Source: Wocania arenilitoris
GTDB lineage: Bacteria; Bacteroidota; Bacteroidia; Flavobacteriales; Flavobacteriaceae
Assembly: GCF_021728535.1 (NCBI RefSeq)
Contig: NZ_JAKKDU010000008.1
Coordinates: forward strand, 62,001 to 126,000
Length of the DNA: 64,000 nucleotides
Direction: 5' to 3'
Part shown: piece by piece, positions 1-64,000 of the stretch
How positions within the stretch are numbered: position 1 is the stretch's first letter
Layout of the letters: each line of letters begins with the position of its first letter
Notes under the pieces: generated by a model
Database searches by the model: none
What the model was told of the DNA's origin: nothing
What the model saw: only the letters and a program-made list of their open reading frames with translations
Translations under genes and position numbers: made by a program

Positions 1-840
1 TTTGTTGATTTTTTAGAAAAAAATGACATTTTTACACCAAAAAACATCGTTTTATTGCTTTTTTTAAGCTTTTTTAATTGGCTTTTTGAAATATTAAAAT
101 GGAAACATTTAGTTTCTTATATAAAAAAAATAACCTTTAAAAATGCGCTTGAGCAAAGTTTAGGCGCCTTAACAGCTTCCTTATTTACACCAAATAGAAT
201 TGGAGAATATGGCGCAAAAGCTATTTATTATTCCGCTAATTTTAGAAAACGTATCGTACTAATAAACCTATTAAGCAACCTATTACAAATGAGCGTTACC
301 CTAATTTTAGGTATAGTTGGCTTTTGCTTTCTTGTAACAACGTATGATGTAAATTTAGATTATTACAGACTTGCAAGAATTTTGTCATTAGGTGTAATGG
401 GAATACTTTTGGTTGGTTTTGGCATAAAAAAAAGCAAATTCACTATTAAAGGTTTTTCATTAGAAAAATTAAAATCATTTGTTTTAGAATTTCCTAGAAA
501 AAAAATTGTTTTTGGGTTTTTATATTCATTAATTCGATATGCGTTTTTCTCATTTCAATTTTACTTTTTATTACAACTATTTGGTGTTAACATGACTTAT
601 ATAAATACTATGATTATTATTACTTCTATGTATTTATTAGCTTCAATAATTCCTTCTATATTTATTTTCGATGTTGTAATAAAAGGTAGTATTGCACTGT
701 ATTTATTTGATTTAGCTGGTGTTAACGAGTTTACTATTTTAAGCATTATTACACTTATGTGGTTATTTAATTTTGTGGTACCAAGTTTGTTTGGCAGTTT
801 TTATGTACTCAATTTTAACTTACCCAAAAACGAAGATTAG
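1..840 (+). CDS. Lysylphosphatidylglycerol synthase TM-domain family (UPF0104-like) membrane protein, 5' end missing
   Basis: The frame is open from base 1, so the gene begins before the window; the TTG at 55 is only an internal codon. The product is almost entirely hydrophobic, with about six membrane segments. The stretch around TPNRIGEYGAKA matches the conserved region I recall for the PF03706 family (lysylphosphatidylglycerol synthase/flippase membrane domain). Members often sit beside glycosyltransferases and are thought to handle lipid-linked substrates. Here a family 2 glycosyltransferase starts 2 bases after the stop, so the two are probably co-transcribed and may act on one envelope lipid or glycan. 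The substrate cannot be told from the sequence. Confidence 0.65.
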   Translation, partial: FVDFLEKNDIFTPKNIVLLLFLSFFNWLFEILKWKHLVSYIKKITFKNALEQSLGALTASLFTPNRIGEYGAKAIYYSANFRKRIVLINLLSNLLQMSVTLILGIVGFCFLVTTYDVNLDYYRLARILSLGVMGILLVGFGIKKSKFTIKGFSLEKLKSFVLEFPRKKIVFGFLYSLIRYAFFSFQFYFLLQLFGVNMTYINTMIIITSMYLLASIIPSIFIFDVVIKGSIALYLFDLAGVNEFTILSIITLMWLFNFVVPSLFGSFYVLNFNLPKNED

Positions 841-841
841 T

Positions 842-1966
842 ATGGTTTTAATTAGCATATTTATAACTATAGCTTACCTGATTTTAATAGGAAGTTTTGT
901 TTTTGGTTTTGATAAAGTTCCTGTTTTTAAATTGAAAAACATAGAAGCTAAAACCACTTTTTCTGTAATTATCCCTTTTAGAAATGAAGTTGAGAATTTA
1001 TCTAATCTAATGACATCGATTGCTTCACTAGAATATCCTAATCATCTATACGAAATTATTTTTGTTGATGATGAATCTGATGATGATTCAGTTGAGATTA
1101 TAAAAAAAGGGTTCATTCATTCTCCAATTAATATTTCGTTTATCAAAAATATTAGAACATCAAATTCACCAAAAAAAGACGCTATTACTACCGCTATAAA
1201 ACATGCTAAAAACAAATGGATTGTAACTACTGATGCCGATTGTAAACTACCCAAGTACTGGCTGGATAGTTTTGATGAGTTTATACAAACAAATCAAAGC
1301 AAATGTGTAATTGCTCCAGTAATTTTTGCTGATGAGAGAAGCTTTTTAAACCGCTTTCAAATACTTGATATGCTAAGCTTGCAAGGTGCAACCATTGGTG
1401 CATTTGGTATTAAAAACCCGTTTTTATGTAATGGTGCCAATTTTGGATATGAAAAAGAATTATTTGAGGCTGTTAACGGATTTGAAGGCAATACCAATAC
1501 TGCAAGCGGTGATGATATTTTTCTATTAGAAAAAGCTGTAAAAATGTATCCTAAAAATGTAAAATATTTAAAATGCGAACGAGCAACTGTAACAACTAAA
1601 TCACAACCCAACTGGAACGCTTTAAAAGAACAGCGCGTACGATGGGTAGCAAAAACGAGTACTTACAATAATACATTTGGAAAGCTAGTAGGATTAATTG
1701 TTTTGTTAATGAACGCTTTAATAATAGTCCTTTTAATATTATCTACTATAGATAAATTTAGCCCAAAAAGTTTTATTTATATTTTGATTATTAAGTTTAG
1801 TATTGATTTTTTATTGATACATAAATCTGCAGTATTTTTTAACAAAAAGCATGTTTTAAGAACTTATCTTTTTGCGTTTTTAATTTATCCTCTTTTTAGC
1901 GTTTATATTGCTTTTATTGCAGCCTTTAAAGGTTACAAATGGAAAGGACGGGAATTCAAAAAATAA
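842..1966 (+). CDS. Family 2 glycosyltransferase, membrane-anchored
   Basis: Processive-type GT-A glycosyltransferase, about 374 residues. An N-terminal membrane helix is followed by the GT2 domain: FSVIIPFRNE (nucleotide-binding strand), EIIFVDDESDD (first aspartates), VTTDADCK (DxD), NGANFGYEK, SGDDIFLLEKA and the QRVRW signature (QxxRW), which marks membrane-bound processive GT2 enzymes. Two or three helices follow at the C-terminus. I chose ATG 842 rather than an upstream in-frame ATG at 773: it lies just after the upstream stop (840) and directly precedes the first hydrophobic helix, while the longer form would overlap the neighbour by 68 bases. It is probably translationally coupled to the upstream flippase-like gene. 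Acceptor and donor sugars are unknown. Confidence 0.8.
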   Translation: MVLISIFITIAYLILIGSFVFGFDKVPVFKLKNIEAKTTFSVIIPFRNEVENLSNLMTSIASLEYPNHLYEIIFVDDESDDDSVEIIKKGFIHSPINISFIKNIRTSNSPKKDAITTAIKHAKNKWIVTTDADCKLPKYWLDSFDEFIQTNQSKCVIAPVIFADERSFLNRFQILDMLSLQGATIGAFGIKNPFLCNGANFGYEKELFEAVNGFEGNTNTASGDDIFLLEKAVKMYPKNVKYLKCERATVTTKSQPNWNALKEQRVRWVAKTSTYNNTFGKLVGLIVLLMNALIIVLLILSTIDKFSPKSFIYILIIKFSIDFLLIHKSAVFFNKKHVLRTYLFAFLIYPLFSVYIAFIAAFKGYKWKGREFKK

Positions 1967-2020
1967 ATAGATTTGATAAATTTTTATTAGCTTTACATTC
2001 AACCCAAAATCTTAAAAATC

Positions 2021-2887
2021 ATGAAAAAAATTCTTTTTTTCCTTGTACTTACTGCATGTTCTTTTTCGGTTGCCGCACAACAACAATACACAATTAACGG
2101 AAAAACCTTAAAACTTAAAACTGCCGTAAAAGGCAACCTAAATTTACTTTGGAATAGTATTGATAAACAATTCAGGTATTTTGTAAAAACAAGCAATGGC
2201 AATATTTTCGAATTAGTAAACACCAAAGATTCAAGCAATAATTATAAAGAGGAATACAAAACACAACTTAGTGAATTTTCTAAAAAATTAAATGTTTCAG
2301 TAAACGATTTAAAATTCACATTAAACGATTTAACACAGTTTTTTAAACACTATAATACTGCTATCGGAGACTCAGCCTATCTTGATGAAAAACCAACACT
2401 CAAAACACGTTTAGGTTTTTATGGCGGCCTAACAAACCACCCATTAGTGAACAATTCTAATAATACAAAAGTTCCCTTTTTTGGTGCAGAATTAGAAGCT
2501 ATTTCATCTCTTGAAGACTCAAGACATGCGAGTTTTTTTAGTATTGAACATGCTTTAGACAACGATGATTTTAAATACTCAACCACACAACTAGCTCTTG
2601 GTTACCGTTACCGATTTATTAAAAAATCTTCATTTAACATTTACGGAAATGTTCTTGTAGCAACTTATAATTTCTCAAAAAGCACCATTGCACTAACAAG
2701 TACAACAAACGAAGTAGTAAAAAATTCAACGTTTAAAATACCATTTGCTTTTGGTTTGGGTGCCGATATTAAAGTTAGTAAACGTGGTTTTATTACTTTA
2801 GCCTATAATGAATTGTTTGCCATATTTGTAGAAAAAAGTAGTAATTTCCCAGTCAATTTTGCAATAGGCTACAAGTTAAATTTATAA
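2021..2887 (+). CDS. Secreted protein of unknown function, probable outer-membrane beta-barrel
   Basis: 288 residues beginning with a clear signal peptide (MKKILFFLVLTACSFSVAAQ, cleavage after AAQ). The first 110 residues are polar and lysine-rich. The remainder alternates hydrophobic and polar residues with aromatic and glycine positions (RLGFYGGL, LALGYRYRF, FAFGLGADI, NFAIGYKLNL) and ends in a hydrophobic-x-leucine pattern, as in small outer-membrane barrels. I do not recognise a named family. It ends one base before the ATG of the Bax inhibitor-1 gene, so the two are probably co-transcribed. The barrel assignment is inference from residue patterning. Confidence 0.6.
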   Translation: MKKILFFLVLTACSFSVAAQQQYTINGKTLKLKTAVKGNLNLLWNSIDKQFRYFVKTSNGNIFELVNTKDSSNNYKEEYKTQLSEFSKKLNVSVNDLKFTLNDLTQFFKHYNTAIGDSAYLDEKPTLKTRLGFYGGLTNHPLVNNSNNTKVPFFGAELEAISSLEDSRHASFFSIEHALDNDDFKYSTTQLALGYRYRFIKKSSFNIYGNVLVATYNFSKSTIALTSTTNEVVKNSTFKIPFAFGLGADIKVSKRGFITLAYNELFAIFVEKSSNFPVNFAIGYKLNL

Positions 2888-3622
2888 ATGAATTTATTAG
2901 ATAAAACATCAAATCCTGCGTTTACAAATTACTTTTTCGGTGGTCATAATACTACTCCAAAAACCATGTCTGTAACAGGTGTTTTTATTAAATCTTTAGC
3001 CTCAATTAGTATTATTATCATAATATCTATTGGTATTTGGAGGTTACACGGTCAAGGTATAAACCTCAAGTGGTATTCATTAGGCGGTATGTTAGCTGCC
3101 ATTATAATAAGCATTGTTATTTCTGTAAGGCAGCATTGGGCACATATTTTAGCACCTCTTTATGCTATTGCTAAAGGTTTTTTTCTAGGAAGCATTTCGG
3201 CTTATGCACATGCTAAATTTCCTAATTTCCCGTATCAAGCCATAGGTATTACTATGGTTACTTTTGTGGTTATGCTTTTATTGTATCAAACACGAATTAT
3301 CGTGGTCACCAAAAAGCTTCGAAGCGTTATTATAACAGCAGCAACAAGCATTTTTGTAATCTATATTATTTCTTGGATTTTGGGCTTTTTTGGTATTAAA
3401 GTTTTTATTTGGGGTGTTTCTTGGCCAGCAATAATTTTTAATATTATAGCCGCCATTTTTGCTTCGCTCTCATTACTCTTAGATTTTGATTACATAGAAC
3501 GTTATAAAAACAAAGCACCAAAATATAAAGAATGGCTAGCCACTTGGGGGCTCTTAGTTACTTTAGTTTGGCTGTATGTTGAAGTATTAAGGTTAATGAA
3601 AAAATTGGCTATTCGGTTTTAA
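2888..3622 (+). CDS. Bax inhibitor-1/YccA family membrane protein
   Basis: 244 residues with about seven hydrophobic helices, starting directly after the preceding stop. The soluble N-terminus (NPAFTNYFFGG) followed by tightly spaced helices, the FLGSISAYAHAKFP segment and the late LLLDFDYIERY acidic motif fit the bacterial BI-1/YccA group (DUF4870-like annotation is also seen for such proteins). Eukaryotic and Bacillus homologues are membrane calcium-leak or stress proteins; for Bacteroidota members the role is not established. A GC-richer structured element begins 7 bases after the stop. Confidence 0.75.
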   Translation: MNLLDKTSNPAFTNYFFGGHNTTPKTMSVTGVFIKSLASISIIIIISIGIWRLHGQGINLKWYSLGGMLAAIIISIVISVRQHWAHILAPLYAIAKGFFLGSISAYAHAKFPNFPYQAIGITMVTFVVMLLLYQTRIIVVTKKLRSVIITAATSIFVIYIISWILGFFGIKVFIWGVSWPAIIFNIIAAIFASLSLLLDFDYIERYKNKAPKYKEWLATWGLLVTLVWLYVEVLRLMKKLAIRF

Positions 3623-3629
3623 ATTTTTT

Positions 3630-3720
3630 GGGCGTTACCCCGAAGAGGGGTCGGGCTATTCGCTACAAGTCCGCGCTCGTACCTCGCTGTGGGCTTTTCA
3701 CTACTATCCCTAACGCGCAC
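3630..3720 (+). ncRNA. Structured GC-richer element, candidate Flavo-1-like RNA/repeat (copy 1)
   Basis: The stretch between the BI-1 gene and the convergent lipoprotein gene is much richer in GC than its surroundings and folds as a closed multi-branch structure: GCGTTA (3632-3637) pairs with TAACGC (3711-3716); CCCC-GAAGA-GGGG makes an inner hairpin; GGG (3653-3655) can pair with CCC (3708-3710); and AAGTCC (3666-3671) pairs with GGGCTT. A degenerate second copy lies on the minus strand at 30607-30746. From memory it resembles the Flavo-1 RNA motif reported in Flavobacteria, or a closely related dispersed repeat; a covariance search was not possible here. Its orientation relative to the plus-strand gene could let it act as an mRNA 3' end. 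Confidence 0.5.
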
Positions 3721-3765
3721 CCATCCGCCGTGGCAATTGCTAAAATCCAATCCGCATTAAATCAG

Positions 3766-4242
3766 CTAATTCACTTTAATAATTATAGGTAATTCAAAAG
3801 CTGTTTTAACTTGTTGTCCGCGCTTTATAGCTGGAAAAATTTTGGGTATAGAATCTAAGCTTTCATATAGCAAACTTTCAATATTCGGGATTTCTTCTTT
3901 TGTTAAAGCGTTTATTTTAGCATCTATTAATTTTAACTGCCCTGTTTCAGATACTTGAAAATTTAAAACTAATGTATCGCTAATATCTTTAGTAACTACA
4001 ATGATTTCATTTTGTAAAAACCCAGAAATATGTGTGGTTAATACCTGTTGAAAACACACTTTTTTGTCTGCTTTAACAGTTAACGAATCGCATTCTGAAA
4101 AACTAGGGTACTCATCAACATCGTTCCAATTAAAAGTTTGTAGTTCTTCTTTTAAAATGGCTTCGGGCGATGTTTTTTTTATGTTAAAATACTCGCAAGA
4201 CGTAAGCACTATAAATAATAATAAAACGCAAGTTTGCCTCAT
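3766..4242 (-). CDS. Lipoprotein with a degenerate TonB-C-like domain
   Basis: 158 residues with a lipoprotein signal (lipobox LTSC, Cys16). The mature part has the layout of the TonB C-terminal-like module found elsewhere in this window: YPSFSECDS, then DKKVC, a strand NFQVSETGQLKLIDA, a helix ending SIPKIFPA and a last strand FELPIIIKVN. Sequence identity to the other copies is low, so the domain call rests on pattern and on the matching pair of cysteines. It is the last gene of a minus-strand group, 41 bases after the TPR gene and downstream of the BlaI/M56 pair. It would be anchored in the envelope; its function is unknown. Confidence 0.6.
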   Translation of the reverse strand: MRQTCVLLLFIVLTSCEYFNIKKTSPEAILKEELQTFNWNDVDEYPSFSECDSLTVKADKKVCFQQVLTTHISGFLQNEIIVVTKDISDTLVLNFQVSETGQLKLIDAKINALTKEEIPNIESLLYESLDSIPKIFPAIKRGQQVKTAFELPIIIKVN

Positions 4243-4283
4243 GGATTAAAACTGAAACCGAAAAGTACAATTTTTTTTAGATT

Positions 4284-5426
4284 TTAATCTTCTTTCTTCT
4301 CTTCATTAAGAAACTTTTCTTCTTTAAGTATTGATATTTGATTATTAACAAAAGATATTAACTTGCTTTTTGGGAATTTTTTCTTAAAATCTTCAAAAGC
4401 TTTAATTTTAGCATCATAATCAGCATAATAAGCCTCAAGTGTTATTGCTAACTGCAAACTTGCAAACTCATTGCTGGGGTTTTCTTGTATGGCTTTTTTT
4501 AAAGCCTCAATACTCTTTTTATATTTTTTTTGTCGGTTTAAAACCGTAGCTAACCTAATATATTCAGCATCTAGTGGTTTATCTAATAACGCTAAAGCTT
4601 TCCATATATATTCTTCAGCTTTTTTAAAATCACCTAGCTCCTCATAATACGTTCCAATAACATAAATAGAGGTTGCATCCAATGGATTAAATTTTAATGC
4701 CAACTTTCGTTGTTCAATAGCTTTTTCATATTCATATAATTGTGTATAACATAGGCTTAATTTTTCATGAATAAAAGCTGATGATTCGCCCAATTCTAAA
4801 AGCTTTTCAAACCAAACTATAGCTTTTTCGTACTGCTGCCTTACATAGTAATTTTGCGCTTTTAAACTTATTAATTCTTTATTGTTTTTATAAGTTGACA
4901 AACCAATATCGATATATTTGTCTACTAATGTATTATGTCCTTTTTTAAGATGATGTTTTGCTATTCTATAAATGGCTTTTTGGTGCGTACTATCTAACTG
5001 AAACGCGCTATGAAACCTATTTTGCGCCGTAGAATCCTGTAACTGTTCTAAAACCAAACCCAACTCATAATGAAAGTTAGGGTTTTTATAATCTTTATAG
5101 ACCAATTGATTAAATATTTCTGATGCCTTTTTAAATTTTTTTGTTCGGTATAAAAATTTTCCAAAATCGTATTTTAACAGGATATTTTCGGGGTTGGTTT
5201 CTACTGCTTTTTGATAGTTTATAAAGCCCTCTTCGTAATTACCAATTGCAATATATGCCTTTGCTATTTTTTGATACACTTCTGGCGGATTATTGTATGC
5301 CTTATACTGTACAATAGCTTTACTGTAATTGCCATGAGCAAACAAACTGTCTGCAACATTTAAAACCGAAGTTTGAGCTTCGGTTTTAAAAATTATTAAT
5401 AAAAATAAAAATGTGAATCTTATCAT
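4284..5426 (-). CDS. Secreted tetratricopeptide-repeat protein
   Basis: 380 residues: a signal peptide (MIRFTFLFLLIIFKTEAQ) followed by about nine TPR units recognisable by recurring A/G-x-Y/F and P positions (YSKAIVQYKAYNNP, YEEGFINYQKAVETNP, YEKAIEQRKLALKFNP, YKKSIEALKKAIQENP). It ends in a lysine/glutamate-rich tail. TPR arrays bind peptides or partner proteins, and this one should do so in the periplasm. It starts 2 bases after the M56 peptidase gene ends, so it is almost certainly in the same operon and a candidate partner of that peptidase's periplasmic domains. Confidence 0.85.
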   Translation of the reverse strand: MIRFTFLFLLIIFKTEAQTSVLNVADSLFAHGNYSKAIVQYKAYNNPPEVYQKIAKAYIAIGNYEEGFINYQKAVETNPENILLKYDFGKFLYRTKKFKKASEIFNQLVYKDYKNPNFHYELGLVLEQLQDSTAQNRFHSAFQLDSTHQKAIYRIAKHHLKKGHNTLVDKYIDIGLSTYKNNKELISLKAQNYYVRQQYEKAIVWFEKLLELGESSAFIHEKLSLCYTQLYEYEKAIEQRKLALKFNPLDATSIYVIGTYYEELGDFKKAEEYIWKALALLDKPLDAEYIRLATVLNRQKKYKKSIEALKKAIQENPSNEFASLQLAITLEAYYADYDAKIKAFEDFKKKFPKSKLISFVNNQISILKEEKFLNEEKKED

Positions 5427-5428
5427 AT

Positions 5429-8053
5429 TTATTTATGAACTTGAAATACAATAGGTATTGAATAGGTTACATCAACTTTTTTACCGTTATGCTTACCTGG
5501 AATCAACTTTGGAATCGATTTTATAACACGCATAGCTTCGGCTCCTAAATCGGGGTGTGGTGCTCTAGATTTTTCTATTTCTATTTTTCCTTTTTTAGTG
5601 ATTTTGAAAACAACATTGATGAGTTGTCTACCTTTTAATCCTAAGCTTTCAGCTAAATCTGTGTTAAAGTTTCTATTTATGAACTTTTGAATACCAGTTG
5701 AAGTACATTCTCTTTTTTCTTTTTCGGTGGCTAAAGATTTGCATTCTGGTAATATGGGAGCTTTATCAACAATTGCAAAAGGTAATGTGCTACCTCCTAA
5801 AGTATCATCGGCATACCCAACCACAGCTACTTCATCTAGCAATTGCGTGTCTTCGACCTCAAAAACTATTGGTAGCGAATAAGGTACAGTAACTGCTTTC
5901 CCTTTTTGCATACCCGGTTTTATTTTAGGCAAAGACGAAATAACACGGATAGCTTCTGCTTCTAGAGCTGGGTGCGGACCTCTGGAACGTACACCAATAA
6001 TATTTCCTTTTTTGTCTATCTTAAAAATCACATTAATGCGCTGTCTGCCTTGTAACCCATATTCGCTTGCTTTTTTGGTATTAAAATTTTCAATTACAAA
6101 TTTGCTAAGCTTTTCGCTCATACATGATTTCTTTTCAGCATTAGTAACTAAGTCTTCACAACCAGGATAAACAGGTACATTTTCAATAACAGCAAAAGGG
6201 ACTTCTACATCTTCAATTATACTGATATTTTCACCCTTATTTACTCCCTTATTTACGCCATAGCCAACAACAACTGTTTCTTCTAGCGCCGATTTATCTT
6301 GTAGTTGAAAAATAATTGGTAACGAATAAGGCACTATTACATGTTTACCGTTATGCTTCCCTGGAGTCATTTTTGGCAACGTTTTAATAACTCTAATAGC
6401 TTCTGCCTCTAAATCGGGGTGTGGGGCTCTTGAACGAATACCTGTAACATTTCCTTCCTTGTCAATTTTAAAAATTACATTGATACGCTGTCTGCCAACC
6501 AAACCTAATTGAGTTGCTAAATCTGTGTTAAATTTTCTAGCTACAAACTTTGATATTTTATCTGATATACATTTTTTTTGTTCGTTTTGCGGTAAACCTT
6601 CACATCCTGGAAATACGGGTACTTGTTCTATAACTGCAAATGGGACTTCAACATGCTCTTTAGGCTTATGATTACTAAGACTAACACTTGGTTTAATAAT
6701 TACTTTATAATCTTTACCATCAGTCACAACAAACTCTTTATAGTGTTTATCGTTAAAAAATAATTCTTCTTTCTTTATATATTTTTCATTTTCTTCAACA
6801 GTAATATTGTCTAAATCTTTTACAACCAATCTCATAACGTCCATTTTTTTATTCTCCCAATCATATTTAGCCTCATCACTCTTTTTCCATTCAAGATATT
6901 CGTCATAAGTCATTTTTATCAAACCTTTAGATATCTTCTCCTCTGGAATATTGTTTTTGTAAGTAAAGATAAACTTGTAATACATTTGATTCTTATAATA
7001 TTCTTCTTTTGAAATTATATACTTATCACTATGAGACATATATTTTGTAATAATTTCTGATTCGGAATCATCCATTTTATCCATTTCTAAAATTTCTTTA
7101 TAAAATTTTTCCTTTAGTTGTTTATCCGTCAAGTCTTGTGTAGATACTTGTTCTTGATTCCTCTCATTTTTAATTATTTCTTGAGCTTCAGCAGAAGTAT
7201 AAACCAACATCCCAAAAACCAAAGGTATTAGTAATGCATACTTAATTAAATGAATTTGTTTTGACTTTGCTTTTGATAACATAACGATTCGTTTTTTGAT
7301 TAATGATTGTTTAAAAAATGTATTGATGAATGATATATTTCTTGTTTCGAAAACTTGAGATAATAGGTTTTGGTAATATTCGTTTTTATCTTGATGCTTT
7401 ACGGCATTAGCATCTGCAATAAACTCATGAAGCGTACGTATTCTATTTTGATACATATATACTAGCGGGTTAAACCAAAATAGTATTCGTAGCACCTCAA
7501 AAAACAATAAATCTAGTGTGTGCTTTTGTTTGGTATGAATAAGCTCATGTTTTAAAATGGCTTCTTTTTCTTCGGCTTTTATTTTTTCACCTAAAAATAT
7601 ATAATGGAAAAATGAGAATGCTGCGTTACTATTTACAAGCTCTACTAATACAATATCTCCAATAGATTGCTTTGGATTTTTTATTACTAAAACAACAATT
7701 TTAAATAACTTAAACAGAAATAAACCACAAGCAATAAAAAGCCCTATGTAAAAGACAAGCTCCCAAATAGGCATAGAATTTTGCTCTAAAGTCACCGCAT
7801 CTAAAGCAATAGTATTATTAGGATTCATACTAGATTGCCCCAAAACAACCTCGGGCAACGAAATAATGTAATTTTGAGGAACAACAGTTTTAAAACTACT
7901 TACTTTTATAAATGGCAATATTAAAGACAGAATAGCGGTTGCTAAAAGATACATTCTGTTCCAATTAAAAAAAGTTTCCCTTTTTAAAAACACATCGTAA
8001 ACAATTAAAAAGAATAATTGAAATGCAATGGTTTGTATTATATAATAAAGCAT
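5429..8053 (-). CDS. BlaR1-type M56 membrane metallopeptidase with three TonB-C-like modules
   Basis: 874 residues. N-terminal membrane domain with about five helices and the zinc-protease motif HELIH (His169, Glu170, His173), followed by LHEFIADANAV, where Glu210 is a plausible third zinc ligand. This is the M56/BlaR1 layout. After the last helix (about 270-290) comes a polar region, then three homologous TonB-C-like modules at about 471-586, 618-735 and 757-873. Each has P-x-x-P-x-C-E/K, a K/R-x-C, GRQ-IN-V-FKI and APHP-L or GPHP-L. Linkers between them carry ETVVVGYG and DEVAVVGYA, similar to the segment at the TonB box of SusC-type transporters. BlaR1 relatives sense an external signal and cleave their repressor; the signal here is unknown. 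It lies 2 bases after blaI and 2 bases before the TPR gene. Confidence 0.85.
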   Translation of the reverse strand: MLYYIIQTIAFQLFFLIVYDVFLKRETFFNWNRMYLLATAILSLILPFIKVSSFKTVVPQNYIISLPEVVLGQSSMNPNNTIALDAVTLEQNSMPIWELVFYIGLFIACGLFLFKLFKIVVLVIKNPKQSIGDIVLVELVNSNAAFSFFHYIFLGEKIKAEEKEAILKHELIHTKQKHTLDLLFFEVLRILFWFNPLVYMYQNRIRTLHEFIADANAVKHQDKNEYYQNLLSQVFETRNISFINTFFKQSLIKKRIVMLSKAKSKQIHLIKYALLIPLVFGMLVYTSAEAQEIIKNERNQEQVSTQDLTDKQLKEKFYKEILEMDKMDDSESEIITKYMSHSDKYIISKEEYYKNQMYYKFIFTYKNNIPEEKISKGLIKMTYDEYLEWKKSDEAKYDWENKKMDVMRLVVKDLDNITVEENEKYIKKEELFFNDKHYKEFVVTDGKDYKVIIKPSVSLSNHKPKEHVEVPFAVIEQVPVFPGCEGLPQNEQKKCISDKISKFVARKFNTDLATQLGLVGRQRINVIFKIDKEGNVTGIRSRAPHPDLEAEAIRVIKTLPKMTPGKHNGKHVIVPYSLPIIFQLQDKSALEETVVVGYGVNKGVNKGENISIIEDVEVPFAVIENVPVYPGCEDLVTNAEKKSCMSEKLSKFVIENFNTKKASEYGLQGRQRINVIFKIDKKGNIIGVRSRGPHPALEAEAIRVISSLPKIKPGMQKGKAVTVPYSLPIVFEVEDTQLLDEVAVVGYADDTLGGSTLPFAIVDKAPILPECKSLATEKEKRECTSTGIQKFINRNFNTDLAESLGLKGRQLINVVFKITKKGKIEIEKSRAPHPDLGAEAMRVIKSIPKLIPGKHNGKKVDVTYSIPIVFQVHK

Positions 8054-8055
8054 AC

Positions 8056-8415
8056 TTATTTCTTTTTATTAATTTCTTTTAAAACCGATTCTAGTTCGTT
8101 TAAACTAATATCATTTTTCTTAACAAAGAAAGACACCATACTTTTAAACGACCCTTGAAAATAATTATCTACTAACTTATTTATAGACTGGTTACTATAT
8201 TCTTGTTGCTGTACTAACGGAAAATATAAATGCCCTTTACCTTGCTTTTCGTAATCAACAAAACCTTTGCTTTCTAAAATCCTTACAATGGTAGATACCG
8301 TGTTGTAAGCCGGTTTTGGCTCAGGAAATTCTTCTATTATAGCTTTTACATTGGCTTTTTTAAGTTGCCAAAGTATTTGCATTATCTCCTCTTCGGCTTT
8401 GGTAAGTTGTTTCAT
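8056..8415 (-). CDS. BlaI/MecI/CopY-family transcriptional repressor
   Basis: 119 residues, typical of the family. The N-terminal winged helix begins KQLTKAEEEIMQILWQLKKA, continues through KPAYNTVSTIVRILESKGFVDYEKQGKGHLYFPLV (recognition helix and wing), and the C-terminal helices that dimerise follow. Family members repress their own operon and are inactivated by proteolysis through the partner M56 peptidase, which is encoded next. The upstream region (8416-8612) is full of perfect palindromes, including two sites matching the ACTA-N6-TAGT layout of mec/bla operators, so autoregulation is likely. Nothing here implies beta-lactam resistance: in Bacteroidota such pairs are common and mostly of unknown trigger. 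Confidence 0.9.
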   Translation of the reverse strand: MKQLTKAEEEIMQILWQLKKANVKAIIEEFPEPKPAYNTVSTIVRILESKGFVDYEKQGKGHLYFPLVQQQEYSNQSINKLVDNYFQGSFKSMVSFFVKKNDISLNELESVLKEINKKK

Positions 8416-8488
8416 TTTATACTCGATTTATTTTAGTATCTTTTAATACTATTTCTATTTTTTTTGAGATACTGAAACAAGTTCAGCA

Positions 8489-8516
8489 TAGCAAAGTGAA
8501 ATATTTCACTTTGCTA
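8489..8516. promoter_or_regulatory. Perfect 28-bp palindrome upstream of blaI
   Basis: The 14-base arm TAGCAAAGTGAAAT is followed directly by its exact reverse complement. It sits 74 bases upstream of blaI and 97 bases upstream of the divergent DUF456 gene, beside the double ACTA-N6-TAGT palindrome. Either a binding site for a dimeric regulator or a hairpin in the blaI leader; no T-run follows that would make it a terminator. A further smaller dyad, TAGTAT-N6-ATACTA, lies at 8434-8451. Confidence 0.5.
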
Positions 8517-8520
8517 ATAT

Positions 8521-8554
8521 AACTAAAAAATTAGTTTAAACTAATTTTTTAGTT
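8521..8554. promoter_or_regulatory. Two tandem BlaI/MecI-like operators forming one 34-bp perfect palindrome
   Basis: AACTA-N6-TAGTT occurs at 8521-8536 and again at 8539-8554; their centres are 18 bases apart and the pair together is a perfect 34-bp palindrome. The Staphylococcus mec operator has the same layout (TACTA-N6-TAGTA, from memory). The position in the intergenic region between blaI and the divergent DUF456 gene is right for an autorepression site. Binding is inferred, not shown. Confidence 0.6.
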
Positions 8555-8612
8555 AAAAATGTAACATTTGGCATAGTTTTTAGTCTAATTAATTGAATAA
8601 TTAAACTCTTTT

Positions 8613-9116
8613 ATGGATATTATTTTAATTATTATTGCTGCCTTATTTATTTTTTTAGGAATAGTAGGTAGTTTTCTTCCTGTTTTACCTGGACCGCTTA
8701 CAAGTTGGGTAGGATTATTAGTGCTTCATTTAACCAATGCTATCCCAATGGATAAATCGTTTATAATTGTTACACTTATTATTGCTATACTTATTTGGGT
8801 TCTAGATTATATTATACCTGCTATTGGCACAAAACGATTTGGTGGTACAAAATCGGGAATGATTGGTACCACTTTAGGGTTAATTGTTGGCTTAATTGCG
8901 CCTATACCTGGTGGTATAATTATTGGGCCTTTTGTTGGTGCACTTATTGGCGAACTATTAAACAATGCAAATTCTAACACCGCAGTTAAAGCAGCATTTG
9001 GTTCGTTTATTGGTTTTTTAACTTCTACGTTTATAAAGTTTATAGTTGCAGTTATTTACTTAGGACTATTTATTGGAGTTTTATGGGATTATAAAAGCAC
9101 TCTTTTTACATTTTAA
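8613..9116 (+). CDS. DUF456 family membrane protein
   Basis: 167 residues, nearly all hydrophobic, with four to five helices and glycine-rich turns. The opening GSFLPVLPGP motif, the central LDYIIPAIGTKRFGGTKSG and the IPGGIIIGPFVGALIGELL segment are the hallmarks I recall of DUF456. The function of the family is unknown; the GTKRFGG-SK pattern suggests small glycine-zipper helices in the inner membrane. It is transcribed divergently from blaI and shares the palindrome-rich intergenic region, so it could be under the same repressor. A strong hairpin follows 23 bases after the stop. Confidence 0.85.
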   Translation: MDIILIIIAALFIFLGIVGSFLPVLPGPLTSWVGLLVLHLTNAIPMDKSFIIVTLIIAILIWVLDYIIPAIGTKRFGGTKSGMIGTTLGLIVGLIAPIPGGIIIGPFVGALIGELLNNANSNTAVKAAFGSFIGFLTSTFIKFIVAVIYLGLFIGVLWDYKSTLFTF

Positions 9117-9139
9117 AAACGACGGTATTTAAATAGAAG

Positions 9140-9170
9140 AACCCTGTGGTTCTCTCACCTCCACAGGGTT
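9140..9170. terminator. Hairpin between convergent DUF456 and response-regulator genes
   Basis: AACCCTGTGG (9140-9149) pairs perfectly with CCACAGGGTT (9161-9170) across an 11-base loop. It lies 23 bases after the DUF456 stop. There is no long T-run on either side, so termination strength is uncertain. Confidence 0.6.
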
Positions 9171-9379
9171 ATTGTAAATTGCTATTATCAACAAAAAAAT
9201 TGAGGGATTAGTTAATTTGAAATGTTGATAATTCAAATATATACAGAATAAGCGACTTTAAACTGCGGAAAAACCGCAATCTCTTTACGGGTAAAATGTA
9301 GAATTAAGATATGGTAGGTGTTTAGATAGTGAAAAAAAATTAAAAAAATTTTAAATTATAACAAAACATAAAAATTTAC
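9171..9379. other. Non-coding gap with a TGCGG-AAAAA-CCGCA dyad
   Basis: No gene is visible. The only structure is a 5-bp dyad, TGCGG (9264-9268) and CCGCA (9274-9278) with an A5 spacer, followed by TTTACGGG. It lies downstream of the response-regulator gene, so it is either part of the 3' end or a protein-binding site; I cannot decide. Confidence 0.4.
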
Positions 9380-10054
9380 TTACACAAAACCTTTGTCTCT
9401 TGCCTCTTTTAGCAAAGTTTCGTCTTGCCCATCTTGAACAGAAAATAATTCTTTAAGTTGTTTTTTTCTTTTTTCAACTGCACTTAATGAAATGCCTAAA
9501 TGTGCTGAGAGGTTTTTAGTTTTTACACCTTGAGACAATAAATGAAGTATCTTTCTGTTTTTGTCATCAATTACAATATCGCTAGTAATGGTTTTTCTAA
9601 TATAGCTATTTACTGTACCACTGTAAAAAGGCGGATTATTAAGTACTGCTTGAAACGCACTTGCCAATTCGCTAGATGTTAAATCGCTTTTAATTAAAAA
9701 GCCTTCAGGGTCTATTGTTTTTATAATATTATGAATTCGAAAAGATTCGTTAAACATAGTTAATATTATAATTTTTGCATTTGGTAAAATACCGCGAGCA
9801 TATTCTGCTAAATCTTCGCCAGACTGCATGGTGCCGTTAGTCGATGGTGGTAAGCTAATATCTACAAATAACACATCATAGGGCAGGTTATTTTCAACCG
9901 CTTTATTCATAAAAGAAATCGCTTCATCACAATTATTAGCTATATCAATTAATAATTCTTGACTTTCTTTTTTTGTAAATAACAATGTGTTTTGATAACC
10001 TTCTATAATCATAGGATGGTCGTCAATCATTAATATTTTAATATGCTCCGTCAT
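9380..10054 (-). CDS. NarL/LuxR-type two-component response regulator
   Basis: 224 residues. Receiver domain with the acidic pair Asp11/Asp12 (IDDHP) and phospho-acceptor Asp65 in VLFVDISLPP, followed by a linker and a C-terminal LuxR-type helix-turn-helix (NRKILHLLSQGVKTKNLSAHLGISLSAVEKRKKQLKELF). The recognition helix is slightly unusual: SLSAVEKRKKQLK replaces the common S-x-T-V-x-x-H-x-x-x-I. It lies 10 bases after the histidine kinase gene, its evident partner, in one operon. Target genes are unknown; the dyads at 9264 and 12456 are possible sites only by proximity. Confidence 0.9.
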   Translation of the reverse strand: MTEHIKILMIDDHPMIIEGYQNTLLFTKKESQELLIDIANNCDEAISFMNKAVENNLPYDVLFVDISLPPSTNGTMQSGEDLAEYARGILPNAKIIILTMFNESFRIHNIIKTIDPEGFLIKSDLTSSELASAFQAVLNNPPFYSGTVNSYIRKTITSDIVIDDKNRKILHLLSQGVKTKNLSAHLGISLSAVEKRKKQLKELFSVQDGQDETLLKEARDKGFV

Positions 10055-10064
10055 TCAATTTTAA

Positions 10065-11897
10065 TTAATCTGTTCTTACCTTTATTGTTATAGTAGTGCC
10101 TTTATTTACTTCTGAATCTATAGTTAAATCTCCTTTAATTTCTTTAACTCTAGAGTTAATGTTTTTTAACCCAATGCCCCGCTTTGCTTTATTAACATCA
10201 AAACCAGAACCATTATCGTTAATCTTTAAGCAAAATACGTTGTTTTTTATTTGAAAACTAATTTTCACAAGAGTTGCATTGGCATGTTTATAGATATTTT
10301 GAAGCGATTCTTGAATAATTCTATAAATATGAATTTTAGTTTTATTTGATGCTTCTTCCCAATTAATGTCGCCATTAGTTTTAAATTCGTAATCAAAACC
10401 ATAGGCTTGGGTTTGTGTTTCTATTAGTGTTTTTATAATGTCTATAAAGCCAGAACCAGAAATAAAATCGGTATTTAATTCGTGTGATACTTTTCTAATG
10501 TCGTCTTCAATGGTTTTAAGTTCGCTAATGTATTGGCTTCTTGTTTTTGCAGCTTCAGTGCTATTATTCATGTTTAAGCTATCTAAACTTAAACGGGTAC
10601 CAAACAAACGACCCAAAACACCATCGTGTAATTCTTCAGAAATGCGTTTTTTTTCTAATGTTCTTGCTTCTTCAATATTATCTTGTTGAGAAAGCATGAG
10701 GTTGTAAATCTCTTCGTTGATTTCTTGCTGCTGCTGTATAAATTTTAACTCATTATTTTTGTTTTTTTGATTAATAACCAAATAAATTAAAAAAGACGTA
10801 ATAATTAAAGTTACCGAAATAATTAAAAGCCACATACGTTCTCGAGCAATTCTAATATTTTCTTGTTCTATTTGATTTGTTTCAAAACGTATTCTAGCAA
10901 ATTTATCTCTTTTAGCTCTTTCCTTTTTTTGTAAGCTGTCGCTAAGTTTTATATAATCGTTTAGATGATTAGCTGCAATATCTCCTTCCTCTATTTTTGA
11001 GAGTAATAAAAGAGATTTTAATAAATCATCATTATTAAAGGCTTCAGAAATATTTTTAGCTTTATACGCATAATACTTTGCTGAGTCTTTTTTGCCTAAA
11101 TTGTAATAATACTCCCCTAAATGTTGATGAATTATAATAGAATTATAACTATCATCAATGCTGTCACAAATTCTTAAAGCTTTAAGGTAAAGGTCAGGTA
11201 ACTCCTCTGTTTGTCCTGATAAATACAATGTATTTGCATAATTTCCTAAGGCTAAAACATGAATATCTGGGTGATTATTGATAAGCTCTTTGTTTGAAAA
11301 AATCTCATTGTATTTTTCAATTCCTAAATCATATTTTCCAGAACGCCTGTAAACTTTTAGCATATTATTTAATGTCAACCCAATGCTTCTCTGAAAATCC
11401 CCTTTAAGTTCCTGTTTTAATTCAAGAGATTTATCTAAATATTCAATTGCTTGGTCAAACTCTTCTAATTCATCAAAAACAATTCCTAAATTATTATAGA
11501 TATAAGCTTTACGTTCTTTTATTAGGTTATTTTCATTTAGCTGCCCTAATAAAGTTAGCGCTTCAACTGATGTTACTTCACTTCCTGTATAATCTTTATC
11601 ATAGGTTTGACATACTGCAATTCCATAAAGAGTTATAGCTGTCTTATACTTGTAATTGAACTTCCTAAAAACCTTTTCAGCTTTTTGATAATAAAAATAA
11701 GCACTATCAGATAACAAAGAATACCTATACAGTTCTCCAATTTTATAATGCTGATTTGCAATAGAAATAGGATCTGTTAGTTTTGCAGTTAATAAGTGAT
11801 ATTGGATAGAATCAATTTTATGCAAATTTTTATGTACCTGCGAATGAGTTTCATTAAACCAAATGAATATAATAATGAAAAAAAATCTATATTTCAA
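10065..11897 (-). CDS. TPR-containing sensor histidine kinase (HisKA_3 type)
   Basis: 610 residues. Signal peptide (MKYRFFFIIIFIWFNETHSQ), a periplasmic array of TPR repeats (about 30-320, for example FDQAIEYLDKSLELKQEL), one membrane helix (about 350-370), then a cytoplasmic HisKA_3 domain with phospho-acceptor His424 in ELHDGV and an ATPase domain with INDNGSGFD and RGIGLKNI. The start is a TTG at 11897; it gives the signal peptide exactly and lies about 20 bases below a TACATTTG promoter box on the same strand. The partner response regulator follows 10 bases downstream. TPR-sensor kinases of this design are common in Bacteroidota; the ligand is unknown. Confidence 0.9.
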   Translation of the reverse strand: MKYRFFFIIIFIWFNETHSQVHKNLHKIDSIQYHLLTAKLTDPISIANQHYKIGELYRYSLLSDSAYFYYQKAEKVFRKFNYKYKTAITLYGIAVCQTYDKDYTGSEVTSVEALTLLGQLNENNLIKERKAYIYNNLGIVFDELEEFDQAIEYLDKSLELKQELKGDFQRSIGLTLNNMLKVYRRSGKYDLGIEKYNEIFSNKELINNHPDIHVLALGNYANTLYLSGQTEELPDLYLKALRICDSIDDSYNSIIIHQHLGEYYYNLGKKDSAKYYAYKAKNISEAFNNDDLLKSLLLLSKIEEGDIAANHLNDYIKLSDSLQKKERAKRDKFARIRFETNQIEQENIRIARERMWLLIISVTLIITSFLIYLVINQKNKNNELKFIQQQQEINEEIYNLMLSQQDNIEEARTLEKKRISEELHDGVLGRLFGTRLSLDSLNMNNSTEAAKTRSQYISELKTIEDDIRKVSHELNTDFISGSGFIDIIKTLIETQTQAYGFDYEFKTNGDINWEEASNKTKIHIYRIIQESLQNIYKHANATLVKISFQIKNNVFCLKINDNGSGFDVNKAKRGIGLKNINSRVKEIKGDLTIDSEVNKGTTITIKVRTD

Positions 11898-11924
11898 TAT
11901 ATAAGAAGGTTATTGCTTTGTATT

Positions 11925-11932
11925 CAAATGTA
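11925..11932 (-). promoter_or_regulatory. Probable -7 box of the kinase/regulator operon
   Basis: TACATTTG on the minus strand matches the Bacteroidota -7 element TAnnTTTG exactly and lies 27 bases upstream of the kinase start codon. No clear TTTG is present at the usual -33 distance; the upstream stretch is T-rich. Confidence 0.45.
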
Positions 11933-11950
11933 TCTATAATTTTTTATTAA

Positions 11951-11990
11951 AAAAAAGTCCCAATGCAATTAAATTGCATTGGGACTTTTA
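11951..11990. terminator. Strong bidirectional terminator hairpin
   Basis: GTCCCAATGCAATT (11957-11970) and AATTGCATTGGGAC (11972-11985) are exact complements, flanked by an A-run on the left and a T-run on the right. It lies 25 bases after the stop of the 48-residue lipoprotein gene (minus strand) and upstream of the kinase promoter, so it separates the two units. Confidence 0.85.
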
Positions 11991-12015
11991 TATTTTTATA
12001 TTATATTATATTATA

Positions 12016-12162
12016 CTAGTCCTGACCACTACCACCAGTAAACAAAGTTTCTTTAGTTTTAGGTGCTTCTAAAACATCATCTTCGTTTAAATCTTGTTTA
12101 GTACAAGAAGTAAATGCAGTTACTAATAATGCTAATAATAAAGTAATTTTTAAAGCTTTCAT
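12016..12162 (-). CDS. 48-residue lipoprotein
   Basis: A small gene under 50 codons. The product starts MKALKITLLLALLVTAFTSC, a complete lipoprotein signal with Cys20 as the lipidated residue. It is followed by an acidic 28-residue tail (TKQDLNEDDVLEAPKTKETL, then FTGGSGQD). It starts with ATG, ends with TAG and is followed by a strong terminator 25 bases on. The tail is too short for a folded domain. It lies upstream of the TPR kinase/regulator operon on the same strand but is separated from it by the terminator and promoter. Function unknown; coding status is supported by the intact lipobox, the in-frame stop and the terminator. Confidence 0.75.
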   Translation of the reverse strand: MKALKITLLLALLVTAFTSCTKQDLNEDDVLEAPKTKETLFTGGSGQD

Positions 12163-12529
12163 AATTATTGATTTTAGGTTAAAATTATTTTCTCTTATTT
12201 TATTTTTAAAAATTAAAATCTTAATCGAAGACTTTGAAATGAATCAAAACCTTTGATGAGGGAAAAAAATGGATAATTAACTTAAAATCGAACACACAAA
12301 AGCGCACAGATTTTTTTATATTTTCTTAATTGAGGGAGTATGACAATAGTGTCACAAAAAAATGGATTAAATAAACTTAATTAGCGGAGGGAATTGATTT
12401 GGGTGCTTATTAAGTATAAGCGAAATTATGCCAAAGGTTTTCGACAACATTAAATAATCGATAAAAAGCATGATTTTATCGATTAAACGACGAAATACTT
12501 GTTTTTTATTAACAATCCAATGATAAAAC
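12163..12529. other. 367-base gap, no gene seen; one hairpin
   Basis: AT-rich and without an open frame of note in either direction. Near the end of the LacI-type gene, AATCGATAAAA (12456-12466) pairs with TTTTATCGATT (12474-12484) across a 7-base loop. This is either the 3' end of the lacI-type transcript or an operator. The rest holds the promoter region of the small lipoprotein gene, with no clear TAnnTTTG box. Confidence 0.5.
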
Positions 12530-13537
12530 CTATAAAGTAGAACCGTTTTCTACTAGACTTGTTTTAACTATTTTAGTTTTAAAATCATAGTGTTCTTCAG
12601 GTATGCTTTGCAATCTTTTAATAAGCATTTGTGCAGCATTGGCACCAATTTCCTTAGCATGTTGCCTTATTGTTGTTAGCCTAGGGAAAGCATGGTTAGA
12701 CACAGATTGACTAGCAAAAGCAACAACCGATATATCTTTAGGTACTTTAAGTCCTAAATTTACAGCTAAATTAATAGCGATGACTCCAGAAGTACTATCG
12801 GCTGCAATTACAGCATCAATAGTTTTGTGTTGCTTGATAAAAGCCTTTATTGTGTTTTGAGGGTTGTCTTCTTTTTTTAAATTTAAAACGAGGGCTTGTT
12901 GTTTTGAACTTTCTAAAATAGCTTTATTGTAACCTCGTTCTCTCAATTTACCAACACTTAAATCACCAATATTACTTATAAACGCTATTTTTTTTCTCTT
13001 CTCATCTAGTAGTTTTATTGTAGTTCTATAAGTTGCATCAAAATCATCAACAATTACTTTGTCGCACAATACATCATGTGCTACTCTATCAAACATCACT
13101 ATTGGTAATCCTTGCTTAATTGTTTTTTTAAAATGCACTATCTCATTTTTTATTTGTGTTTCTTCTGATACACATAAAATAAACCCATCAACACTTCCAT
13201 TTGCTAAAAGCTGCAAGCTTTCTTTTTCTTTTTCTAAAGACTCATTAGAAATACAAGTAATTATGTTATACCCATGCTGTGTTGCTTCGCGTTCAATACC
13301 AAATAAAACCTTTGCTAAAAAATGATTAAGGATATCTGGAATAATAACACCTATAGTATTTGTTTTGTTTTGTTTTAAACTTAAAGCTACTTTATTTGGC
13401 TTATAGTTGTATAACTCTGCAAGCTCTTTAACACGTTTAATAGTTTCTTCGCCAATTTCTTCGCTATTGTTTAAAGCTTTTGAAACTGTAGATATTGAAA
13501 CATTTAACTCTTTTGCTAATTGTTTTAAAGTAACCAT
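12530..13537 (-). CDS. LacI-family transcriptional regulator
   Basis: 335 residues. N-terminal LacI helix-turn-helix and hinge (TLKQLAKELNVSISTVSKAL, then NYKPNKVALSLK), followed by a periplasmic-binding-protein-like sensor domain (TIGVIIPDILNHFLAKVLFGIE, VDGFILCVS, GLPIVMFDRV, DAVIAADSTSGVIAI, TTIRQHAKEIGANAAQMLI). I chose ATG 13537 because helix 1 of this family starts at the first residues (MVTLKQLA); the longer form adds 11 non-family residues. Relatives in Bacteroidota control sugar-use genes and are released by a sugar or sugar phosphate. The only carbohydrate gene still intact nearby is the GH105 hydrolase 1.6 kb away on the other strand. Confidence 0.9.
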   Translation of the reverse strand: MVTLKQLAKELNVSISTVSKALNNSEEIGEETIKRVKELAELYNYKPNKVALSLKQNKTNTIGVIIPDILNHFLAKVLFGIEREATQHGYNIITCISNESLEKEKESLQLLANGSVDGFILCVSEETQIKNEIVHFKKTIKQGLPIVMFDRVAHDVLCDKVIVDDFDATYRTTIKLLDEKRKKIAFISNIGDLSVGKLRERGYNKAILESSKQQALVLNLKKEDNPQNTIKAFIKQHKTIDAVIAADSTSGVIAINLAVNLGLKVPKDISVVAFASQSVSNHAFPRLTTIRQHAKEIGANAAQMLIKRLQSIPEEHYDFKTKIVKTSLVENGSTL

Positions 13538-13639
13538 TATACTGTTAGGTTTAGTTTTTAAGAAATGCAATTTACAAATTACAGATTAGAAAAAAGGTCT
13601 TAGATCAAAGGATTTTTATTCTAAAAATTAATAAAAAAT

Positions 13640-14205
13640 TAAACTACTACCGTCTATAAGCCAGTAGATTTGATTTCCGCCTATAAGGCGGCTAAAGTTA
13701 TTACTCTGAAATCTTAAAATATCCATCCTTATCTTCTAAATCCTGATTCTCAATATATTCCATTATCATCTCATCGGTTATTGTTCCTGAACTTACTACA
13801 AAATATCCGCTTGCCCAAAAATGACGACCCCAATACATCTTTGAAATAGTTTTGAACTCAGACATAATCTTTCGCGAACTTTTACCTTTTATATACTGCA
13901 TCAGTTTACTTACCGATATATGAGGTGGAACTGACACAAACAAATGGACGTGATCAACCGAAAATATGACCTTTTATAATTTCTACCTCATTAGTTTTAC
14001 AGACTTCTCGAATAAGGTCTCGAACTCGAATTGCCAACTCGCCTTTTAATAGCTTTTTTCGATATTTTGTTATCCATACCAAATGATATTTGATATCGTA
14101 AACTGTATGAGAGGTCTTGCGATAATGTTGCATATCTCAAATATAAAAATATCAAACTAAAGTCTTCGCCTGAAGGCGAGGGATTTTCTCCCATTCCCCG
14201 AATTA
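13640..14205 (-). mobile_element. IS200/IS605-group insertion element with subterminal hairpins, inactivated
   Basis: A tnpA-like reading frame is flanked by short hairpins typical of the ends of this group: CTTCGCC-TGAA-GGCGAGG at 14164-14181 before the gene, and CCGCC-TATAA-GGCGG at 13677-13691 after it. A second, weaker CTAC/GTAG structure lies at about 13646-13667. These elements have no terminal inverted repeats or target duplication, so exact borders cannot be read; the limits given are approximate. No tnpB is present. Confidence 0.7.
13701..14133 (-). pseudogene. tnpA: IS200-type transposase tnpA with one frameshift
   Basis: Starting at ATG 14133 the frame reads MQHYRKTSHTVYDIKYHLVW and on to EVEIIKGHIF, then stops at GGT-TGA. 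Removing one T from a TTTT run near 13964-13968 restores HISVDHVHLFVSVPPH, joining it to the second half. That half holds SRKIMSEF, GRHFWASGYF (catalytic tyrosine in the ASGY segment) and the C-terminal helix. The HUH motif is HVH. With the frame restored the length is about 143 residues, normal for IS200 TnpA. One inserted base separates this from an intact gene, so the loss is recent, or it is a sequencing error, or a slippery site. Confidence 0.85.
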
Positions 14206-14702
14206 GAAATTAAAAACACAACTTATCACAAACCCAAAACATGTCAAATAAGTAGTATAAGAACTTCCTTACTCAAAATAGGTGCTACAATAAAAATCCC
14301 AAAAAGGCGCATCTATTATAACTTGTACAAAGCTTTTGTGTACAAAGATTTATTTCGAGAACTCATGACACAGTAACGGTTGTTGTTTGCATAAATCAAC
14401 AACCTTGGAATTGCTATGTCTTGTCTTAAAAAACGTCTGTTTTTGCTCTAAAAACAAAGAAAATACCCCAGTAAAACTTTTGAAAGTAGAGTGAATTTTC
14501 CAAAAATCAGACAAAAGCAAAATTATAAAATCAAAATCTGAATCCTATTCAAAATTCTTGCGGCGATGAATAATGCGGGTTAAAACACCATCCCCTTTAA
14601 ACTGAAACATCACCCCATGTTTAACAAAAATTTTATCTTAATTTTTGTGTATATTTGACACAAAAGCTTTAATAATTTTAGAATTCAAAGGCTCTCACAA
14701 CT
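14206..14702. other. Non-coding stretch of about 500 bases between IS200-like element and decayed gene
   Basis: No gene is supported; all six frames are broken by stops. There is a perfect dyad, GGTTGTTG (14378-14385) and CAACAACC (14397-14404), and a second partial one around TTGTACA/TGTACAA (14308-14325). TATATTTG at about 14650 matches the Bacteroidota -7 element and precedes the decayed signal-peptide gene by about 45 bases, so it may be that gene's old promoter. Confidence 0.5.
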
Positions 14703-14945
14703 ATGAAAAACAAATGCTTTTTACCAACGAATTTATGTATAACACTATTTTTTTTAACATCCTTTTAGTTACTCTAACGCACAGACGGCTATTCAGGCAG
14801 AAGCCAATGCTTATTCCAAGTGGGTACTATTTCAAACAAAAACTATAGTGCCTCAGAGGTTTTAGTCGTAAAAAATGACGCTAATGCTGACTATACTAGA
14901 GAAACCTTTCTCATCCAGATTTTTTGGTTTCTATAATAGCACTGA
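14703..14945 (+). pseudogene. Decayed secreted carbohydrate-related gene (CBM/DNRLRE-like start)
   Basis: Three pieces of one protein can be read in three successive frames. From ATG 14703 there is a signal-peptide-like MKNKCFLPTNLCITLFFLTS. One frame over comes SYSNAQTAIQAEANAYSKW, which resembles the AIQAE start of carbohydrate-binding family 6 modules. One frame further is NYSASEVLVVKNDANADYTR-ETFL, which resembles the LVVKNdxxxDYxRxTFLKF signature of DNRLRE domains in secreted polysaccharide lyases and hydrolases. Scattered further codons (for example SSTIEAGQT) suggest decay continues to about 15100. Domain identities are from memory of family signatures. It lies just upstream of the GH105 gene, in the same direction. 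Confidence 0.6.
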
Positions 14946-15154
14946 GTCCTCCACCATTGAAGCTGGACAAACATAATAAAGGGTTGAAGCGAATAGAAAT
15001 CTGGTATACCTGCATGGACATTTGTAGGAGGTAAAGGAAAGATAAAAGTGAGGTTGTCAGGAATGTAGTTCTAACTTTATTATTAGGATATAAAGTTTGG
15101 TTTGCTAACCCAAAGAATCATATAAAAAGTAAGTTTTAAATTAAATATAAAAAA

Positions 15155-16264
15155 ATGAAGATTACAACAATAGCTTTTAGTTTGATGATGATAAGTTTAA
15201 CTTTTACATCTCAAGGACAAGAAATTAAACCAATAGAAGTAAAACAAATAATGGAAAAGGTTGCCGATTGGCAGATTTTTAATTTCCGTAATACGTTCAC
15301 TCATGAAAAGTTTCATCATCCACTTGATTGGACCAATGGTGCTCTCTATGTAGGTATGGTAAAATGGGCTGCCATGGCTGATAGCGACAAGTACTACAAT
15401 TGGTTGAAAAATATTGGGAGAGAACATGATTGGAAGCTTTATTATAGGAAGTATCATGCAGATGACCATACCGTAGGTCAAATGTATCTTGACTTATATA
15501 AAAAATATGGAAACCAAAACATGATAGAACCCACCAAAAAACAATTTGATTTTATAATGCTTCATCCAGCCCAAACGAAGATGAATTGGGATGCTCTTTA
15601 TTGTCAGGATAGATGGAATTGGTGCGACGCTTTATTTATGTCGCCTCCCGTATGGGCAAAACTATACAACATTACTAAAGAAAAAAAATACTTGGATTTT
15701 TTGATGGTAGAATACAAAGCTACAACAGACTTTTTATTCGATGAGGACGAAAACCTATACTACAGGGATGAGAACTATATAGAAAAGAGAGATAATGGTA
15801 CAAAAGTATTTTGGGCAAGAGGTAACGGTTGGGTGTTTGCTGGGCTTGTTAATATTTTAAATGAGCTTGATTCAAAAAGTCATGAATACAAATACTTTCT
15901 CAATATCTATAAGAGAATGGCAGAAAAACTGCTTAAGATTCAAACACCCGAAGGGCATTGGGCAATGAGTCTTTTAGGGCAAAAGTATTACCCAACACCA
16001 GAGACCAGTGGTTCCTCTTTTTTTATTTACGGTTTGGCCTGGGGAATCAACAATGGCGTACTGGATAAAGCAAAATATGGAAAAGCTGTAGACAAAGGCT
16101 GGAAAGCTATGGTAAGCCATGTGACAGAAGATGGAATGCTGGGATATGTGCAAGGAATAGGGGAAGCTCCTGGAAAAGCTTATGCTGATAAAACGGAAGT
16201 TTATGGTACAGGTGCATTTTTATCTGCAGGTTCTGAAGTATATAAATTGCATGGGGGGTTATAA
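15155..16264 (+). CDS. Glycoside hydrolase family 105, unsaturated uronyl hydrolase
   Basis: 369 residues with a signal peptide (cleavage near SQGQ). An (alpha/alpha)6-type enzyme of the YteR/RhiN group. Such enzymes remove the 4,5-unsaturated uronic acid that polysaccharide lyases leave at the non-reducing end of oligosaccharides from pectin (rhamnogalacturonan) or ulvan. Motifs in order: HADDHTVGQMY (Asp103/Asp104), RWNWCDALFMSPP (Asp158, catalytic acid by analogy with YteR), WARGNGWV and PETSGSSFF. Length is normal for the family. It is intact, but the genes that should surround it in a utilisation locus (lyase, SusC/SusD, transporter) are absent or decayed. The substrate is not decidable from sequence alone. 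Confidence 0.85.
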   Translation: MKITTIAFSLMMISLTFTSQGQEIKPIEVKQIMEKVADWQIFNFRNTFTHEKFHHPLDWTNGALYVGMVKWAAMADSDKYYNWLKNIGREHDWKLYYRKYHADDHTVGQMYLDLYKKYGNQNMIEPTKKQFDFIMLHPAQTKMNWDALYCQDRWNWCDALFMSPPVWAKLYNITKEKKYLDFLMVEYKATTDFLFDEDENLYYRDENYIEKRDNGTKVFWARGNGWVFAGLVNILNELDSKSHEYKYFLNIYKRMAEKLLKIQTPEGHWAMSLLGQKYYPTPETSGSSFFIYGLAWGINNGVLDKAKYGKAVDKGWKAMVSHVTEDGMLGYVQGIGEAPGKAYADKTEVYGTGAFLSAGSEVYKLHGGL

Positions 16265-16509
16265 AACTAATTTGACACTTTTTAGCAATATAAATTTTTA
16301 TTGTGCAAGGATATGGGTAGTATCCTCTAATGTATATAAAGTTTAAAAACAGGTCGTCTAAAAAGTAATCTTTTAAATTAATTAATAACGCAAAAACTAT
16401 TTTTTTAATTGACAAATCTGAAATAATAGGAAAAGAAATTACCCTTAAAGAAGTCAGGTATTTTCCCATCGTAGAAGAATAAATATTGTGAACATCTATG
16501 CATCCACAT
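16265..16509. other. Gap after GH105 with a possible gene-tail remnant
   Basis: AT-rich gap. In one plus-strand frame, bases 16369-16482 read without a stop as a 37-codon tail (SFKLINNAKTIFLIDKSEII, then GKEITLKEVRYFPIVEE) before TAA, with a stop just upstream at 16366. It has no start codon and looks like the end of a decayed gene. I do not recognise it. Confidence 0.4.
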
Positions 16510-16539
16510 AAAAAACCACACTAATTAGCGTGGTTTTTT
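16510..16539. terminator. Bidirectional terminator at the clpX 3' end
   Basis: AAAAAACCAC, CTAATTAG and GTGGTTTTTT form a near-perfect hairpin with A-run and T-run flanks. It lies 27 bases after the clpX stop on the minus strand and also closes the GH105 side. Confidence 0.85.
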
Positions 16540-16566
16540 ATTTTTAATATTCTCCAAATTCTCTAC

Positions 16567-17799
16567 TTAAGAAACTGCTTTAAGTTTCTTTATTGTGGTT
16601 TTAGTTAATTTGCTTTCAGCATACATTTTGGTGACATTTAGCTTCTTTTCATTACTACTAGGTAATTCAAACATAGCATCTGTTAATATTTCCTCGCATA
16701 AAGAACGTAATCCTCTAGCGCCGAGTTTATACTCAATGGCTTTACCTACTATAAAATCTAGAGCTCCATCTGTAATAGAGAATTCAATTTTATCCATAGA
16801 AAACAACTTTTTGTATTGTTTAATGATGGCATTTTTAGGCTCCGTAAGAATAGCTCTTAATGTTTTAGCATCTAATGGATCCATATAAGTTAATACAGGA
16901 AGTCGCCCAATAATTTCTGGAATTAAACCAAAATCTTTTAAATCTTTGGGGATAATATACTGTAATAAATTATCCTGATCAACCACATCGTCAGACATAG
17001 AAGCACTATACCCAACGGCTTGCATATTTAATCGTTTAGAAATAACGCGCTCAATACCATCAAAAGCACCACCGGCTATAAATAAAATGTTTTCGGTATT
17101 AACTTCTATAAATTTTTGATCTGGGTGCTTTCTTCCTCCTTTTGGCGGAACATTAACAACAGTACCTTCTAAAAGTTTTAATAAAGCTTGTTGTACGCCT
17201 TCGCCAGAAACATCTCGAGTAATAGACGGATTATCACTTTTGCGTGCAATTTTATCAATTTCATCAATAAAAACAATGCCTTTTTCTGCTTTTTCTAAAT
17301 TATAATCTGCTGCTTGTAATAAACGTGTTAAAATACTTTCTACATCTTCGCCAACATATCCTGCTTCGGTTAAAACCGTTGCGTCTACAATAGCTAAAGG
17401 TACATTAAGCATTCTAGCAATCGTTTTTGCCATTAAGGTTTTACCTGTTCCTGTTTGCCCAACCATAATGATATTTGATTTTTGAATCTCGATATCGTCA
17501 TTTGTTGACGGCTGCAACAATCTTTTATAATGATTATAAACGGCTACAGACATTACCTTTTTAGTCATGTCTTGCCCAATTATATATTCATTAAGAAATT
17601 CTTTGATTTGCTGAGGCTTTCTAAGCTTCAATTCAGCAGATAAGTCATTACCATCGGTTTGCTTAGATTCTTCTATTACAATACCATGTGCTTGCTCAAT
17701 ACAGCGATCACAGATATGTGCGTCTAATCCAGCTATTAACAAATTCGTTTCAGGTTTTTTTCGACCACAAAACGAACACTCTAATTCTTCCTTTGCCAT
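16567..17799 (-). CDS. clpX: ATP-dependent Clp protease, ATP-binding subunit ClpX
   Basis: AAA+ unfoldase that recognises tagged proteins and feeds them to ClpP in the cytoplasm. 410 residues, normal length. N-terminal zinc-binding domain with Cys8, Cys11, Cys30 and Cys33; Walker A GQTGTGKT (114-121); Walker [11 protein letters not shown]; sensor and pore-loop regions [17 protein letters not shown] and [12 protein letters not shown]-terminal [13 protein letters not shown]. It follows clpP by 75 bases on the same strand, the usual tig-clpP-clpX order. A terminator follows. Confidence 0.98.
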
Positions 17800-17874
17800 T
17801 AATCTATATATTTAAGAAGATAAGAATTCTTATAAATCCCTCTATAACAATCTTATAAAATTACAAAATTTTAT

Positions 17875-18549
17875 TTAATTACGAGCTAAAATCTCGTCAA
17901 TCATACCATATTCCTTAGCCTTATCGGCTTTCATCCAATAATCTCTATCACTATCGGCATATACTTTGTCGTAATCTTGACCCGAATGCTTACTAATAAT
18001 TTTGTAAAGTTCTTCTTTTAAAATTAGTATTTCTCTTGCAGTAATTTCAATATCACTAGCCTGACCTTGCGCACCACCTAATGGTTGATGTATCATAACA
18101 CGAGAATGTGTTAACCCACTGCGCTTTCCTTTTTCACCAGCACATAATAAAACAGCTCCCATAGATGCTGCCATACCTGTACAAATAGTTGCTACATCTG
18201 GTTTTATAAACTGCATGGTGTCGTAAATACCTAAACCAGCATAGACACTACCACCTGGTGAGTTGATGTAAATCTGAATATCTTTTGAAGCATCAGTGCT
18301 TTCTAAAAATAATAATTGTGCTTGAACAATATTTGCAACCTGATCATTAATTCCAGTTCCAAGAAATATAATTCTGTCCATCATTAATCGAGAAAATACA
18401 TCAAAAACAGCAATATTCATTTGACGTTCTTCAATAATATTTGGAGTGAGATTTGTTGGGTACATACTACTAATAATTTTGTTGTAATATGTACTGCTAA
18501 TGCCTTGATCTTTTATCGCGAATTTTTCAAACTCTTTTGCGTAATCCAT
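17875..18549 (-). CDS. clpP: ATP-dependent Clp protease proteolytic subunit ClpP
   Basis: Serine peptidase forming the tetradecameric chamber that works with ClpX. 224 residues. The catalytic triad is visible: Ser129 in GMAASMGA, His154 in VMIHQP and Asp203 in DRDYWM. Other family landmarks are [12 protein letters not shown] and [19 protein letters not shown]. The N-terminus, about 25 residues before the mature-type region, is longer than in E. coli and is likely trimmed. It lies between tig and clpX; a terminator lies between tig and clpP, so clpP-clpX may have its own start site. Confidence 0.97.
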
Positions 18550-18574
18550 ATTTATTTTGTGATTTATTTTGAAT

Positions 18575-18609
18575 AAAAAAGCGCTTAAACCGTATTTAGA
18601 TTTAAGCGC
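18575..18609 (-). terminator. Terminator between tig and clpP
   Basis: GCGCTTAAA (18581-18589) pairs with TTTAAGCGC (18601-18609) around an 11-base loop. Read on the minus strand the stem is followed by six T. It lies 39 bases after the tig stop and 26 bases before clpP, so it should end most tig transcripts. Confidence 0.75.
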
Positions 18610-18647
18610 TTAAATATAAGCAATTATTCTTTTATAAGAGAAACGAA

Positions 18648-19976
18648 TTATTTATCTCCGTATACTTCTTTTACAAATTTTTCGTAAGTCAATTCTTTTA
18701 CTTTTACGTTTGCTTTTTCTTTGTAAAGCGATAATAGTTTTTGACTTACTAGTTGTTCTGAAATACGACGTGCTTCGTCTTGATTTGATAATACACGCGC
18801 AGCAATATCGTCCAACTCTTTATCAGAAGGATTCATTTGACCAAACTGAGCCATTTGCCCCTTTATCATTTCTCTGGCATGATTTTTAATATCATCCATA
18901 GTAACTTTTATGTCGTTTTCTTCAATTAGTTTACCTTCAATTAATTGGTAGCGTAAACTTTTTTCAGATTTCTCGTATTCTTCTTTAGCTTGAGCTTCAT
19001 CCATTTCTTTTTCACCTGCAGTTTGCATCCATTTTGTTAAAAATTCTGCTGGCAAATGAAATTTTGTGTTTTCAACTAAATACTCAGTAACATCATTTAA
19101 TAGCTTTTGATCAGACTGTTGAACAAATTGCTTTTCGGCATCTTCTTTTATTTTAGCTTTCAATTCAGTAACAGAAGTAACTGCTTTTGGTCCAAAAAGC
19201 TTATCAAATAAATCTTGATCTAAATCTGCTAATTCGCGTTTATTAATTTCTGTAATGGTAAAAGACACTTCAATATTTAACCCATGAACTTCATCATGTC
19301 CTAACTTTAAAGCATGCATTAACTCATGCTCATCATCGTACAATCCTTTTGTTTTTAAAACAATAACATCGCCTGCTTTTGCCCCAATAAATTGTTTAGG
19401 GGTTGCTTTTCCTTTAAATTTATCTAAAGTTAAAGTTACGGTGTTATCAATCTCTTTTTCTTCGTTAGTGTATGTTCCAGTGATTTCGCTGTCTTTTTCA
19501 ACAGTGTCTTGAGATACTAATTTCCCGTATTGTTTCTGGATACGTTCAATTTGCTCATCAATCATTTTATCATCAGCAACAATATTATATTGCGTAATAG
19601 CCTTTTTACTTTTTAAGTTTACTTCAAATTCTGGTGCTAAACCTAATTCGAATTCAAAAGAAAACCCTTCGGCATCCCAATCAATATCATCTTGTTTTTT
19701 TGGTAATGGCTGCCCTAAAACATCTAACTTTTCTTCAGTTAAGTATTTGTTTAATGCATCTTGTAAAAGTTTATTTACCTCATCAACCAAAACCGCTTTT
19801 CCGTATTGTTTTTTAACCATACCCATTGGCACATGGCCCTTTCTAAACCCAGGAATGTTTGCGGTTTTGCGATAATCTGTTAAGATTTTTTCAACTTTAT
19901 CGCTATAATCTTCTTTAGCAATATCTACTTTTACTACCGCATTTAATGCATCAACGTTTTCTCTTGTAATATTCAT
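18648..19976 (-). CDS. tig: Trigger factor
   Basis: Ribosome-bound chaperone with peptidyl-prolyl isomerase activity that meets nascent chains. 442 residues. The N-terminal ribosome-binding domain carries the signature in slightly changed form (NIPGFRKGHVPMGMVKKQYG; canonical GFRxGKxP). The central FKBP-like domain (about 150-245) is degenerate, with GDVIVLKTKGLYDDEHELMH replacing the usual active-site sequence, as is common in Bacteroidota. The C-terminal helical arms follow. It is the first gene of the tig-clpP-clpX set, with its own perfect promoter at 20120-20150 and a leader of about 137 bases that contains a repeat hairpin. Confidence 0.95.
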   Translation of the reverse strand: MNITRENVDALNAVVKVDIAKEDYSDKVEKILTDYRKTANIPGFRKGHVPMGMVKKQYGKAVLVDEVNKLLQDALNKYLTEEKLDVLGQPLPKKQDDIDWDAEGFSFEFELGLAPEFEVNLKSKKAITQYNIVADDKMIDEQIERIQKQYGKLVSQDTVEKDSEITGTYTNEEKEIDNTVTLTLDKFKGKATPKQFIGAKAGDVIVLKTKGLYDDEHELMHALKLGHDEVHGLNIEVSFTITEINKRELADLDQDLFDKLFGPKAVTSVTELKAKIKEDAEKQFVQQSDQKLLNDVTEYLVENTKFHLPAEFLTKWMQTAGEKEMDEAQAKEEYEKSEKSLRYQLIEGKLIEENDIKVTMDDIKNHAREMIKGQMAQFGQMNPSDKELDDIAARVLSNQDEARRISEQLVSQKLLSLYKEKANVKVKELTYEKFVKEVYGDK

Positions 19977-20036
19977 TTTTATAAATCTGAAACCCTTTTA
20001 CAGGGAATTTAACAAACAGTTTTCTTAAACATAAAG

Positions 20037-20061
20037 ATTCCCGAGATATCGGGAATGACAA
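20037..20061 (+). repeat. ATTCCYGC-type hairpin repeat, copy 1
   Basis: ATTCCCGA-GATA-TCGGGAAT followed by GACAA. Related copies are at 49426, 57511 and 59451, all in the same orientation. It lies in the tig leader. A further degenerate TTACTGCGAG...CCTCGTA dyad follows to about 20092. Confidence 0.7.
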
Positions 20062-20119
20062 TTTCAATCGTTACTGCGAGTCAAAACCTCGTAGAGTTTT
20101 TGCAACTAAAATTGGGATG

Positions 20120-20150
20120 CAAAAGTAATACATTTTTACGTCTCGACAAA
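20120..20150 (-). promoter_or_regulatory. tig promoter, full Bacteroidota consensus
   Basis: On the minus strand TTTG (20150-20147), a 19-base spacer and TACTTTTG (20127-20120) match TTTG-N19-TAnnTTTG exactly. The expected start site is near 20113, leaving a leader of about 137 bases before the tig ATG. Confidence 0.8.
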
Positions 20151-20174
20151 GTTTTTAATATGCTGAATTTCAGA

Positions 20175-20528
20175 CTATTTTTTATCTTCTTTTAAGAGCG
20201 AATGCAGGATAGATTGCAATACCGAAAGTAGGATACTGAATAACACAGCAATCCAGATACTACTTACTGAAAACCCATCGATTAATTTATCGGCTAACAA
20301 AATTATTATGGCATTAATTATTAGTAAAAACAAACCTAATGTAACAATGGTTATTGGCAGCGTTAAAATAACTAAAATGGGTTTTACAAATAGATTTAAC
20401 ACAGATAATACTACGGCTACAATAATAGCGGTTAAATAATTATCTAACTCAACGCCATTATTTCTTAACAAATAGGATATTACAAATACTGCAACAGCAT
20501 TTAATAGGAGTTTGATTATGAGTTTCAT
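20175..20528 (-). CDS. Phage-holin-family (PF04020/YvlD-like) small membrane protein
   Basis: 117 residues with four evenly spaced hydrophobic helices and short polar turns. The NGVELDNYLTAIIVAVVLSVLNLFVKPIL and LTLPITIVTLGLFLLIINAIIILLAD pattern is typical of the widespread holin-4/YvlD family. These are chromosomal inner-membrane proteins; the name does not imply phage origin here, since no other phage gene is present. It follows the hydrolase gene by 24 bases on the same strand, so the two are likely co-transcribed. Confidence 0.85.
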   Translation of the reverse strand: MKLIIKLLLNAVAVFVISYLLRNNGVELDNYLTAIIVAVVLSVLNLFVKPILVILTLPITIVTLGLFLLIINAIIILLADKLIDGFSVSSIWIAVLFSILLSVLQSILHSLLKEDKK

Positions 20529-20552
20529 AGTTTTTTTAAAATTTTACTAAAT

Positions 20553-21317
20553 TTACAAAATAAATTGCATTACAGCCTCAAAAAAATCTTTAGGGTTTTC
20601 GGCATGCAACCAATGTCCAGCATTTGCAATAGTAACTATTTTTGCCTTAGGGAAGTGGTTTGTAATTATGCGCTCATCATCAATACTAATATATTCTGAG
20701 CGATCGCCACGTAAAAACAAAGTGGCTTTTTCAAACCTTGAATAGCTTGGTAGTGCTTCGCCAACTTCGGCTACCTCTTCTTTTAAGACTTCTAAATTTA
20801 CTCGTAATGCTAGTTTTCCTTTTTCAATCCAGTATAGGTTTTTAAGTAAAAATTGACGTGTCCCAAAATCTGATACGTATTCGCTTAAAGATTTATCGGC
20901 TTCACCTCTACTTTTAATAATATCAAAATCTAATTTACTTAACCCATTTAAAATAGTATCATGATGAATCGGGTAAAATCGAGGTGAAATATCGGCTACC
21001 AATAATTTGGAAACCAAATCTGGATACTGCGTTGCAAACAACATGGCTGTTTTTCCACCCATAGAATGTCCTAACAAAACAATATCTTTTAAATGATGTT
21101 TGTCGCAATAATGTTTTAGGTCTTCAGCTAAAGCTTCATAATTAAAGGTATTGCTCCAAAAACTGCGTCCATGATTTCGTTGGTCGATTAAATGTACCTC
21201 GAAACCTTGTTCACTCAGGTTTTTACCATGCGTTTTCCAGTTATCGCTCATGCCTAAAAAACCATGTAGAATAACAAATGGTTGCCCTTTTCCTAAAATG
21301 TTTGAATGTAATAACAT
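20553..21317 (-). CDS. Alpha/beta-fold hydrolase (YbfF-like esterase)
   Basis: 254 residues from ATG 21317. Landmarks of the alpha/beta hydrolase fold: the HGFLGMSDNWKTH oxyanion region near residue 20, LIDQRNHGRS, nucleophile elbow LLGHSMGGKTAM (Ser in GHSMG), a cap region, then LFLRGDRSEYI (acid) and ANAGHWLHAENP (catalytic His). The DQRNHGRS and GHSMGGKTAM combination fits the YbfF/ABHD11 esterase branch. I chose 21317 over an 11-codon longer form because the extension falls in a dispersed hairpin repeat and family proteins begin near MLLHSNILG. Substrate unknown. Confidence 0.88.
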   Translation of the reverse strand: MLLHSNILGKGQPFVILHGFLGMSDNWKTHGKNLSEQGFEVHLIDQRNHGRSFWSNTFNYEALAEDLKHYCDKHHLKDIVLLGHSMGGKTAMLFATQYPDLVSKLLVADISPRFYPIHHDTILNGLSKLDFDIIKSRGEADKSLSEYVSDFGTRQFLLKNLYWIEKGKLALRVNLEVLKEEVAEVGEALPSYSRFEKATLFLRGDRSEYISIDDERIITNHFPKAKIVTIANAGHWLHAENPKDFFEAVMQFIL

Positions 21318-21327
21318 ATCTCTATTG

Positions 21328-21391
21328 GTGGCTGAGGCTCTCGAAGCCACATTTTTTAATTTTAGCCGGTGACTTCGAGAACCTCAGTCTC
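21328..21391. repeat. Long imperfect hairpin repeat upstream of the hydrolase gene
   Basis: The arm GTGGCTGAGGCTCTCGAAG, then CCAC (21328-21350), faces GTGACTTCGAGAACCTCAG, then TCTC (21369-21391), across 18 bases. The four differences between the arms are C-to-T or G-to-A, and most could still pair as G-U in RNA on one strand. It lies between pdxJ (ends 21405) and the hydrolase start. I recall similar CTGAGGTTCTCGAAG repeats between genes in flavobacteria. Confidence 0.7.
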
Positions 21392-21404
21392 TAAGTAAAC
21401 GCTT

Positions 21405-22118
21405 TTATTCCAACTTCCGCAAATACATTTGTATCACGTTTTCAACACCTAAATACAAACTTTCTGAAATAAGTGCATGCCCTATTGAAACCTCTAACAA
21501 TTTTGGAATATTATCTTTAAAAAATTTGATATTATCTAACGATAAATCGTGTCCTGCGTTAATACCCAAATTTAATTTATTAGCTAATTCTGCAGATTCA
21601 GCATAAGGCTTTATCGCATCTTTATTTCCTAAATTAAATTGATGAGCAAAAGCTTCAGTATACAATTCTATTCTATCAGTTCCTGTTGCTTTAGCACCTT
21701 CAATTTGCTTTAAAACAGGATCAACAAAAATAGATGTCCTTATATTATTGTTTTTAAACTCTTTGATTACATCTACTAAAAAATCTTTATGTTTTATAGT
21801 ATCCCACCCTGCATTACTAGTAATAGCATCAACAGCATCGGGCACCAAAGTAACCTGTGTTGGCTTAACTTCTAAAACCAAGTTTACAAAAGATTTAATA
21901 GGATTGCCTTCAATATTATACTCGGTATAAACTTCAGGTTTTAAATCGCGTGCGTCTTGGTATCTAATATGGCGCTCGTCTGGTCTTGGGTGAACGGTTA
22001 TCCCTTCTGCACCAAAACGTTGCGCATCTTTAGCAAACTTTACAACATTTGGCATATTGCCACCTCGAGAATTTCTTAAGGTGGCAATTTTATTAATATT
22101 TACACTTAATTTTGTCAT
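21405..22118 (-). CDS. pdxJ: Pyridoxine 5'-phosphate synthase
   Basis: Last step of the DXP-dependent vitamin B6 pathway: condenses 3-amino-2-oxopropyl phosphate with 1-deoxyxylulose 5-phosphate. 237 residues, a TIM barrel of normal length. Motifs: LSVNINKIATLRNSRGG (start of barrel, N-rich substrate loop), GAEGITVHPRPDERHIR (His/Arg active-site loop), NLGINAGHDLSLDNI and EVSIGHALISESLYLG (phosphate-binding end). ATG start. It is divergent from the CBS-domain gene. Confidence 0.95.
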   Translation of the reverse strand: MTKLSVNINKIATLRNSRGGNMPNVVKFAKDAQRFGAEGITVHPRPDERHIRYQDARDLKPEVYTEYNIEGNPIKSFVNLVLEVKPTQVTLVPDAVDAITSNAGWDTIKHKDFLVDVIKEFKNNNIRTSIFVDPVLKQIEGAKATGTDRIELYTEAFAHQFNLGNKDAIKPYAESAELANKLNLGINAGHDLSLDNIKFFKDNIPKLLEVSIGHALISESLYLGVENVIQMYLRKLE

Positions 22119-22206
22119 CTCTCAATTTTAAAAAACAAAAATACAAAGTAGAAGAAGCTTATATACTATTTTTTTGATTAATTTGCATACGCTTTAAAAC
22201 TAAACA

Positions 22207-22866
22207 ATGAGGTTATCTGAATTTATTATAAATGACATAAAGCCATTAAATAACAACAGCAAAATAAGTGATTTGCAGTTGTTATTTAATCAGTTAACCT
22301 ATTCCCACATCCCAGTTAAAGATGAAAACAACACCTATTTAGGAAGTTTTTCTGAAACCGATGCGCACTGTTTTGATGGCGATAAAGCATTAAACGAATA
22401 CCTATACGCCATTGAAGATTTTTATGTTAGAGACACTACAATATGGCTGGATGTTTTAGAAGCTTTTGCTAAAAACAACGCTAATATTATGCCTGTTTTA
22501 AATGCTAAAAATGTGTATTTAGGCTATTACGAATTAAATGATGTTATTGGTCTTTTTAATGAAACACCTTTCTTTTTTGAAGCTGGAGGTATTTTAGTAA
22601 TTGAAAAAGGCTTAATCGATTATTCATTTAGCGAAATAAGTCAAATTGTGGAGTCTAACAATGGTAAACTTTTAGGCGCATTTGTTTCTAAAATTAAAAA
22701 TGATGTGGTTCAAATTACGCTTAAAATAGGCAATTCGAGTCTTAATGATATTATTCAAACCTTTCGGAGATATAGCTACAATATTGTGTCTGGACACGAA
22801 GAAGATAGTTACAACGAGAGTCTTAAAGAGCGATCGGATTATTTAAGAAAATATTTAAATATTTAA
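22207..22866 (+). CDS. CBS-domain protein
   Basis: 219 residues. Two CBS-like halves: NSKISDLQLLFNQLTYSHIPVKDENNTYLGSF and TIWLDVLEAFAKNNANIMPVLNAKNVYLGYY. A C-terminal region (VQITLKIGNSSLNDIIQTFRRYSYNIV) resembles an ACT-like fold. CBS pairs bind adenosyl nucleotides. It starts a plus-strand run with nadK 5 bases later, so a nucleotide-sensing role linked to NAD metabolism is possible but is only inferred from position. The start ATG is divergent from pdxJ. Confidence 0.85.
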   Translation: MRLSEFIINDIKPLNNNSKISDLQLLFNQLTYSHIPVKDENNTYLGSFSETDAHCFDGDKALNEYLYAIEDFYVRDTTIWLDVLEAFAKNNANIMPVLNAKNVYLGYYELNDVIGLFNETPFFFEAGGILVIEKGLIDYSFSEISQIVESNNGKLLGAFVSKIKNDVVQITLKIGNSSLNDIIQTFRRYSYNIVSGHEEDSYNESLKERSDYLRKYLNI

Positions 22867-22871
22867 ATCAT

Positions 22872-23756
22872 ATGAAGGTTGCGGTTTTTGGTCGATTTTA
22901 TAATGAACGTACTACCGTTTCGGTTGAAACATTGTTTAATTATCTGTTAAAAAAGGACTTTGACGCCTATATAGAAACAGAATTTTACAACCTTATAAAA
23001 AGTAAAGAACCAAACAAAAAAGACTATTCATCTTTTAAAACATTTGACACTTTAGACACCTCATTTGATTTATTGGTTAGTGTTGGTGGAGATGGTACTA
23101 TTTTAAGGGCCATTACTTTTGTACAAAATTTAGGCATTCCTATAATTGGTATTAATACAGGCAGGTTAGGATTCTTAGCAACTATTCAAGTAGATGGTAT
23201 TGAAAGTGCCATACAAGATATTATTGATGGCAAATATAAAATCTCTGATCGCAGTTTACTTGCCATTGAAACCACTCCAGAAAACAAAGACATTACCTCT
23301 CTCAATTTTGCTTTAAATGAAATTGCTGTAAGCAGAAAAAATACCACATCGATGATTACCGTTGATACACACCTTGATGGAGAATACTTAACATCCTATT
23401 GGAGCGATGGCTTAATAGTTTCAACACCAACAGGTTCTACAGGGTATTCTTTAAGTTGTGGCGGGCCCGTTATTACACCAGGCACAAATAGCTTTGTTTT
23501 AACACCAATTGCTCCACATAATTTAAGTGCGCGCCCATTAGTAATTCCTGATACTACTGAAATACAATTACGCGTTAACGGAAGAGAAGAACAACATTTA
23601 GTATCACTAGACTCAAGAATTGCTACGTTAGACAATGGCACTCTAATAAAAATTAAAAAAGCACCATTTAAAATTAAAATGATAGACCTATTAAATGAAA
23701 GCTTTTTAACCACACTCCGTAAAAAACTACTTTGGGGTGAAGACAAGCGTAATTAG
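22872..23756 (+). CDS. nadK: NAD kinase
   Basis: Makes NADP from NAD with ATP or polyphosphate. 294 residues, normal. Motifs: SVGGDGTILRA (GGDGT at 72-76), GINTGRLGFLATI (NE/D-type substrate region), SDGLIVSTPTGSTGYSLSCGGP (conserved glycine-rich active site) and TPIAPHNLSARPLVIPD. It lies 5 bases after the CBS gene and about 100 bases before DUF6089, in the conserved flavobacterial run leading to bamA. Confidence 0.96.
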   Translation: MKVAVFGRFYNERTTVSVETLFNYLLKKDFDAYIETEFYNLIKSKEPNKKDYSSFKTFDTLDTSFDLLVSVGGDGTILRAITFVQNLGIPIIGINTGRLGFLATIQVDGIESAIQDIIDGKYKISDRSLLAIETTPENKDITSLNFALNEIAVSRKNTTSMITVDTHLDGEYLTSYWSDGLIVSTPTGSTGYSLSCGGPVITPGTNSFVLTPIAPHNLSARPLVIPDTTEIQLRVNGREEQHLVSLDSRIATLDNGTLIKIKKAPFKIKMIDLLNESFLTTLRKKLLWGEDKRN

Positions 23757-23830
23757 GCAATATTTCAAAAGAAAATCTGTTTAACACTAATACAATTTAC
23801 CCTAAATTATATTAGGCTAATCTTATTTAT

Positions 23831-23838
23831 TATATTTG
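23831..23838 (+). promoter_or_regulatory. Probable -7 box before the DUF6089-uppS-bamA run
   Basis: TATATTTG matches TAnnTTTG exactly and lies 17 bases before the DUF6089 ATG. No clear TTTG is found at the -33 distance. Confidence 0.45.
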
Positions 23839-23855
23839 CAAACTTTTGAATATCT

Positions 23856-24545
23856 ATGAAGCATTTAATAGTACTGATATTAAGTATTTTAAGTCTCCAA
23901 TTAAGCCATTCGCAAATTAACGAAATTGGTGTTTTTGTTGGTGGCAGTAATTTTATTGGAGATGTAGGTGCTACAAACTACATCGCACCAAACAGCCCTA
24001 CTTTAGGATTAATATATAAATGGAATGCTAGTCCGAGACATTCTTGGAGAGCATCGATAATATATTCAGATTTAAAAGCTAACGATATCGACTCAGATGA
24101 CCCAAGACGCATACAAAGAGGGTACAGTTTTGATTCAAACTTATTAGAATTTTCGGCAGGTATAGAGTTTACTTTTTTCGACTTTGATTTACATACCGGT
24201 GTAAAAATTGCAACGCCTTACCTATATTCAGGTATAAGTGTTGCAAACCATGACAATTATTATTTTTTTAATGGTGTACAAACCTCAGAAAACAATAATA
24301 GTTGGGCTTACGGAATTCCTATGGCTTTAGGTGTAAAAGCTAACCTTTTAGGTAACATTATTTTAGGTATTGAAGTTGGAGCACGTTACACATTTTCAGA
24401 TGAAATTGATGGCAGTATACCTGATAGGTTAGCAAATCAACAATATAGATTTGGCAATATTAATAATAACGACTGGTATGTGTTTTCAGGAATAACACTA
24501 ACTTATACTTTTGGATTAAACCCTTGTTATTGCCCTACAGATTAA
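23856..24545 (+). CDS. DUF6089-type outer-membrane beta-barrel protein
   Basis: 229 residues with a signal peptide (MKHLIVLILSILSLQLSHSQ). The mature part is a series of amphipathic strands (EIGVFVGGSNFIGDVG, PTLGLIYKWNASPRHSWRAS, LLEFSAGIEFTFF, WAYGIPMALGVKANLLG, GIEVGARYTFSD) ending in TYTFG and a short CYCP tail. The position between nadK and uppS and the NFIGDVG start are as I recall for DUF6089 family proteins of flavobacteria. Function unknown; the neighbours suggest a part in outer-membrane building. Confidence 0.75.
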   Translation: MKHLIVLILSILSLQLSHSQINEIGVFVGGSNFIGDVGATNYIAPNSPTLGLIYKWNASPRHSWRASIIYSDLKANDIDSDDPRRIQRGYSFDSNLLEFSAGIEFTFFDFDLHTGVKIATPYLYSGISVANHDNYYFFNGVQTSENNNSWAYGIPMALGVKANLLGNIILGIEVGARYTFSDEIDGSIPDRLANQQYRFGNINNNDWYVFSGITLTYTFGLNPCYCPTD

Positions 24546-24546
24546 A

Positions 24547-25287
24547 ATGAGTTTAAAAGCAAACATACTAACTAAAATGCTTCCAAAGCACATTGCCATT
24601 ATTATGGATGGTAACGGGCGTTGGGCAAAACAAAAAGGTATGCTGCGCGCATTTGGACATGAAAATGGCACAAAAGCGGTTCGTGAAGTTGTTGAAGCAT
24701 CAGCCGAAATAGGTATAAAAAACTTAACACTTTATGCGTTTTCTACAGAAAACTGGAATAGACCAAAACTAGAAGTACAAACTTTAATGAAACTTTTGGT
24801 GTCTTCATTAAAAAAAGAAATTAATACACTTCAAGATAATAATATAAAACTTTCAGCCATTGGTAATTTAAAAACCTTACCAAAAAAAGTTTATAAAGAA
24901 TTACATGAGGTGATAGAAAGCACTAAAGCTAATAATAGAATGACTTTAACCCTAGCTTTAAGCTATGGTTCTAGGGAAGAAATCCTAAATACTGTTAAAG
25001 AGATTAGTATTAAAGTTAAAAATAATATAATTTCGGCAAAAAAAATTGATGAATCAATTATAAATGAGCATCTTTACACGCAAAATTTGCCAGACGTAGA
25101 TTTGCTTATTAGAACTAGTGGCGAACAGCGCATAAGCAATTTTTTATTATGGCAAATTGCATATGCAGAATTGTACTTTACTAGCACGCTTTGGCCAGAT
25201 TTTACAAAGCAGCATTTGTACGAAGCTATTATTGAATATCAAAAAAGAGAACGACGATTTGGGAAAACAAGTGAACAACTTAGCTAA
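24547..25287 (+). CDS. uppS: Isoprenyl (undecaprenyl) diphosphate synthase
   Basis: Cis-prenyltransferase that makes the C55 lipid carrier for peptidoglycan and other glycans. 246 residues. Motifs: HIAIIMDGNGRWAKQKG (catalytic Asp21, first conserved region), LTLYAFSTENWNRP, ALSYGSREEI, DLLIRTSGEQRISNFLLWQ and YAELYFTSTLWPDF. The start may also be Met11 (MLPKHIAI), where the family homology begins. Its 3' end overlaps the proposed bamA start by 17 bases. Confidence 0.95.
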   Translation: MSLKANILTKMLPKHIAIIMDGNGRWAKQKGMLRAFGHENGTKAVREVVEASAEIGIKNLTLYAFSTENWNRPKLEVQTLMKLLVSSLKKEINTLQDNNIKLSAIGNLKTLPKKVYKELHEVIESTKANNRMTLTLALSYGSREEILNTVKEISIKVKNNIISAKKIDESIINEHLYTQNLPDVDLLIRTSGEQRISNFLLWQIAYAELYFTSTLWPDFTKQHLYEAIIEYQKRERRFGKTSEQLS

Positions 25288-27916
25288 TATTTTATCTTTG
25301 GCAACTTTAAAACACTGCTTATTAATAGTAACGTTATTTTACAGTTTTAGCATTCAAGCTCAAGAATTGCCGTATAGTAATGGTAAAAAATACACCTTAG
25401 GAAATATAACCGTTTCTGGAAATACTACTTTTAGTGAACAGACTATAATAACAACTTCAGGCTTAAGAAAAGGAAAAGAAATAACCATTCCTGGAGAAGA
25501 CATTAGTAAAGCCATTAAAAAACTTTGGGGATATAAATTGTTTAGTGATATTGAAGTATTCATCACAAAAATTGAAGGCAATACAGCCGATTTAGAAATT
25601 AAACTCTCCGATTTACCTCAACTTAACGAGTTAAAAATTAATGGTATTAAAAAAGGTAAAAAAGAAGCGATTATTAAAGATACTGACCTAAAAAAAGGCA
25701 CTAAAGTAACCGAAAATCTTCTTACAACCACTAAAAACTTCTTAACAAAAAAATACAAAAAAGAAGGCTATTACAATACTAAAGTACTTATAAATACCAT
25801 TGATGTAAAAGACTCTGTAGAAACTGCAAGAGTTAATATGGTAATAAATATAGATAAAGGAGAAAAAGTTAAGGTTAAAAATATTGAATTTAGCGGCAAC
25901 GATATTTTAAGTGATAAAACACTTAGAAAAGCCATGAAAAATACAAAAAAAATAAACCGCTTACGTTTATTAAAACGCTCTAAATTTGTAGATTCTGCCT
26001 ATCAAGAAGATTTATCTAAAGTTATAGATAAATACAAAGAAAACGGTTATAGAGATGCCCGTATCTTATCAGACAGCTTAGTTGTTAACGATGACAATAA
26101 AACTGTTTCACTTAAAATCAGTGTAAATGAAGGTGAGCAATACACTTTTGGAGACATTACTTTTATTGGCAACACGGTTTACAGCAATGAGTTTTTAACC
26201 AGATATTTACGCATTAAAAAAGGCGAAACATACAATGGTATTTTATTACAAGAGCGTATTGCAGACAACTCAAAACCTGATGCTATAGATCTTACAAATC
26301 TATATCAAAATAGTGGGTATTTATTTTCTTCAATAAATCCAGTTGAAGTTGATGCTGAAGGCAACGTAATTGATATGGAAATTAGAATAGTAGAAGGGAA
26401 ACCTGCTTATTTTAATAAAGTATCGGTTGTTGGAAACGATAAAACCAACGATCATGTCGTTTATAGAATGTTGCGTACACGACCTGGGCAATTATACAGC
26501 AAAGAAAATGTGATGCGTTCTGTAAGAGAATTGGGTCAATTAGGATTTTTTGATGCACAAGAAATCTCACCAAATTTTAATAATCCAAACCCAAATGAAG
26601 GCACTATAGAAATGGAATATTCTGTTAAAGAAACCGGGTCTAGCCAAATAGAATTGCAAGGTGGTTATGGTGGTGGTGGATTTATTGGTACGCTTGGACT
26701 TTCTTTTAATAATTTTTCTATAAAAGATATCTTTAAAAAAGAAGCCTATAAACCTGTGCCAATGGGCGATGGACAAAAATTAGCTTTACGATTACAATCT
26801 AGCAGGTTTTTTCAAACTTATAGTTTTTCATTCTCTGAGCCTTGGTTAGGAGGTAAAAAACCAGTACAATTTTCAGTTTCTTTATCACATTCTAAACAAT
26901 TTCAATACAATTTTTTAACAAGACGAGCTGATAAAAGCCAAAGTTTTAATATTACAGGTGTTACTGTAGGTTTAGCTAAGCGTTTAACGGTTCCAGATGA
27001 CTATTTTACTCTATCGCAAGCCCTAAGTTTTCAGCGATACGATTTAAATAATTACAATACAGGATTATTTACATTTGGAGATGGGTATTCAAATAACTTA
27101 TCTTACACGGTTGGATTGAGCAGAAATGATACTAGAATAGACCCTATTTATCCAACAGGAGGTTCAAGCTTTTCTGCAACAGCTAAATTTTCTTTTCCGT
27201 ATTCAGTAGTAAATGGTGTAGATTATGATGCGCTTAAAGATGAACGTGACGGTGAGGAAACATTATTGAATAGCATAAGAAACACACCTAACCCTACACT
27301 AGCTCAAACTACAAGAGCAAATGAAGCATCTACTAGAATAGCAGAAATAGATCAAGAACGCTACAAATGGTTAGAATTTTATAAAATAAACTTTAAGGCC
27401 GATTGGTATGCTCAAATTGCAAAAGACCTTGTATTAAGACCAAGTACAGAATTTGGGTTTTTAGGTGCTTATAATAATGATAGAGGTGTTATCCCTTTTG
27501 AACGTTTTTATCTTGGAGGTGACGGACTAGGAAACTTCAGCTTAGACGGTAGAGAGGTTGTACAATTGCGTGGATATCCAAATCAGTCTTTAGTCCCTTT
27601 AGATGATAACGGAAGACCATCTCAAGACGGTGGTACCATTTACAACAAGTTTTCGTTAGAGCTTCGTTACCCAATTACTTTAAAAGCTTCGGCCAAAATA
27701 TATGCATTAGGATTTTTAGAAGGGGGTGCATCGTTTAATAATTTTAGAGATTATAATCCATTTAACATAAAACGATCTGCTGGATTAGGTGTTAGAATTT
27801 TTATGCCTGCATTTGGTTTATTAGGTATTGATTTTGGATATGGATTTGATGCTATACCAGGGCAAACTGCTAAAAATGGTTGGGAAACACACTTTATTAT
27901 TGGGCAACAGTTTTAA
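25271..27916 (+). CDS. bamA: Outer-membrane protein assembly factor BamA
   Basis: Central insertase of the BAM complex. About 881 residues. Signal peptide (CLLIVTLFYSFSIQAQ), then about five POTRA repeats (LGNITVSGNTTFSEQTI, LPQLNELKINGIKKGKKEAI, VKVKNIEFSGNDILSDKTL, YTFGDITFIGNTVYSNEFL, AYFNKVSVVGNDKTNDHVV), and a 16-strand barrel with the loop-6 motif in variant form (VVQLRGYPNQS; canonical V/IRGF). The C-terminal residue is Phe, as usual. A longer frame opens at 25157 inside uppS. I chose GTG 25271 because it puts the signal peptide near the start; TTG 25298 is an alternative. Confidence 0.93.
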   Translation: MNNLANILSLATLKHCLLIVTLFYSFSIQAQELPYSNGKKYTLGNITVSGNTTFSEQTIITTSGLRKGKEITIPGEDISKAIKKLWGYKLFSDIEVFITKIEGNTADLEIKLSDLPQLNELKINGIKKGKKEAIIKDTDLKKGTKVTENLLTTTKNFLTKKYKKEGYYNTKVLINTIDVKDSVETARVNMVINIDKGEKVKVKNIEFSGNDILSDKTLRKAMKNTKKINRLRLLKRSKFVDSAYQEDLSKVIDKYKENGYRDARILSDSLVVNDDNKTVSLKISVNEGEQYTFGDITFIGNTVYSNEFLTRYLRIKKGETYNGILLQERIADNSKPDAIDLTNLYQNSGYLFSSINPVEVDAEGNVIDMEIRIVEGKPAYFNKVSVVGNDKTNDHVVYRMLRTRPGQLYSKENVMRSVRELGQLGFFDAQEISPNFNNPNPNEGTIEMEYSVKETGSSQIELQGGYGGGGFIGTLGLSFNNFSIKDIFKKEAYKPVPMGDGQKLALRLQSSRFFQTYSFSFSEPWLGGKKPVQFSVSLSHSKQFQYNFLTRRADKSQSFNITGVTVGLAKRLTVPDDYFTLSQALSFQRYDLNNYNTGLFTFGDGYSNNLSYTVGLSRNDTRIDPIYPTGGSSFSATAKFSFPYSVVNGVDYDALKDERDGEETLLNSIRNTPNPTLAQTTRANEASTRIAEIDQERYKWLEFYKINFKADWYAQIAKDLVLRPSTEFGFLGAYNNDRGVIPFERFYLGGDGLGNFSLDGREVVQLRGYPNQSLVPLDDNGRPSQDGGTIYNKFSLELRYPITLKASAKIYALGFLEGGASFNNFRDYNPFNIKRSAGLGVRIFMPAFGLLGIDFGYGFDAIPGQTAKNGWETHFIIGQQF

Positions 27917-28202
27917 CAAATAGATATAACAAAATTTACTTTGGCACGATATTTTCTAATACCTATTTGATGATTTGAATAAGAATTGAAATTTTTCAGA
28001 TTAAAATTCGTTAATTTTGAAATGAGCAATCTAAAATTTTTCATAACAACGAAAATGTTTATTTTGCGAATGACATCTGACAATTAAAAAAACTAGTAGT
28101 TATCAGATGAAATGACAATTCAAAAAAGATGACAGAATTTAAAAAAACAATCATCTGTCTATTTTAGAATTTATAGCCAATAAATTAAAAAATATTAAAC
28201 AG
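27917..28202. other. 286-base gap between bamA and ompH genes
   Basis: No gene. TTGGCACG at 27941-27948 looks like the -24 half of a sigma-54 promoter, but the -12 half reads TTTCT rather than TTGCA. TAATTTTG at 28012-28019 matches the Bacteroidota -7 box. CATCTGA (28074-28080) and TCAGATG (28103-28109) form a dyad. A separate transcription start for the ompH genes is therefore plausible. Confidence 0.4.
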
Positions 28203-29180
28203 ATGCAAAACAAAGTTCTTTTTTTATTGTTAGTAATGTTTACATTAGGTATATCTGTACACGCACAACGTGGTGTTAGAATTGCCTATATAGATACAGA
28301 ATATATTTTAGAGAACGTTCCTGAATACCAAGAAGCCATATCGCAGTTAGATGAAAAAGCTCAAAAATGGCAAAATGAAATTCAAGTTAAGTTAAGCACT
28401 ATTGAACAAAAGCGAAAAGATTTAAGCAACGAAAAAGCACTTTTAACTAAAGAACTTATTAATGAACGCGAAGAAGATATCTTTTTTGAAGAGCAAGAGG
28501 TATTAGATTACCAGCAAAAACGTTTTGGACCAAATGGCGATTTAACGATTCAGAAAAAACAATTAATGCAGCCTATTCAAGATCAAATTTTTGCGGCAGT
28601 TCAAGATTTAGCAGGGACAAGAAAATACGATTTTATATTTGATAAATCTGCCGATGTTGTTATGCTATATTCAGCAAAACAATTCGATTTAAGTGAGCAG
28701 ATTTTAAGAAGCATCAAAAGAGCATCAAAACGTAAACAAGTACAAACAAAAGCAGAACGAAAGGCAGCAGAAAAAGAAGATGTAGTTCCAGAAGTGAACT
28801 TAGAATTAGAAGAACGTCAAAAAGCATTAGAGGAAAAAAGAGCAGCTAGAGAAAGTGCTGTTGAAAAAGCGAGACAAGAAAAGTTAGCAGCCAGAGAAGC
28901 AAAAGTTCAAGCAGCTAAAGATAGACGCCAGAAAATATTAGACGATCGTGCTAAAGCTAAACAAGAAAAGTTAGACGCGCAAAACAAAGCAGCAGAAACA
29001 AAAACATCTGCAGATGGAACAACAACAACTGGAGAAACAAAAACTAAAGCAGAATTAATTGAAGAAAACAGGCAAAAGAAATTAAAAGAAAGAGAAGAAC
29101 GAAAAAAAGCTTTAGAAGATAGAAAGAAAAAAATATTAGAAGAACGCCAAAAGGCAAAAGACAGTATAAAAAACAATTAA
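28203..29180 (+). CDS. OmpH/Skp family periplasmic chaperone with long charged C-terminus
   Basis: 325 residues. Signal peptide (LGISVHAQ), then an OmpH domain (about 24-170): IAYIDTEYILENVPEYQEAI, a long coiled coil, and YDFIFDKSADVVMLYS. This is followed by about 150 residues of Lys/Glu/Ala/Arg-rich helix (ERKAAEKE, EERQKALEEKRAARE, KAKQEKLDAQNKAAE) interrupted by a Thr/Gly-rich spot (SADGTTTTGETKT). Skp holds unfolded outer-membrane proteins for BamA. The extension about doubles the usual 160-170 residues, as known for the first of two OmpH proteins in flavobacteria. The next gene encodes a normal-length paralogue. Confidence 0.88.
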   Translation: MQNKVLFLLLVMFTLGISVHAQRGVRIAYIDTEYILENVPEYQEAISQLDEKAQKWQNEIQVKLSTIEQKRKDLSNEKALLTKELINEREEDIFFEEQEVLDYQQKRFGPNGDLTIQKKQLMQPIQDQIFAAVQDLAGTRKYDFIFDKSADVVMLYSAKQFDLSEQILRSIKRASKRKQVQTKAERKAAEKEDVVPEVNLELEERQKALEEKRAARESAVEKARQEKLAAREAKVQAAKDRRQKILDDRAKAKQEKLDAQNKAAETKTSADGTTTTGETKTKAELIEENRQKKLKEREERKKALEDRKKKILEERQKAKDSIKNN

Positions 29181-29214
29181 AAAATAATTTATAACACATT
29201 AATACTATTTAAAA

Positions 29215-29721
29215 ATGAAACAATTTAAAACTATTTTATTAGCAACGGCATTATGTATAGGGACTCTTAGTTTTGCACAGGCACAAAGTAAAATTGCCCA
29301 TATAAATACCTCAGAATTAATTCAAGCCATGCCAGAAATGAAGGCGGCACAAACTCAAATTGAAACACTTGGTAAAACATATCAAACAGATATGCAAGCA
29401 ATGATGACTGAGCTTCAAAACAAATCTAAGCAATATGGAGCTGAAGAATCTACCAAGACTCAAGAAGAGAATGCCAAAAGAGTTCAAGAATTAGGAGCTA
29501 TGGAGCAAAACATTCGCCAATTTCAAGGGCAAGCACAACAAGATATGCAGAAAAAAGAATTAGAGTTATTACAACCAATAACCAAAAAAGCTAAAGATGC
29601 TATTTTAAAGGTAGGTAAAGCTCAAGGGTTTGATTATGTACTAGATTCTTCTCAAGGTATGGTTATTTTGTCTAATGGCAAAGACTTACTTGCAGATGTA
29701 AAAAAAGAGTTAGGTATTTAA
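29215..29721 (+). CDS. OmpH/Skp family periplasmic chaperone
   Basis: 168 residues, the usual length. Signal peptide (CIGTLSFAQAQ); SKIAHINTSELIQAMPEMKAA at the strand-helix start; a glutamine-rich coiled-coil arm; then GFDYVLDSSQGMVILSNG closing the body domain. It is 34 bases after the longer paralogue and shares its layout, so the two probably form mixed or separate trimers feeding BamA. A strong terminator follows. Confidence 0.92.
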   Translation: MKQFKTILLATALCIGTLSFAQAQSKIAHINTSELIQAMPEMKAAQTQIETLGKTYQTDMQAMMTELQNKSKQYGAEESTKTQEENAKRVQELGAMEQNIRQFQGQAQQDMQKKELELLQPITKKAKDAILKVGKAQGFDYVLDSSQGMVILSNGKDLLADVKKELGI

Positions 29722-29753
29722 AAATATTACTTTTTTAATAATTAAAATAATTC

Positions 29754-29785
29754 AAAAGCTACCTTAATTAAGGTGGCTTTTTTAT
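29754..29785 (+). terminator. Terminator after the ompH pair
   Basis: AAAAGCTACCTT (29754-29765) and AAGGTGGCTTTT pair around AATT, with one G-U, followed by a T-rich tract. It ends the uppS-bamA-ompH run before murI. Confidence 0.85.
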
Positions 29786-29808
29786 TTTAATTACCTAAAT
29801 TTATACAC

Positions 29809-30591
29809 ATGAGTAAACTTCCTATTGGTATTTTCGATTCTGGTGTTGGCGGCACGTCTATATGGAAAGAAATCCATAGCCTTTTACCTAACGAAAACAC
29901 GATTTATTTAGCTGATAGTAAAAATGCTCCCTTTGGACCAAAAGGGAAAGATATTATTGTTAAACTTAGTATAAAAAACACAGAACTTTTATTAAGCAAA
30001 AACTGTAAGCTTATTGTTGTGGCTTGTAATACGGCCACAACTAATGCTATAGATTATTTACGCAAAACTTACAAAGTACCATTTATTGGTATTGAACCTG
30101 CAATAAAACCTGCTGCTCTACAAACTAAAACTAATGCTATTGGAATTTTAGCCACTAAAGGGACTTTAAGTAGTGCATTATTCTCTAAAACTTCTGGGTT
30201 ATTTGCTAGTAATATTAATGTTGTTGAACAGGTGGGAGAAGGTATTGTAGAGCTTATTGAAAGCGGAAAATTATATTCTGATGAAATGACCGCGTTACTA
30301 AAACTGTATTTAAACCCTATGATTGATGCTAACATTGATTATTTGGTTTTAGGTTGTACCCATTACCCTTATTTAATGCCTTTACTTATTGATTTACTAC
30401 CAAATCATGTAAAAATTATAGATTCTGGTGAAGCTGTAGCTAGACAAGCTAAAGCTGTTTTAACAAAACATCGATTACTAAATGCTCAAAATACAAATCC
30501 CAAATTGCAGTTTTTTACTAATGGAAATCCCGATGTGATGCAATCTGTTTTAGATAAAAAATATCATCAAATAGATTATTTAGATTTTTAA
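29809..30591 (+). CDS. murI: Glutamate racemase
   Basis: Makes D-glutamate for peptidoglycan. 260 residues. Both catalytic cysteines are present: Cys73 in VVACNTATTNA and Cys183 in LGCTHYPYL; the N-terminal IFDSGVGGTSIWKEI holds the first conserved aspartate-serine pair. It lies after a terminator but in the same direction as the bamA run, as common in flavobacteria. A folded repeat element on the other strand follows. Confidence 0.96.
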   Translation: MSKLPIGIFDSGVGGTSIWKEIHSLLPNENTIYLADSKNAPFGPKGKDIIVKLSIKNTELLLSKNCKLIVVACNTATTNAIDYLRKTYKVPFIGIEPAIKPAALQTKTNAIGILATKGTLSSALFSKTSGLFASNINVVEQVGEGIVELIESGKLYSDEMTALLKLYLNPMIDANIDYLVLGCTHYPYLMPLLIDLLPNHVKIIDSGEAVARQAKAVLTKHRLLNAQNTNPKLQFFTNGNPDVMQSVLDKKYHQIDYLDF

Positions 30592-30606
30592 TTGAATCTC
30601 TAATTT

Positions 30607-30746
30607 ACGTTAGGGGATTGAGACATGCTTCGACTTTGCTCAGCACAAGTTTGTTGAAGCTCTCTTTGTCTTACCTGTCTGCCGACAGGCAGAGGTATGC
30701 AACAGAAAAAAACGACTGCCAAAAACCCGAACCTATGGTAACACCC
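30607..30746 (-). ncRNA. Degenerate copy 2 of the structured element, enlarged by other repeats
   Basis: Read on the minus strand it begins GGGTGTTACC-ATAG-GGTTCGGG and ends ATCCCCTAACGT, matching copy 1 (3630-3720: GGGCGTTACCCC...GGGGTCGGG...TATCCCTAACGC). The outer stem GTGTTA/TAACGT still pairs, through two G-U wobbles. Between the ends lie two other repeat types: TCTGCC-GACA-GGCAGA (30678-30693) and a GCTTCGAC...GTTGAAGC arm pair (30628-30660). It sits between convergent murI and the carbonic anhydrase gene. The outer conservation with a changed centre suggests either a flexible RNA or nested repeat insertion. Confidence 0.45.
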
Positions 30747-30748
30747 TA

Positions 30749-31261
30749 TTACTTAAACCACCCCGAATACTTTATATAATTATTTGCAATGCGATCTATT
30801 TCTCCTGAAATAAGCTCTTGACTAATATCTTTAACTTTTTTTGCAGGAATACCAGCATAAATACTGCCCGCTTCTACCCTTGTGTTTTGCGTAACAACTG
30901 CACCTGCTGCAATAATGCTGTTACTTTCTACTATGCAATCGTCCATAATAATACTACCCATGCCTACCAAAACATTATCATGAATAGTACAACCATGTAC
31001 TATGGCATTATGCCCTATAGATACGTTATTACCAATATTTGTTGGTGATTTTTGATACGTAGCATGTATAACTGCCCCGTCTTGCACATTAACTTTATTA
31101 CCCATTTTTATGTAATGTACATCGCCACGAATTACAGCACTAAACCAAATACTGCATTGACTACCTATTACAACATCGCCAACTATAGTGGCGTTTTCGG
31201 CAATGTAACAATCGTTTGGGATTTGTGGAGATTTTCCATTTACTGACTTTATTATTGGCAT
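30749..31261 (-). CDS. Gamma carbonic anhydrase family protein
   Basis: 170 residues of left-handed beta-helix made of hexapeptide repeats (for example CYIAENATIVGDVVIGSQCSI, NVQDGAVIHATYQ, NVSIGHNAIVHGCTI, NVLVGMGSIIMDDCIV). The histidines of the zinc site (IHATY and IGHNAIVHG) are present, so metal binding is likely; carbonic anhydrase activity is proven only for some relatives (the YrdA/PaaY branch is often inactive or of other function). Monocistronic by appearance, lying between repeat elements on both sides. Confidence 0.9.
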   Translation of the reverse strand: MPIIKSVNGKSPQIPNDCYIAENATIVGDVVIGSQCSIWFSAVIRGDVHYIKMGNKVNVQDGAVIHATYQKSPTNIGNNVSIGHNAIVHGCTIHDNVLVGMGSIIMDDCIVESNSIIAAGAVVTQNTRVEAGSIYAGIPAKKVKDISQELISGEIDRIANNYIKYSGWFK

Positions 31262-31304
31262 TTGTTATTGTTTATTTGTTAATTCGTTTAGTTGTTTTTA
31301 GACG

Positions 31305-31393
31305 GTCATTGCGAGTAAAAAGAAGCAATCTGTATGTTATTTATTTACTTAAATTCAATTTAAATTACTTTAGTCGCACCTCTTTCGTAATGA
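31305..31393. repeat. Degenerate GTCATTGCGAG-type inverted repeat
   Basis: The left arm GTCATTGCGAGTAAAAAGAA, then GCAATCT (31305-31331), and the right arm AGTCGCACCTCTTTCGTAAT, then GAT (31371-31393), are recognisable as the two ends of the widespread GTCATTGCGAGGAACGAAGCAATC repeat, with about 40 bases between. The right end touches the 3' end of the LytTR gene. Confidence 0.6.
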
Positions 31394-31397
31394 TGGT

Positions 31398-32132
31398 CTA
31401 CTTGAAATATGATAACAAATCTGATTTTTTTGAAGCCGAAACCATAATTTCTTTTCCGTTACTAAGTACTACACTTCCGCCTTTACCTTTTAGGTATTTT
31501 ACCACTTCGTTTACGTTTACTAAATAAGATTTATGCACACGAGCAAAACTAGTATCCTTCAAAATATCTTCAAAGTATTTTAGAGTTTTACTCACCAGTT
31601 TCTTTTTATTGGTGTTAAGATAGATTTCGGTGTAATTATCATCAGCTTTACAATACAAAATATCTGCTGTATTAATAACCTCGAATCCATTTTGCTGCGG
31701 AATAGTAATTTTACCATTTACAACATTAGTTTTTGGCATTAACACTTGGTTTTGAAGGGCATTTTCTTTAGTTCTTATTTTCGCAACATAATCAACTGCT
31801 TTGATAAGCTCATCAATAGAAATCGGTTTCATTAAATAATATGAAGCATGTGCATTAAGCGCATCCATTGCATAATGGTTGTAAGCGGTTACAAATACCG
31901 TTTCAAAATTAATATCGCCTACTTTATCGAGCAAATCGAAAGCATTTCCATAAGGCATTTCTACATCTAGAAATACCAAATCTAAATTGTTATTTCTAAT
32001 TAAAATTAAGGCTTCTTCAACATTTTCAGCCTCTCCTACAAGATCAACATTTGGACAGTATTTTTTTAGATAATTCTTTAGAATTTCCCTACTGGTTTCT
32101 TCGTCTTCGACTATTATTGAGGTTAATTTCAT
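31398..32132 (-). CDS. LytTR-type response regulator
   Basis: 244 residues. Receiver domain (IVEDEETSREIL; phospho-acceptor Asp56 in LVFLDVEMP; the KPIS lysine near 105) joined to a C-terminal LytTR DNA-binding domain (ILYCKADDNYTEIYLNTNKKKLVSKTLKYFEDIL, FARVHKSYLVNVNEVVKYLKG). It follows its kinase by 29 bases on the same strand. LytTR regulators bind paired 9-bp half-sites; targets are unknown. Confidence 0.93.
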   Translation of the reverse strand: MKLTSIIVEDEETSREILKNYLKKYCPNVDLVGEAENVEEALILIRNNNLDLVFLDVEMPYGNAFDLLDKVGDINFETVFVTAYNHYAMDALNAHASYYLMKPISIDELIKAVDYVAKIRTKENALQNQVLMPKTNVVNGKITIPQQNGFEVINTADILYCKADDNYTEIYLNTNKKKLVSKTLKYFEDILKDTSFARVHKSYLVNVNEVVKYLKGKGGSVVLSNGKEIMVSASKKSDLLSYFK

Positions 32133-32161
32133 TTTGAAATTCTTTATTTTTTATTACGCAC

Positions 32162-34336
32162 TCAATCTTTTTTAAGTGTTACAATTACTTTAGTTCCTGT
32201 ATCTTCTTCATCTTGAAAATTATCAATAAATACATCTACTTTATCTTTATACATGTTATTTAAAATAGATACACGTTTTTTAATATTACCCATACCTTTT
32301 GAGTTTTGTTTTTGCTGATGCTCTGTTTTTAAAGCTTTAGATTTTTGCCTTCCAATACCATCATCGGTAATGGTAATTTTAATTTCATCAGGCTTATTTT
32401 GAGTGATTTCAATGTTTAAATGCCCTTTTGTTTTCTTATATCTCAATCCGTGCCAAACTGCATTTTCAATGTAAGGTTGTAAAAGCATTGGTGGAATTAC
32501 AAAATCGTTTACTTTAATGTTTTTATCAACGGTAATATTATAATCAAACTTATCTTTAAACCTAAAATGCTCTAATTTGGTGTATAATTCTAAAAGTTCT
32601 ATTTCCTTTTCTAACGGAATAAAATCTTCTTCGCTATTTTCTAAAACGGCACGCATTAATAATGAAAAGTCTGATAAGTATTTATTTGCTGTCCGCTCAT
32701 CGTTTGAAGCAATAAAACTGTTTACAGAGTTTAATGCATTAAAAATAAAATGCGGATTCATTTGGCTACGCAGCGTTCTTAAAGCCAATAAATTATTTGC
32801 TAAACGTTGCTGCTTTATGTATTTAAACATTATAAATGCGGTAATTAACAACAATAATACACCACCAATTAGCGAGTAAATTATTAGTTTTTGGGTACGT
32901 GCTTGTTCAATATTAAGTTGGTATTTACTCTCTGATAATGCTCTGTCGCTCTCTAAACTTAAAATACGGTTTTGTTTGTTAATTATGTCTTTGCTAAATC
33001 GAGCAGCTTGCGATATTTCTTGCTCTCTTTTTATGTATACTTTGTCTAATAATTCTATATAATTGTCAAAAGTAATTCGTGCTTTATCATATTCTCCGGC
33101 ATCTCGAAATACATCTGATAGTTTTCTGGTGGCATCTTTTTGAACAATTAAATCTTCTTTATCGTCTGCTTCTTCAATACTTTTTTCTAGATAAGTTATT
33201 GCATTACCAAAATCTTTTTTCAGCGCATAAGCGTTCCCTATTTTATAGTTTTGTTTTTGGGGTGTTAAAGGACTTTCGTTATCAAAAACCGAATCTATTT
33301 CTATTTCTTTAATATCATCTAATGCTTGTTTACGTATTTCAATTTCATTAGAATAATCACTTAAATTGTTTTGAAATTCAGCAAATTTTAATTTCTCTTC
33401 AACTGCTCTTTTTTTATTTTGAGTACTAGCAAATCTCAAAGATTCATTAAAACGCCCCTTAGCTTTTTCAGGTTCACCCTTTTCATCAAACACTTGGGCT
33501 AGCTTAGAATTTAAGTCAGTGATTTTTGGTGTTATCAAATGTTTTGAAGCTACTTTTAAGCCTTCTGTATAAGCATCTATAGAAGCATCAAAACTTTTTG
33601 TATTTTGATGCACATCGCCAATACCTTCGTAAAGTGTAACTAACTCCCAATTTGAAAGCTCCTTTTTATCAATGTCGTTATACGTAGTAAGACTTTCTTG
33701 ATAATTTTTATTGAGCTGATAAGCTTTTGCCAATTTTATTTTAACACTATTAGTTGGTCTATTTTGAATACTTATTCTGTAGTTAGAAACCGCTAAATCG
33801 TACTGTTTCCAGTGCATATAAATATCGCCTAAAACCTCGTAAGCTTCACCATTTTCTTTAACTGATTTGCTAACTTTTAATCCATCTGCAATAAATTGAA
33901 TGCTTTTTTTTGCATCTTTTTTTAAATACACTTCAGCAGAATCAATAAGCGATTTAAAAACTTTAGTACTGGTTTTTGATTTTAAAGCTTGACTTCTAAA
34001 ATTATCCGTCTTGTTAGGTTCTACCTCAACCTTAATCCGTTCGCTACTTTTAATAATGTAATAAACGGTTTCAAAATCTTTATGTCTTACAATAAGTTCA
34101 TCGCCTCTTTTAGCTACAATTCTAAACTCACCTAGAGCATCGGTTGTGGTGTATGCGCCACCACTAACTTCAATATTCACATCAGGTATTGGTTTATATG
34201 TATTGCTTTCAATTACAGATCCCCGTATAGTAAACCTTTTTTCTGAATCGATAACATCCTCGTTTACTTGAGCAAACACAAAACTTGTAGAAAAAACAAG
34301 GTATAAAAGCGTAATATATTTAACTAGTAGCTTCAT
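32162..34336 (-). CDS. LytS-type sensor histidine kinase with carboxypeptidase-regulatory-like and TPR domains
   Basis: 724 residues. Signal peptide (FSTSFVFAQ), then a CarboxypepD_reg-like beta-sandwich at about 35-105 (FTIRGSVIESNTYKPIPDVN, YTTTDALGEFRIVAKRGDEL), TPR repeats (about 125-440), a coiled segment, one membrane helix (about 480-505), and a His_kinase domain with phospho-acceptor His529 in SQMNPHFIFNALNSV and an ATPase part with NAVWHGLRYK and ITDDGIGRQKS. The N-terminal sandwich is the same type that precedes the plug of SusC transporters; in a kinase it probably binds a partner or glycan. The partner LytTR regulator follows. The ligand is unknown. Confidence 0.9.
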   Translation of the reverse strand: MKLLVKYITLLYLVFSTSFVFAQVNEDVIDSEKRFTIRGSVIESNTYKPIPDVNIEVSGGAYTTTDALGEFRIVAKRGDELIVRHKDFETVYYIIKSSERIKVEVEPNKTDNFRSQALKSKTSTKVFKSLIDSAEVYLKKDAKKSIQFIADGLKVSKSVKENGEAYEVLGDIYMHWKQYDLAVSNYRISIQNRPTNSVKIKLAKAYQLNKNYQESLTTYNDIDKKELSNWELVTLYEGIGDVHQNTKSFDASIDAYTEGLKVASKHLITPKITDLNSKLAQVFDEKGEPEKAKGRFNESLRFASTQNKKRAVEEKLKFAEFQNNLSDYSNEIEIRKQALDDIKEIEIDSVFDNESPLTPQKQNYKIGNAYALKKDFGNAITYLEKSIEEADDKEDLIVQKDATRKLSDVFRDAGEYDKARITFDNYIELLDKVYIKREQEISQAARFSKDIINKQNRILSLESDRALSESKYQLNIEQARTQKLIIYSLIGGVLLLLITAFIMFKYIKQQRLANNLLALRTLRSQMNPHFIFNALNSVNSFIASNDERTANKYLSDFSLLMRAVLENSEEDFIPLEKEIELLELYTKLEHFRFKDKFDYNITVDKNIKVNDFVIPPMLLQPYIENAVWHGLRYKKTKGHLNIEITQNKPDEIKITITDDGIGRQKSKALKTEHQQKQNSKGMGNIKKRVSILNNMYKDKVDVFIDNFQDEEDTGTKVIVTLKKD

Positions 34337-34543
34337 TAATCTCTTAATAATAGCTAAACTTACGCACTTTCTTTGTTATAATAAAATGCGGTTTTTACAA
34401 TTTAACTTCTTTTTAATACGAAAAAGAGCCTTTTACGTACTGAAATGTTTCGTTTACTCATTTAAAAAGGCACTTAACTCATTTTGCCTTTTTTAAGAAA
34501 CAAATTGCTTTTAGTTTTATGCTAATCAAAAAACAAAATTATC

Positions 34544-35704
34544 ATGAAAACACATTTTAAAACATTCCTTTTTAGCTTAGTGCTAATAAGTTTTACAACT
34601 TGTAATGCAAACAACAAAAAGACTAACACAGACTTTGCACAGATACAACAACTTACAGCACACAAACCAAATAAACAATATATTAAAGTAGCACTACTAC
34701 TTGATACTAGTAATAGTATGGACGGATTAATAGACCAAGCTAAAGCACAACTTTGGGATATCGTAAACGAATTATCATACGCAAAATGTGGCAATAATAA
34801 ACCCAATTTACAAATTGCTTTATACGAATATGGTAACGACCGTTTAAATGGAGACGAAGGTTATATTAGGCAAGTATTAACCTTTAGTGAAGACCTTGAT
34901 GAAATTTCTAAAGAATTATTCTCATTAACTACAAATGGTGGTGAAGAATATTGTGGACAGGTCATTCAAACATCTTTAAATCAACTAAAATGGGGTAATA
35001 ACCCAGACGATTTAAAACTTATTTTTGTTGCAGGTAACGAGCCTTTTACACAAGGTAAAGTTAATTACAAAGATGCCTCGGCTAGTGCAAAAGAAAAAGA
35101 TGTTACTATTAACACCATTTTTTGTGGCGATTATAGACAAGGCATTTCAACATCTTGGAAAGATGGCGCAAGTTTAACTAATGGAGATTATATGGCAATA
35201 AACCAGAACAATGCGACAGTACATATTGCATCGCCTTACGATGATGACATTTTAATTTTAAATAAAAAACTAAATAAAACCTATGTACATTATGGAAGTG
35301 TAGGAAGCAAAAAAATGGAACTTCAGGCATTACAAGATACAAATGCAAACAATTACAGTAAAGCCAATGCGGTAAGCAGAACAGTGAGTAAAAGTTCACA
35401 TTTATATAAAAACAAATCTTGGGATTTAGTTGACGCTGAAGCTGAAGAAGATTTTGAATATAATGATTTAAAAAAAAGTCAATTACCTGACGTTTTAAAA
35501 GGTAAGTCTGAAGCTGAAATAAAAGCTTATGTTGCAAAAAAACGTAAAGAGCGCGAGAGTATTAAAAAGCAAATTCAAGAATTAAATAACAAACGAAAAC
35601 TTTACATTTTAGATCATAAAAAAGAAAACTCAAATGGACTAGAAAATGCTATGACAAAATCTATTAAAGAACAAGCTAAAAAGAAAAAGTACACTTGGGA
35701 TTAG
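34544..35704 (+). CDS. von Willebrand factor A-domain lipoprotein
   Basis: 386 residues. Lipoprotein signal (LISFTTCNAN, lipidated Cys at about 20). vWA domain from about 48: VALLLDTSNSMDGLIDQAK holds the metal-site motif DxSxS; further landmarks are LQIALYEYGNDRLN, ELFSLTTNGGEEYCG and LIFVAGNEPFTQG. The C-terminal 120 residues are charged and helical (KGKSEAEIKAYVAKKRKER). vWA domains mediate metal-dependent protein contacts. It stands alone, convergent with the PorP/SprF gene 26 bases downstream. Role unknown. Confidence 0.85.
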   Translation: MKTHFKTFLFSLVLISFTTCNANNKKTNTDFAQIQQLTAHKPNKQYIKVALLLDTSNSMDGLIDQAKAQLWDIVNELSYAKCGNNKPNLQIALYEYGNDRLNGDEGYIRQVLTFSEDLDEISKELFSLTTNGGEEYCGQVIQTSLNQLKWGNNPDDLKLIFVAGNEPFTQGKVNYKDASASAKEKDVTINTIFCGDYRQGISTSWKDGASLTNGDYMAINQNNATVHIASPYDDDILILNKKLNKTYVHYGSVGSKKMELQALQDTNANNYSKANAVSRTVSKSSHLYKNKSWDLVDAEAEEDFEYNDLKKSQLPDVLKGKSEAEIKAYVAKKRKERESIKKQIQELNNKRKLYILDHKKENSNGLENAMTKSIKEQAKKKKYTWD

Positions 35705-35730
35705 AAGTATAAAAATCGTAATGACAATTA

Positions 35731-36735
35731 TTAATTTACAGCAGGACATTTACACTCAAAACGCTTTTCTCTACAAGCAAAGTTTAAGCCTAATGTTAAC
35801 TGATGAAAACCTCCATTAGTAAATACAATCGAATTGTTTTGATATGTATAAGTGTAAGCAAACATGAATTGCTTATAATCAACACCTAAAATAGGTGTAA
35901 ATTGTTGTAGTTTTTGACTTCTTACGGTATTATTATTTATTAAATATTCTGCGCCATCAAAACTTTGTCGGTAGGATAATCCTCCCCAAAGTTTACCAAA
36001 TTCCATCTGTTTGTAAACTTTTCCGTTAATATCGATTGAAGCTTCTTTTGTACCATCTTTATACTGAAACATTATTGAAGGCTCGTAGCTCCATTCACTT
36101 CCTAATTTTCCAAAAACACCTCCAACAGAAAACAAATAGCGTCTTAAGTTACTGGTAATTTCTACATCGTTATTAACACCCGCATTTTTCAAAACATTTT
36201 TTATCGTAGCGTGTGCGTAATAATCTAAAAAATGATATGAAAACCCTAAGTCGATATTAAAATTAGTTTCGTTTTGTACAATACCATCAATTATAGGATC
36301 TGGTCCATCAAATAAAAAGGTTGTTTCGTCTAATTTATATTGAATAAAACCTGCACTTATTCCAAAAGATAACATGTTTAAATCTACTTCGCTTCTAGAA
36401 AATAACAAATGGTGCGCATAAGTAGCATAAGCCCCAGATTGTGAATGGTATCCGTTTTTATCGGTAAACAAAACACCTCCTATTGCTGATGGTGTATCGC
36501 CAATTCTTCCATTTAAACTTAGCGTAGTAAGTCTTGGAGCATCTTCGTGCCCAAACCATTGCTGGCGCGATGTTAATCTTACCTTAGAGCAATTGGCAAT
36601 ACCAGCCATAGATGGATGAATAAGATAGTAGTTATCGGTCAAATAATCTGTATATATAGGTAAACCCTCTTGCGAAGTAGCTTTGTGCGTTAACATAACA
36701 CAAATGGCTATCATAAAGATATTTTTCAATTTCAT
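35731..36735 (-). CDS. PorP/SprF family type IX secretion system outer-membrane protein
   Basis: 334 residues from ATG 36735, with signal peptide ending KATSQ. The start of the mature chain (GLPIYTDYLTDNYYLIHPSMAG) with the conserved HPSxAG, then RQQWFGHEDAPRLTTLSLNG, SAIGGVLFTDKNGYHSQSG and YAHHLLFSR are typical of the family. SprF-type proteins anchor or export particular type IX cargo, usually a giant adhesin encoded next door; no such gene is adjacent here. I preferred 36735 over a 32-codon longer form because only this gives a normal signal peptide, and the promoter lies between the two. Confidence 0.88.
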   Translation of the reverse strand: MKLKNIFMIAICVMLTHKATSQEGLPIYTDYLTDNYYLIHPSMAGIANCSKVRLTSRQQWFGHEDAPRLTTLSLNGRIGDTPSAIGGVLFTDKNGYHSQSGAYATYAHHLLFSRSEVDLNMLSFGISAGFIQYKLDETTFLFDGPDPIIDGIVQNETNFNIDLGFSYHFLDYYAHATIKNVLKNAGVNNDVEITSNLRRYLFSVGGVFGKLGSEWSYEPSIMFQYKDGTKEASIDINGKVYKQMEFGKLWGGLSYRQSFDGAEYLINNNTVRSQKLQQFTPILGVDYKQFMFAYTYTYQNNSIVFTNGGFHQLTLGLNFACREKRFECKCPAVN

Positions 36736-36784
36736 AATCTTTTTACTAAGTAGGTTTGGGTTAAATTGAAACGTATTTTTTATA

Positions 36785-36815
36785 AAAAAATACATATTAA
36801 AAACACACACACAAA
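36785..36815 (-). promoter_or_regulatory. Candidate promoter of the PorP/SprF gene
   Basis: On the minus strand TTTG (36815-36812), a 19-base spacer and TATTTTTT (36792-36785) match TTTG-N19-TAnnTTTG except for the last base. It lies 50 bases upstream of the chosen start. Confidence 0.5.
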
Positions 36816-36873
36816 ACTCAAATATATGCATATCTTAGTTTTCTTTTAGTATTTTTACAAAAAATTAGCTAAA

Positions 36874-37776
36874 ATGAACAATTTCAAGGTTTCTGCGCAA
36901 GAAACAACAAATAAAGCCATATTAAAATTTGAAGTCAATCAATTTATAACCAAGCATCAAAGCTTCGAGTTTAATAATATTGACGACGCTAAACCATCAC
37001 CTTTAGCGCAGCAGCTATTTTATTTGCCGTTTGTTAAAAAGGTATACATGTCTAGTAATTTTATAGCTGTTGAGCGTTACGACATTGTTGAGTGGAGCGA
37101 TGTACAAAACGAAGTTGCAGAACAGATTGAAGCCTATTTAAATGATGGCGGTGTTGTAATTGAAGAAACCCATGCTCCTAAAAAAATACCTGTTACAGTT
37201 TATGCCGAAAGTACTCCAAATCCATCGGTAATAAAGTTTGTAGCCAATAAAAAAATAGTAACCGCTCTTTTTGAATTCACCTCAATTGATGAAGCTAAAT
37301 TATCTCCTTTAGCAACCCAATTATTTCATTTCCCGTTTGTTAAAAGTGTTTTTATTGACGAGAACTATGTGTCTATCACCAAAAACGATATGGCAGAATG
37401 GCAAGATATAACGGTAGAACTTCGTGAATTTATTAGAAGTTATATTGAAAACGGAAAAGAAATTGTACTACCTAATGCTGCTGAAACTTTAAAAAAATCA
37501 ACAAATCAGATAGATAGTAAGTTTGAAAAACTAGATGATACTTCTAAACAAATTGTAAACATTCTTGAAGAGTATGTAAAACCTGCTGTTGCTAGTGATG
37601 GTGGAAATATTCAGTTTATTTCGTATGATGCTGATAGTAAAAACGTAAGCGTTATGCTTCAAGGTGCTTGTAGTGGTTGCCCATCATCAACTTATACATT
37701 AAAAAGCGGTATAGAAAACATGCTAAAAGAAATGCTTCCAGGAAAAGTTGAAATGGTTGAAGCTATTAACGGATAA
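36874..37776 (+). CDS. Nfu-type iron-sulfur scaffold protein with duplicated N-terminal domain
   Basis: 300 residues. Two Nfu_N domains in tandem (about 10-95 and 108-195) share SPLAQQLFYLPFVKKVYMS / SPLATQLFHFPFVKSVFID and a following EW-x-D-(I/V) segment. The C-terminal NifU domain (about 220-300) carries the cluster-binding pair Cys266 and Cys269 in GACSGCPSS. It delivers Fe-S clusters to target proteins in the cytoplasm. The usual Nfu has one N domain. It lies directly divergent from the PorP/SprF gene. Confidence 0.9.
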   Translation: MNNFKVSAQETTNKAILKFEVNQFITKHQSFEFNNIDDAKPSPLAQQLFYLPFVKKVYMSSNFIAVERYDIVEWSDVQNEVAEQIEAYLNDGGVVIEETHAPKKIPVTVYAESTPNPSVIKFVANKKIVTALFEFTSIDEAKLSPLATQLFHFPFVKSVFIDENYVSITKNDMAEWQDITVELREFIRSYIENGKEIVLPNAAETLKKSTNQIDSKFEKLDDTSKQIVNILEEYVKPAVASDGGNIQFISYDADSKNVSVMLQGACSGCPSSTYTLKSGIENMLKEMLPGKVEMVEAING

Positions 37777-37869
37777 ATTCGTTTTATTAGTGACTTTTTA
37801 AGTTTATTTGTGTCAAAAAAGCAAATATCTTAAAACAAATATTTAATTATAATCTTAAAAAAATAAACC

Positions 37870-38070
37870 ATGGCAGTATTAAAAGTAATTGAGATTTTAT
37901 CAAACTCAGAGAAAAGTTGGGAAGACGCAACTAAAAAAGCAGTAAAACACGCTTCAAAAAGTGTAAAAAATATTCGTTCAGTATACGTGCAAGACCAAAG
38001 TGCGATTGTAAAAGATGGCGAGGTTACAGAATTTAGAGTGAATTTAAAAATTACTTTTGAAGTAAACTAA
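37870..38070 (+). CDS. Dodecin family protein
   Basis: 66 residues, the family's normal size. The start MAVLKVIEILSNSEKSWEDA and the later NIRSVYVQDQSAIV and EFRVNLKITFEV match dodecin, a dodecameric flavin-binding storage protein. The tryptophan in KSWEDA is the flavin-stacking residue in characterised dodecins. Expected in the cytoplasm. A strong terminator follows directly. Confidence 0.9.
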   Translation: MAVLKVIEILSNSEKSWEDATKKAVKHASKSVKNIRSVYVQDQSAIVKDGEVTEFRVNLKITFEVN

Positions 38071-38092
38071 ATCCCCTTATATTTTATAATTT

Positions 38093-38120
38093 AAGCGTTC
38101 GTTAACCGAACGCTTTTTTT
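38093..38120 (+). terminator. Terminator after the dodecin gene
   Basis: AGCGTTCG and CGAACGCT pair around TTAAC, followed by T7. It lies 23 bases after the dodecin stop. Confidence 0.9.
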
Positions 38121-38135
38121 ATGCTCAATTTTCGC

Positions 38136-38143
38136 TAACTTTG
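38136..38143 (+). promoter_or_regulatory. -7 box placed only 5 bases before the DUF255 start codon
   Basis: TAACTTTG matches TAnnTTTG exactly. If it is used, transcription would begin at or near the ATG at 38149, giving a leaderless or nearly leaderless mRNA, or translation would begin further inside. Confidence 0.4.
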
Positions 38144-38148
38144 AAAGC

Positions 38149-40254
38149 ATGAAATATATCTTAATATCCATTTGCATCATCACTTTAATTAGCTGTAAAG
38201 GTCAGAATTCTGAAACCATGAAACATAAATATACCAACGAGCTTATTAATGAAACTAGCCCGTATTTACTGCAACACGCACATAACCCAGTAAATTGGCA
38301 TGCTTGGAATGAAAAAACCTTAGCTAAAGCAAAATCTGAAAACAAACTTATGCTAATAAGTGTTGGATATTCAGCTTGCCATTGGTGCCATGTTATGGAG
38401 CACGAAAGTTTTGAGGACACCCTAGTTGCGCAAGTAATGAATAATAATTTTATTAATATAAAAATAGACAGAGAAGAACGTCCAGATGTCGATCAAGTAT
38501 ACATGAACGCCGTTCAACTTATGACTGGTAGCGGCGGATGGCCTTTAAATGCCGTGGCTTTACCAGATGGCAGACCAGTTTGGGGCGGTACTTATTTTAA
38601 GAAAGAACAGTGGATAGATGCTCTAGAACAAATTTCTGAATTATATAAAGAAAAGCCCGAAAAGCTGCGCGAATATGCCGATAAATTAGAAGAAGGTATT
38701 AAGACTATGGATATGGTGAGTTTAAATACAGACGAGCCTATTTTTGAAAAAACCTTTATAGATGAAGCTGTTAATAGTTGGTCTAAACAATTTGATAACA
38801 GCTTAGGCGGAATGAATAGAGCACCAAAATTTATGATGCCTAATAACTATCACTTTTTACTGCGCTATGCCCATCAAAATAATGACGAGAAATTAATGGA
38901 CTTTGTTAATTTAACATTAACAAAAATGGCTTATGGTGGTGTTTTTGATCAGTTGGGTGGCGGTTTTTCTAGGTATTCGGTAGACTCAAAATGGCATGTG
39001 CCACATTTCGAAAAAATGCTTTACGATAATGGCCAATTGGTAAGCTTATATGCCGATGCCTATTTAATTACAAAAAATGAATTATATAAAGATATTGTTA
39101 CTGAAACTTTAGACTATGTAAAAAACGAAATGACTATTGATAATGGAGCATTTTACTCAGCACTTGATGCCGATAGTTTAACATCTGAAGGAGAGCTTGA
39201 AGAAGGTGCTTTTTACGTTTGGAATAAAGACACCCTAAAGGTGATTATAGAAAATGATTTTGAGTTGTTTTCTGATTATTACAACATTAATAATTATGGG
39301 TTTTGGGAACATGGTAATTACGTTTTAATTAGAAAAGATGATGATACTAAAATTATAGAAAAGTATAATTTGACTGAGTCAGAACTAAAAGAAAAAAAAT
39401 CTAATTGGAAATCTATTTTATTAAAAGAACGCAATAAAAGGTCGAAACCGCGATTAGATGATAAAACACTAACCTCTTGGAATGCCTTAATGTTAAAAGG
39501 GTATATTGATGCTTATCGTGTTTTTGGTAACTCTGAATATTTAGAAACAGTAAAGAAAAACGCCAACTTTATAATTAATAACCAATTAAAAGAAGATGGT
39601 GGATTATACCATAACTATAAAGATGGAAAGAGTACAAATAATGGCTACCTTGAAGATTACTCTGCTACCATTGATGCTTTTTTAGCACTATATGAAAGCA
39701 CTTTAGATGAAAAGTGGTTAAGTACAGCAAGAGATTTAGCTAATTACTGCTTTGATCACTTTTTCGATAAGCAAACCAAAATGTTTTATTTTACATCAAA
39801 TGAAGATGAATCGTTAGTTTCACGAAGTATTGAATATCGGGATAATGTTATTCCTGCAAGCAATTCAATAATGGCTAAAAACTTATTTAAATTATCACAT
39901 TATTTTGATAATGTACATTTTAGCAAAACTGCTATGAGCATGCTTAATAATGTGAAGCCAGAAATGAAAGAATATCCTTCAGCCTACTCCAATTGGTTTG
40001 ATTTAATGCTAAATTATGCGCAACCTTTTTACGAAGTAGCTATTGTTGGGGCTGATGCAAAACAAAAAATAACAGAATTAAATAAAACATATCTACCTAA
40101 TAAACTTATAGCTGCTAGTACATCTGAAAACAATATGCCTTTGTTAGAAAACAGGTTTAATCCTGATAACACATTTATTTATGTGTGCGTAAACAAAGCT
40201 TGTAAACTTCCTGTTACCGAAGTAAATGATGCTATAAAATTTATAAAAGAATGA
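38149..40254 (+). CDS. DUF255/YyaL-type thioredoxin-domain protein with lipoprotein signal
   Basis: 701 residues. N-terminal lipobox (TLISC, Cys16), then the DUF255 thioredoxin-like domain: [21 protein letters not shown], and [16 protein letters not shown] with a CxxC pair at Cys77/Cys80. An (alpha/alpha)6 barrel follows, resembling N-acylglucosamine epimerase-type barrels ([70 protein letters not shown]). Family proteins normally begin near [10 protein letters not shown]; the 23 extra residues add an export signal. Function is unknown in bacteria. Its stop overlaps the DUF1304 start by 4 bases. Confidence 0.85.
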
Positions 40255-40604
40255 CTCTTTTAACAAGCATTTTAATTGCTTTTGTAGCTTTAGAGCATCT
40301 TTATTTTTTAATATTAGAAATGTTTTTATGGACTAAACCAAAAGGTATTAAAACATTTGGCTTAAAATCTAAAGCATTTGCTGAAGAAACTAAGGTGTTA
40401 GCTGCAAACCAAGGATTGTATAATGGTTTTTTATCTGCTGGATTAGTTTACGCCATTATTCAAAAAGATATAAATATTGCCATATTTTTTCTTGTTTGTG
40501 TGACTATTGCTGGTATTTATGGGTCTTACTCAACAAAGAATATTAAATTGTTTTATGCACAAAGTATTCCTGCTATTTTTGCACTAATTACAATATTTAT
40601 TTAA
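40251..40604 (+). CDS. DUF1304 family membrane protein
   Basis: 117 residues, four hydrophobic helices. The motif [22 protein letters not shown] in helix 1 and [21 protein letters not shown] in helix 2 are typical of DUF1304. Its start overlaps the DUF255 stop (ATGA), which implies coupled translation. Role unknown. Confidence 0.88.
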
Positions 40605-40624
40605 CTAAAAAACTAAAATAATAA

Positions 40625-41437
40625 ATGGATTTACAAAGATGGATTGACAAAGGTTTTGCCCTAATTATGGATTTTGGACCAAAAGTATTAGGTGCCATTC
40701 TTATTTGGATTATTGGATCTTGGGTCATTAAAAAATTACTAAAAACCACTAAAAAAATAATGTCCAAAAGAGATTATGATGAGAGTTTACAAAAATTCTT
40801 AGTAAACCTTTTAGGCTGGATATTAAAAATTGTTTTAATTGTTGTAGTACTTGGTACCGTTGGTGTAGAAACTACATCATTTGCTGCTATTTTAGCTGCA
40901 GCTGGTTTAGCTATTGGTTTAGCATTACAAGGGTCTTTAGGCAATTTTGCTGGAGGCGTTTTAATTATGATTTTTAAACCGTTTAAAATTGGTGATTTAA
41001 TTGAGGCTCAAGGAGAACTTGGTGTTGTTAAAGAAATTGAAATATTTACAACCAAACTAACGGGTTTATCTAACAGAGAAATTATTATTCCTAATGGGGC
41101 TTTATCAAACGGAAACATAATTAATTATACTACCGAAGGTACTCGTAGAGTTGATTTAACTTTTGGAGTAGGTTACGATTCCGATATTAAGAAAACAAAA
41201 GAAGTTCTAATGAATGTATTGACTTCCCACCCGAAAGTACTAAAAGAACCGGCTCCAACTGTAAATGTATCTGAATTAGCTGATAGTTCGATAAATTTTG
41301 CTGTAAGACCATGGAGTACGGCTGATGATTATTGGGATGTCTATTTTGGAATTACAGAAAATGTAAAAGAAGCTCTTGATGCTGCTGGTATTGAAATTCC
41401 TTATCCACATCAAGTTGAAATACAAAAACAAGGTTAA
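40625..41437 (+). CDS. Small-conductance mechanosensitive channel (MscS family)
   Basis: 270 residues, the compact MscS form. Three membrane helices; the pore helix region FAAILAAAGLAIGLALQGSLGNFAGGVLIM carries the alanine/glycine pattern of helix TM3. The cytoplasmic beta domain (PFKIGDLIEAQGELGVVKEI, PNGALSNGNIINYT) and the C-terminal alpha-beta part (RPWSTADDYWDVYFGITE) follow. It opens under membrane tension to protect against osmotic shock. It lies 20 bases after DUF1304 and overlaps the convergent tsaB gene by 4 bases. Confidence 0.93.
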   Translation: MDLQRWIDKGFALIMDFGPKVLGAILIWIIGSWVIKKLLKTTKKIMSKRDYDESLQKFLVNLLGWILKIVLIVVVLGTVGVETTSFAAILAAAGLAIGLALQGSLGNFAGGVLIMIFKPFKIGDLIEAQGELGVVKEIEIFTTKLTGLSNREIIIPNGALSNGNIINYTTEGTRRVDLTFGVGYDSDIKKTKEVLMNVLTSHPKVLKEPAPTVNVSELADSSINFAVRPWSTADDYWDVYFGITENVKEALDAAGIEIPYPHQVEIQKQG

Positions 41438-42105
41438 GATTTAGGTTTTAAGGCCACAAAATCTTTTAAATAATAAGGTTCAAAATAAGCGACATCTTCG
41501 ATGTCGCTTATTTTGTATTTGTTATATCCTAATAAACTCATTTCGTTAGCTGATGGTAATTTATCTTCAACAAATACAGCATTTGCGTGGGTAATTAGTG
41601 TCTTGGTTTTATTAACACCATTACCAATAAAATACACTTTGCCTTTTTCTAAATATTCCGCGAAAGCGTTTTCATCTAAAACTTGTGCTTGGGTTTCTCG
41701 TATTTGATTATAGCTAAAATCAAAAACAGCCGAATACACTTCCATACGTCTAGCATCTAACATAGCTACAATAACACCATCGTTAACTTCAACTTGGCGC
41801 GCTAATGCCTCTAAGGTTGACACAGAAATTAGTGGCTTATTTAAAGCAAAACATAGTCCCTTTGCTGCCGAAACGCCTATGCGCAATCCTGTATAAGAAC
41901 CTGGACCTTTGCTAACACCAATCGCATCTAAATCTTTTAAATTGAGGTTTGCATCTTTTAAAATGGCATCAATATAAACATGAAGTCTTTCTGCGTGCGA
42001 ATAGTTTTTATCGTAATCTTCCTTTAAAACCAAAGTCTCTCCATCTTTTGAAAGAGAGACTGAGCAATTAGTTGTTGCAGTTTCTATATTAAGTATTAAT
42101 GCCAA
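41434..42105 (-). CDS. tsaB: tRNA threonylcarbamoyladenosine biosynthesis protein TsaB
   Basis: Partner of TsaD in making t6A37 on tRNAs that read ANN codons. 223 residues, ASKHA fold: LNIETATTNCSVSLSKDGE (phosphate-1 strand), IGVSKGPGSYTGLRIGVSAAKG (signature), and MLDARRMEVYSAVFD. The start codon is TTG (42105), two bases after the TolC gene ends, giving the normal N-terminus. Probably co-transcribed with the efflux genes upstream on this strand. Confidence 0.93.
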   Translation of the reverse strand: MALILNIETATTNCSVSLSKDGETLVLKEDYDKNYSHAERLHVYIDAILKDANLNLKDLDAIGVSKGPGSYTGLRIGVSAAKGLCFALNKPLISVSTLEALARQVEVNDGVIVAMLDARRMEVYSAVFDFSYNQIRETQAQVLDENAFAEYLEKGKVYFIGNGVNKTKTLITHANAVFVEDKLPSANEMSLLGYNKYKISDIEDVAYFEPYYLKDFVALKPKS

Positions 42106-42106
42106 A

Positions 42107-43495
42107 TTAATTAGTTAAAGATTTTCCCATGTAAAAATCTAAAACTTTTGTCTTAAAAACAAAATCATATTTTGCATTAATCAAAGATGATTGCGCATTA
42201 ATATATTGCACTCTGGCTTGTTCTAAATCAAAAGCGGTCATGTTACCAATATCGTATCGTTCTTTTGAGTTGTTAAACGCTAGCTCTTGAGATACTAAAG
42301 TTTTTTTTGCAGCTTCGTATGCTTTAAAGGCAGCTTGGGCATCGGTGTAAGCTCGTTGGACATTAGCCTCTAAATCTAGTTTTGCTTGATCTAAATTTAG
42401 TTTACTGTTCTCCTCTTGAATTTTAGATTTTGCAACTGCTGTTTTATTTTGAAACCTAGAGAAAATAGGAATGTTAACATTAAGACTAAAACTATGCCCT
42501 TTGTTTATGTCTAACTCCCTAAACAATGCTTGTTTAAAAATGTCGTTTTTTGATTCACTCCATACAGAACCAAACCCATAACTAAAACCTACTGAAGGCA
42601 GATATCCTGCTTTAGAAATTTCCGTACCAAGTACAGCATTTTCCATATCCTTTTCAGCAATTTTAATTTCATTTCTATTGGCAAAAGCATGGTTTAAAAC
42701 TGGTGTAACATCATTGTATAACAAAGTTTCTGATGGCGAATCAACCTCAATAATCTCAATATCAAAACCATTATAAGGTACCTGTAATAGCTGTGATAAA
42801 TTTAGCAATGCTAAATTATAGTTGTTTTCTGCATTAGTAACCTGTTGCGCATCTCGACTTAAAGCAGCTTCAGCATCATAAATATTGGCTTTAGGTTGAG
42901 AGCCTACCTCTACCAGCTCCTTAACCTGTTTAAGCTGTTTTTTACTAAAATTATATTGCGCAATGGCTATTTCTAGATTTTCTTTACTTACAATCACACT
43001 TATATAAGTATTAACAACATTCAAGGAGATGTCGTCTTTTAATCGTGCCAATTCTAAACTATTTCTTTCTTGATTTAAACGTGATTGTTTATATAGGTTT
43101 AAAGTCCTAAAGCCGTTGAATATATTCTGACTTACGCCCAAACTATAATTAAGTGAATATGTAGTTTGATTGTTAACGCGCTGGTTAGACACAGGATCAA
43201 AACCAGAACCTATTCGTGCTCCTGAACCTACGCCTCCGCTAACTGAAGGTAAAAATTGTCCTTTGGCTGAAATAATATCTTGTTCTCCAGAAAGTAATGC
43301 ATTTTTGGTTTGTTTTACGGTAATATTATTTTCGAGCGCATAAGTCACACACTCATGCAAAGTCCATTTTTTTTGGGCAAAAGAAGTTGTTACTGTAAAT
43401 AATAGAACCAATAACAAAATGGTTTGTTTTATGCCTACAAGATTTTTTAAACTTTGCACGAAACTAGAGCTAATTTTAATCATTTTCACCATCAT
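42107..43495 (-). CDS. TolC-family outer-membrane efflux protein
   Basis: 462 residues. A signal sequence (ILLLVLLFTVTTSFAQ) follows a polar start; then two OEP repeats with the long coiled helices and strands of the TolC fold (WTLHECVTYALENNITVKQ, SLNYSLGVSQNIFNG, SFSLNVNIPIFSRFQN, LAFNNSKERYDIGNMTAFDLEQAR). It forms the outer-membrane channel of the efflux system encoded upstream. The start overlaps the adaptor gene by 20 bases; Met5 is an equally possible start. Confidence 0.92.
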   Translation of the reverse strand: MMVKMIKISSSFVQSLKNLVGIKQTILLLVLLFTVTTSFAQKKWTLHECVTYALENNITVKQTKNALLSGEQDIISAKGQFLPSVSGGVGSGARIGSGFDPVSNQRVNNQTTYSLNYSLGVSQNIFNGFRTLNLYKQSRLNQERNSLELARLKDDISLNVVNTYISVIVSKENLEIAIAQYNFSKKQLKQVKELVEVGSQPKANIYDAEAALSRDAQQVTNAENNYNLALLNLSQLLQVPYNGFDIEIIEVDSPSETLLYNDVTPVLNHAFANRNEIKIAEKDMENAVLGTEISKAGYLPSVGFSYGFGSVWSESKNDIFKQALFRELDINKGHSFSLNVNIPIFSRFQNKTAVAKSKIQEENSKLNLDQAKLDLEANVQRAYTDAQAAFKAYEAAKKTLVSQELAFNNSKERYDIGNMTAFDLEQARVQYINAQSSLINAKYDFVFKTKVLDFYMGKSLTN

Positions 43496-44594
43496 TATTA
43501 TCTTTTGATGCTTTATTCCACACTTTAATTTTGTCGCCTTCTTTTACGCCTTCAGTAATTTCTACATTAATTCCATCGGAAAGACCTAATGTTACATTCT
43601 TTTTTTCGAATTTTCCTTCTTCCTTTTGTATTTCTACAAAAGGTTTTTCTGTTATTCTATTGTACTGTAATAAAGCTTCTTTAATAGCCAGAACACTATC
43701 TTTACTTTCAATGTCTATTTCGGCATTAGCACTATATCCTGCTCTAATGTTTGTGCTAACTTCAACACTTACGTCGGCTTTAATAGTAAATTGTACTGCG
43801 CCATTTTCCTCAATACCTTTTGGCGCAACAAAAGTTAATTTTGCAGGGAATTCTTTATCGTTAATTGCTCCTAATAATACTTTAATTTCTTTGCCTTCTT
43901 CAAGTTTTCCAACTTCAGCTTCATCAACTTTTCCTTCAAAAATCATTTTACTCATATCGGCCACAGTTGCTATAGTGGTACCATCGTTGAAGTTATTACT
44001 TTGAATAACTTGATTACCTTCTCTAACAGGAATTTCTAAAATGGTTCCTGGTATTTGAGCTACAATGTTAGTATTTGCTGAGCTACCGCCAGAAATAGAA
44101 CCACGTTTAATAATTTGATAATCATTTTGAGCCTGTGCTAATGATTCTTTGGCTTGATTAAAAGAAAGCTCACTATTTTCAAAATCTTGTTGAGAAATCA
44201 CACCTTTTTCAAACAAGGCTTTATTTCTATCGTATAACGTTTTGGCGTTGTCATACGAAAATCTAGATGATGCTATTCTGCTTTTCGCACTTACTAAACT
44301 TTGCTCATTAGGTACTACTCTAATTTTTGCTATTAAATCGCCTTTTTCTACAATATCTCCTTCTTCAACAAATATTTTATCTACAATACCAGAAATTTGA
44401 GGTTTTAACTCAATTTCTTCTTCTGGGTTTAATTTACCTGTTGCTACGGCTTTTGTATTTATTGATGTGTAGAAAGGTTCTTCAACTTTATAGTCTACTA
44501 CATCTTTAGAATTGGCATCTTTAAAATATTTTAATACAAATACTAGTAGTATTAAAACAATGATTCCTAAAATAATTTTTACTGTTTTATTCAT
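43476..44594 (-). CDS. HlyD/MacA-type periplasmic adaptor of an ABC efflux system
   Basis: 372 residues. N-terminal membrane anchor (IILGIIVLILLVFVLKYF), biotinyl-lipoyl halves (ELKPQISGIVDKIFVEEGDIVEKGDLI and IPGTILEIPVREGNQVIQ), a coiled-coil hairpin between them, a beta-barrel region and a C-terminal segment (VTLGLSDGINVEITEGVKEGDKI). It bridges the inner-membrane ABC permeases and the TolC-type channel. It is 12 bases downstream of the second permease gene. Confidence 0.92.
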   Translation of the reverse strand: MNKTVKIILGIIVLILLVFVLKYFKDANSKDVVDYKVEEPFYTSINTKAVATGKLNPEEEIELKPQISGIVDKIFVEEGDIVEKGDLIAKIRVVPNEQSLVSAKSRIASSRFSYDNAKTLYDRNKALFEKGVISQQDFENSELSFNQAKESLAQAQNDYQIIKRGSISGGSSANTNIVAQIPGTILEIPVREGNQVIQSNNFNDGTTIATVADMSKMIFEGKVDEAEVGKLEEGKEIKVLLGAINDKEFPAKLTFVAPKGIEENGAVQFTIKADVSVEVSTNIRAGYSANAEIDIESKDSVLAIKEALLQYNRITEKPFVEIQKEEGKFEKKNVTLGLSDGINVEITEGVKEGDKIKVWNKASKDNNDGEND

Positions 44595-44606
44595 TTTTTT
44601 TATTGT

Positions 44607-45851
44607 TTATTCTTCTCTTAATGCTTCTATTGGTTTTATGCTTGTGGCTTTAAACGCGGGAATTAACCCTATTAAAGTTCCTAATATTACTAATATAATT
44701 AATGCTATAAATACCACTGCAATAGATACTGATGCATTTACTATGGTGGCATCAGCTCCTTGACCAAATGCAGTATCTAATATTATTAAAATCCACCCGC
44801 CAGATATAATACCAAATAATCCTGCTACTAAGGTTAAAAACACAGCCTCAACAACTATTTGCCTTTTTATTTCAAATGGTGTGGCACCTAACGCACGACG
44901 CACCCCTATTTCTTTGGTGCGTTCTTTTACTGTGATTAATAAAATATTACCAATGGCAAATACGCCTGCAATTAAAGTTGCAATACCTACAAACCATGTT
45001 AAAAACTGCATTCCTGTTAAAAACCCAGTAACTTTAGCAAACTCTTTACCTAAATTAAAACTACCAAAAGCACGTTTATCATTAGGATGGATACTGTTTA
45101 AGTTTTTAAGCAACAGCTTAGCATCATTTTCTATTTGCTTAATATCGTACTCAGGCTTTCCTGTTATCATCATCCAACCAATTTGGTCGCCTTGATTATA
45201 TATTTGTTGAAACGTGGTGAACGGTATATGTATATCAGTTGTTGGTCCCATGTTAACATTACCATTTTCAAACATGCCTACAACTTTAAAATTTATATTA
45301 TTAACTTGAATATATTCTCCTATAACATTTTCATCTTTATCAAAAAGCTGTTTGTAAATTTCTTCTGAAATGACAGCTATTTTTTTATTATTATCAATAT
45401 CATTTTGATTAATAAATCTGCCGTGAATTAATTTTTTCTTTTGAACTTGATCTAGTAACGGATAATCGCCATTTATATTAAAATTACCTGATAGAAACTT
45501 TCTAATAACTTGTGCTTGATTTTGATTTCTAGGAACAACAAACTCAATGCCTTCAACGTTTTCTTCTATTTTTTTTGCATCAGATAATGTTAATCGGACT
45601 TGTTTCCCTTCTTGAAATCCTTTAAATGGTTTACTTGTACTTTGTCCCCAAACAAATACGCTATTAGTTGCAAAACTTCCGAATAACCTGTTAAATGAAT
45701 TTTCTAATCCTCTAGCAGAGCCTAACAAGCCTATTAATAATAAAATACCCCACCAAACACCAACCATAGTAAGTATAGACCTTAGTTTATTTTTACTAAA
45801 GCTATCGTAAACTTCTTGCCATGTATCTCTATCGAATAAAAATCTAAACAT
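44607..45851 (-). CDS. MacB-type ABC permease (second of two)
   Basis: 414 residues with four helices: one near the start (RSILTMVGVWWGILLLIGLLG), a large periplasmic MacB-PCD domain (about 50-270), then three in the FtsX domain (FLTWFVGIATLIAGVFAIGN, VVEAVFLTLVAGLFGIISGG, VSIAVVFIALIILVILG), with ITVKERTKEIGVRRALGATP between. No ATPase domain is fused, so it depends on the separate ATPase gene. It lies 2 bases after the paralogous permease; the pair probably makes a heterodimer. Confidence 0.92.
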   Translation of the reverse strand: MFRFLFDRDTWQEVYDSFSKNKLRSILTMVGVWWGILLLIGLLGSARGLENSFNRLFGSFATNSVFVWGQSTSKPFKGFQEGKQVRLTLSDAKKIEENVEGIEFVVPRNQNQAQVIRKFLSGNFNINGDYPLLDQVQKKKLIHGRFINQNDIDNNKKIAVISEEIYKQLFDKDENVIGEYIQVNNINFKVVGMFENGNVNMGPTTDIHIPFTTFQQIYNQGDQIGWMMITGKPEYDIKQIENDAKLLLKNLNSIHPNDKRAFGSFNLGKEFAKVTGFLTGMQFLTWFVGIATLIAGVFAIGNILLITVKERTKEIGVRRALGATPFEIKRQIVVEAVFLTLVAGLFGIISGGWILIILDTAFGQGADATIVNASVSIAVVFIALIILVILGTLIGLIPAFKATSIKPIEALREE

Positions 45852-45853
45852 AA

Positions 45854-47083
45854 TTAATCGTTTCTTAATGCAACAATAGGTTTAATTCTTGATGCTTTTT
45901 TTGCTGGCAAGTATCCAGCAATAGCTCCTGCTACTATTAATGTAATTGTTGCGCCAATTACAAGGCTATTATTTACTCCAGGGTTTTTTATAAAATATTC
46001 TTCTAAACTAGGTCCTACAAGTTCTAAAACACCAACACCAATTATTAAACCTACATAACCTGCAATGGCTGTTATTAAAATAGATTCAATTAAAATTATT
46101 GACACGATTGACCTCGGTGATGCCCCTAAAGCTTTACGGATACCAATTTCTTTGGTTCGCTCTTTTACAATAAAAATCATGATATTACTTATCCCTACAA
46201 TACCTGCTATTAAAGTCCCAAAACCAATTACCAATATAATAACAGTTAATCCTCCTGTCATGGCATCAACTTGTTTTGTTCCTTCTGCCATATTACGTAC
46301 CCTAACAGCTCTTTGATCGCTTCTTGCTACAGAAAAACGGTCTTTAAGTTTTCTAGTTAATAACGAACTAAAAGCTATGGCTTGGTTATAATCCATTTCA
46401 GGATTATAGGTTAAGTTTATCTGATCTATATAATCGTTATTACCATATATATGCTGTGCAGTAGTAATAGGTATATAAATTAGTCGCTCTTCGTTATCTC
46501 CACCATCATCTGTAAAAATGCCCACAACTTTATATTGTATGCCATTAAGGTTTATATATTTACCTAAAGCAGTAGTTTTTAAAAACAAGTCTTCTTCAAC
46601 TAACCTACCTATTACTACAATTTTTGTTCTATTTTGTAAATCGTTTTGATTGATGTAACGACCTTCCTTTATTTTTGTTTTTTCTAAAAACTGATGATCT
46701 GGATGTACAGCTCTTAAACTATAGTTGTTTTGTTCATTTCTAAAAGATGCTTGAGCGTTTCTATAAATTCTTGCTGTAATAAACTCTACTTTATTACCAA
46801 AATCATCTTTTATATAATTAAAATCTTCATTTTTAAACTGAATTCGCCTGCCTGCTTGCAACCCTTTATGTGCCTTTGTTGTTCTTCCTGATCGAATAAA
46901 AATAGAGTTATTAGCATCGTCAACAAAAGCTTCTGCAAAAGTGTTTTTTAAACCATTTGCAATACCAAAAAGAATGGTAAATAACAATATGGCAAACGCC
47001 ACCGTAAAACCAGATAACAAACTTCTGGTTCTGTTTTTATTTATACTCTGAAATATTTCTCGCCAAAGATCAATATCAAACAT
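45854..47083 (-). CDS. MacB-type ABC permease (first of two)
   Basis: 409 residues, same layout as its neighbour: N-terminal helix (RSLLSGFTVAFAILLFTILF), periplasmic MacB-PCD domain, then the FtsX part (GLTVIILVIGFGTLIAGIVG, IVKERTKEIGIRKALGASP, ILIESILITAIAGYVGLIIG, GYLPAKKASRIKPIVALR). Its start overlaps the ATPase stop by 8 bases, so translation is coupled. Substrate unknown; relatives export peptides, lipids or antibiotics. Confidence 0.92.
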   Translation of the reverse strand: MFDIDLWREIFQSINKNRTRSLLSGFTVAFAILLFTILFGIANGLKNTFAEAFVDDANNSIFIRSGRTTKAHKGLQAGRRIQFKNEDFNYIKDDFGNKVEFITARIYRNAQASFRNEQNNYSLRAVHPDHQFLEKTKIKEGRYINQNDLQNRTKIVVIGRLVEEDLFLKTTALGKYINLNGIQYKVVGIFTDDGGDNEERLIYIPITTAQHIYGNNDYIDQINLTYNPEMDYNQAIAFSSLLTRKLKDRFSVARSDQRAVRVRNMAEGTKQVDAMTGGLTVIILVIGFGTLIAGIVGISNIMIFIVKERTKEIGIRKALGASPRSIVSIILIESILITAIAGYVGLIIGVGVLELVGPSLEEYFIKNPGVNNSLVIGATITLIVAGAIAGYLPAKKASRIKPIVALRND

Positions 47084-47777
47084 ACTGTTCTGCTCTAACC
47101 TGTTTTACCTTTTTATCTTCCATAATTACACCATCGCGCAACCTAACAATACGCTTGCACATATTTGCAATATCCTCTTCATGGGTAACCATTAAAATAG
47201 TTTTTCCTTCATCGTTTAATTGTTGGATAAACTCCATGATTTCATAAGATGTTTTGGTATCTAAAGCTCCAGTAGGCTCATCTGCTAATAATAATTTAGG
47301 ATTTGCAGCTAAGGCTCTAGCAATCGCAACACGCTGATTTTGCCCACCAGAAAGCTCTTTTGGTAAATGCTGTGCCCATCCTGCTAAACCTACTTTTTCT
47401 AAATGAAACATAGCCAGTTCTTGACGCTGCTTACGTTTCATCCCTTGATAATACAATGGAAGCGCTACATTCTCTAGTGCAGTTTTATAGTTTATAAGAT
47501 TGAAGGATTGAAAAATAAATCCTAAAAATTTATTTCTATAAACAGCTGCTTTCTTTTCAGTTAAATCTTTTATTGGCAGTCCATCTAAAATATATTCGCC
47601 CTCATCTGCTTCATCTAACATACCAATAATATTAAGAAGTGTAGATTTTCCAGAACCTGAAGACCCCATAATAGCGACCATTTCTCCATCTTCAACTGAG
47701 AGGTCTATCCCTTTTAATACATGTAAACTAGAATCTCCTATAGGGTAAGATTTGTGCAGTTGGCTTATTTTTAACAT
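47076..47777 (-). CDS. ABC transporter ATP-binding protein (MacB/LolD type)
   Basis: 233 residues. Walker A GSSGSGKST, Q-loop FIFQSFNLIN, signature ELSGGQNQRVAIARAL, Walker B LLLADEPTGALD and the switch histidine in ILMVTHEED. It powers the two permeases that follow in the same operon. The order ATPase-permease-permease-adaptor-TolC-tsaB continues on the minus strand. Confidence 0.95.
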   Translation of the reverse strand: MLKISQLHKSYPIGDSSLHVLKGIDLSVEDGEMVAIMGSSGSGKSTLLNIIGMLDEADEGEYILDGLPIKDLTEKKAAVYRNKFLGFIFQSFNLINYKTALENVALPLYYQGMKRKQRQELAMFHLEKVGLAGWAQHLPKELSGGQNQRVAIARALAANPKLLLADEPTGALDTKTSYEIMEFIQQLNDEGKTILMVTHEEDIANMCKRIVRLRDGVIMEDKKVKQVRAEQYV

Positions 47778-47865
47778 TTCTGATTGATTTAATAAAGCTA
47801 AAGTGCTTTTTTGTTAGACTTAAAAGACAAAGAAATGTTACAATAATCGTACCTAAAACTTTTTA

Positions 47866-48084
47866 TTACTTTTTTAACGTATTGTATTTCTTATAAATAA
47901 AAAAGATGATTCCTCCAACTAGTATATATGGTATTGCCATTAAATATACAATTCCGTCGTTTATGCCCTCAGCAGCGGTTTGCCCTTCTTCGCTTTCTAA
48001 AACAGCACGACACATGGCGCATTGTGCATTTGTTTTGAGAAACAACAGAAAAAAAACAAGAATGAATACTAGTTTATTTTTCAT
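47866..48084 (-). CDS. Small exported CxxC membrane protein next to DUF420
   Basis: 72 residues from ATG 48084 (a longer frame exists, but this start gives a clean signal peptide, MKNKLVFILVFFLLFLKTNA, and overlaps the DUF420 stop by 4 bases). The mature part starts QCAMCRAVLESEEG, which puts a CxxC pair right at the N-terminus outside the membrane, and ends with one helix (YLMAIPYILVGGIIFFIYKKY). I recall such genes beside oxidase assembly genes in Bacteroidota, without a named function. A metal- or thiol-handling role is inferred. Confidence 0.75.
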   Translation of the reverse strand: MKNKLVFILVFFLLFLKTNAQCAMCRAVLESEEGQTAAEGINDGIVYLMAIPYILVGGIIFFIYKKYNTLKK

Positions 48085-48617
48085 ACGTAATAAGGCGAAA
48101 TCATTACATAAACAATAACACCTGTTACCGCAACATAAAGCCATAATGGAAATGTGATTTGAGCTATTTTTTTATGCTTTTCAAAATTATTTGTTATAGC
48201 TCTAACATAGGTAATTAGCACAAAAGGAATTACTACTATAGATAATACAATGTGCGTTAATAAAATAAAATAGTACACATATTTTATAAACCCTTCGCCA
48301 GCAAACTTTGTAGAATCGCTTGTCATATGATACGCTACATACATAACCAAAAATAAAGCTGAACACCAAATAGCTATTGTCATTAAATTTTCGTGGAGAA
48401 CTATATTTTTCTTTTTAATAGCAATAAAAGCAATTACTAAAATAACTGCTGTTAATCCATTTATAGTTGCATAAATTGGTGGCAAAAAGGATAGCGGCTC
48501 TACATTTGGTATTTTAATTCCGAATAAGGCAGCAACTACAATAGGTATAACAATTGACAGGACAACAATTAGTTTGTTATATTTTTTATCGTCTAAAATA
48601 GGGTCTTGATTATCCAT
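48081..48617 (-). CDS. DUF420 family membrane protein, oxidase-assembly neighbourhood
   Basis: 178 residues with five helices. The conserved LPPIYATINGLTAVILVIAFIAIKKKNIVLHENLM, AYHMTSDSTKF and THIVLSIVVIPFVLITYVRA contain several histidines in or near helices, as in DUF420 (relative of CtaM). CtaM-like proteins are needed for maturation of haem-copper oxidases in some Gram-positives. The context here (SCO, oxidase subunits III and IV, CtaB) fits that role. Its stop overlaps the small CxxC gene start. Confidence 0.88.
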   Translation of the reverse strand: MDNQDPILDDKKYNKLIVVLSIVIPIVVAALFGIKIPNVEPLSFLPPIYATINGLTAVILVIAFIAIKKKNIVLHENLMTIAIWCSALFLVMYVAYHMTSDSTKFAGEGFIKYVYYFILLTHIVLSIVVIPFVLITYVRAITNNFEKHKKIAQITFPLWLYVAVTGVIVYVMISPYYV

Positions 48618-48663
48618 TTTTAAAAATTATGTGATTCTAAAATGATTTTAGAATTACTAATAA

Positions 48664-49401
48664 TTACTCGTTCAGTAACTTTTTAATATCTTCCTTTAAT
48701 GCACTAATTTCTTCTTTAACACCATCGTCATCAACTTGCTCTGCTTCAGATACGATGCCCCGATAATAAATTATTGGGTTTCCAAATTTATCTTTTCTTG
48801 AGCGTATAAATCCGTTTTTATCTATTAGGGCAAAATTACCTGAATGCTCAAAACCACCTTCAATCTCTGTATTTTCTCCAGTATATAAATTAAAGCCTTC
48901 GTTTGCCAACTTGTAAATAGCTTCTTTGTTCCCTGTTAATAAATGCCAATTAGGGTTGCTTACACCATAATGTTCTGCGTAATTTTTAAGAATTTCTGGT
49001 GTATCGTAATCTGGATTTATAGTGAATGATGCCACAGCAAAATCTTCAAAATCCTTAAAAGCATTTTGAATTTGTATAAGATTGGCATTCATACGCGGGC
49101 AAATTGTTGGGCATGTTGTAAAGAAAAACTCAATAACATAAACTTTGCCTTCGTAATCTTTATTGGTTATGGTTTTTCCATCTTGATTTATAAACGAAAA
49201 CGCAGGCACCTTTTTTGGTTCATCATTAATTTTAATGAATGCTAAATCTAAAGCTTTTCTATTATTTGCAAAATCGCTTCTGCTTTCGTTACGGGTTACA
49301 TCGTTATTAGAAATTCTATCTATTATTTTAGGAATAAAGATGATTCCGAAAACTAGTATAATAAAAGCTATTCCTATATATGAATAATTTGTTTTTTTCA
49401 T
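48664..49401 (-). CDS. SCO1/SenC-family copper chaperone
   Basis: 245 residues. N-terminal membrane anchor (SYIGIAFIILVFGIIFIPKI), thioredoxin-like domain with the copper-binding pair in FFTTCPTICPRMNANL (CxxxC) and the distal His in EGGFEHSGNFALIDKNG. It delivers copper to the Cu-A centre of cytochrome oxidase or keeps its cysteines reduced. It lies 46 bases upstream of DUF420. A short ATTCCTGC repeat lies 25-49 bases upstream of the start. Confidence 0.93.
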   Translation of the reverse strand: MKKTNYSYIGIAFIILVFGIIFIPKIIDRISNNDVTRNESRSDFANNRKALDLAFIKINDEPKKVPAFSFINQDGKTITNKDYEGKVYVIEFFFTTCPTICPRMNANLIQIQNAFKDFEDFAVASFTINPDYDTPEILKNYAEHYGVSNPNWHLLTGNKEAIYKLANEGFNLYTGENTEIEGGFEHSGNFALIDKNGFIRSRKDKFGNPIIYYRGIVSEAEQVDDDGVKEEISALKEDIKKLLNE

Positions 49402-49425
49402 TTCAACTCAATTTTTACAAAATAG

Positions 49426-49450
49426 ATTCCTGCCTTCGCAGGAATGACAA
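49426..49450 (+). repeat. ATTCCYGC-type hairpin repeat, copy 2
   Basis: ATTCCTGC-CTTC-GCAGGAAT plus GACAA, in the gap between the SCO gene and the SCO-like gene, in the same orientation as the other copies. Confidence 0.8.
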
Positions 49451-49457
49451 ATCAACT

Positions 49458-50174
49458 TTAATTAGTTTCTGTTTTTAAATTGTTTGCTCTTCTAGTATCC
49501 GAGTTAAATTCACCTTTTCGTTTTTGCCTGTATTCTGTAAATAAAATACGTAAATCATCACTCATTTTATTTTTTATTTCGGCAACCTCAATACAGTCAT
49601 AAGAGCTTAGTCCGTAAACAGGTTTATTCTTTTCTATTTCGTTATCGGTTCTGTCGTCTATCCTACCGCGTTGACTTAAGTCTTTATCAATAACAAAGAC
49701 GTGATTTGATGATAAATCTGTATTAAGATTTTCTTTTGATTTTAAACTGTAAAATAAAGGCTGAATATTGTTGGGTTCACCAAAAACAAAATGCCAGAAT
49801 CGCAAGTCTTCGTACGATGCTATTTCTTGTTTAAGTTTTTCAACGTTGGCTTGGGTTCCATTTGGCGCTACAATTACGATTTGAAAACGCTTAAAACCTT
49901 TAAACTTATCATACACCAATTCTTTTAAATTTGAAACTGCTATAAGCTTATCTATAGGCTTATTACCTAAAAAACCTAACACAGTAATATGATCTTTTAA
50001 AACAACTGATTCATTGGAGTCTGATGAAAACGCGTGTAAATCTAATACGTTTTCGTTTACAATATCTAATGGCTCGTAATTGTGTGTTGCTGGGTATAAA
50101 AACAATAAAAATGTTACAGGAAGAAAAAATAAAACCCCTAAAACCACATAACGACTAATCTTCTTGTAATCCAT
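49458..50174 (-). CDS. Membrane-anchored SCO-like protein lacking the copper-binding cysteines
   Basis: 238 residues: one N-terminal helix (YVVLGVLFFLPVTFLLFLY), then a domain whose order of strands resembles the SCO/thioredoxin fold: ITVLGFLGNKP, FQIVIVAPNGTQ, LRFWHFVFGE and NHVFVIDKDLSQRGRIDDRTD, the last corresponding to the SCO strand with I-D-x-x-x-x-R-G. There is no CxxxC; the only cysteine is in SSYDCIEV. It lies directly upstream of the true SCO gene. Either a degenerate paralogue acting as a partner of SCO or an unrelated thioredoxin-fold protein. Confidence 0.55.
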   Translation of the reverse strand: MDYKKISRYVVLGVLFFLPVTFLLFLYPATHNYEPLDIVNENVLDLHAFSSDSNESVVLKDHITVLGFLGNKPIDKLIAVSNLKELVYDKFKGFKRFQIVIVAPNGTQANVEKLKQEIASYEDLRFWHFVFGEPNNIQPLFYSLKSKENLNTDLSSNHVFVIDKDLSQRGRIDDRTDNEIEKNKPVYGLSSYDCIEVAEIKNKMSDDLRILFTEYRQKRKGEFNSDTRRANNLKTETN

Positions 50175-50221
50175 TAAATTCTTTTAGTTTTATAGCTTTT
50201 AATTCTTTTGCAAAAATAAAA

Positions 50222-50243
50222 AAAGGCAGTTTAAAAACCGCCT
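50222..50243 (-). terminator. Terminator between oxidase subunit IV and the SCO-like gene
   Basis: AAAGGC-A-GTTT and AAAC-C-GCCTTT pair with one mismatch; read on the minus strand a T7 tract follows. It lies about 60 bases after the subunit IV stop, so the SCO genes are likely partly separate from the subunit genes. Confidence 0.75.
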
Positions 50244-50306
50244 TTATATCTATATTTAACACTTCGATTTACTTCAACAACGCTCAGTGCAAGCTCAAAA
50301 AAATCT

Positions 50307-50687
50307 TTAAAAATCTCTTTTTATAAAGCCATCTTTATAAACATCAAAAACGTACCCGCCTTCTTGTAATAAAATGAATATTAAGTATAAAATTAAAAAG
50401 ATTGCTGTCCAAACTACCATACGACGTAAGGCTTTAGTTTCATCGCGCATATGCATGAAATCCCAAGTAATGTAATACGCTTTTACAATGGTTAAAATAA
50501 TGAATATCCAGTTTAAAAGTTTCATACCTAAAACTTTTGCCATCAAACTTTCAGGTTTGTAAATACCTAATACAACTTCTACAGCAGTTACTATAGTAAG
50601 TAATATTAATACGCCCCAGATTTTTTGTGTATTAGATTTAAATTTTATTAAACCTCTTAATATTGCTAGATTATGTGCGTGTGCCAT
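50307..50687 (-). CDS. Cytochrome c oxidase subunit IV family protein
   Basis: 126 residues with three helices. The IWGVLILLTIVTAVEVVLG helix, NWIFIILTIVKAYYITWDFMHMRDE with its conserved histidine and the following WTAIFLILYLIFILLQEGGYV match the prokaryotic subunit IV (CoxD/CtaF-type) family. It is the small accessory subunit of the haem-copper oxidase. It lies 19 bases after subunit III. Confidence 0.88.
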   Translation of the reverse strand: MAHAHNLAILRGLIKFKSNTQKIWGVLILLTIVTAVEVVLGIYKPESLMAKVLGMKLLNWIFIILTIVKAYYITWDFMHMRDETKALRRMVVWTAIFLILYLIFILLQEGGYVFDVYKDGFIKRDF

Positions 50688-50706
50688 GTTTTGTTTTTAT
50701 ATAAAA

Positions 50707-51687
50707 TTAAACTAGGTAGAAGAATGTAAATACAAATACCCAAACTAAATCTACAAAGTGCCAATAAAGACCAACTTTTTCAACCATTTCGTAACTCCCT
50801 CTGCGCTCGTAAGTTCCTAATATTACATTAAAGAATATAATAATATTAATAACAACACCAGAAAACACATGAAACCCATGAAATCCTGTTATAAAGAAAA
50901 AGAAGTCGGCAAATAGTGGTGACCCGTATTCATTAACATGTAAATTAGCGCCTTCTACAACTGCTACACCATTATCTTTTAAAAGTTTAGAAGACTCCGC
51001 TCTTGAAAGTACTGTTTTTTCACCTTCTTCATTTATAATTTGCGTTCTAACTAAAAGGTTTTTATTGGCTTCAAAACCATCAATAACTTCATTAACAGTG
51101 TAAGTTGGCAGTGTACCTTCATCAACAAACCACAATCCGTTTTTGCGCTCATGTGCTGTTCTATCTTTGTGTCCAGCAACCGTAAAATCACTTAGTGCAA
51201 CACGATGCCCATCGGTATCTACAAATTGTAAAATATTACCGCCTTTTGTTTGAATAGCACCATAATCACCTTTAATAAAGGTTGCCCATTCCCAAGCTTG
51301 TGATCCTACGAAAATTAAACCACCAATAATGGTTAAAAACATATACCAGGTTACTTTGGTTTTTTTCATGTGATGACCTGCATCTACTGCTAATACCATA
51401 GTTACAGACGACATGATAAGTACAAACGTCATAAAAGCTACATAAATCATAGGTAACTCTTGCCCGTGTAAAAACGGCACGTGTGTAAACACCTCATCGG
51501 CAATTGGCCATGAATCAATAAACTTAAATCTTGAAAATCCGTAGGCTGCTAAAAACCCAGAGAATGTTAAGGCATCTGAAACAATGAAAAACCACATCAT
51601 CATTTTACCGTAACTTGCTTTTAGCGGTTGATTGCTACCTCCCCAAGTTTTTCCTTCTGTTCCAGTGTTTACAACTGTAGTACTCAT
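50707..51687 (-). CDS. Cytochrome c oxidase subunit III with large extracytoplasmic insert
   Basis: 326 residues. The subunit III core is clear: SYGKMMMWFFIVSDALTFSGF, MSSVTMVLAVDAG, FITGFHGFHVFSGVVINIIIF and GLYWHFVDLVWVFVFTFFYLV (conserved His/Glu region). Between the fourth and fifth helices lies a polar stretch of about 115 residues (DYGAIQTKGGNILQFVDTDG up to HVNEYGSPLFADF), absent from ordinary subunit III proteins of about 200-260 residues. Subunits I and II are not in the window. It is followed by subunit IV and preceded by the shorter paralogue. Confidence 0.92.
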   Translation of the reverse strand: MSTTVVNTGTEGKTWGGSNQPLKASYGKMMMWFFIVSDALTFSGFLAAYGFSRFKFIDSWPIADEVFTHVPFLHGQELPMIYVAFMTFVLIMSSVTMVLAVDAGHHMKKTKVTWYMFLTIIGGLIFVGSQAWEWATFIKGDYGAIQTKGGNILQFVDTDGHRVALSDFTVAGHKDRTAHERKNGLWFVDEGTLPTYTVNEVIDGFEANKNLLVRTQIINEEGEKTVLSRAESSKLLKDNGVAVVEGANLHVNEYGSPLFADFFFFITGFHGFHVFSGVVINIIIFFNVILGTYERRGSYEMVEKVGLYWHFVDLVWVFVFTFFYLV

Positions 51688-51825
51688 ATGTAATGGTTGT
51701 TATTTAAAAGTTGCACAAAAATAATCAAATTATCTATGTAATAAAATATCGATTAAGTAATTTTTTAAATGAAAATGACACATTATAAATAAAACTAAAT
51801 TTTTTTTAAAAAACCTGTTATGATT

Positions 51826-52407
51826 TTATCCAACATATGTTAGCAGCAAATAAAGAAATATCCATAGTATACCAACAAAATGCCAAAATGTTGCAGCTAG
51901 TTCAAACCCAAGAATTTTATCTAAGTTATACTTTTGTTTAAAATGATTATAAATTACAACTAAAATGCATATTAGTCCAGCAACAACGTGTAAAACATGA
52001 AAAAATGCAATTAAGAAGATAAAAGAAGCTTTCGGGTTACTTATTTCTCCTGTAAATCTATATCCAGATTCTATTAAAGCATTAAATCCTTCAAACTGTA
52101 AAAACACAAATAAAATTCCTAAAAAGAATGTTGTTATTAGTAATACTGAAGTTACTGGTCTCTTACCTTTTTTTAATGCCTGTTTTGCTAAAATAAAAGT
52201 AATACTGCTTATAACAGCAACAAAAACACTTACTAAAAAAATATTTGGCATTTCTAATTCGCTTGACCAATCTGGTCGTTTTCTACTTATAATTACAGCA
52301 CTTGTTAATCCTGCAAAAGCCATAAACAATGAGATAAGGCTAAACCAAAGCATCATTTTTTTTGCTCTGTTATTTTTTTCTTCTAAAGTACCTTGAGTTA
52401 AATCCAT
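51826..52407 (-). CDS. Cytochrome c oxidase subunit III-like protein (short form)
   Basis: 193 residues, five helices. NRAKKMMLWFSLISLFMAFAG, ASFIFLIAFFHVLHVVAGLICI and FELAATFWHFVGILWIFLYLLLTYVG carry the subunit III landmarks. It lies between ctaB (6 bases upstream) and the long subunit III (139 bases downstream). Having two subunit III genes in a row is common in Bacteroidota; they may form one complex or serve different oxidases. Confidence 0.9.
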   Translation of the reverse strand: MDLTQGTLEEKNNRAKKMMLWFSLISLFMAFAGLTSAVIISRKRPDWSSELEMPNIFLVSVFVAVISSITFILAKQALKKGKRPVTSVLLITTFFLGILFVFLQFEGFNALIESGYRFTGEISNPKASFIFLIAFFHVLHVVAGLICILVVIYNHFKQKYNLDKILGFELAATFWHFVGILWIFLYLLLTYVG

Positions 52408-52413
52408 AATAAT

Positions 52414-53304
52414 CTATATAAATTTATCAACTACATAAACAATTTGCACTAATGATATATATGATACGCTAACTAACATCAATTGTTTTGCTGATTTTTC
52501 AGTCATTAATTTAAATAATCGAATCGCATAATACAGCATCCATAACCCTAATAAAAAAACAACAATTGCAGCTACTATTGACAATTCTAATTGTCCCGTA
52601 AATCCAAACACAGGAATTATAGAGATTATTAAAGTCCAAACAGTATACATAATAGTCTGTACAGCAGTCCCTTTATCTTGTTTTCCAGTTGGCAACATAA
52701 CGAAGCCACCTTTTTTATAATCTTCAAATAAAAACCAGCCTATTGCCCAAAAATGAGGGAATTGCCAAAAAAATTGTAAAGCAAATAAGGTTCCTGGTTC
52801 TATACCAAAATCGTCTGTAGCAGCAACCCAACCTAACATAAACGGGATAGCTCCTGGAATTGCACCAACAAAAACGGCTAGAGGTGTTTTGGTTTTTAAA
52901 GGGGTATAAACACAGGTGTATAAAAATATTGAGATGGCACCAAACATAGCAGTTTGCTTGTTAATTGTGTACAAAATAATAACACCTAAAATCGTGAAAA
53001 TAGAAGCAATTATAAAAGCTGTATTAACTGACATACGTCCTGCTGGAATAGGTCGATCTTTAGTTCGATTCATTAACGCATCTAAATCCTTTTCAATAAT
53101 TTGGTTAAACGCGTTTGATGCCCCAACCATAAAGTAACCGCCAAAAGCTAGTAAAACCAAGGTTTTAAAATCTACCGTTTCTGCACCTAACAAATAACCT
53201 GCAAGCGATGAAAACACAACACTTAATGCTAATCGCATTTTTGTGATTTCTTTAAAATCTGAAATTACAGAATGTGTTGTTAATGAAGATTTTGAGTTAC
53301 TCAA
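52414..53304 (-). CDS. ctaB: Protohaem IX farnesyltransferase (haem O synthase)
   Basis: UbiA-family membrane enzyme adding a farnesyl chain to haem b for the oxidase. About 296 residues with eight to nine helices. Motifs: NAFNQIIEKDLDALMNRTKDRPIP (first aspartate-rich site), YTPLKTKTPLAVFVGAIPGAIP, FALQFFWQFPHFWAIGWFLFEDYKKGGFVMLP (second site). A longer frame begins with TTG at 53343, but that codon is inside a TATCTTTG promoter box. The TTG at 53304, preceded by AAGGA, is the better start. Confidence 0.93.
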   Translation of the reverse strand: MSNSKSSLTTHSVISDFKEITKMRLALSVVFSSLAGYLLGAETVDFKTLVLLAFGGYFMVGASNAFNQIIEKDLDALMNRTKDRPIPAGRMSVNTAFIIASIFTILGVIILYTINKQTAMFGAISIFLYTCVYTPLKTKTPLAVFVGAIPGAIPFMLGWVAATDDFGIEPGTLFALQFFWQFPHFWAIGWFLFEDYKKGGFVMLPTGKQDKGTAVQTIMYTVWTLIISIIPVFGFTGQLELSIVAAIVVFLLGLWMLYYAIRLFKLMTEKSAKQLMLVSVSYISLVQIVYVVDKFI

Positions 53305-53340
53305 TGTTTCCTTATTCTTGGTCGCTTTATAACGCGAGTG

Positions 53341-53372
53341 CAAAGATACTTTATTAAAGCAATTTGAGCAAT
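53341..53372 (-). promoter_or_regulatory. Probable promoter of ctaB and the oxidase cluster
   Basis: On the minus strand ATTG (53372-53369), a 20-base spacer and TATCTTTG (53348-53341). The -7 box is a perfect TAnnTTTG; the -33 part keeps TTG. The start site would be near 53334. Confidence 0.6.
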
Positions 53373-53457
53373 GCTTTTTATTACTAAAAATTATTTCTAA
53401 TCGTTGAGCTAATCAATATTTTGTACTTTTATTGAAATTAATGTAACACCTCTTTTT

Positions 53458-54322
53458 ATGAAAACTTTAAAAGCCATTTTTTCTCTTATTGTTTTTTCTT
53501 TCTCTTTAATAGCCTGTGCACAAGCCAAAGATGTTATTATTAAAACCACAAAACTAAGCGACAACATTTATATGCTTGAGGGTAGAGGTGGTAATATTGG
53601 TGTTTCTGTAGGTGAAGATGGAGTTATTATGATTGATAGCCAATTTGCGCCATTAAGTGATAAAATTATAGCTACCATAAAAAAGCTAAGTGACAAAGAC
53701 ATTAAGTTTTTAGTCAATACACATCATCACGGAGACCATACTGGAGGAAACGGAAATATCTCAAAATTAGGAACTCAAATTATAGCACACGATAATGTTC
53801 GTAAATGGGTTAAAGCAAATGCAAAACAATCAGACAAGTCGTTACCTATCATCACTTTTAACGATAAGTTAAGCATTCATATTAACGGATAACAAGCTCT
53901 TATTTTTCATGTAGAAAACGCACATACTGATGGCGATGCAATGCTCTACTTTACACAAAGTAATGCACTACATACAGGAGATACCTATTTTAATGGTCGC
54001 TACCCATATATATTTAAAATCTGGCGGAAGTGTTAATGGTTATATTAATGCTATAAAAAGTGCTATGATTTTTGTAGATGAAAACACTAAAATAATTCCT
54101 GGTCATGGTAAATTATCAAATAAAACAGAATATGAGGCATTTTTAAAGATGCTTGAAACGATTAAAGCAAATGTTTTAGCCGAAATTAAGAATGGTAAAA
54201 CAGAAGCCGAAGTAGTTACCAACGCATCAATTACAAAAATTTATGATGATTTAGGATATAGTTGGAATTTTATTACCTCTGAAAAAATACGTAGTACTTT
54301 TTATAAAAGTTTGAAAAAATAA
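53458..54322 (+). pseudogene. Metallo-beta-lactamase-fold hydrolase, disrupted
   Basis: Lipoprotein or exported signal (LIACAQAK), then an MBL-fold domain with the metal site HHHGDH (His89, His91, Asp93, His94). The frame hits TAA at 53890-53892 in SIHING-stop-QALIFHVENAHTDGDAML. Past that stop it continues in frame through HTGDTYFNGRYPYI, then shifts near 54003-54015. The rest (LKSGGSVNGYINAIKSAM, IIPGHG with a metal His, to LKK at 54322) is in another frame. So there is one nonsense codon (a CAA-like position read as TAA) and one small indel. Everything else is intact, so the damage is recent. Related intact proteins are exported hydrolases of unknown substrate. Confidence 0.85.
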
Positions 54323-54324
54323 AC

Positions 54325-56433
54325 CTAATTATCAAAATACCAATTAAACAAATCGGTTCTTAATCCAAAATTAAACCAAACCGTATTGTTTTTAAATGTT
54401 GTTGCAGTAATAGCATCTGGATTAAAATTTCTTATACTAATATCAGTAAACAGCTTTAAATTTGATGCAGGATTAATTATATAACCTGCTTGCAGATTGC
54501 CATTAAAGGTTTTTGTTTTTATCCCTTGACCTACTTCAACACCATTATCAAAAGGTCTGTCGTCATAATCACGATAAACATCTCCTCCGTAGCTAAAGTT
54601 ATCTGTACCATCATTAAAATCTAATCCTCTAACACCAAAAATAAGCTTAGCATCGGCAAACCAACGTTTGTAATTGTAGCGCCCAATTAAAATAGCTTCA
54701 CTAAAATTTGCACCCCACAAATGCGCCATAGATTGATTATTATGTCCATAATTTGTAGCAATAGTATTGTGCGAATAGGTATAAGGCCTAACTCTATTGT
54801 ATTCAAACTGAAGCATTAAATTATTAACTTTAAAGGCATTAAAATATTTAACCCCAATTTGATAACCGTACTTATTTTTCCAACTTCTTTCACCCGCTTT
54901 TACATCACTTAGTGAAAATTCATCTAAAATAAATTGACTATAAATATTTACATTATCATTCCATTTATATTTTGCCGATGCCCCAAGAATGGCATTTCCA
55001 GCATCTTGACCTGTTTCAAACTCAATGGCTCTGTAAAATATTATTGGGTTTAAATAATTTACATCAAAACCTCTATCGTTTGCATTAGTCCAAATAACAG
55101 ATTCAAATAGACCTAAATTAAATCGTTTAGACACATTCCAACTTAAATAATGGTTTGCTATATATTTGGTTAAAAAGGCTCCATCTTCTGTAACTTCTGG
55201 TCTTACATCCCTTAGCCACATCCAAGTATTTGTGTATTTAATTTTCCAAAACTTAGTGTTCAACTTTAAAAATGGATGCGGACTCGCCACATCGCTTATC
55301 AACAATGAGCGGTAGCCATCGCCTATAAAATTTTTACCATGCCCAAACTGCACATTTATAAACTTAGCAGGTGCATACGATAAATAAGCTTCGGCTACCG
55401 GATAATCGTAAGAATCTGTTTTAAATCGTTTTGCAATACCACGACCAGGAATTATGGCTGGATCTGGTCCAAAAGCTTTCAAACTTTCGGCATATTGATT
55501 AACGTATTGCGCAAATCTACCTTGACTCTCAAAAACTGAAGCATAAAAATTTAATTTTTTTCCTAAACCACCTCGTACTAAAAAACCTCGCGTATTGTTA
55601 TATGTAGAACTAAATTCGGCATCGGTATCTTTTCCAACTTGTAAATCTAAAATAGGATCTAGAGTGAACCAATAATCTTTTCCTTGTAACTCAACTAAAT
55701 GTTCGTTCCAAAGTTTTCGTCCTGCCCAAGTACTTGCTTCTTTTAGCAACTTATCTTTTTCAGCTTTAAAATCGTAATATTTTGAAACTTCATCGTAGAC
55801 AAAAGGTTTTGAAGCGGTATGGCTATTAGTACCAATCAAATTCATTTGTCTATCAAATCTAGAATAATCGCTATGCGTAAAAGGAATGTTTAACTGACTA
55901 GTATACCCCTTACTTTCAAAAGCTGATAAACTTTCGTTTACTTTATCAAACTCTGATTTGGCAGCAGCTTCTAGTTTAGAAATTTCATTAATCTTTTTAG
56001 CTTCTTCTTCAGTTTGTATAGCTTCTGATTGATTTACCAATGGTATTTTTATAGCAACGGAATACTGTTTATACGTTTTTCTGCCATTATAAGTTGCCTG
56101 TTTTACCTTGGGCAAAAGGGAAAATACCCGTTTAGCTTCCTCTTTTAGTTCATTGTAAATGGCATCAACATAAACCACCTTAAATTGCCCAAGGGTATCA
56201 ACCTCAAAAAGTAGAGCAACATCGCCTTTATAATTTTCATCTAAAGCTTTTTGCGGCACTTTAAAGTTGTTGTAAATATGAGTGAATACTTTGTTGTTAA
56301 AACACTGTTGCAAAACGTCAATTTCTACACTTTCGCAATCTGGAAAAACTGGCGGTTTTTCGTATTGAAAAGCACCTTGAGAGAAGATATTATTTTGAAT
56401 TAAAAGTAGAAATAGGACAACGAATCGCTTCAT
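54325..56433 (-). CDS. remB: RemB-like gliding motility outer-membrane protein
   Basis: 702 residues. Signal peptide (FLLLIQNNIFSQ). Residues about 25-135 form a TonB-C-like module (PPVFPDCESVEIDVLQQCF, VALLFEVDTLGQFKVVYVDA, VFSLLPKVKQ, YSVAIKIPL). After a charged linker comes a large beta-barrel with Wzi-like aromatic strands (DYWFTLDPILDLQVGKD, FINVQFGHGKNFIGDGYRSL, FLKLNTKFWKIKYTNTWMW, YLNPIIFYRAIEFETGQDAGN). I recall this layout for RemB of Flavobacterium johnsoniae, which affects gliding; the assignment rests on memory of that family. It is convergent with the disrupted MBL gene, 2 bases apart. Confidence 0.65.
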   Translation of the reverse strand: MKRFVVLFLLLIQNNIFSQGAFQYEKPPVFPDCESVEIDVLQQCFNNKVFTHIYNNFKVPQKALDENYKGDVALLFEVDTLGQFKVVYVDAIYNELKEEAKRVFSLLPKVKQATYNGRKTYKQYSVAIKIPLVNQSEAIQTEEEAKKINEISKLEAAAKSEFDKVNESLSAFESKGYTSQLNIPFTHSDYSRFDRQMNLIGTNSHTASKPFVYDEVSKYYDFKAEKDKLLKEASTWAGRKLWNEHLVELQGKDYWFTLDPILDLQVGKDTDAEFSSTYNNTRGFLVRGGLGKKLNFYASVFESQGRFAQYVNQYAESLKAFGPDPAIIPGRGIAKRFKTDSYDYPVAEAYLSYAPAKFINVQFGHGKNFIGDGYRSLLISDVASPHPFLKLNTKFWKIKYTNTWMWLRDVRPEVTEDGAFLTKYIANHYLSWNVSKRFNLGLFESVIWTNANDRGFDVNYLNPIIFYRAIEFETGQDAGNAILGASAKYKWNDNVNIYSQFILDEFSLSDVKAGERSWKNKYGYQIGVKYFNAFKVNNLMLQFEYNRVRPYTYSHNTIATNYGHNNQSMAHLWGANFSEAILIGRYNYKRWFADAKLIFGVRGLDFNDGTDNFSYGGDVYRDYDDRPFDNGVEVGQGIKTKTFNGNLQAGYIINPASNLKLFTDISIRNFNPDAITATTFKNNTVWFNFGLRTDLFNWYFDN

Positions 56434-56567
56434 AAAATTTAATAAGAATTGATTTTGAGCAGAAAGATACTATATTTTATTAGATTAGTAAGCCTTAAAA
56501 TTGTTAGAGATTTCTCAAAAATACGAGCTAAATAATTAAGAAGCTGAAAATAAATTCAGGTCAAGAA

Positions 56568-56598
56568 AAACCGCTATCATTTTATTTGATAACGGTTT
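56568..56598 (-). terminator. Terminator after the first tonB gene
   Basis: AAACCG-C-TATCA and TGATA-A-CGGTTT pair with one mismatch around TTTTATT; on the minus strand T5 follows. It lies about 27 bases after the TonB stop. Confidence 0.75.
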
Positions 56599-56624
56599 AT
56601 ATGCTTTTAAATTATAAAGCTATT

Positions 56625-57410
56625 TTATTGTACTTTAAATTTAATAGGTAATGTGTAAATAACATCTACATTTTTATCGTTTTGTTTCCCTGGTGTCATT
56701 TCTGGCATTAAATTAATAACTCGAATTACCTCACCTTCTAATTTTGGATGGGGTGCTCTAGTTTTAATATTATTAACTTTTCCTGTTTTATCAATAGTGA
56801 ATTGCACATCAATTTTCTGCACACCAGTTAAACCATACTCAGAAGCAATATCATCTCCCTGAAATTTTCGTTGAATAAGATTGGTTATTTTTTTAGACAT
56901 ACACCTTTTCCTTTCATCATTATTTTTTGCTTTTTCGCACCCTGGATAGATAGGTGCATTTTGTATAAAAGCAATAGGGACTGGAACATCTTCTGGCACA
57001 GGGGTTACTTCAATATCTCCCGGATCAATTGGCGGATTTACATCATCTGAAGGTTTTTCTGGTTCATTCTCAAATGGAAGATCTGGTGTATCATTTGGCA
57101 CTTCTTCAAACTTATTAGATTGTTCTTTTTGTTTTTGTTTTACAGGTTCATCAACAACAGGTTTTAATGTTATGATTATTGGCACATCAATATAAGTTGG
57201 AGGATCTACAGGAGGCAAATCTCCATAATCATGGATAGTTGTTTCAAACTTCATTTCAAACAATCCATAAGTGGTAAGCAAACACACTATTAACCCAATT
57301 TGAAAGTAAAGGGTTGAGTTTTTTTGTAAATTTGCATCATGTTTTTGTGGTTTTTTCACGATTTGCTCATTTTGCCGAATGAGTTCGTGAGTCTTCTTTG
57401 GAATTCTCAT
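56625..57410 (-). CDS. TonB-family energy transducer (first copy)
   Basis: 261 residues. A cytoplasmic start (KKTHELIRQNEQIVKKPQKH), one helix (LYFQIGLIVCLLTTYGLF), a proline/acid-rich periplasmic linker (about 75-145) and a C-terminal TonB module (about 147-260). The module has FIQNAPIYPGCEKA, RKRCMSKKI, YGLTGVQKIDVQFTIDKTG, RAPHPKLEGEVIR, MTPGKQNDK and YTLPIKFKVQ. TonB passes the proton motive force to outer-membrane transporters. The linker has acid/proline blocks rather than the usual Pro-Lys/Pro-Glu repeat. Downstream of the second copy on the same strand, but separated from it by a terminator. Confidence 0.9.
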   Translation of the reverse strand: MRIPKKTHELIRQNEQIVKKPQKHDANLQKNSTLYFQIGLIVCLLTTYGLFEMKFETTIHDYGDLPPVDPPTYIDVPIIITLKPVVDEPVKQKQKEQSNKFEEVPNDTPDLPFENEPEKPSDDVNPPIDPGDIEVTPVPEDVPVPIAFIQNAPIYPGCEKAKNNDERKRCMSKKITNLIQRKFQGDDIASEYGLTGVQKIDVQFTIDKTGKVNNIKTRAPHPKLEGEVIRVINLMPEMTPGKQNDKNVDVIYTLPIKFKVQ

Positions 57411-57470
57411 AATTATTATAGTTTATAATGTTAATATTATAATAAAATCACAATAAGCATACCAAAAAAG

Positions 57471-57500
57471 AAATCCCGTTACAAATTTGTAACGGGATTT
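57471..57500. terminator. Perfect palindromic terminator after the second tonB gene
   Basis: AAATCCCGTTACAAA is followed at once by its exact reverse complement; on the minus strand TCTTTTTT follows. It lies 84 bases after the stop of the upstream TonB gene. Confidence 0.85.
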
Positions 57501-57510
57501 TATTATTTAG

Positions 57511-57535
57511 ATTCCTGCCTTTGCAGTAATGATAA
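57511..57535 (+). repeat. ATTCCYGC-type hairpin repeat, copy 3
   Basis: ATTCCTGC-CTTT-GCAGTAAT plus GATAA; one mismatch in the stem. It sits between the terminator and the TonB stop, in the same orientation as the other copies. Confidence 0.7.
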
Positions 57536-57583
57536 TTTCAATAGATACATCGCTACAAAAGTACCGATGAAAGACTTTTCAAT

Positions 57584-58306
57584 TTAATCTTGTACTTGGA
57601 AAACTATTGGTAAAGAATATGGAACAGTTACAGCTTTTCCTCTTTGCTTTCCTGGTTTCATTTTAGGTAGCATACCAACAACACGTTTGGCTTCTTTCTC
57701 TAAACCTGGATGTGGTGCTCTTGCACGAATACCTACTACGCTACCTGTTTTATCAATTTTAAAAATCACGTTAATACGTTGTCTTCCTGACAAACCTAAA
57801 TCACCAGCTAAATCTGTATTAAACTTTCTAGTAACAAGCTTTTGAATCTTTTCAGACATACAAGCTTTCTTCTCATTATTAGTTCTCTTTTTTTCGCATC
57901 CTGGGAAAACAGGTACATTTTCAATTACTGCAAAAGGGACTTCTATATCTTCTTCTACTTCTTCTACTTCAACTTCTTCAACCTCAACAATTTCAGTTTC
58001 TTGATCAGATTCTGTAGATTCTATAACCGTTTCCTCAACCTCTTCTTCATCCTCAACAACCTCAATAACTTCAGGAGCTGCTGGTGGCGGTGGCGGTGGC
58101 GGTGGCGTTTTTATTTGTTCAATTAGTGGAATTTCTTCCTCATCTAAATCATCTAAATTTAACTGTCCTAAATCTAGATCAGATTTATCATATGTTTTGT
58201 AGTTAATGGCATAATTTGTTAAAAAAAGCATTAAACATAAGCCGATTGCGAAATACAGCGAACTGTTTCTACCTACATTTGCTTTAGGATTTTTTTTAGG
58301 TTCCAT
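57584..58306 (-). CDS. TonB-family energy transducer (second copy), acidic linker
   Basis: 240 residues. Short basic start, one helix (LYFAIGLCLMLFLTNYAI), a block of eight prolines (KTPPPPPPPPAAPE), then about 50 residues almost entirely Glu/Val/Asp/Thr (EVVEDEEEVEETV, EVEEVEVEEVEEDI), and the C-terminal TonB module (FAVIENVPVFPGCEKKRT, KKACMSEKI, LSGRQRINVIFKIDKTGS, RAPHPGLEKEAKR, KMKPGKQRGKAV, YSLPIVFQVQD). The module is closer in sequence to the second M56 module than to the other TonB. The linker should stay extended across the periplasm by charge repulsion. Confidence 0.93.
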   Translation of the reverse strand: MEPKKNPKANVGRNSSLYFAIGLCLMLFLTNYAINYKTYDKSDLDLGQLNLDDLDEEEIPLIEQIKTPPPPPPPPAAPEVIEVVEDEEEVEETVIESTESDQETEIVEVEEVEVEEVEEDIEVPFAVIENVPVFPGCEKKRTNNEKKACMSEKIQKLVTRKFNTDLAGDLGLSGRQRINVIFKIDKTGSVVGIRARAPHPGLEKEAKRVVGMLPKMKPGKQRGKAVTVPYSLPIVFQVQD

Positions 58307-58365
58307 AATTTAATTGTTTTTGAAGATTGCTAAAATAACTATTTATTTGTCAAAAAAGCAAACGT

Positions 58366-58743
58366 TTATATATTTTTAATATATGCTTTTTTGTTAATTA
58401 ACAATATTAACATCATAATTAACACACCTAGAGTATTAGCAACAGCATCATAAACATCAGTATGTCTCGACGCTGTAATACTCCCTTGTAATACCTCAAT
58501 TATTATACCAAATATTATTGAAAACAATGTAGCATAAAGTATCGCCTTTGTTTTTTTGCATTTAAACTTGAAAAAAAACGTGTTAACCCATAAAAAAGCT
58601 AACACACTATATACTAAAAAATGAAATATTTTATCGGCATGCGAAATTCCCACATTTGGTAAGTTATTTATTTTAACTAAACTCACCAAAGCCAGAGCAA
58701 GCGTATAGAATATCGCAATTATAAGTGCATACTTTTTAAGCAC
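58366..58743 (-). CDS. VanZ-family membrane protein
   Basis: 125 residues, four helices. The segments [35 protein letters not shown] and [29 protein letters not shown] hold the conserved DKxxHF and E-xx-Q-xxxxxR-xxDxxDxxaNtxG pattern of the VanZ family. No resistance role is implied: VanZ-like proteins are widespread in flavobacteria, beside gcvH. Its start overlaps the gcvH stop by 8 bases. Confidence 0.9.
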
Positions 58744-59116
58744 CTATAAGTGCTTTATAATCGTCAGCAGACATAAGGTTTTCAACCTGAGAAAGGTCTG
58801 AGCACTTTAGTTTTATCATCCAGCCATCACCATAAGGGTCACTATTTACTTTTTCTGGCTCGTCTTCTAAAGCTTCATTAAACTCAATAATTTCACCAGA
58901 TAATGGTAAAAATAAATCTGATACTGTTTTTACAGCTTCAACGGTTCCGAAAACTTCTTCAGCATCAAGGGTTTCGTCAACAGTTTCAACCTCAACATAT
59001 ACAATATCTCCTAATTCGCTCTGAGCAAAATCGGTAATACCAATGGTTGCTATGTCGCCTTCAATACTAATCCACTCGTGGTCTTTAGTGTACTTTAATT
59101 CTGATGGAATGTTCAT
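58736..59116 (-). CDS. gcvH: Glycine cleavage system H protein
   Basis: Carries the lipoyl arm that shuttles the aminomethyl group between the P, T and L proteins. 126 residues. The lipoylated lysine is Lys63 in [41 protein letters not shown] and the later [10 protein letters not shown] are family landmarks. It has its own perfect promoter 32 bases upstream and is coupled to VanZ. No other gcv genes are in the window. Confidence 0.97.
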
Positions 59117-59147
59117 TATAATAATTTAAGTTGGATGTTTATTTTGA

Positions 59148-59178
59148 CAAATGTATTTATTCGGATTATAATTTCAAA
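59148..59178 (-). promoter_or_regulatory. gcvH promoter, full Bacteroidota consensus
   Basis: On the minus strand TTTG (59178-59175), a 19-base spacer and TACATTTG (59155-59148) match TTTG-N19-TAnnTTTG exactly. The start site should be near 59141, about 25 bases before the ATG. Confidence 0.85.
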
Positions 59179-59222
59179 TAGATTGTATAATAAAAAATAA
59201 TTTGATTGCTTTTATATTGATT

Positions 59223-59406
59223 AACCTGTTGTGCATTTTGATAAAATTCTGTCAATTCGAGTAAATTTTACGATTGAAATGAGTAAAATTTGTATCGAGA
59301 ATAAGAATTTTAAATTATTAATTAGTTCTCGATACAATTTTTCGTGCCTCAAAATCACTCGAACTGACCTATAACAATCATTTTGTTTCAAAATGCATAA
59401 CGGGTT
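59223..59406. repeat. Very long hairpin-forming inverted repeat between sprA and gcvH
   Basis: Three nested arm pairs in register: AACCTGTTGTGCATTTTGA (59223-59241) with TCAAAATGCATAACGGGTT (59388-59406), 19 bp with two G-U pairs; GTCAATTCGAGT (59251-59262) with ACTCGAACTGAC (59357-59368), one mismatch; AAAATTTGTATCGAGAA (59285-59301) with TTCTCGATACAATTTTT (59326-59342). The loop is 24 bases. No coding frame. Pieces resemble the GTATCGAGAA/TCGAACTGAC repeats I recall between genes of flavobacteria. Confidence 0.8.
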
Positions 59407-59450
59407 TGATTATTAAAACTTTACGTTTATCAATTATTTTTCATTATTAG

Positions 59451-59475
59451 TTTCCCGCATACGCGAGAATGACAA
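59451..59475 (+). repeat. ATTCCYGC-type hairpin repeat, copy 4
   Basis: TTTCCCGC-ATAC-GCGAGAAT plus GACAA, next to the sprA terminator; same orientation as the other copies, with a weaker stem. Confidence 0.65.
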
Positions 59476-59487
59476 TCTCAGCGAAAA

Positions 59488-59508
59488 CCTCGATGCAAGC
59501 ATGCGGGG
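59488..59508 (-). terminator. Terminator after sprA
   Basis: CCTCGATGC and GCATGCGGGG can pair around AA, with one mismatch and one bulge; on the minus strand TTTT follows. It lies 13 bases after the sprA stop. Confidence 0.55.
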
Positions 59509-59520
59509 AATTCTTTTTGA

Positions 59521-62500
59521 TTAATTCCCAAAATTATATCGCAGTGTTAAACCTGATCGAATAGTTGTTTGAGGAAATGCTGTTGATATAGCATATTCTG
59601 AAAATGCATAATCAAAATAGAAAATCCCCGTTAAATTTTTACTAAAGGCATAATCGGCTGAGTATTTTAAACCCCAAATGGTTTGACCTGTTGTTACCTG
59701 GGTATTATCTAAATCTAAATAGCGTATAATGGTTTTGTTATCTCTAACAGATATATCGGCTTTCATATTTAAATCACTCACAATACGCTTTTTTGGTCCA
59801 GCAAGTTGCGAACGAATACGTACATCTTTTATTCTGTATCCTAATCCAATAACATACTCATTTCCTTGTATTTCGGTCAATAAATTATTATCGAAACTAA
59901 GTGATAACATCCTATCTTTTCTAACCTCGGCAAGTATTTTCATAGAATTTTTCATTTCGAAATCTATCCTTACCAATGGACTAAATTGTTCCATCAAATT
60001 TATATTGCTAAACAAGGTTTCATTTTTAAAATTGCCACCTTGATCTAGCTGATATGTACTTGGATTGTTAGGATCTGTTACAGCTTTAGTATCAAAATCT
60101 AAATTTGTACTAAACTGATTTATGGTGTAAGTTGAACGATAGCCATGTGTTATAGAAAAACGTTTAAAACGTTTTTTAAACCAATTAAACTTCATAAAGC
60201 CTGTGTACTTTAAATCCCAGTTAGGAATTGGTATATCTCTAAAAGCACTAGTTTTAACTTTACTTGCATCTTGCCCCGAGTAAGCTGCCAAAAATGCCGG
60301 CAATAAAACCGCTTGATTGTTTTTACCAAAACCTAACGGGTAGCCTTCTGCATCTCTCGCGTATGTTGTATTACCATAAAATTTTTCTGCAAGTCTTTCT
60401 GCAATTTTTAATCTATTAGACCTTAAATCGTTAAATGCTTCTGATATGTTTTCATCACTTTTACTAAATGCCGTTTTAATTAAAATGGTAGAAATATTAA
60501 AGTTCCCAAAGGCATTTGGTGTTAAAGAATTATAATCCAATATTCCATCTGGTAAAAATCCATCTGAAACTAAATTTCCATCTGCATCCTTATAATCTTC
60601 AACTCTAAAATTCTCATTATAATTTTCGTAATATGCTCTGTTACCAACTAAATCTATCTTTAAATCTCTTACTGGCTCTAAATTTGCCGAATAATCCAAC
60701 TGCTTTGTATGTGTTTCGGTATATTGTTGATTAAATTCTGGAAATACAGTTAACCAACCATTTCTAGCTGCTAGATCTCTTATATTACGCTGACTACCAA
60801 AAGTATAACCTAAGGTTGGTCTTAACGTACCAATAAACCCAGGTGTTTGAGTATATCCTGGTAAAAATGTACCGTTATTTTCAGAATAGTTAACCTGAAC
60901 TCTTTTAATGCTTGTTAAAATATCAACACCGACATTTAATAATTTTGTAACTGATTTATTTTTGCTCTTTGCAGGTTTTTTATTTTGATTTGCTGCTCCA
61001 GGGGGTCTGCCTTTTTGTGGTGTTCTTGACCTTACATTTCTTACTGGCTTTTTTACTAAACCAATATATTTATAGAGCTTTTTCATGTCTAAAGTTGTAT
61101 TTAGACTATGATTATTTGAGTTTTGAATACTATTAACTTCTCCACCTAAAACTTCACCAAATAAATCTGATCCTTTTTGCCACATAAAATCGCCATTGTA
61201 CCTGTAATCTGCTGACAAAAAGCTAAAGGTTGGTATTTTATCTATTGGCAATTTATAATTAAGACCCAAACTTTGTGTTTGCTTATTGGGGTCTCCAAAA
61301 TCTAGAAAGCCATCCCAAACATCTAAGGTTGGATCTTGTTCGCCATTTACAATATTATCTTTAAAATAATTACGTACAATGTTGTTGTTGGCTGCTGTAA
61401 AATTAAAATTTAGAGCCTTTGTTAAATTATAATTAATGGTGTATTGAAAATCGAACGTGTAATTTCTTCTAAATAATTCTTCAATACCAATGTTTCCAAC
61501 ACCTAAATCGATATCTCTAAATTTTTGTCTATTAAACTGCCTATTTATATCGGTATTAACCGTAAAACTTGTTGGCAATAAATTGAAGTTGAAATCTTTT
61601 AAAATTCTCCAATACTTGCCTTTAAATAATGAGTCGTTCTTTTTAAAAGGTTCAACTGTAATGGGGTTAAAATTGAATGCATAATTTGCACCAACTCGAA
61701 CGGTTTTATTGACTGAGTTTTCAATTTCAAAATCGCGGTGTTCAACTTTATTGTAAGAATAGTTGAGTGTTAAATTTTCAACATCGTAAAAACGCGGTTT
61801 AGCATCGCCTGTTCTTATTTTTCTAACACCAATAAAATTGATGCTTTGGCGTCTGGTATAATCTTCAGATTGTTCTTTTATTTTCTCCCGTTCAGCACTA
61901 TCATTTGCAGCATCTAATCTAGAATCTAAGGTTAAATCTTTATAAAACTGATCAAATTTTGGTGTTATTAATTCTTCACTTTGCGCATAATTAAATGGTA
62001 CTTGTATGCCCCATTTTTTTGGCAATAATTGCCCAATATTAACATTAGTTACCACGTCGTATTGTTTAACATCTTCTAATGCACGCTGACTTGGACCTTG
62101 CTCTATACCCCCGAAACCAGAAGTGCTCTGTCTTCCCGTTGCACTAATATTCGCAAAATCTGCAAAGTTTGTATCCATACTTACAACTGCAGCCCAACCA
62201 CCTTTGTTATCTAAATCGGATAAACGCAACTCGTTAAACCAAACTTCGGCGCAAATATCATCTCTATTTGTAGCATTTTTAACCCCAACCATTAATGTTC
62301 TTACATCTCCAAAATTAGGATTTCCTCTTATGGCTATTCTATGCTGACCCGCTATGTAATTTGAATATTGATCGCCAGTAACAGGTACAGCTTCGCCATT
62401 AATAACATCATAAAACGTGGGGCTTAAGTTGGTTAAAGTACCATCTGAAATTCCTATAGATTTAATTTGCCCTAAAACATCTATTGGTAAATTAATTTCG

Positions 62501-64000
62501 TTTTCTTCTGGCCAAAGCCCTTCTCTTGTAGCTGAAGTTGAAACTTGTAATGGGATTTCTATTTGATAAAAATTCTCATTTAAATCGTTACCTATTCTAA
62601 TAAATCCTACCAAATCATTATTATCCAATGGATTTCCAGAATCATCAGCTTCGGCATGCATAAACATTCTTATACGCTTATACTGACGCATATCTATACT
62701 TATGTTTTTAAATACTGCTTTTGAATCTTCTGATTCTAAATTACATACATTAACCACTAACGATTGTTCATTTTGTGGAACAACAGTGTTATTATTAAAG
62801 AGCTCTTCTGGTTCAATCCCTGGTGGTCTTGCGTAACTTCCTTCGTTTTCAAGCGTACCTATAACACCTACTGAGAAATCGGTTTGTGGGTCGTCTGGTG
62901 TTGCGTCATTTTCATCTAAAGCTTTTGTGTATCGTCTCCAATCACTACGTACTAAATCTAAAGTACCAAAACGAAATACGGTGTTCTCTTGAAATTCTTT
63001 TAGAAATACACGCGCAAATCTTATAGAACGTAAATCGCTAATCCCTCCAATTGAAGTGACGTGACTACCTTGTACTGGAATTCTGAATTGATACCAACGC
63101 ACATCTTTTGAATCTCCATTTGGCAAAGCCCTTGGTCTCACTTTTATATCTCTTAAAAAATCTTTTAAAGGATTACTGGTTGGTAAATTATCTAAATCTG
63201 CTTCAGATTCTGGTAAGTTTTGACGCGTAATATCTAACTCATATTCAAAATAACTATTAATCGTATTCATGGTGTTATCACGATTAATATCTTCTGCGTC
63301 TGGTTGTGTATTTGCAGCTCTTACAGTATCTGAAAAGGTATCTGGTGTATTACCCTCAACGCCGTTATACTTTTTGTAACGCTCAAAAATATTACCTTGT
63401 GTATCTAAAAAATAACTGTAATTATCATTTGCTGGATCTTCTAACCCTGCAAAATCTGGAAATTTAACACTTTCATCTGCATCACTTAAACCATCATAAC
63501 CAATATCTTGAAGCACTCTATCTTCTCCCGTTGAATCAAAGGCATAAATTAATGATTGATTTGATGGTGTTTTTCCCCAAGACGTTTCTGTTGTAAACGC
63601 ATTGTTCGATGAATCGGGTAATCCATTTTCGTATTGTTTTCTTCCATCTGATAGTACATCCTCAGAAATATTACCTAAGTTAAACACCAGTTTACCACCT
63701 GGGTTTGCTGGGTTTTCTTGAAATGGATCTTGCAACCAAAATTCAATATATTCTACATTAGCTTGTTCTAAATCTGTTGATGTTAATTGACGGGTAATTC
63801 CTGCCCAACTTTCTTGAGGATTTGGTAATGTGTTTCCGTTTGCTGCAGGATTAAAGTTGTATGGGCCTCTTTCTGATGGATAATATGCTAAATCTAAAGT
63901 GAAAAGCACCGAATTTTGACCTTGTACTAACTGTCTATCTGGAAACAGTTCGTTTATAAAAACACGACTTGTAAATAAATCTGATAAATCATCATCCGAA
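59521..64000 (-). CDS. sprA: SprA, type IX secretion translocon/gliding protein (C-terminal part)
   Basis: The frame runs off the window end, so about 1490 C-terminal residues of a protein of roughly 2400 are present; the GTG at 63909 is only internal. The recurring long-barrel features (LAYYPSERGPYNFNP, WYQFRIPVQGSHVTSIGGIS, GRQSTSGFGGIEQGPSQRAL, RQSINFIGVRKIRTGDAKPRFYDVENLTLNYSYN, FTLGYTFGSQRNIRDLAARNGWLT-like TLGYTFGSQRNIRD, LGYRIKDVRIRS, and the C-terminal SGLTLRYNFGN) are those of SprA/Sov, the 36-strand outer-membrane pore of type IX secretion. The order sprA-gcvH-vanZ-tonB is conserved in flavobacteria as I recall it. Confidence 0.93.
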   Translation of the reverse strand, partial: SDDDLSDLFTSRVFINELFPDRQLVQGQNSVLFTLDLAYYPSERGPYNFNPAANGNTLPNPQESWAGITRQLTSTDLEQANVEYIEFWLQDPFQENPANPGGKLVFNLGNISEDVLSDGRKQYENGLPDSSNNAFTTETSWGKTPSNQSLIYAFDSTGEDRVLQDIGYDGLSDADESVKFPDFAGLEDPANDNYSYFLDTQGNIFERYKKYNGVEGNTPDTFSDTVRAANTQPDAEDINRDNTMNTINSYFEYELDITRQNLPESEADLDNLPTSNPLKDFLRDIKVRPRALPNGDSKDVRWYQFRIPVQGSHVTSIGGISDLRSIRFARVFLKEFQENTVFRFGTLDLVRSDWRRYTKALDENDATPDDPQTDFSVGVIGTLENEGSYARPPGIEPEELFNNNTVVPQNEQSLVVNVCNLESEDSKAVFKNISIDMRQYKRIRMFMHAEADDSGNPLDNNDLVGFIRIGNDLNENFYQIEIPLQVSTSATREGLWPEENEINLPIDVLGQIKSIGISDGTLTNLSPTFYDVINGEAVPVTGDQYSNYIAGQHRIAIRGNPNFGDVRTLMVGVKNATNRDDICAEVWFNELRLSDLDNKGGWAAVVSMDTNFADFANISATGRQSTSGFGGIEQGPSQRALEDVKQYDVVTNVNIGQLLPKKWGIQVPFNYAQSEELITPKFDQFYKDLTLDSRLDAANDSAEREKIKEQSEDYTRRQSINFIGVRKIRTGDAKPRFYDVENLTLNYSYNKVEHRDFEIENSVNKTVRVGANYAFNFNPITVEPFKKNDSLFKGKYWRILKDFNFNLLPTSFTVNTDINRQFNRQKFRDIDLGVGNIGIEELFRRNYTFDFQYTINYNLTKALNFNFTAANNNIVRNYFKDNIVNGEQDPTLDVWDGFLDFGDPNKQTQSLGLNYKLPIDKIPTFSFLSADYRYNGDFMWQKGSDLFGEVLGGEVNSIQNSNNHSLNTTLDMKKLYKYIGLVKKPVRNVRSRTPQKGRPPGAANQNKKPAKSKNKSVTKLLNVGVDILTSIKRVQVNYSENNGTFLPGYTQTPGFIGTLRPTLGYTFGSQRNIRDLAARNGWLTVFPEFNQQYTETHTKQLDYSANLEPVRDLKIDLVGNRAYYENYNENFRVEDYKDADGNLVSDGFLPDGILDYNSLTPNAFGNFNISTILIKTAFSKSDENISEAFNDLRSNRLKIAERLAEKFYGNTTYARDAEGYPLGFGKNNQAVLLPAFLAAYSGQDASKVKTSAFRDIPIPNWDLKYTGFMKFNWFKKRFKRFSITHGYRSTYTINQFSTNLDFDTKAVTDPNNPSTYQLDQGGNFKNETLFSNINLMEQFSPLVRIDFEMKNSMKILAEVRKDRMLSLSFDNNLLTEIQGNEYVIGLGYRIKDVRIRSQLAGPKKRIVSDLNMKADISVRDNKTIIRYLDLDNTQVTTGQTIWGLKYSADYAFSKNLTGIFYFDYAFSEYAISTAFPQTTIRSGLTLRYNFGN

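Follow-up and report, generated by a model that had tools for sequence, protein, structure and literature searches.

The closest described relatives of the locus reported here are the staphylococcal BlaR1/BlaI and MecR1/MecI systems, whose classical operator sites have a TACA/TGTA core and in which the scissile pair of MecI is Asn-Phe. Stress sensing through lipoproteins is known from RcsF-IgaA and NlpE-CpxA, where signalling proceeds by phosphorelay. Flavobacteriaceae depend on type IX secretion and on import driven by TonB, the protein that powers uptake across the outer membrane; how these marine bacteria perceive the condition of that membrane is, to our knowledge, poorly known. In BlaR1, a change in the sensor is followed by activation of the protease and degradation of the repressor (PMC7593790).

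We analysed a stretch of 64,000 nucleotides, called the window below, from the 3.49 Mb genome of Wocania arenilitoris. It probably encodes a BlaR1/BlaI-type circuit that is self-contained and signals by proteolysis, with TonB-type C-terminal sensor domains and with induction mainly of its own operon. No study of M56-TonB_C systems was found in the literature searched, an apparent match (PMC12578637) concerning other proteins, and we regard the circuit as a new variant of the BlaR1/BlaI kind, without earlier description in that literature. The features of the locus are the following.

3766..4242, minus strand: lipoprotein of 158 aa with a degenerate TonB_C-like domain (lipobox, hhalign, AF2, fold)
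4260..4270, minus strand: TTGTACTTTTC, putative lipoprotein-gene promoter (conserved upstream element)
4284..5426, minus strand: secreted TPR protein of 380 aa, optional (Pfam TPR, 8e-23)
5429..8053, minus strand: M56 BlaR1-type membrane zinc protease of 874 aa (Pfam M56 and TonB_C, HELIH, BlaR1 fold)
5432..5782, minus strand: TonB_C module 3, M56 residues 758-874, 54% identity to the sprA-linked TonB of the same genome
5840..6199, minus strand: TonB_C module 2, M56 residues 619-738, 69% identity to the same TonB
6287..6643, minus strand: TonB_C module 1, M56 residues 471-589, 72% identity to the same TonB
8056..8415, minus strand: blaI, Penicillinase_R repressor of 119 aa (Pfam 6e-33; end-to-end MecI alignment, 3e-16)
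8514..8521, minus strand: TATATTAG, immediately following the operator, a candidate -7 box (most relatives have TATATTTG)
8522..8553, minus strand: predicted twin BlaI operator, two ACTAAN4TTAGT dyads that jointly form a perfect palindrome (conserved upstream of blaI across the family)

The blaI, M56, TPR and lipoprotein genes all lie on the minus strand with intergenic gaps of 2, 2 and 41 bases, and the ORF coordinates bear out the layout given in an earlier, sequence-only reading of this DNA. The span of 3766-8612 proposed there for the operon has to be shortened, as 8612 directly adjoins the divergent DUF456 gene; the operon itself reaches only to 8415, and its operator to 8553.

The M56 protein matched Peptidase_M56 (Pfam, 2e-15) and, in three stretches, TonB_C (9e-29). 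Its HELIH motif is at residue 169, and H169, E170, H173 and E210 are invariant in 44 rows of relatives. In the AF2 model (mean pLDDT 79 over 874 aa), residues 1-237 found as top structure matches the BlaR1 cryo-EM entries 8exs, 8ext, 8exq, 8exr and 8exp, with Z of 14.2-16.4, and after the BlaR1 entries came TonB-CTD structures matching the modules, with a best Z of 8.6 for the TonB-CTD bound to FoxA. The enzyme had been called an intramembrane-type peptidase; intramembrane proteases are of the M50 type, whereas this one belongs with BlaR1 among the membrane-embedded peptidases. The proposal that TonB_C modules take the place of the BlaR1 sensor agrees with the Pfam domains and with the succession of a BlaR1 fold and a TonB-CTD fold in the model.

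The repressor, whose closest named relative is from an uncultured Flaviramulus (97%), aligns with MecI through the cleavage region. At the position of the scissile pair it has Phe-Phe, with Phe presumably standing for Asn at P1, and the P1' Phe is invariant in the aligned rows. Like the staphylococcal systems, the locus combines the BlaR1 fold of M56 (Z 16.4) with an adjacent BlaI-family repressor and paired dyads over the promoter; unlike them, it has TonB_C instead of a penicillin-binding sensor and no beta-lactamase, and its predicted target is its own operon. A classical BlaR1-like sensor of beta-lactam or cell-wall damage, which the presence of BlaI and of an M56 with the BlaR1 fold could suggest, is very improbable: Pfam found TonB_C alone in the C-terminus of M56 and no penicillin-binding (class D-like) sensor domain, the protein scored 37 bits with the BlaR1 equivalog model, far below the cut-off of 400, and the operon holds no beta-lactamase or PBP2a gene, its other members being the TPR protein and the TonB_C-like lipoprotein. 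A BlaR1/BlaI-type circuit in which TonB-type domains replace the beta-lactam sensor is supported by both sequence and model.

Two further blaI-M56 pairs are present in the same genome, one (L002, C37:37709) with receptor Plug domains and the other (L003, C36:45027) with a Pro/Glu-rich tail. The first resembles the window locus in that its periplasmic domains, too, come from the TonB system, and differs in carrying Plug in place of TonB_C. The candidate dyads upstream of the two paralogous blaI genes, TAACTA/TAGTTA for the Plug-bearing pair and TCTACA/TGTAGA, differ from ACTAAN4TTAGT. Sensors of this class seem to be built out of parts of the TonB system.

Three TonB_C modules, as read earlier, are indeed found in this M56 by Pfam and in the model, but the number is lineage-specific and not a general feature: among 76 complete close loci, M56 has one module in 41, two in 26, three in 7 and four in 2. 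At least one module is present in nearly all M56 members examined, and the modules are the conserved periplasmic part of the protein. This conservation speaks against an arrangement in which the modules would only anchor the protein to peptidoglycan or the outer membrane, sensing being left to residues 310-460 or to the membrane part; the stretch 310-460, which links the final membrane helix to the modules, is predicted to be well folded (pLDDT ~90) and the module count ranges from 1 to 4, which would suit a tether, an explanation that we nevertheless find improbable.

The C-terminal domain of TonB (PF03544), especially that of the sprA-linked TonB of Flavobacteriaceae, is 50-82% identical to the modules and has the same paired cysteines. 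Unlike in TonB proteins, the modules here hang on a BlaR1-type protease, whose N-terminus is of the BlaR1 type and shows no single N-terminal anchor or Pro-rich spacer such as those of the TonB at 57584-58306. Compared with the 240-aa TonB that is encoded close to sprA in their own genome, the M56 modules mostly show 50-73% identity. In a tree of module and TonB domains that is weakly resolved, the Confluentibacter module, 82% identical to the TonB of its genus, is sister to it (90/96), and the modules of the Maribacter and Arenibacter group join a different TonB type. From this tree and the identities, functional TonB proteins appear to have supplied the M56 sensors or to have stayed alike with them; the module sequence tracks the TonB proteins of the family, with what looks like one recent domain swap.

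Such a close resemblance to real TonB proteins favours a binding partner shared with them. The modules might compete with cellular TonB for the TonB boxes of receptors or for other partners and so report the engagement of outer-membrane transporters or of secretion parts, an explanation that we hold tentatively, as well short of an even chance. It would account for identities mostly of 54-73% to the sprA-linked TonB, reaching 82% in one genus, with apparent domain exchange, and for the receptor Plug domains of the paralogous M56 of the same genome. TonB-box-like VVGYG linkers, which separate the modules in the window M56, also point this way; they are rare, however, being confined to a few species including Wocania arenilitoris (the window and a handful of relatives), so that we rejected them as a general ligand and do not count them as a defining part. 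The receptors of this genome, moreover, lack the operator.

The operator bears on the other half of the preferred reading, namely a BlaR1/BlaI-type circuit that would mainly induce its own operon. The two dyads, of 14 bp each, are spaced 18 bp apart, and their half-site, ACTAA, is unlike the classical BlaI/MecI sites. Exact dyads were found upstream of blaI in 51 of 58 family loci, nearly every one from a different genus, and among close relatives 68 of 73 loci carry the twin operator ahead of blaI-M56, with a third dyad downstream in 47. Directly after the twin operator stands TAnnTTTG in 52 of the 68 loci and TAnnTTAG in 13, and TAnnTTTG is the -7 consensus of flavobacterial sigma-A (PMC9723704). 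BlaI is predicted to have dyad operators at its own promoter, conserved across genera.

Across the family, the twin operator occurs in 66 of 120 genomes, in one copy each except for two genomes with two, the reversed-pattern control being mostly zero in family genomes. Of the sites listed, nearly all lie beside blaI-M56, and a few with two mismatches resemble chance. The genome of Wocania arenilitoris itself has a single full twin match, all other sites having at least three mismatches; a wider regulon built on its 14 other single dyads was rejected, as almost all of them are intragenic. Outside the family (~145 genomes), the twin operator was found at chance level only. A site that, where present, nearly always stands once per genome, beside blaI-M56, suggests that the circuit chiefly controls itself and has few targets elsewhere or none. 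Weaker ones may exist at a distance, as two genomes have a second twin before unrelated genes. One of these second twins (L320:3261-3292) is upstream of a gene for a secreted 626-aa protein containing HEGRHSID, the other (L321:3480-3511) between a membrane protein gene and a trp operon.

At the other end of the operon, the lipoprotein has the lipobox LTSC, with a Cys at residue 16 that is invariant in 53 rows. It gave no Pfam match, falling below the cut-off of TonB_C (PF03544). Profile-profile comparison with the M56 modules (hhalign) gave a probability of 97.6 and an E of 3e-12, and in the AF2 model (pLDDT ~95 over residues 40-158) TonB-CTD and TolA-III structures fill nearly all leading places, with a best Z of 6.7. 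The degenerate TonB-C-like module attributed to this lipoprotein is thus confirmed by profile and by fold.

The lipoprotein is a core gene of the family, present in 115 of 120 genomes, and outside the family (~145 genomes) a search gave nothing beyond chance or TonB-type matches. In 80 genera chosen by the lipoprotein, blaI adjoins it in 57 and not in 23; at least 3 of these 23 have blaI-M56 at another place in their genome. Without blaI-M56 beside it, the lipoprotein gene still keeps its slot in about 20 genera, with DUF456 on one side and the usual downstream genes on the other, which suggests that blaI-M56-TPR was gained or lost as a block around a core lipoprotein and that the lipoprotein, standing alone there, must have another job. 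Starting from the 80 most BlaI-similar loci, 76 of which are complete, we found the lipoprotein gene downstream of M56 in 76/76 and the TPR gene in 48/76, figures that hold for close relatives; in some divergent genera blaI-M56 has neither as a neighbour. Of the four-gene unit proposed earlier, then, the linkage of M56 to the lipoprotein stands in the complete close loci, while the TPR gene is optional and the lipoprotein is not a part dedicated to the system. A few operons have other secreted proteins inserted between the M56 and lipoprotein genes.

The shared transcription that had been supposed for the four genes is also qualified. The motif T[CT]GTA[ACT]TTT was found upstream of the lipoprotein gene in 42 of 57 loci with blaI and 14 of 23 without, against 0/40 for TPR, 0/53 for M56, 0/57 for blaI and 10/609 for other genes. 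As the lipoprotein gene has this conserved element of its own, co-transcription by read-through is possible but gives an incomplete account, which limits the four-gene unit. A wider form, AAAAAAT[TC]GTA[AC]TTTTC, stands before the gene in the window (4260-4270) and in relatives, and its TCGTA variant is reminiscent of the CGT box in ECF promoters of flavobacteria (SM6, PMC9723704).

The constant linkage raises another explanation, in which an outer-membrane lipoprotein would be the ligand of the M56 modules, and its mislocalisation or lost contact would lead to BlaI cleavage in the style of RcsF-IgaA or NlpE-CpxA. The likeness to these systems lies in the pairing of a lipoprotein of the outer-membrane type with a signalling protein of the inner membrane (here by gene linkage), and the difference in proteolytic de-repression, as proposed here, instead of a phosphorelay. 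In the complete close loci no other gene accompanies M56 as faithfully as that of the lipoprotein, the lipoprotein has the TonB_C fold in common with the M56 modules, TonB/TolA domains can self-associate, and in one genome (G089, locus L326) three TonB_C-like lipoproteins follow M56. Set against this, the lipoprotein is core even where M56 is missing, and some M56 loci have no lipoprotein nearby; we judge this explanation rather unlikely.

For the preferred BlaR1/BlaI-type circuit, sequence or model gives the domains, the folds, the operator and its promoter overlap, the near-single target and the linkage, and we infer the protease activity, the cleavage of BlaI, the signal and the roles of the TPR protein and the lipoprotein, as well as every dynamic step. 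BlaI would occupy the two neighbouring dyads, which overlap the -7 region of the blaI promoter, and so keep blaI-M56(-TPR) low, with read-through from there into the lipoprotein gene. M56 would span the inner membrane, with the zinc protease facing the cytoplasm and the TonB_C modules in the periplasm. On binding or release of a partner by the modules, the protease would be set free, BlaI cleaved and the operon induced. The likeliest partner would bind TonB-type domains, and might be a client of TonB in the outer membrane, a TonB itself or the TonB_C-like lipoprotein; that the circuit senses TonB-partner engagement or the lipoprotein is plausible. With an output consisting mainly of the operon's own products, it would serve local homeostasis of an envelope component and not global regulation. 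In a more elaborate form, which we offer as a speculation with odds clearly against it, M56 would be a TonB-mimicking BlaR1-type receptor that samples the partners of TonB, swaps domains with TonBs and reports the coupling of inner and outer membrane by repressor proteolysis, the lipoprotein acting as competitor or feedback ligand.

A BlaR1-type protease, TonB domains, a precise predicted operator and a near-single target make a compact system whose signal should be findable by genetics. If the proposed circuit is true, the BlaR1 chassis would be a general platform for envelope sensing, beyond antibiotic resistance.

The window also contains SprA (59521-63909), the translocon of the type IX secretion system (NCBIfam TIGR04189), with two TonB-family genes (56625-58306) close downstream. 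The 240-aa and 261-aa TonB types co-occur in nearly all of 17 genera sampled, and most M56 modules have their nearest relative in the C-terminal domain of the 240-aa type. At 54325-56433, a secreted barrel-like protein of 702 aa has an N-terminal degenerate TonB_C-like domain, a weak match (Pfam 0.007, HMM 58 bits). In the M56 proteins of five loci (L238, L271, L144, L151 and L149), carboxypeptidase-regulatory-like or Plug-like segments, recognised by eye, follow the TonB_C module.

Follow-up and report, generated by a model that had tools for sequence, protein, structure and literature searches.

A BlaR1-type M56 protease with TonB_C modules and Ton-box-like segments in Wocania arenilitoris: a candidate sensor of transporter Ton boxes

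In FecA/FecR cell-surface signaling, the periplasmic end of a transporter is proposed to inform a regulator in the inner membrane. A loop in the ligand site of the sensor has been described for Staphylococcus aureus BlaR1 (PMC9834060): residues 87 to 94 of EL1 (residues 56 to 96, between helices 2 and 3) occupy the beta-lactam groove of the partner chain's sensor, displacement of this loop by the drug is the proposed start of signaling, and AlphaFold, according to the authors, placed the loop on the sensor. Two further papers describe the Ton box: that of BT1763 is DEVVVTG, and its deletion or mutation strongly impairs growth on levan (PMC7782687), while the canonical pairing of a Ton box with TonB is parallel, as seen for FoxA-TonB (PMC6699858). 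For sensors that join an M56 protease to TonB_C modules, we found no paper in the open-access literature searched, subscription journals lying mostly outside the search; the BlaI and M56 matches examined in PMC12578637 were an author initial and catalogue numbers, and the text of PMC12204202 contains neither M56 nor BlaR. Here we describe such a protein in a stretch of 64,000 nucleotides from Wocania arenilitoris (the window, to which all positions refer).

Domain make-up and operon of the M56 protein

The features of the locus are as follows.

8521 to 8554, no strand assigned: tandem palindromic candidate operator AACTAA-N4-TTAGTT, two copies, upstream of blaI
8056 to 8415, minus strand: BlaI-family repressor (PF03965, E = 6.4e-33, Pfam)
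5429 to 8053, minus strand: M56 (BlaR1-type) membrane metallopeptidase of 874 aa with three TonB_C modules (open reading frame and Pfam)
7838 to 7858, minus strand: Ton-box-like island LPEVVLG, aa 66 to 72, in the predicted periplasmic TM2-TM3 loop (EL1/L2)
7535 to 7549, minus strand: zinc-protease motif HELIH (HExxH), aa 169 to 173
6296 to 6658, minus strand: TonB_C module 1, aa 466 to 586
6245 to 6280, minus strand: Ton-box-like segment of linker 1, ETVVVGYGVNKG, aa 592 to 603 (24.0 bits)
5849 to 6214, minus strand: TonB_C module 2, aa 614 to 735
5804 to 5836, minus strand: Ton-box-like segment of linker 2, DEVAVVGYADD, aa 740 to 750 (18.5 bits)
5432 to 5797, minus strand: TonB_C module 3, aa 753 to 874
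4284 to 5426, minus strand: TPR protein, downstream gene of the operon
3766 to 4242, minus strand: predicted lipoprotein of 158 aa with a divergent TonB_C-like domain (profile built from the M56 modules, E = 9e-17)

In Pfam searches the 874-aa open reading frame matched Peptidase_M56 (PF05569, E = 1.6e-15) and, over three stretches, TonB_C (E = 9e-29). Its N-terminal part is the M56 domain, the single transmembrane anchor and proline-rich spacer of TonB being absent, and its C-terminus carries the TonB_C modules in place of a beta-lactam-binding sensor domain. A profile of the M56-TonB_C relatives matched BlaR1 (8exp) and TonB (5lw8) in the PDB. With a predicted structure of the C-terminal domain, the top Foldseek matches were TonB C-terminal domains, the first of them FoxA-bound (6i97_D, E = 1.8e-3). 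The model of a Sinomicrobium relative (L278) matched 8exq (E = 7.2e-7) and the TonB of the FoxA complex (E = 2.8e-4). As to the four transmembrane helices and outer TM2-TM3 loop of a BlaR1-type sensor, the same model showed helices and a Foldseek match to the transmembrane and protease part of BlaR1 (8exr, TMt 0.66). Modules 1, 2 and 3 are 72%, 70% and 53% identical, respectively, to the TonB module encoded at 57584 to 58306 of the same window, and at 70 to 72% identity the first two plausibly share ligands with it. The 874-aa protein was matched in 247 of 249 genomes sampled from the host's family, where a match may represent the M56 part or a TonB module only.

The observed operon order, BlaI-M56-TPR-TonB_C-like lipoprotein, is new to this analysis. 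BlaI adjoins M56 in 76 of 80 named loci, 50 of the 80 have a TPR homologue no more than 2.5 kb downstream, and 70 of the 80 M56 loci have a homologue of the 158-aa lipoprotein, which itself gave no Pfam match at 0.01. One to three copies of the palindrome precede blaI in 77 of 80 upstream regions, and the genome holds exactly two exact copies, both at 8521 to 8554. The palindrome is a candidate operator that BlaI may bind; if it does, the switch probably governs its own operon. Two further candidates were set aside. A BlaI regulon reaching the transporters was dropped after a search of the genome for exact copies and tandems (a single site with one mismatch is expected 1.4 times by chance in 64 kb) returned no other exact operator and no second tandem at up to 3 mismatches. 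The TACA-TGTA type of BlaI operator occurred in one of 26 upstream regions (L245) and not in that of the window.

Elsewhere in the window, a minus-strand gene at 54325 to 56433 encodes 702 aa, with an N-terminal TonB_C-like domain (own profile, E = 1e-22) followed by what appears by eye to be an outer-membrane barrel; it adjoins two TonB genes at 56625 to 58306. Two plus-strand open reading frames at 53458 to 54322 look by eye like one hydrolase of the metallo-beta-lactamase fold, split by a frameshift that is either real or a sequencing error.

Ton-box-like segments in the linkers and the TM2-TM3 loop

The first-pass annotation had claimed that the linkers after modules 1 and 2 resemble the TonB box of SusC-type transporters. 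Its strings were indeed found at aa ~592 to 603 and ~740 to 750, and the resemblance was borne out by the bit scores listed above, obtained with an 11-residue position-specific scoring matrix trained on 28 TonB-box segments from transporters of the same genome, segments that themselves score 11.3 to 34.6 bits. The training segments came from the region before the plug: 41 Plug-domain places were found in the genome, with loci given for 30, and 28 of these were used after omission of L140 and L152, in which the stretch before the plug holds no clear box. By matrix score, sequence of the LDEVVVVGYG type (SusC-type TonB box) is present in both linkers, with VGY at aa 596 and 745; a transporter segment such as EDTALLDEVVVVGYGTQ (L130) can be compared with EDTQLLDEVAVVGYADD in linker 2. 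The boxes of the M56 protein sit between TonB_C modules, not between the N-terminal extension (NTE) and plug of a transporter.

Enrichment of the motif was observed across 176 nonredundant proteins with M56 and TonB_C. Eleven of their 70 intermodule linkers reached at least 10 bits, against 0.03 expected (mean of 100 shuffles), the other 59 staying below, and so did 8 of 176 segments preceding module 1, against 0.55 expected from shuffles; because the sequences are related, these figures speak to chance resemblance and not to independent origins. Tails after the last module gave 0 of 25 at this threshold, and among 42 TonB_C proteins without M56 none reached 10 bits, the best scoring 1.6. Two cases lie outside the counts: LSETVIVGYDE in L029/L232 (11.0 bits), which does not reach the linker boundary, and LDEVVLSTDAH in L255 (14.1 bits), which lies inside a degenerate module.

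A second Ton-box-like element, new here, was observed in the TM2-TM3 loop and, by alignment, resembles a Ton box and is better conserved than the linker segments. In the 176-protein alignment the otherwise variable loop contains an island of L (131 of 174), P (165 of 175), E (135 of 176), V or I, two hydrophobic residues, and G (115 of 176). The six-residue core of the window's island scores 8.6 bits, at the low end of the transporters' range (7.8 to 19.0); it has P where Ton boxes carry D or E, and the loop falls outside the 70 best full 11-mer scores. Near-perfect Ton boxes occur in the loops of relatives (LEEVVITGSNT, LQEVVVTGESS, and LDEVVLTGTKP). Twenty of 241 loops (rows not deduplicated between sets) reached at least 8 bits, against 1.7 in shuffles. 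Within the family, the loop core reached at least 8 bits in 84 of 176 M56 proteins with TonB_C and in 2 of 49 without, a comparison confounded by ancestry, as it mostly sets one clade against others, and the 49 include at least one false M56 match (a TPR open reading frame, L084) and truncated frames. The other sampled genomes, mostly of other families, showed the same trend without significance (39 loops with TonB_C versus 25 without; Mann-Whitney p = 0.058, Fisher 0.16 to 0.22). The loops of L287 and L290 each carry two tandem Ton-box-like strands, for example LPEVLITNSPMQLHLLPEVVIGSES.

Other pieces of SusC, likewise new here, are present in M56 relatives, as judged by profile matches. The SusC NTE (CarboxypepD_reg-like) ends the M56-TonB_C relatives L093, L096, L295, and L304 at scores above the Pfam cutoff and L110 below it; in L096, TIGR04056 matches with its positions 3 to 71 (E = 2.8e-19). 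A piece of the SusC plug lies near the C-terminus of L120 and L223 above the Pfam cutoff, and of L104 and L092 below it; the TIGR04056 matches of the latter two (positions 149 to 205, 1.5e-12, in L104; 1.1e-9 in L092) are far under the model's whole-protein cutoff. Among 85 C-termini of the named set, PF13715 was found in 4 and TIGR04056 in 5. With NTE, Ton box, and plug pieces all found, the three consecutive parts of the SusC N-terminus occur, separately, in these sensors.

A possible Ton-box-reading switch and its rivals

From the sequence features and the analogy with BlaR1, we propose a BlaR1-type switch in which the TonB_C modules would be held by internal Ton-box mimics and would read the Ton boxes of transporters by competition, a reading to which we assign a probability of about 0.38. 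In a BlaR1-type protease, the beta-lactam sensor domain would have given way to TonB C-terminal modules, whose fold is the one that holds the Ton boxes of transporters; with a Ton-box-binding fold as the sensor, the BlaR1 principle would predict a loop that copies a Ton box. At rest, the mimics (one strand in the TM2-TM3 loop and the two linkers) would fill the modules of their own or a partner chain. Substrate-loaded transporters would expose many Ton boxes and displace the mimics, the sensor would move, and the cytoplasmic protease would cut BlaI, derepressing the genes for BlaI, the sensor, the TPR protein, and the TonB_C-like lipoprotein.

Structure models bear on where the linker boxes might bind. 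In an AlphaFold model of aa 455 to 874 (31 sequences, mean pLDDT 86.8) the modules are well ordered, and the last strands of modules 1 and 2 end at aa 584 and 733, ahead of boxes that begin at 592 and 740. The concern that each linker is merely a buried strand of the preceding module was not borne out, as aa 590 to 611 and 736 to 752 have pLDDT below 50 and form no strand. Judged by pLDDT and secondary structure, no box was docked on a module in two single-chain AlphaFold models (the C-terminal domain from the window and L278); in L278 the loop island (aa 62 to 74) likewise falls under pLDDT 50, and the linker box is modeled as a weak helix. Modeling one chain at a time, from 31 and 52 sequences, tests docking poorly, so its absence counts only mildly against it. 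That the L278 loop stayed undocked while AlphaFold docked that of BlaR1, as the authors of that study state, likewise counts mildly against the loop as a mimic. In the model of the window protein, both linkers look free, that is, exposed and flexible, neither buried nor docked. Parallel pairing, as in FoxA-TonB, together with the ~6 to 7 residues from last strand to box, would strain pairing with the preceding module, so the likelier partners of a box are the following module, a partner chain, TonB itself, or the lipoprotein of the operon.

In another explanation, the linker boxes are docking sites in trans for other TonB_C proteins, either the cell's TonB-ExbBD or the operon lipoprotein, which would pull or cluster the sensor so that it reports Ton activity and not transporter load. 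The apparent exposure and flexibility of the linkers, like those of the BT1763 Ton box after its NTE, would suit such docking, as would the two TonB genes within the window, the TonB_C-like lipoprotein encoded in most M56 loci, and the awkwardness of the preceding module as a parallel partner. Docking in trans nevertheless leaves the conserved loop island and the sensor's own Ton-box-binding modules unexplained, and we consider it unlikely.

Conservation among orthologues, which the first-pass annotation had made a check of its idea, held in part: the motif recurs, but in a minority of proteins, most multimodule relatives being without it. As scored with the matrix, the linker Ton-box motif is recurrent yet in the minority across M56-TonB_C proteins: 15 of 176 have a segment of at least 10 bits, in about seven groups (Flaviramulus/Snuella-like, Flavivirga, Sinomicrobium-like, Cellulophaga L285, Muricauda L304, L110, and L281) and with at least 11 state changes on a tree of the M56 domain. 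Of the 8 leaves that form the clade of the window protein itself, 5 retain a segment of at least 10 bits; VGYADD is kept in the close relatives L009, L010, L017, and L039, and only LDEVTV is left in L019 and L042. A relic, that is, SusC-type sequence acquired as a spacer and drifting without function, would account for the many relatives that lack the motif, for its decay in those last two, and for the other SusC pieces at C-termini. Drift agrees less well with the retention of VGYADD across genera in the clade, with the number of separate groups, and with a motif that always precedes a TonB_C module and is absent from tails; this explanation, too, appears improbable and ranks just behind docking in trans.

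It is very unlikely that the linker simply adds one more ordinary strand to the preceding module: it follows closely behind the last strand and is rich in beta-branched residues, but the model ends the strands before it and leaves it disordered, and many single-module homologues stop at that point without such a segment. Least probable of all is that a hydrophobic linker resembles a loosely defined motif by chance; the shortness of the motif would allow this, but the shuffles and the 42 control proteins speak against it.

Should internal Ton-box mimics indeed hold the modules, cells would have a means of sensing the demand placed on the Ton system itself, the widespread M56-TonB_C family would gain a function, and the BlaR1 principle of a ligand-mimicking loop would be seen to be reused with a protein as ligand. 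More doubtful is the extension to the flavobacterial M56-TonB_C proteins at large, as receptors that would gauge loaded, TonB-awaiting transporters through a Ton-box-copying loop and linkers and reset a self-regulating operon.

Comparison with known systems

The closest counterparts are BlaR1/MecR1 with BlaI/MecI, which share with this locus an M56 domain with HExxH, a TM2-TM3 loop, a C-terminal periplasmic sensor, and an adjoining BlaI repressor gene with a palindromic operator; in this locus the loop is a predicted one, and the sensor role and the operator are putative. The window protein has TonB_C modules where BlaR1 has its penicillin-binding sensor, and it scores 37 bits with the NCBIfam model blaR1_generic, far under the 400-bit cutoff. 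Since it lacks the sensor domain that defines BlaR1, we class it as a variant of BlaR1-type M56 sensing and not as BlaR1. Each module is like the TonB C-terminal domain (PF03544) in fold and sequence; unlike TonB, the protein joins three consecutive such domains to an M56 protease and not to the single-transmembrane anchor of the ExbBD motor. The linker segments are alike in sequence to the SusC/RagA TonB box, represented by DEVVVTG of BT1763, although they lie in an inner-membrane protein and not in an outer-membrane barrel. With FecA/FecR the proposed switch would share a signal that runs from a transporter to an inner-membrane regulator; it would differ in acting by M56 proteolysis of a repressor instead of through an anti-sigma and sigma factor, with the Ton box itself as its message.
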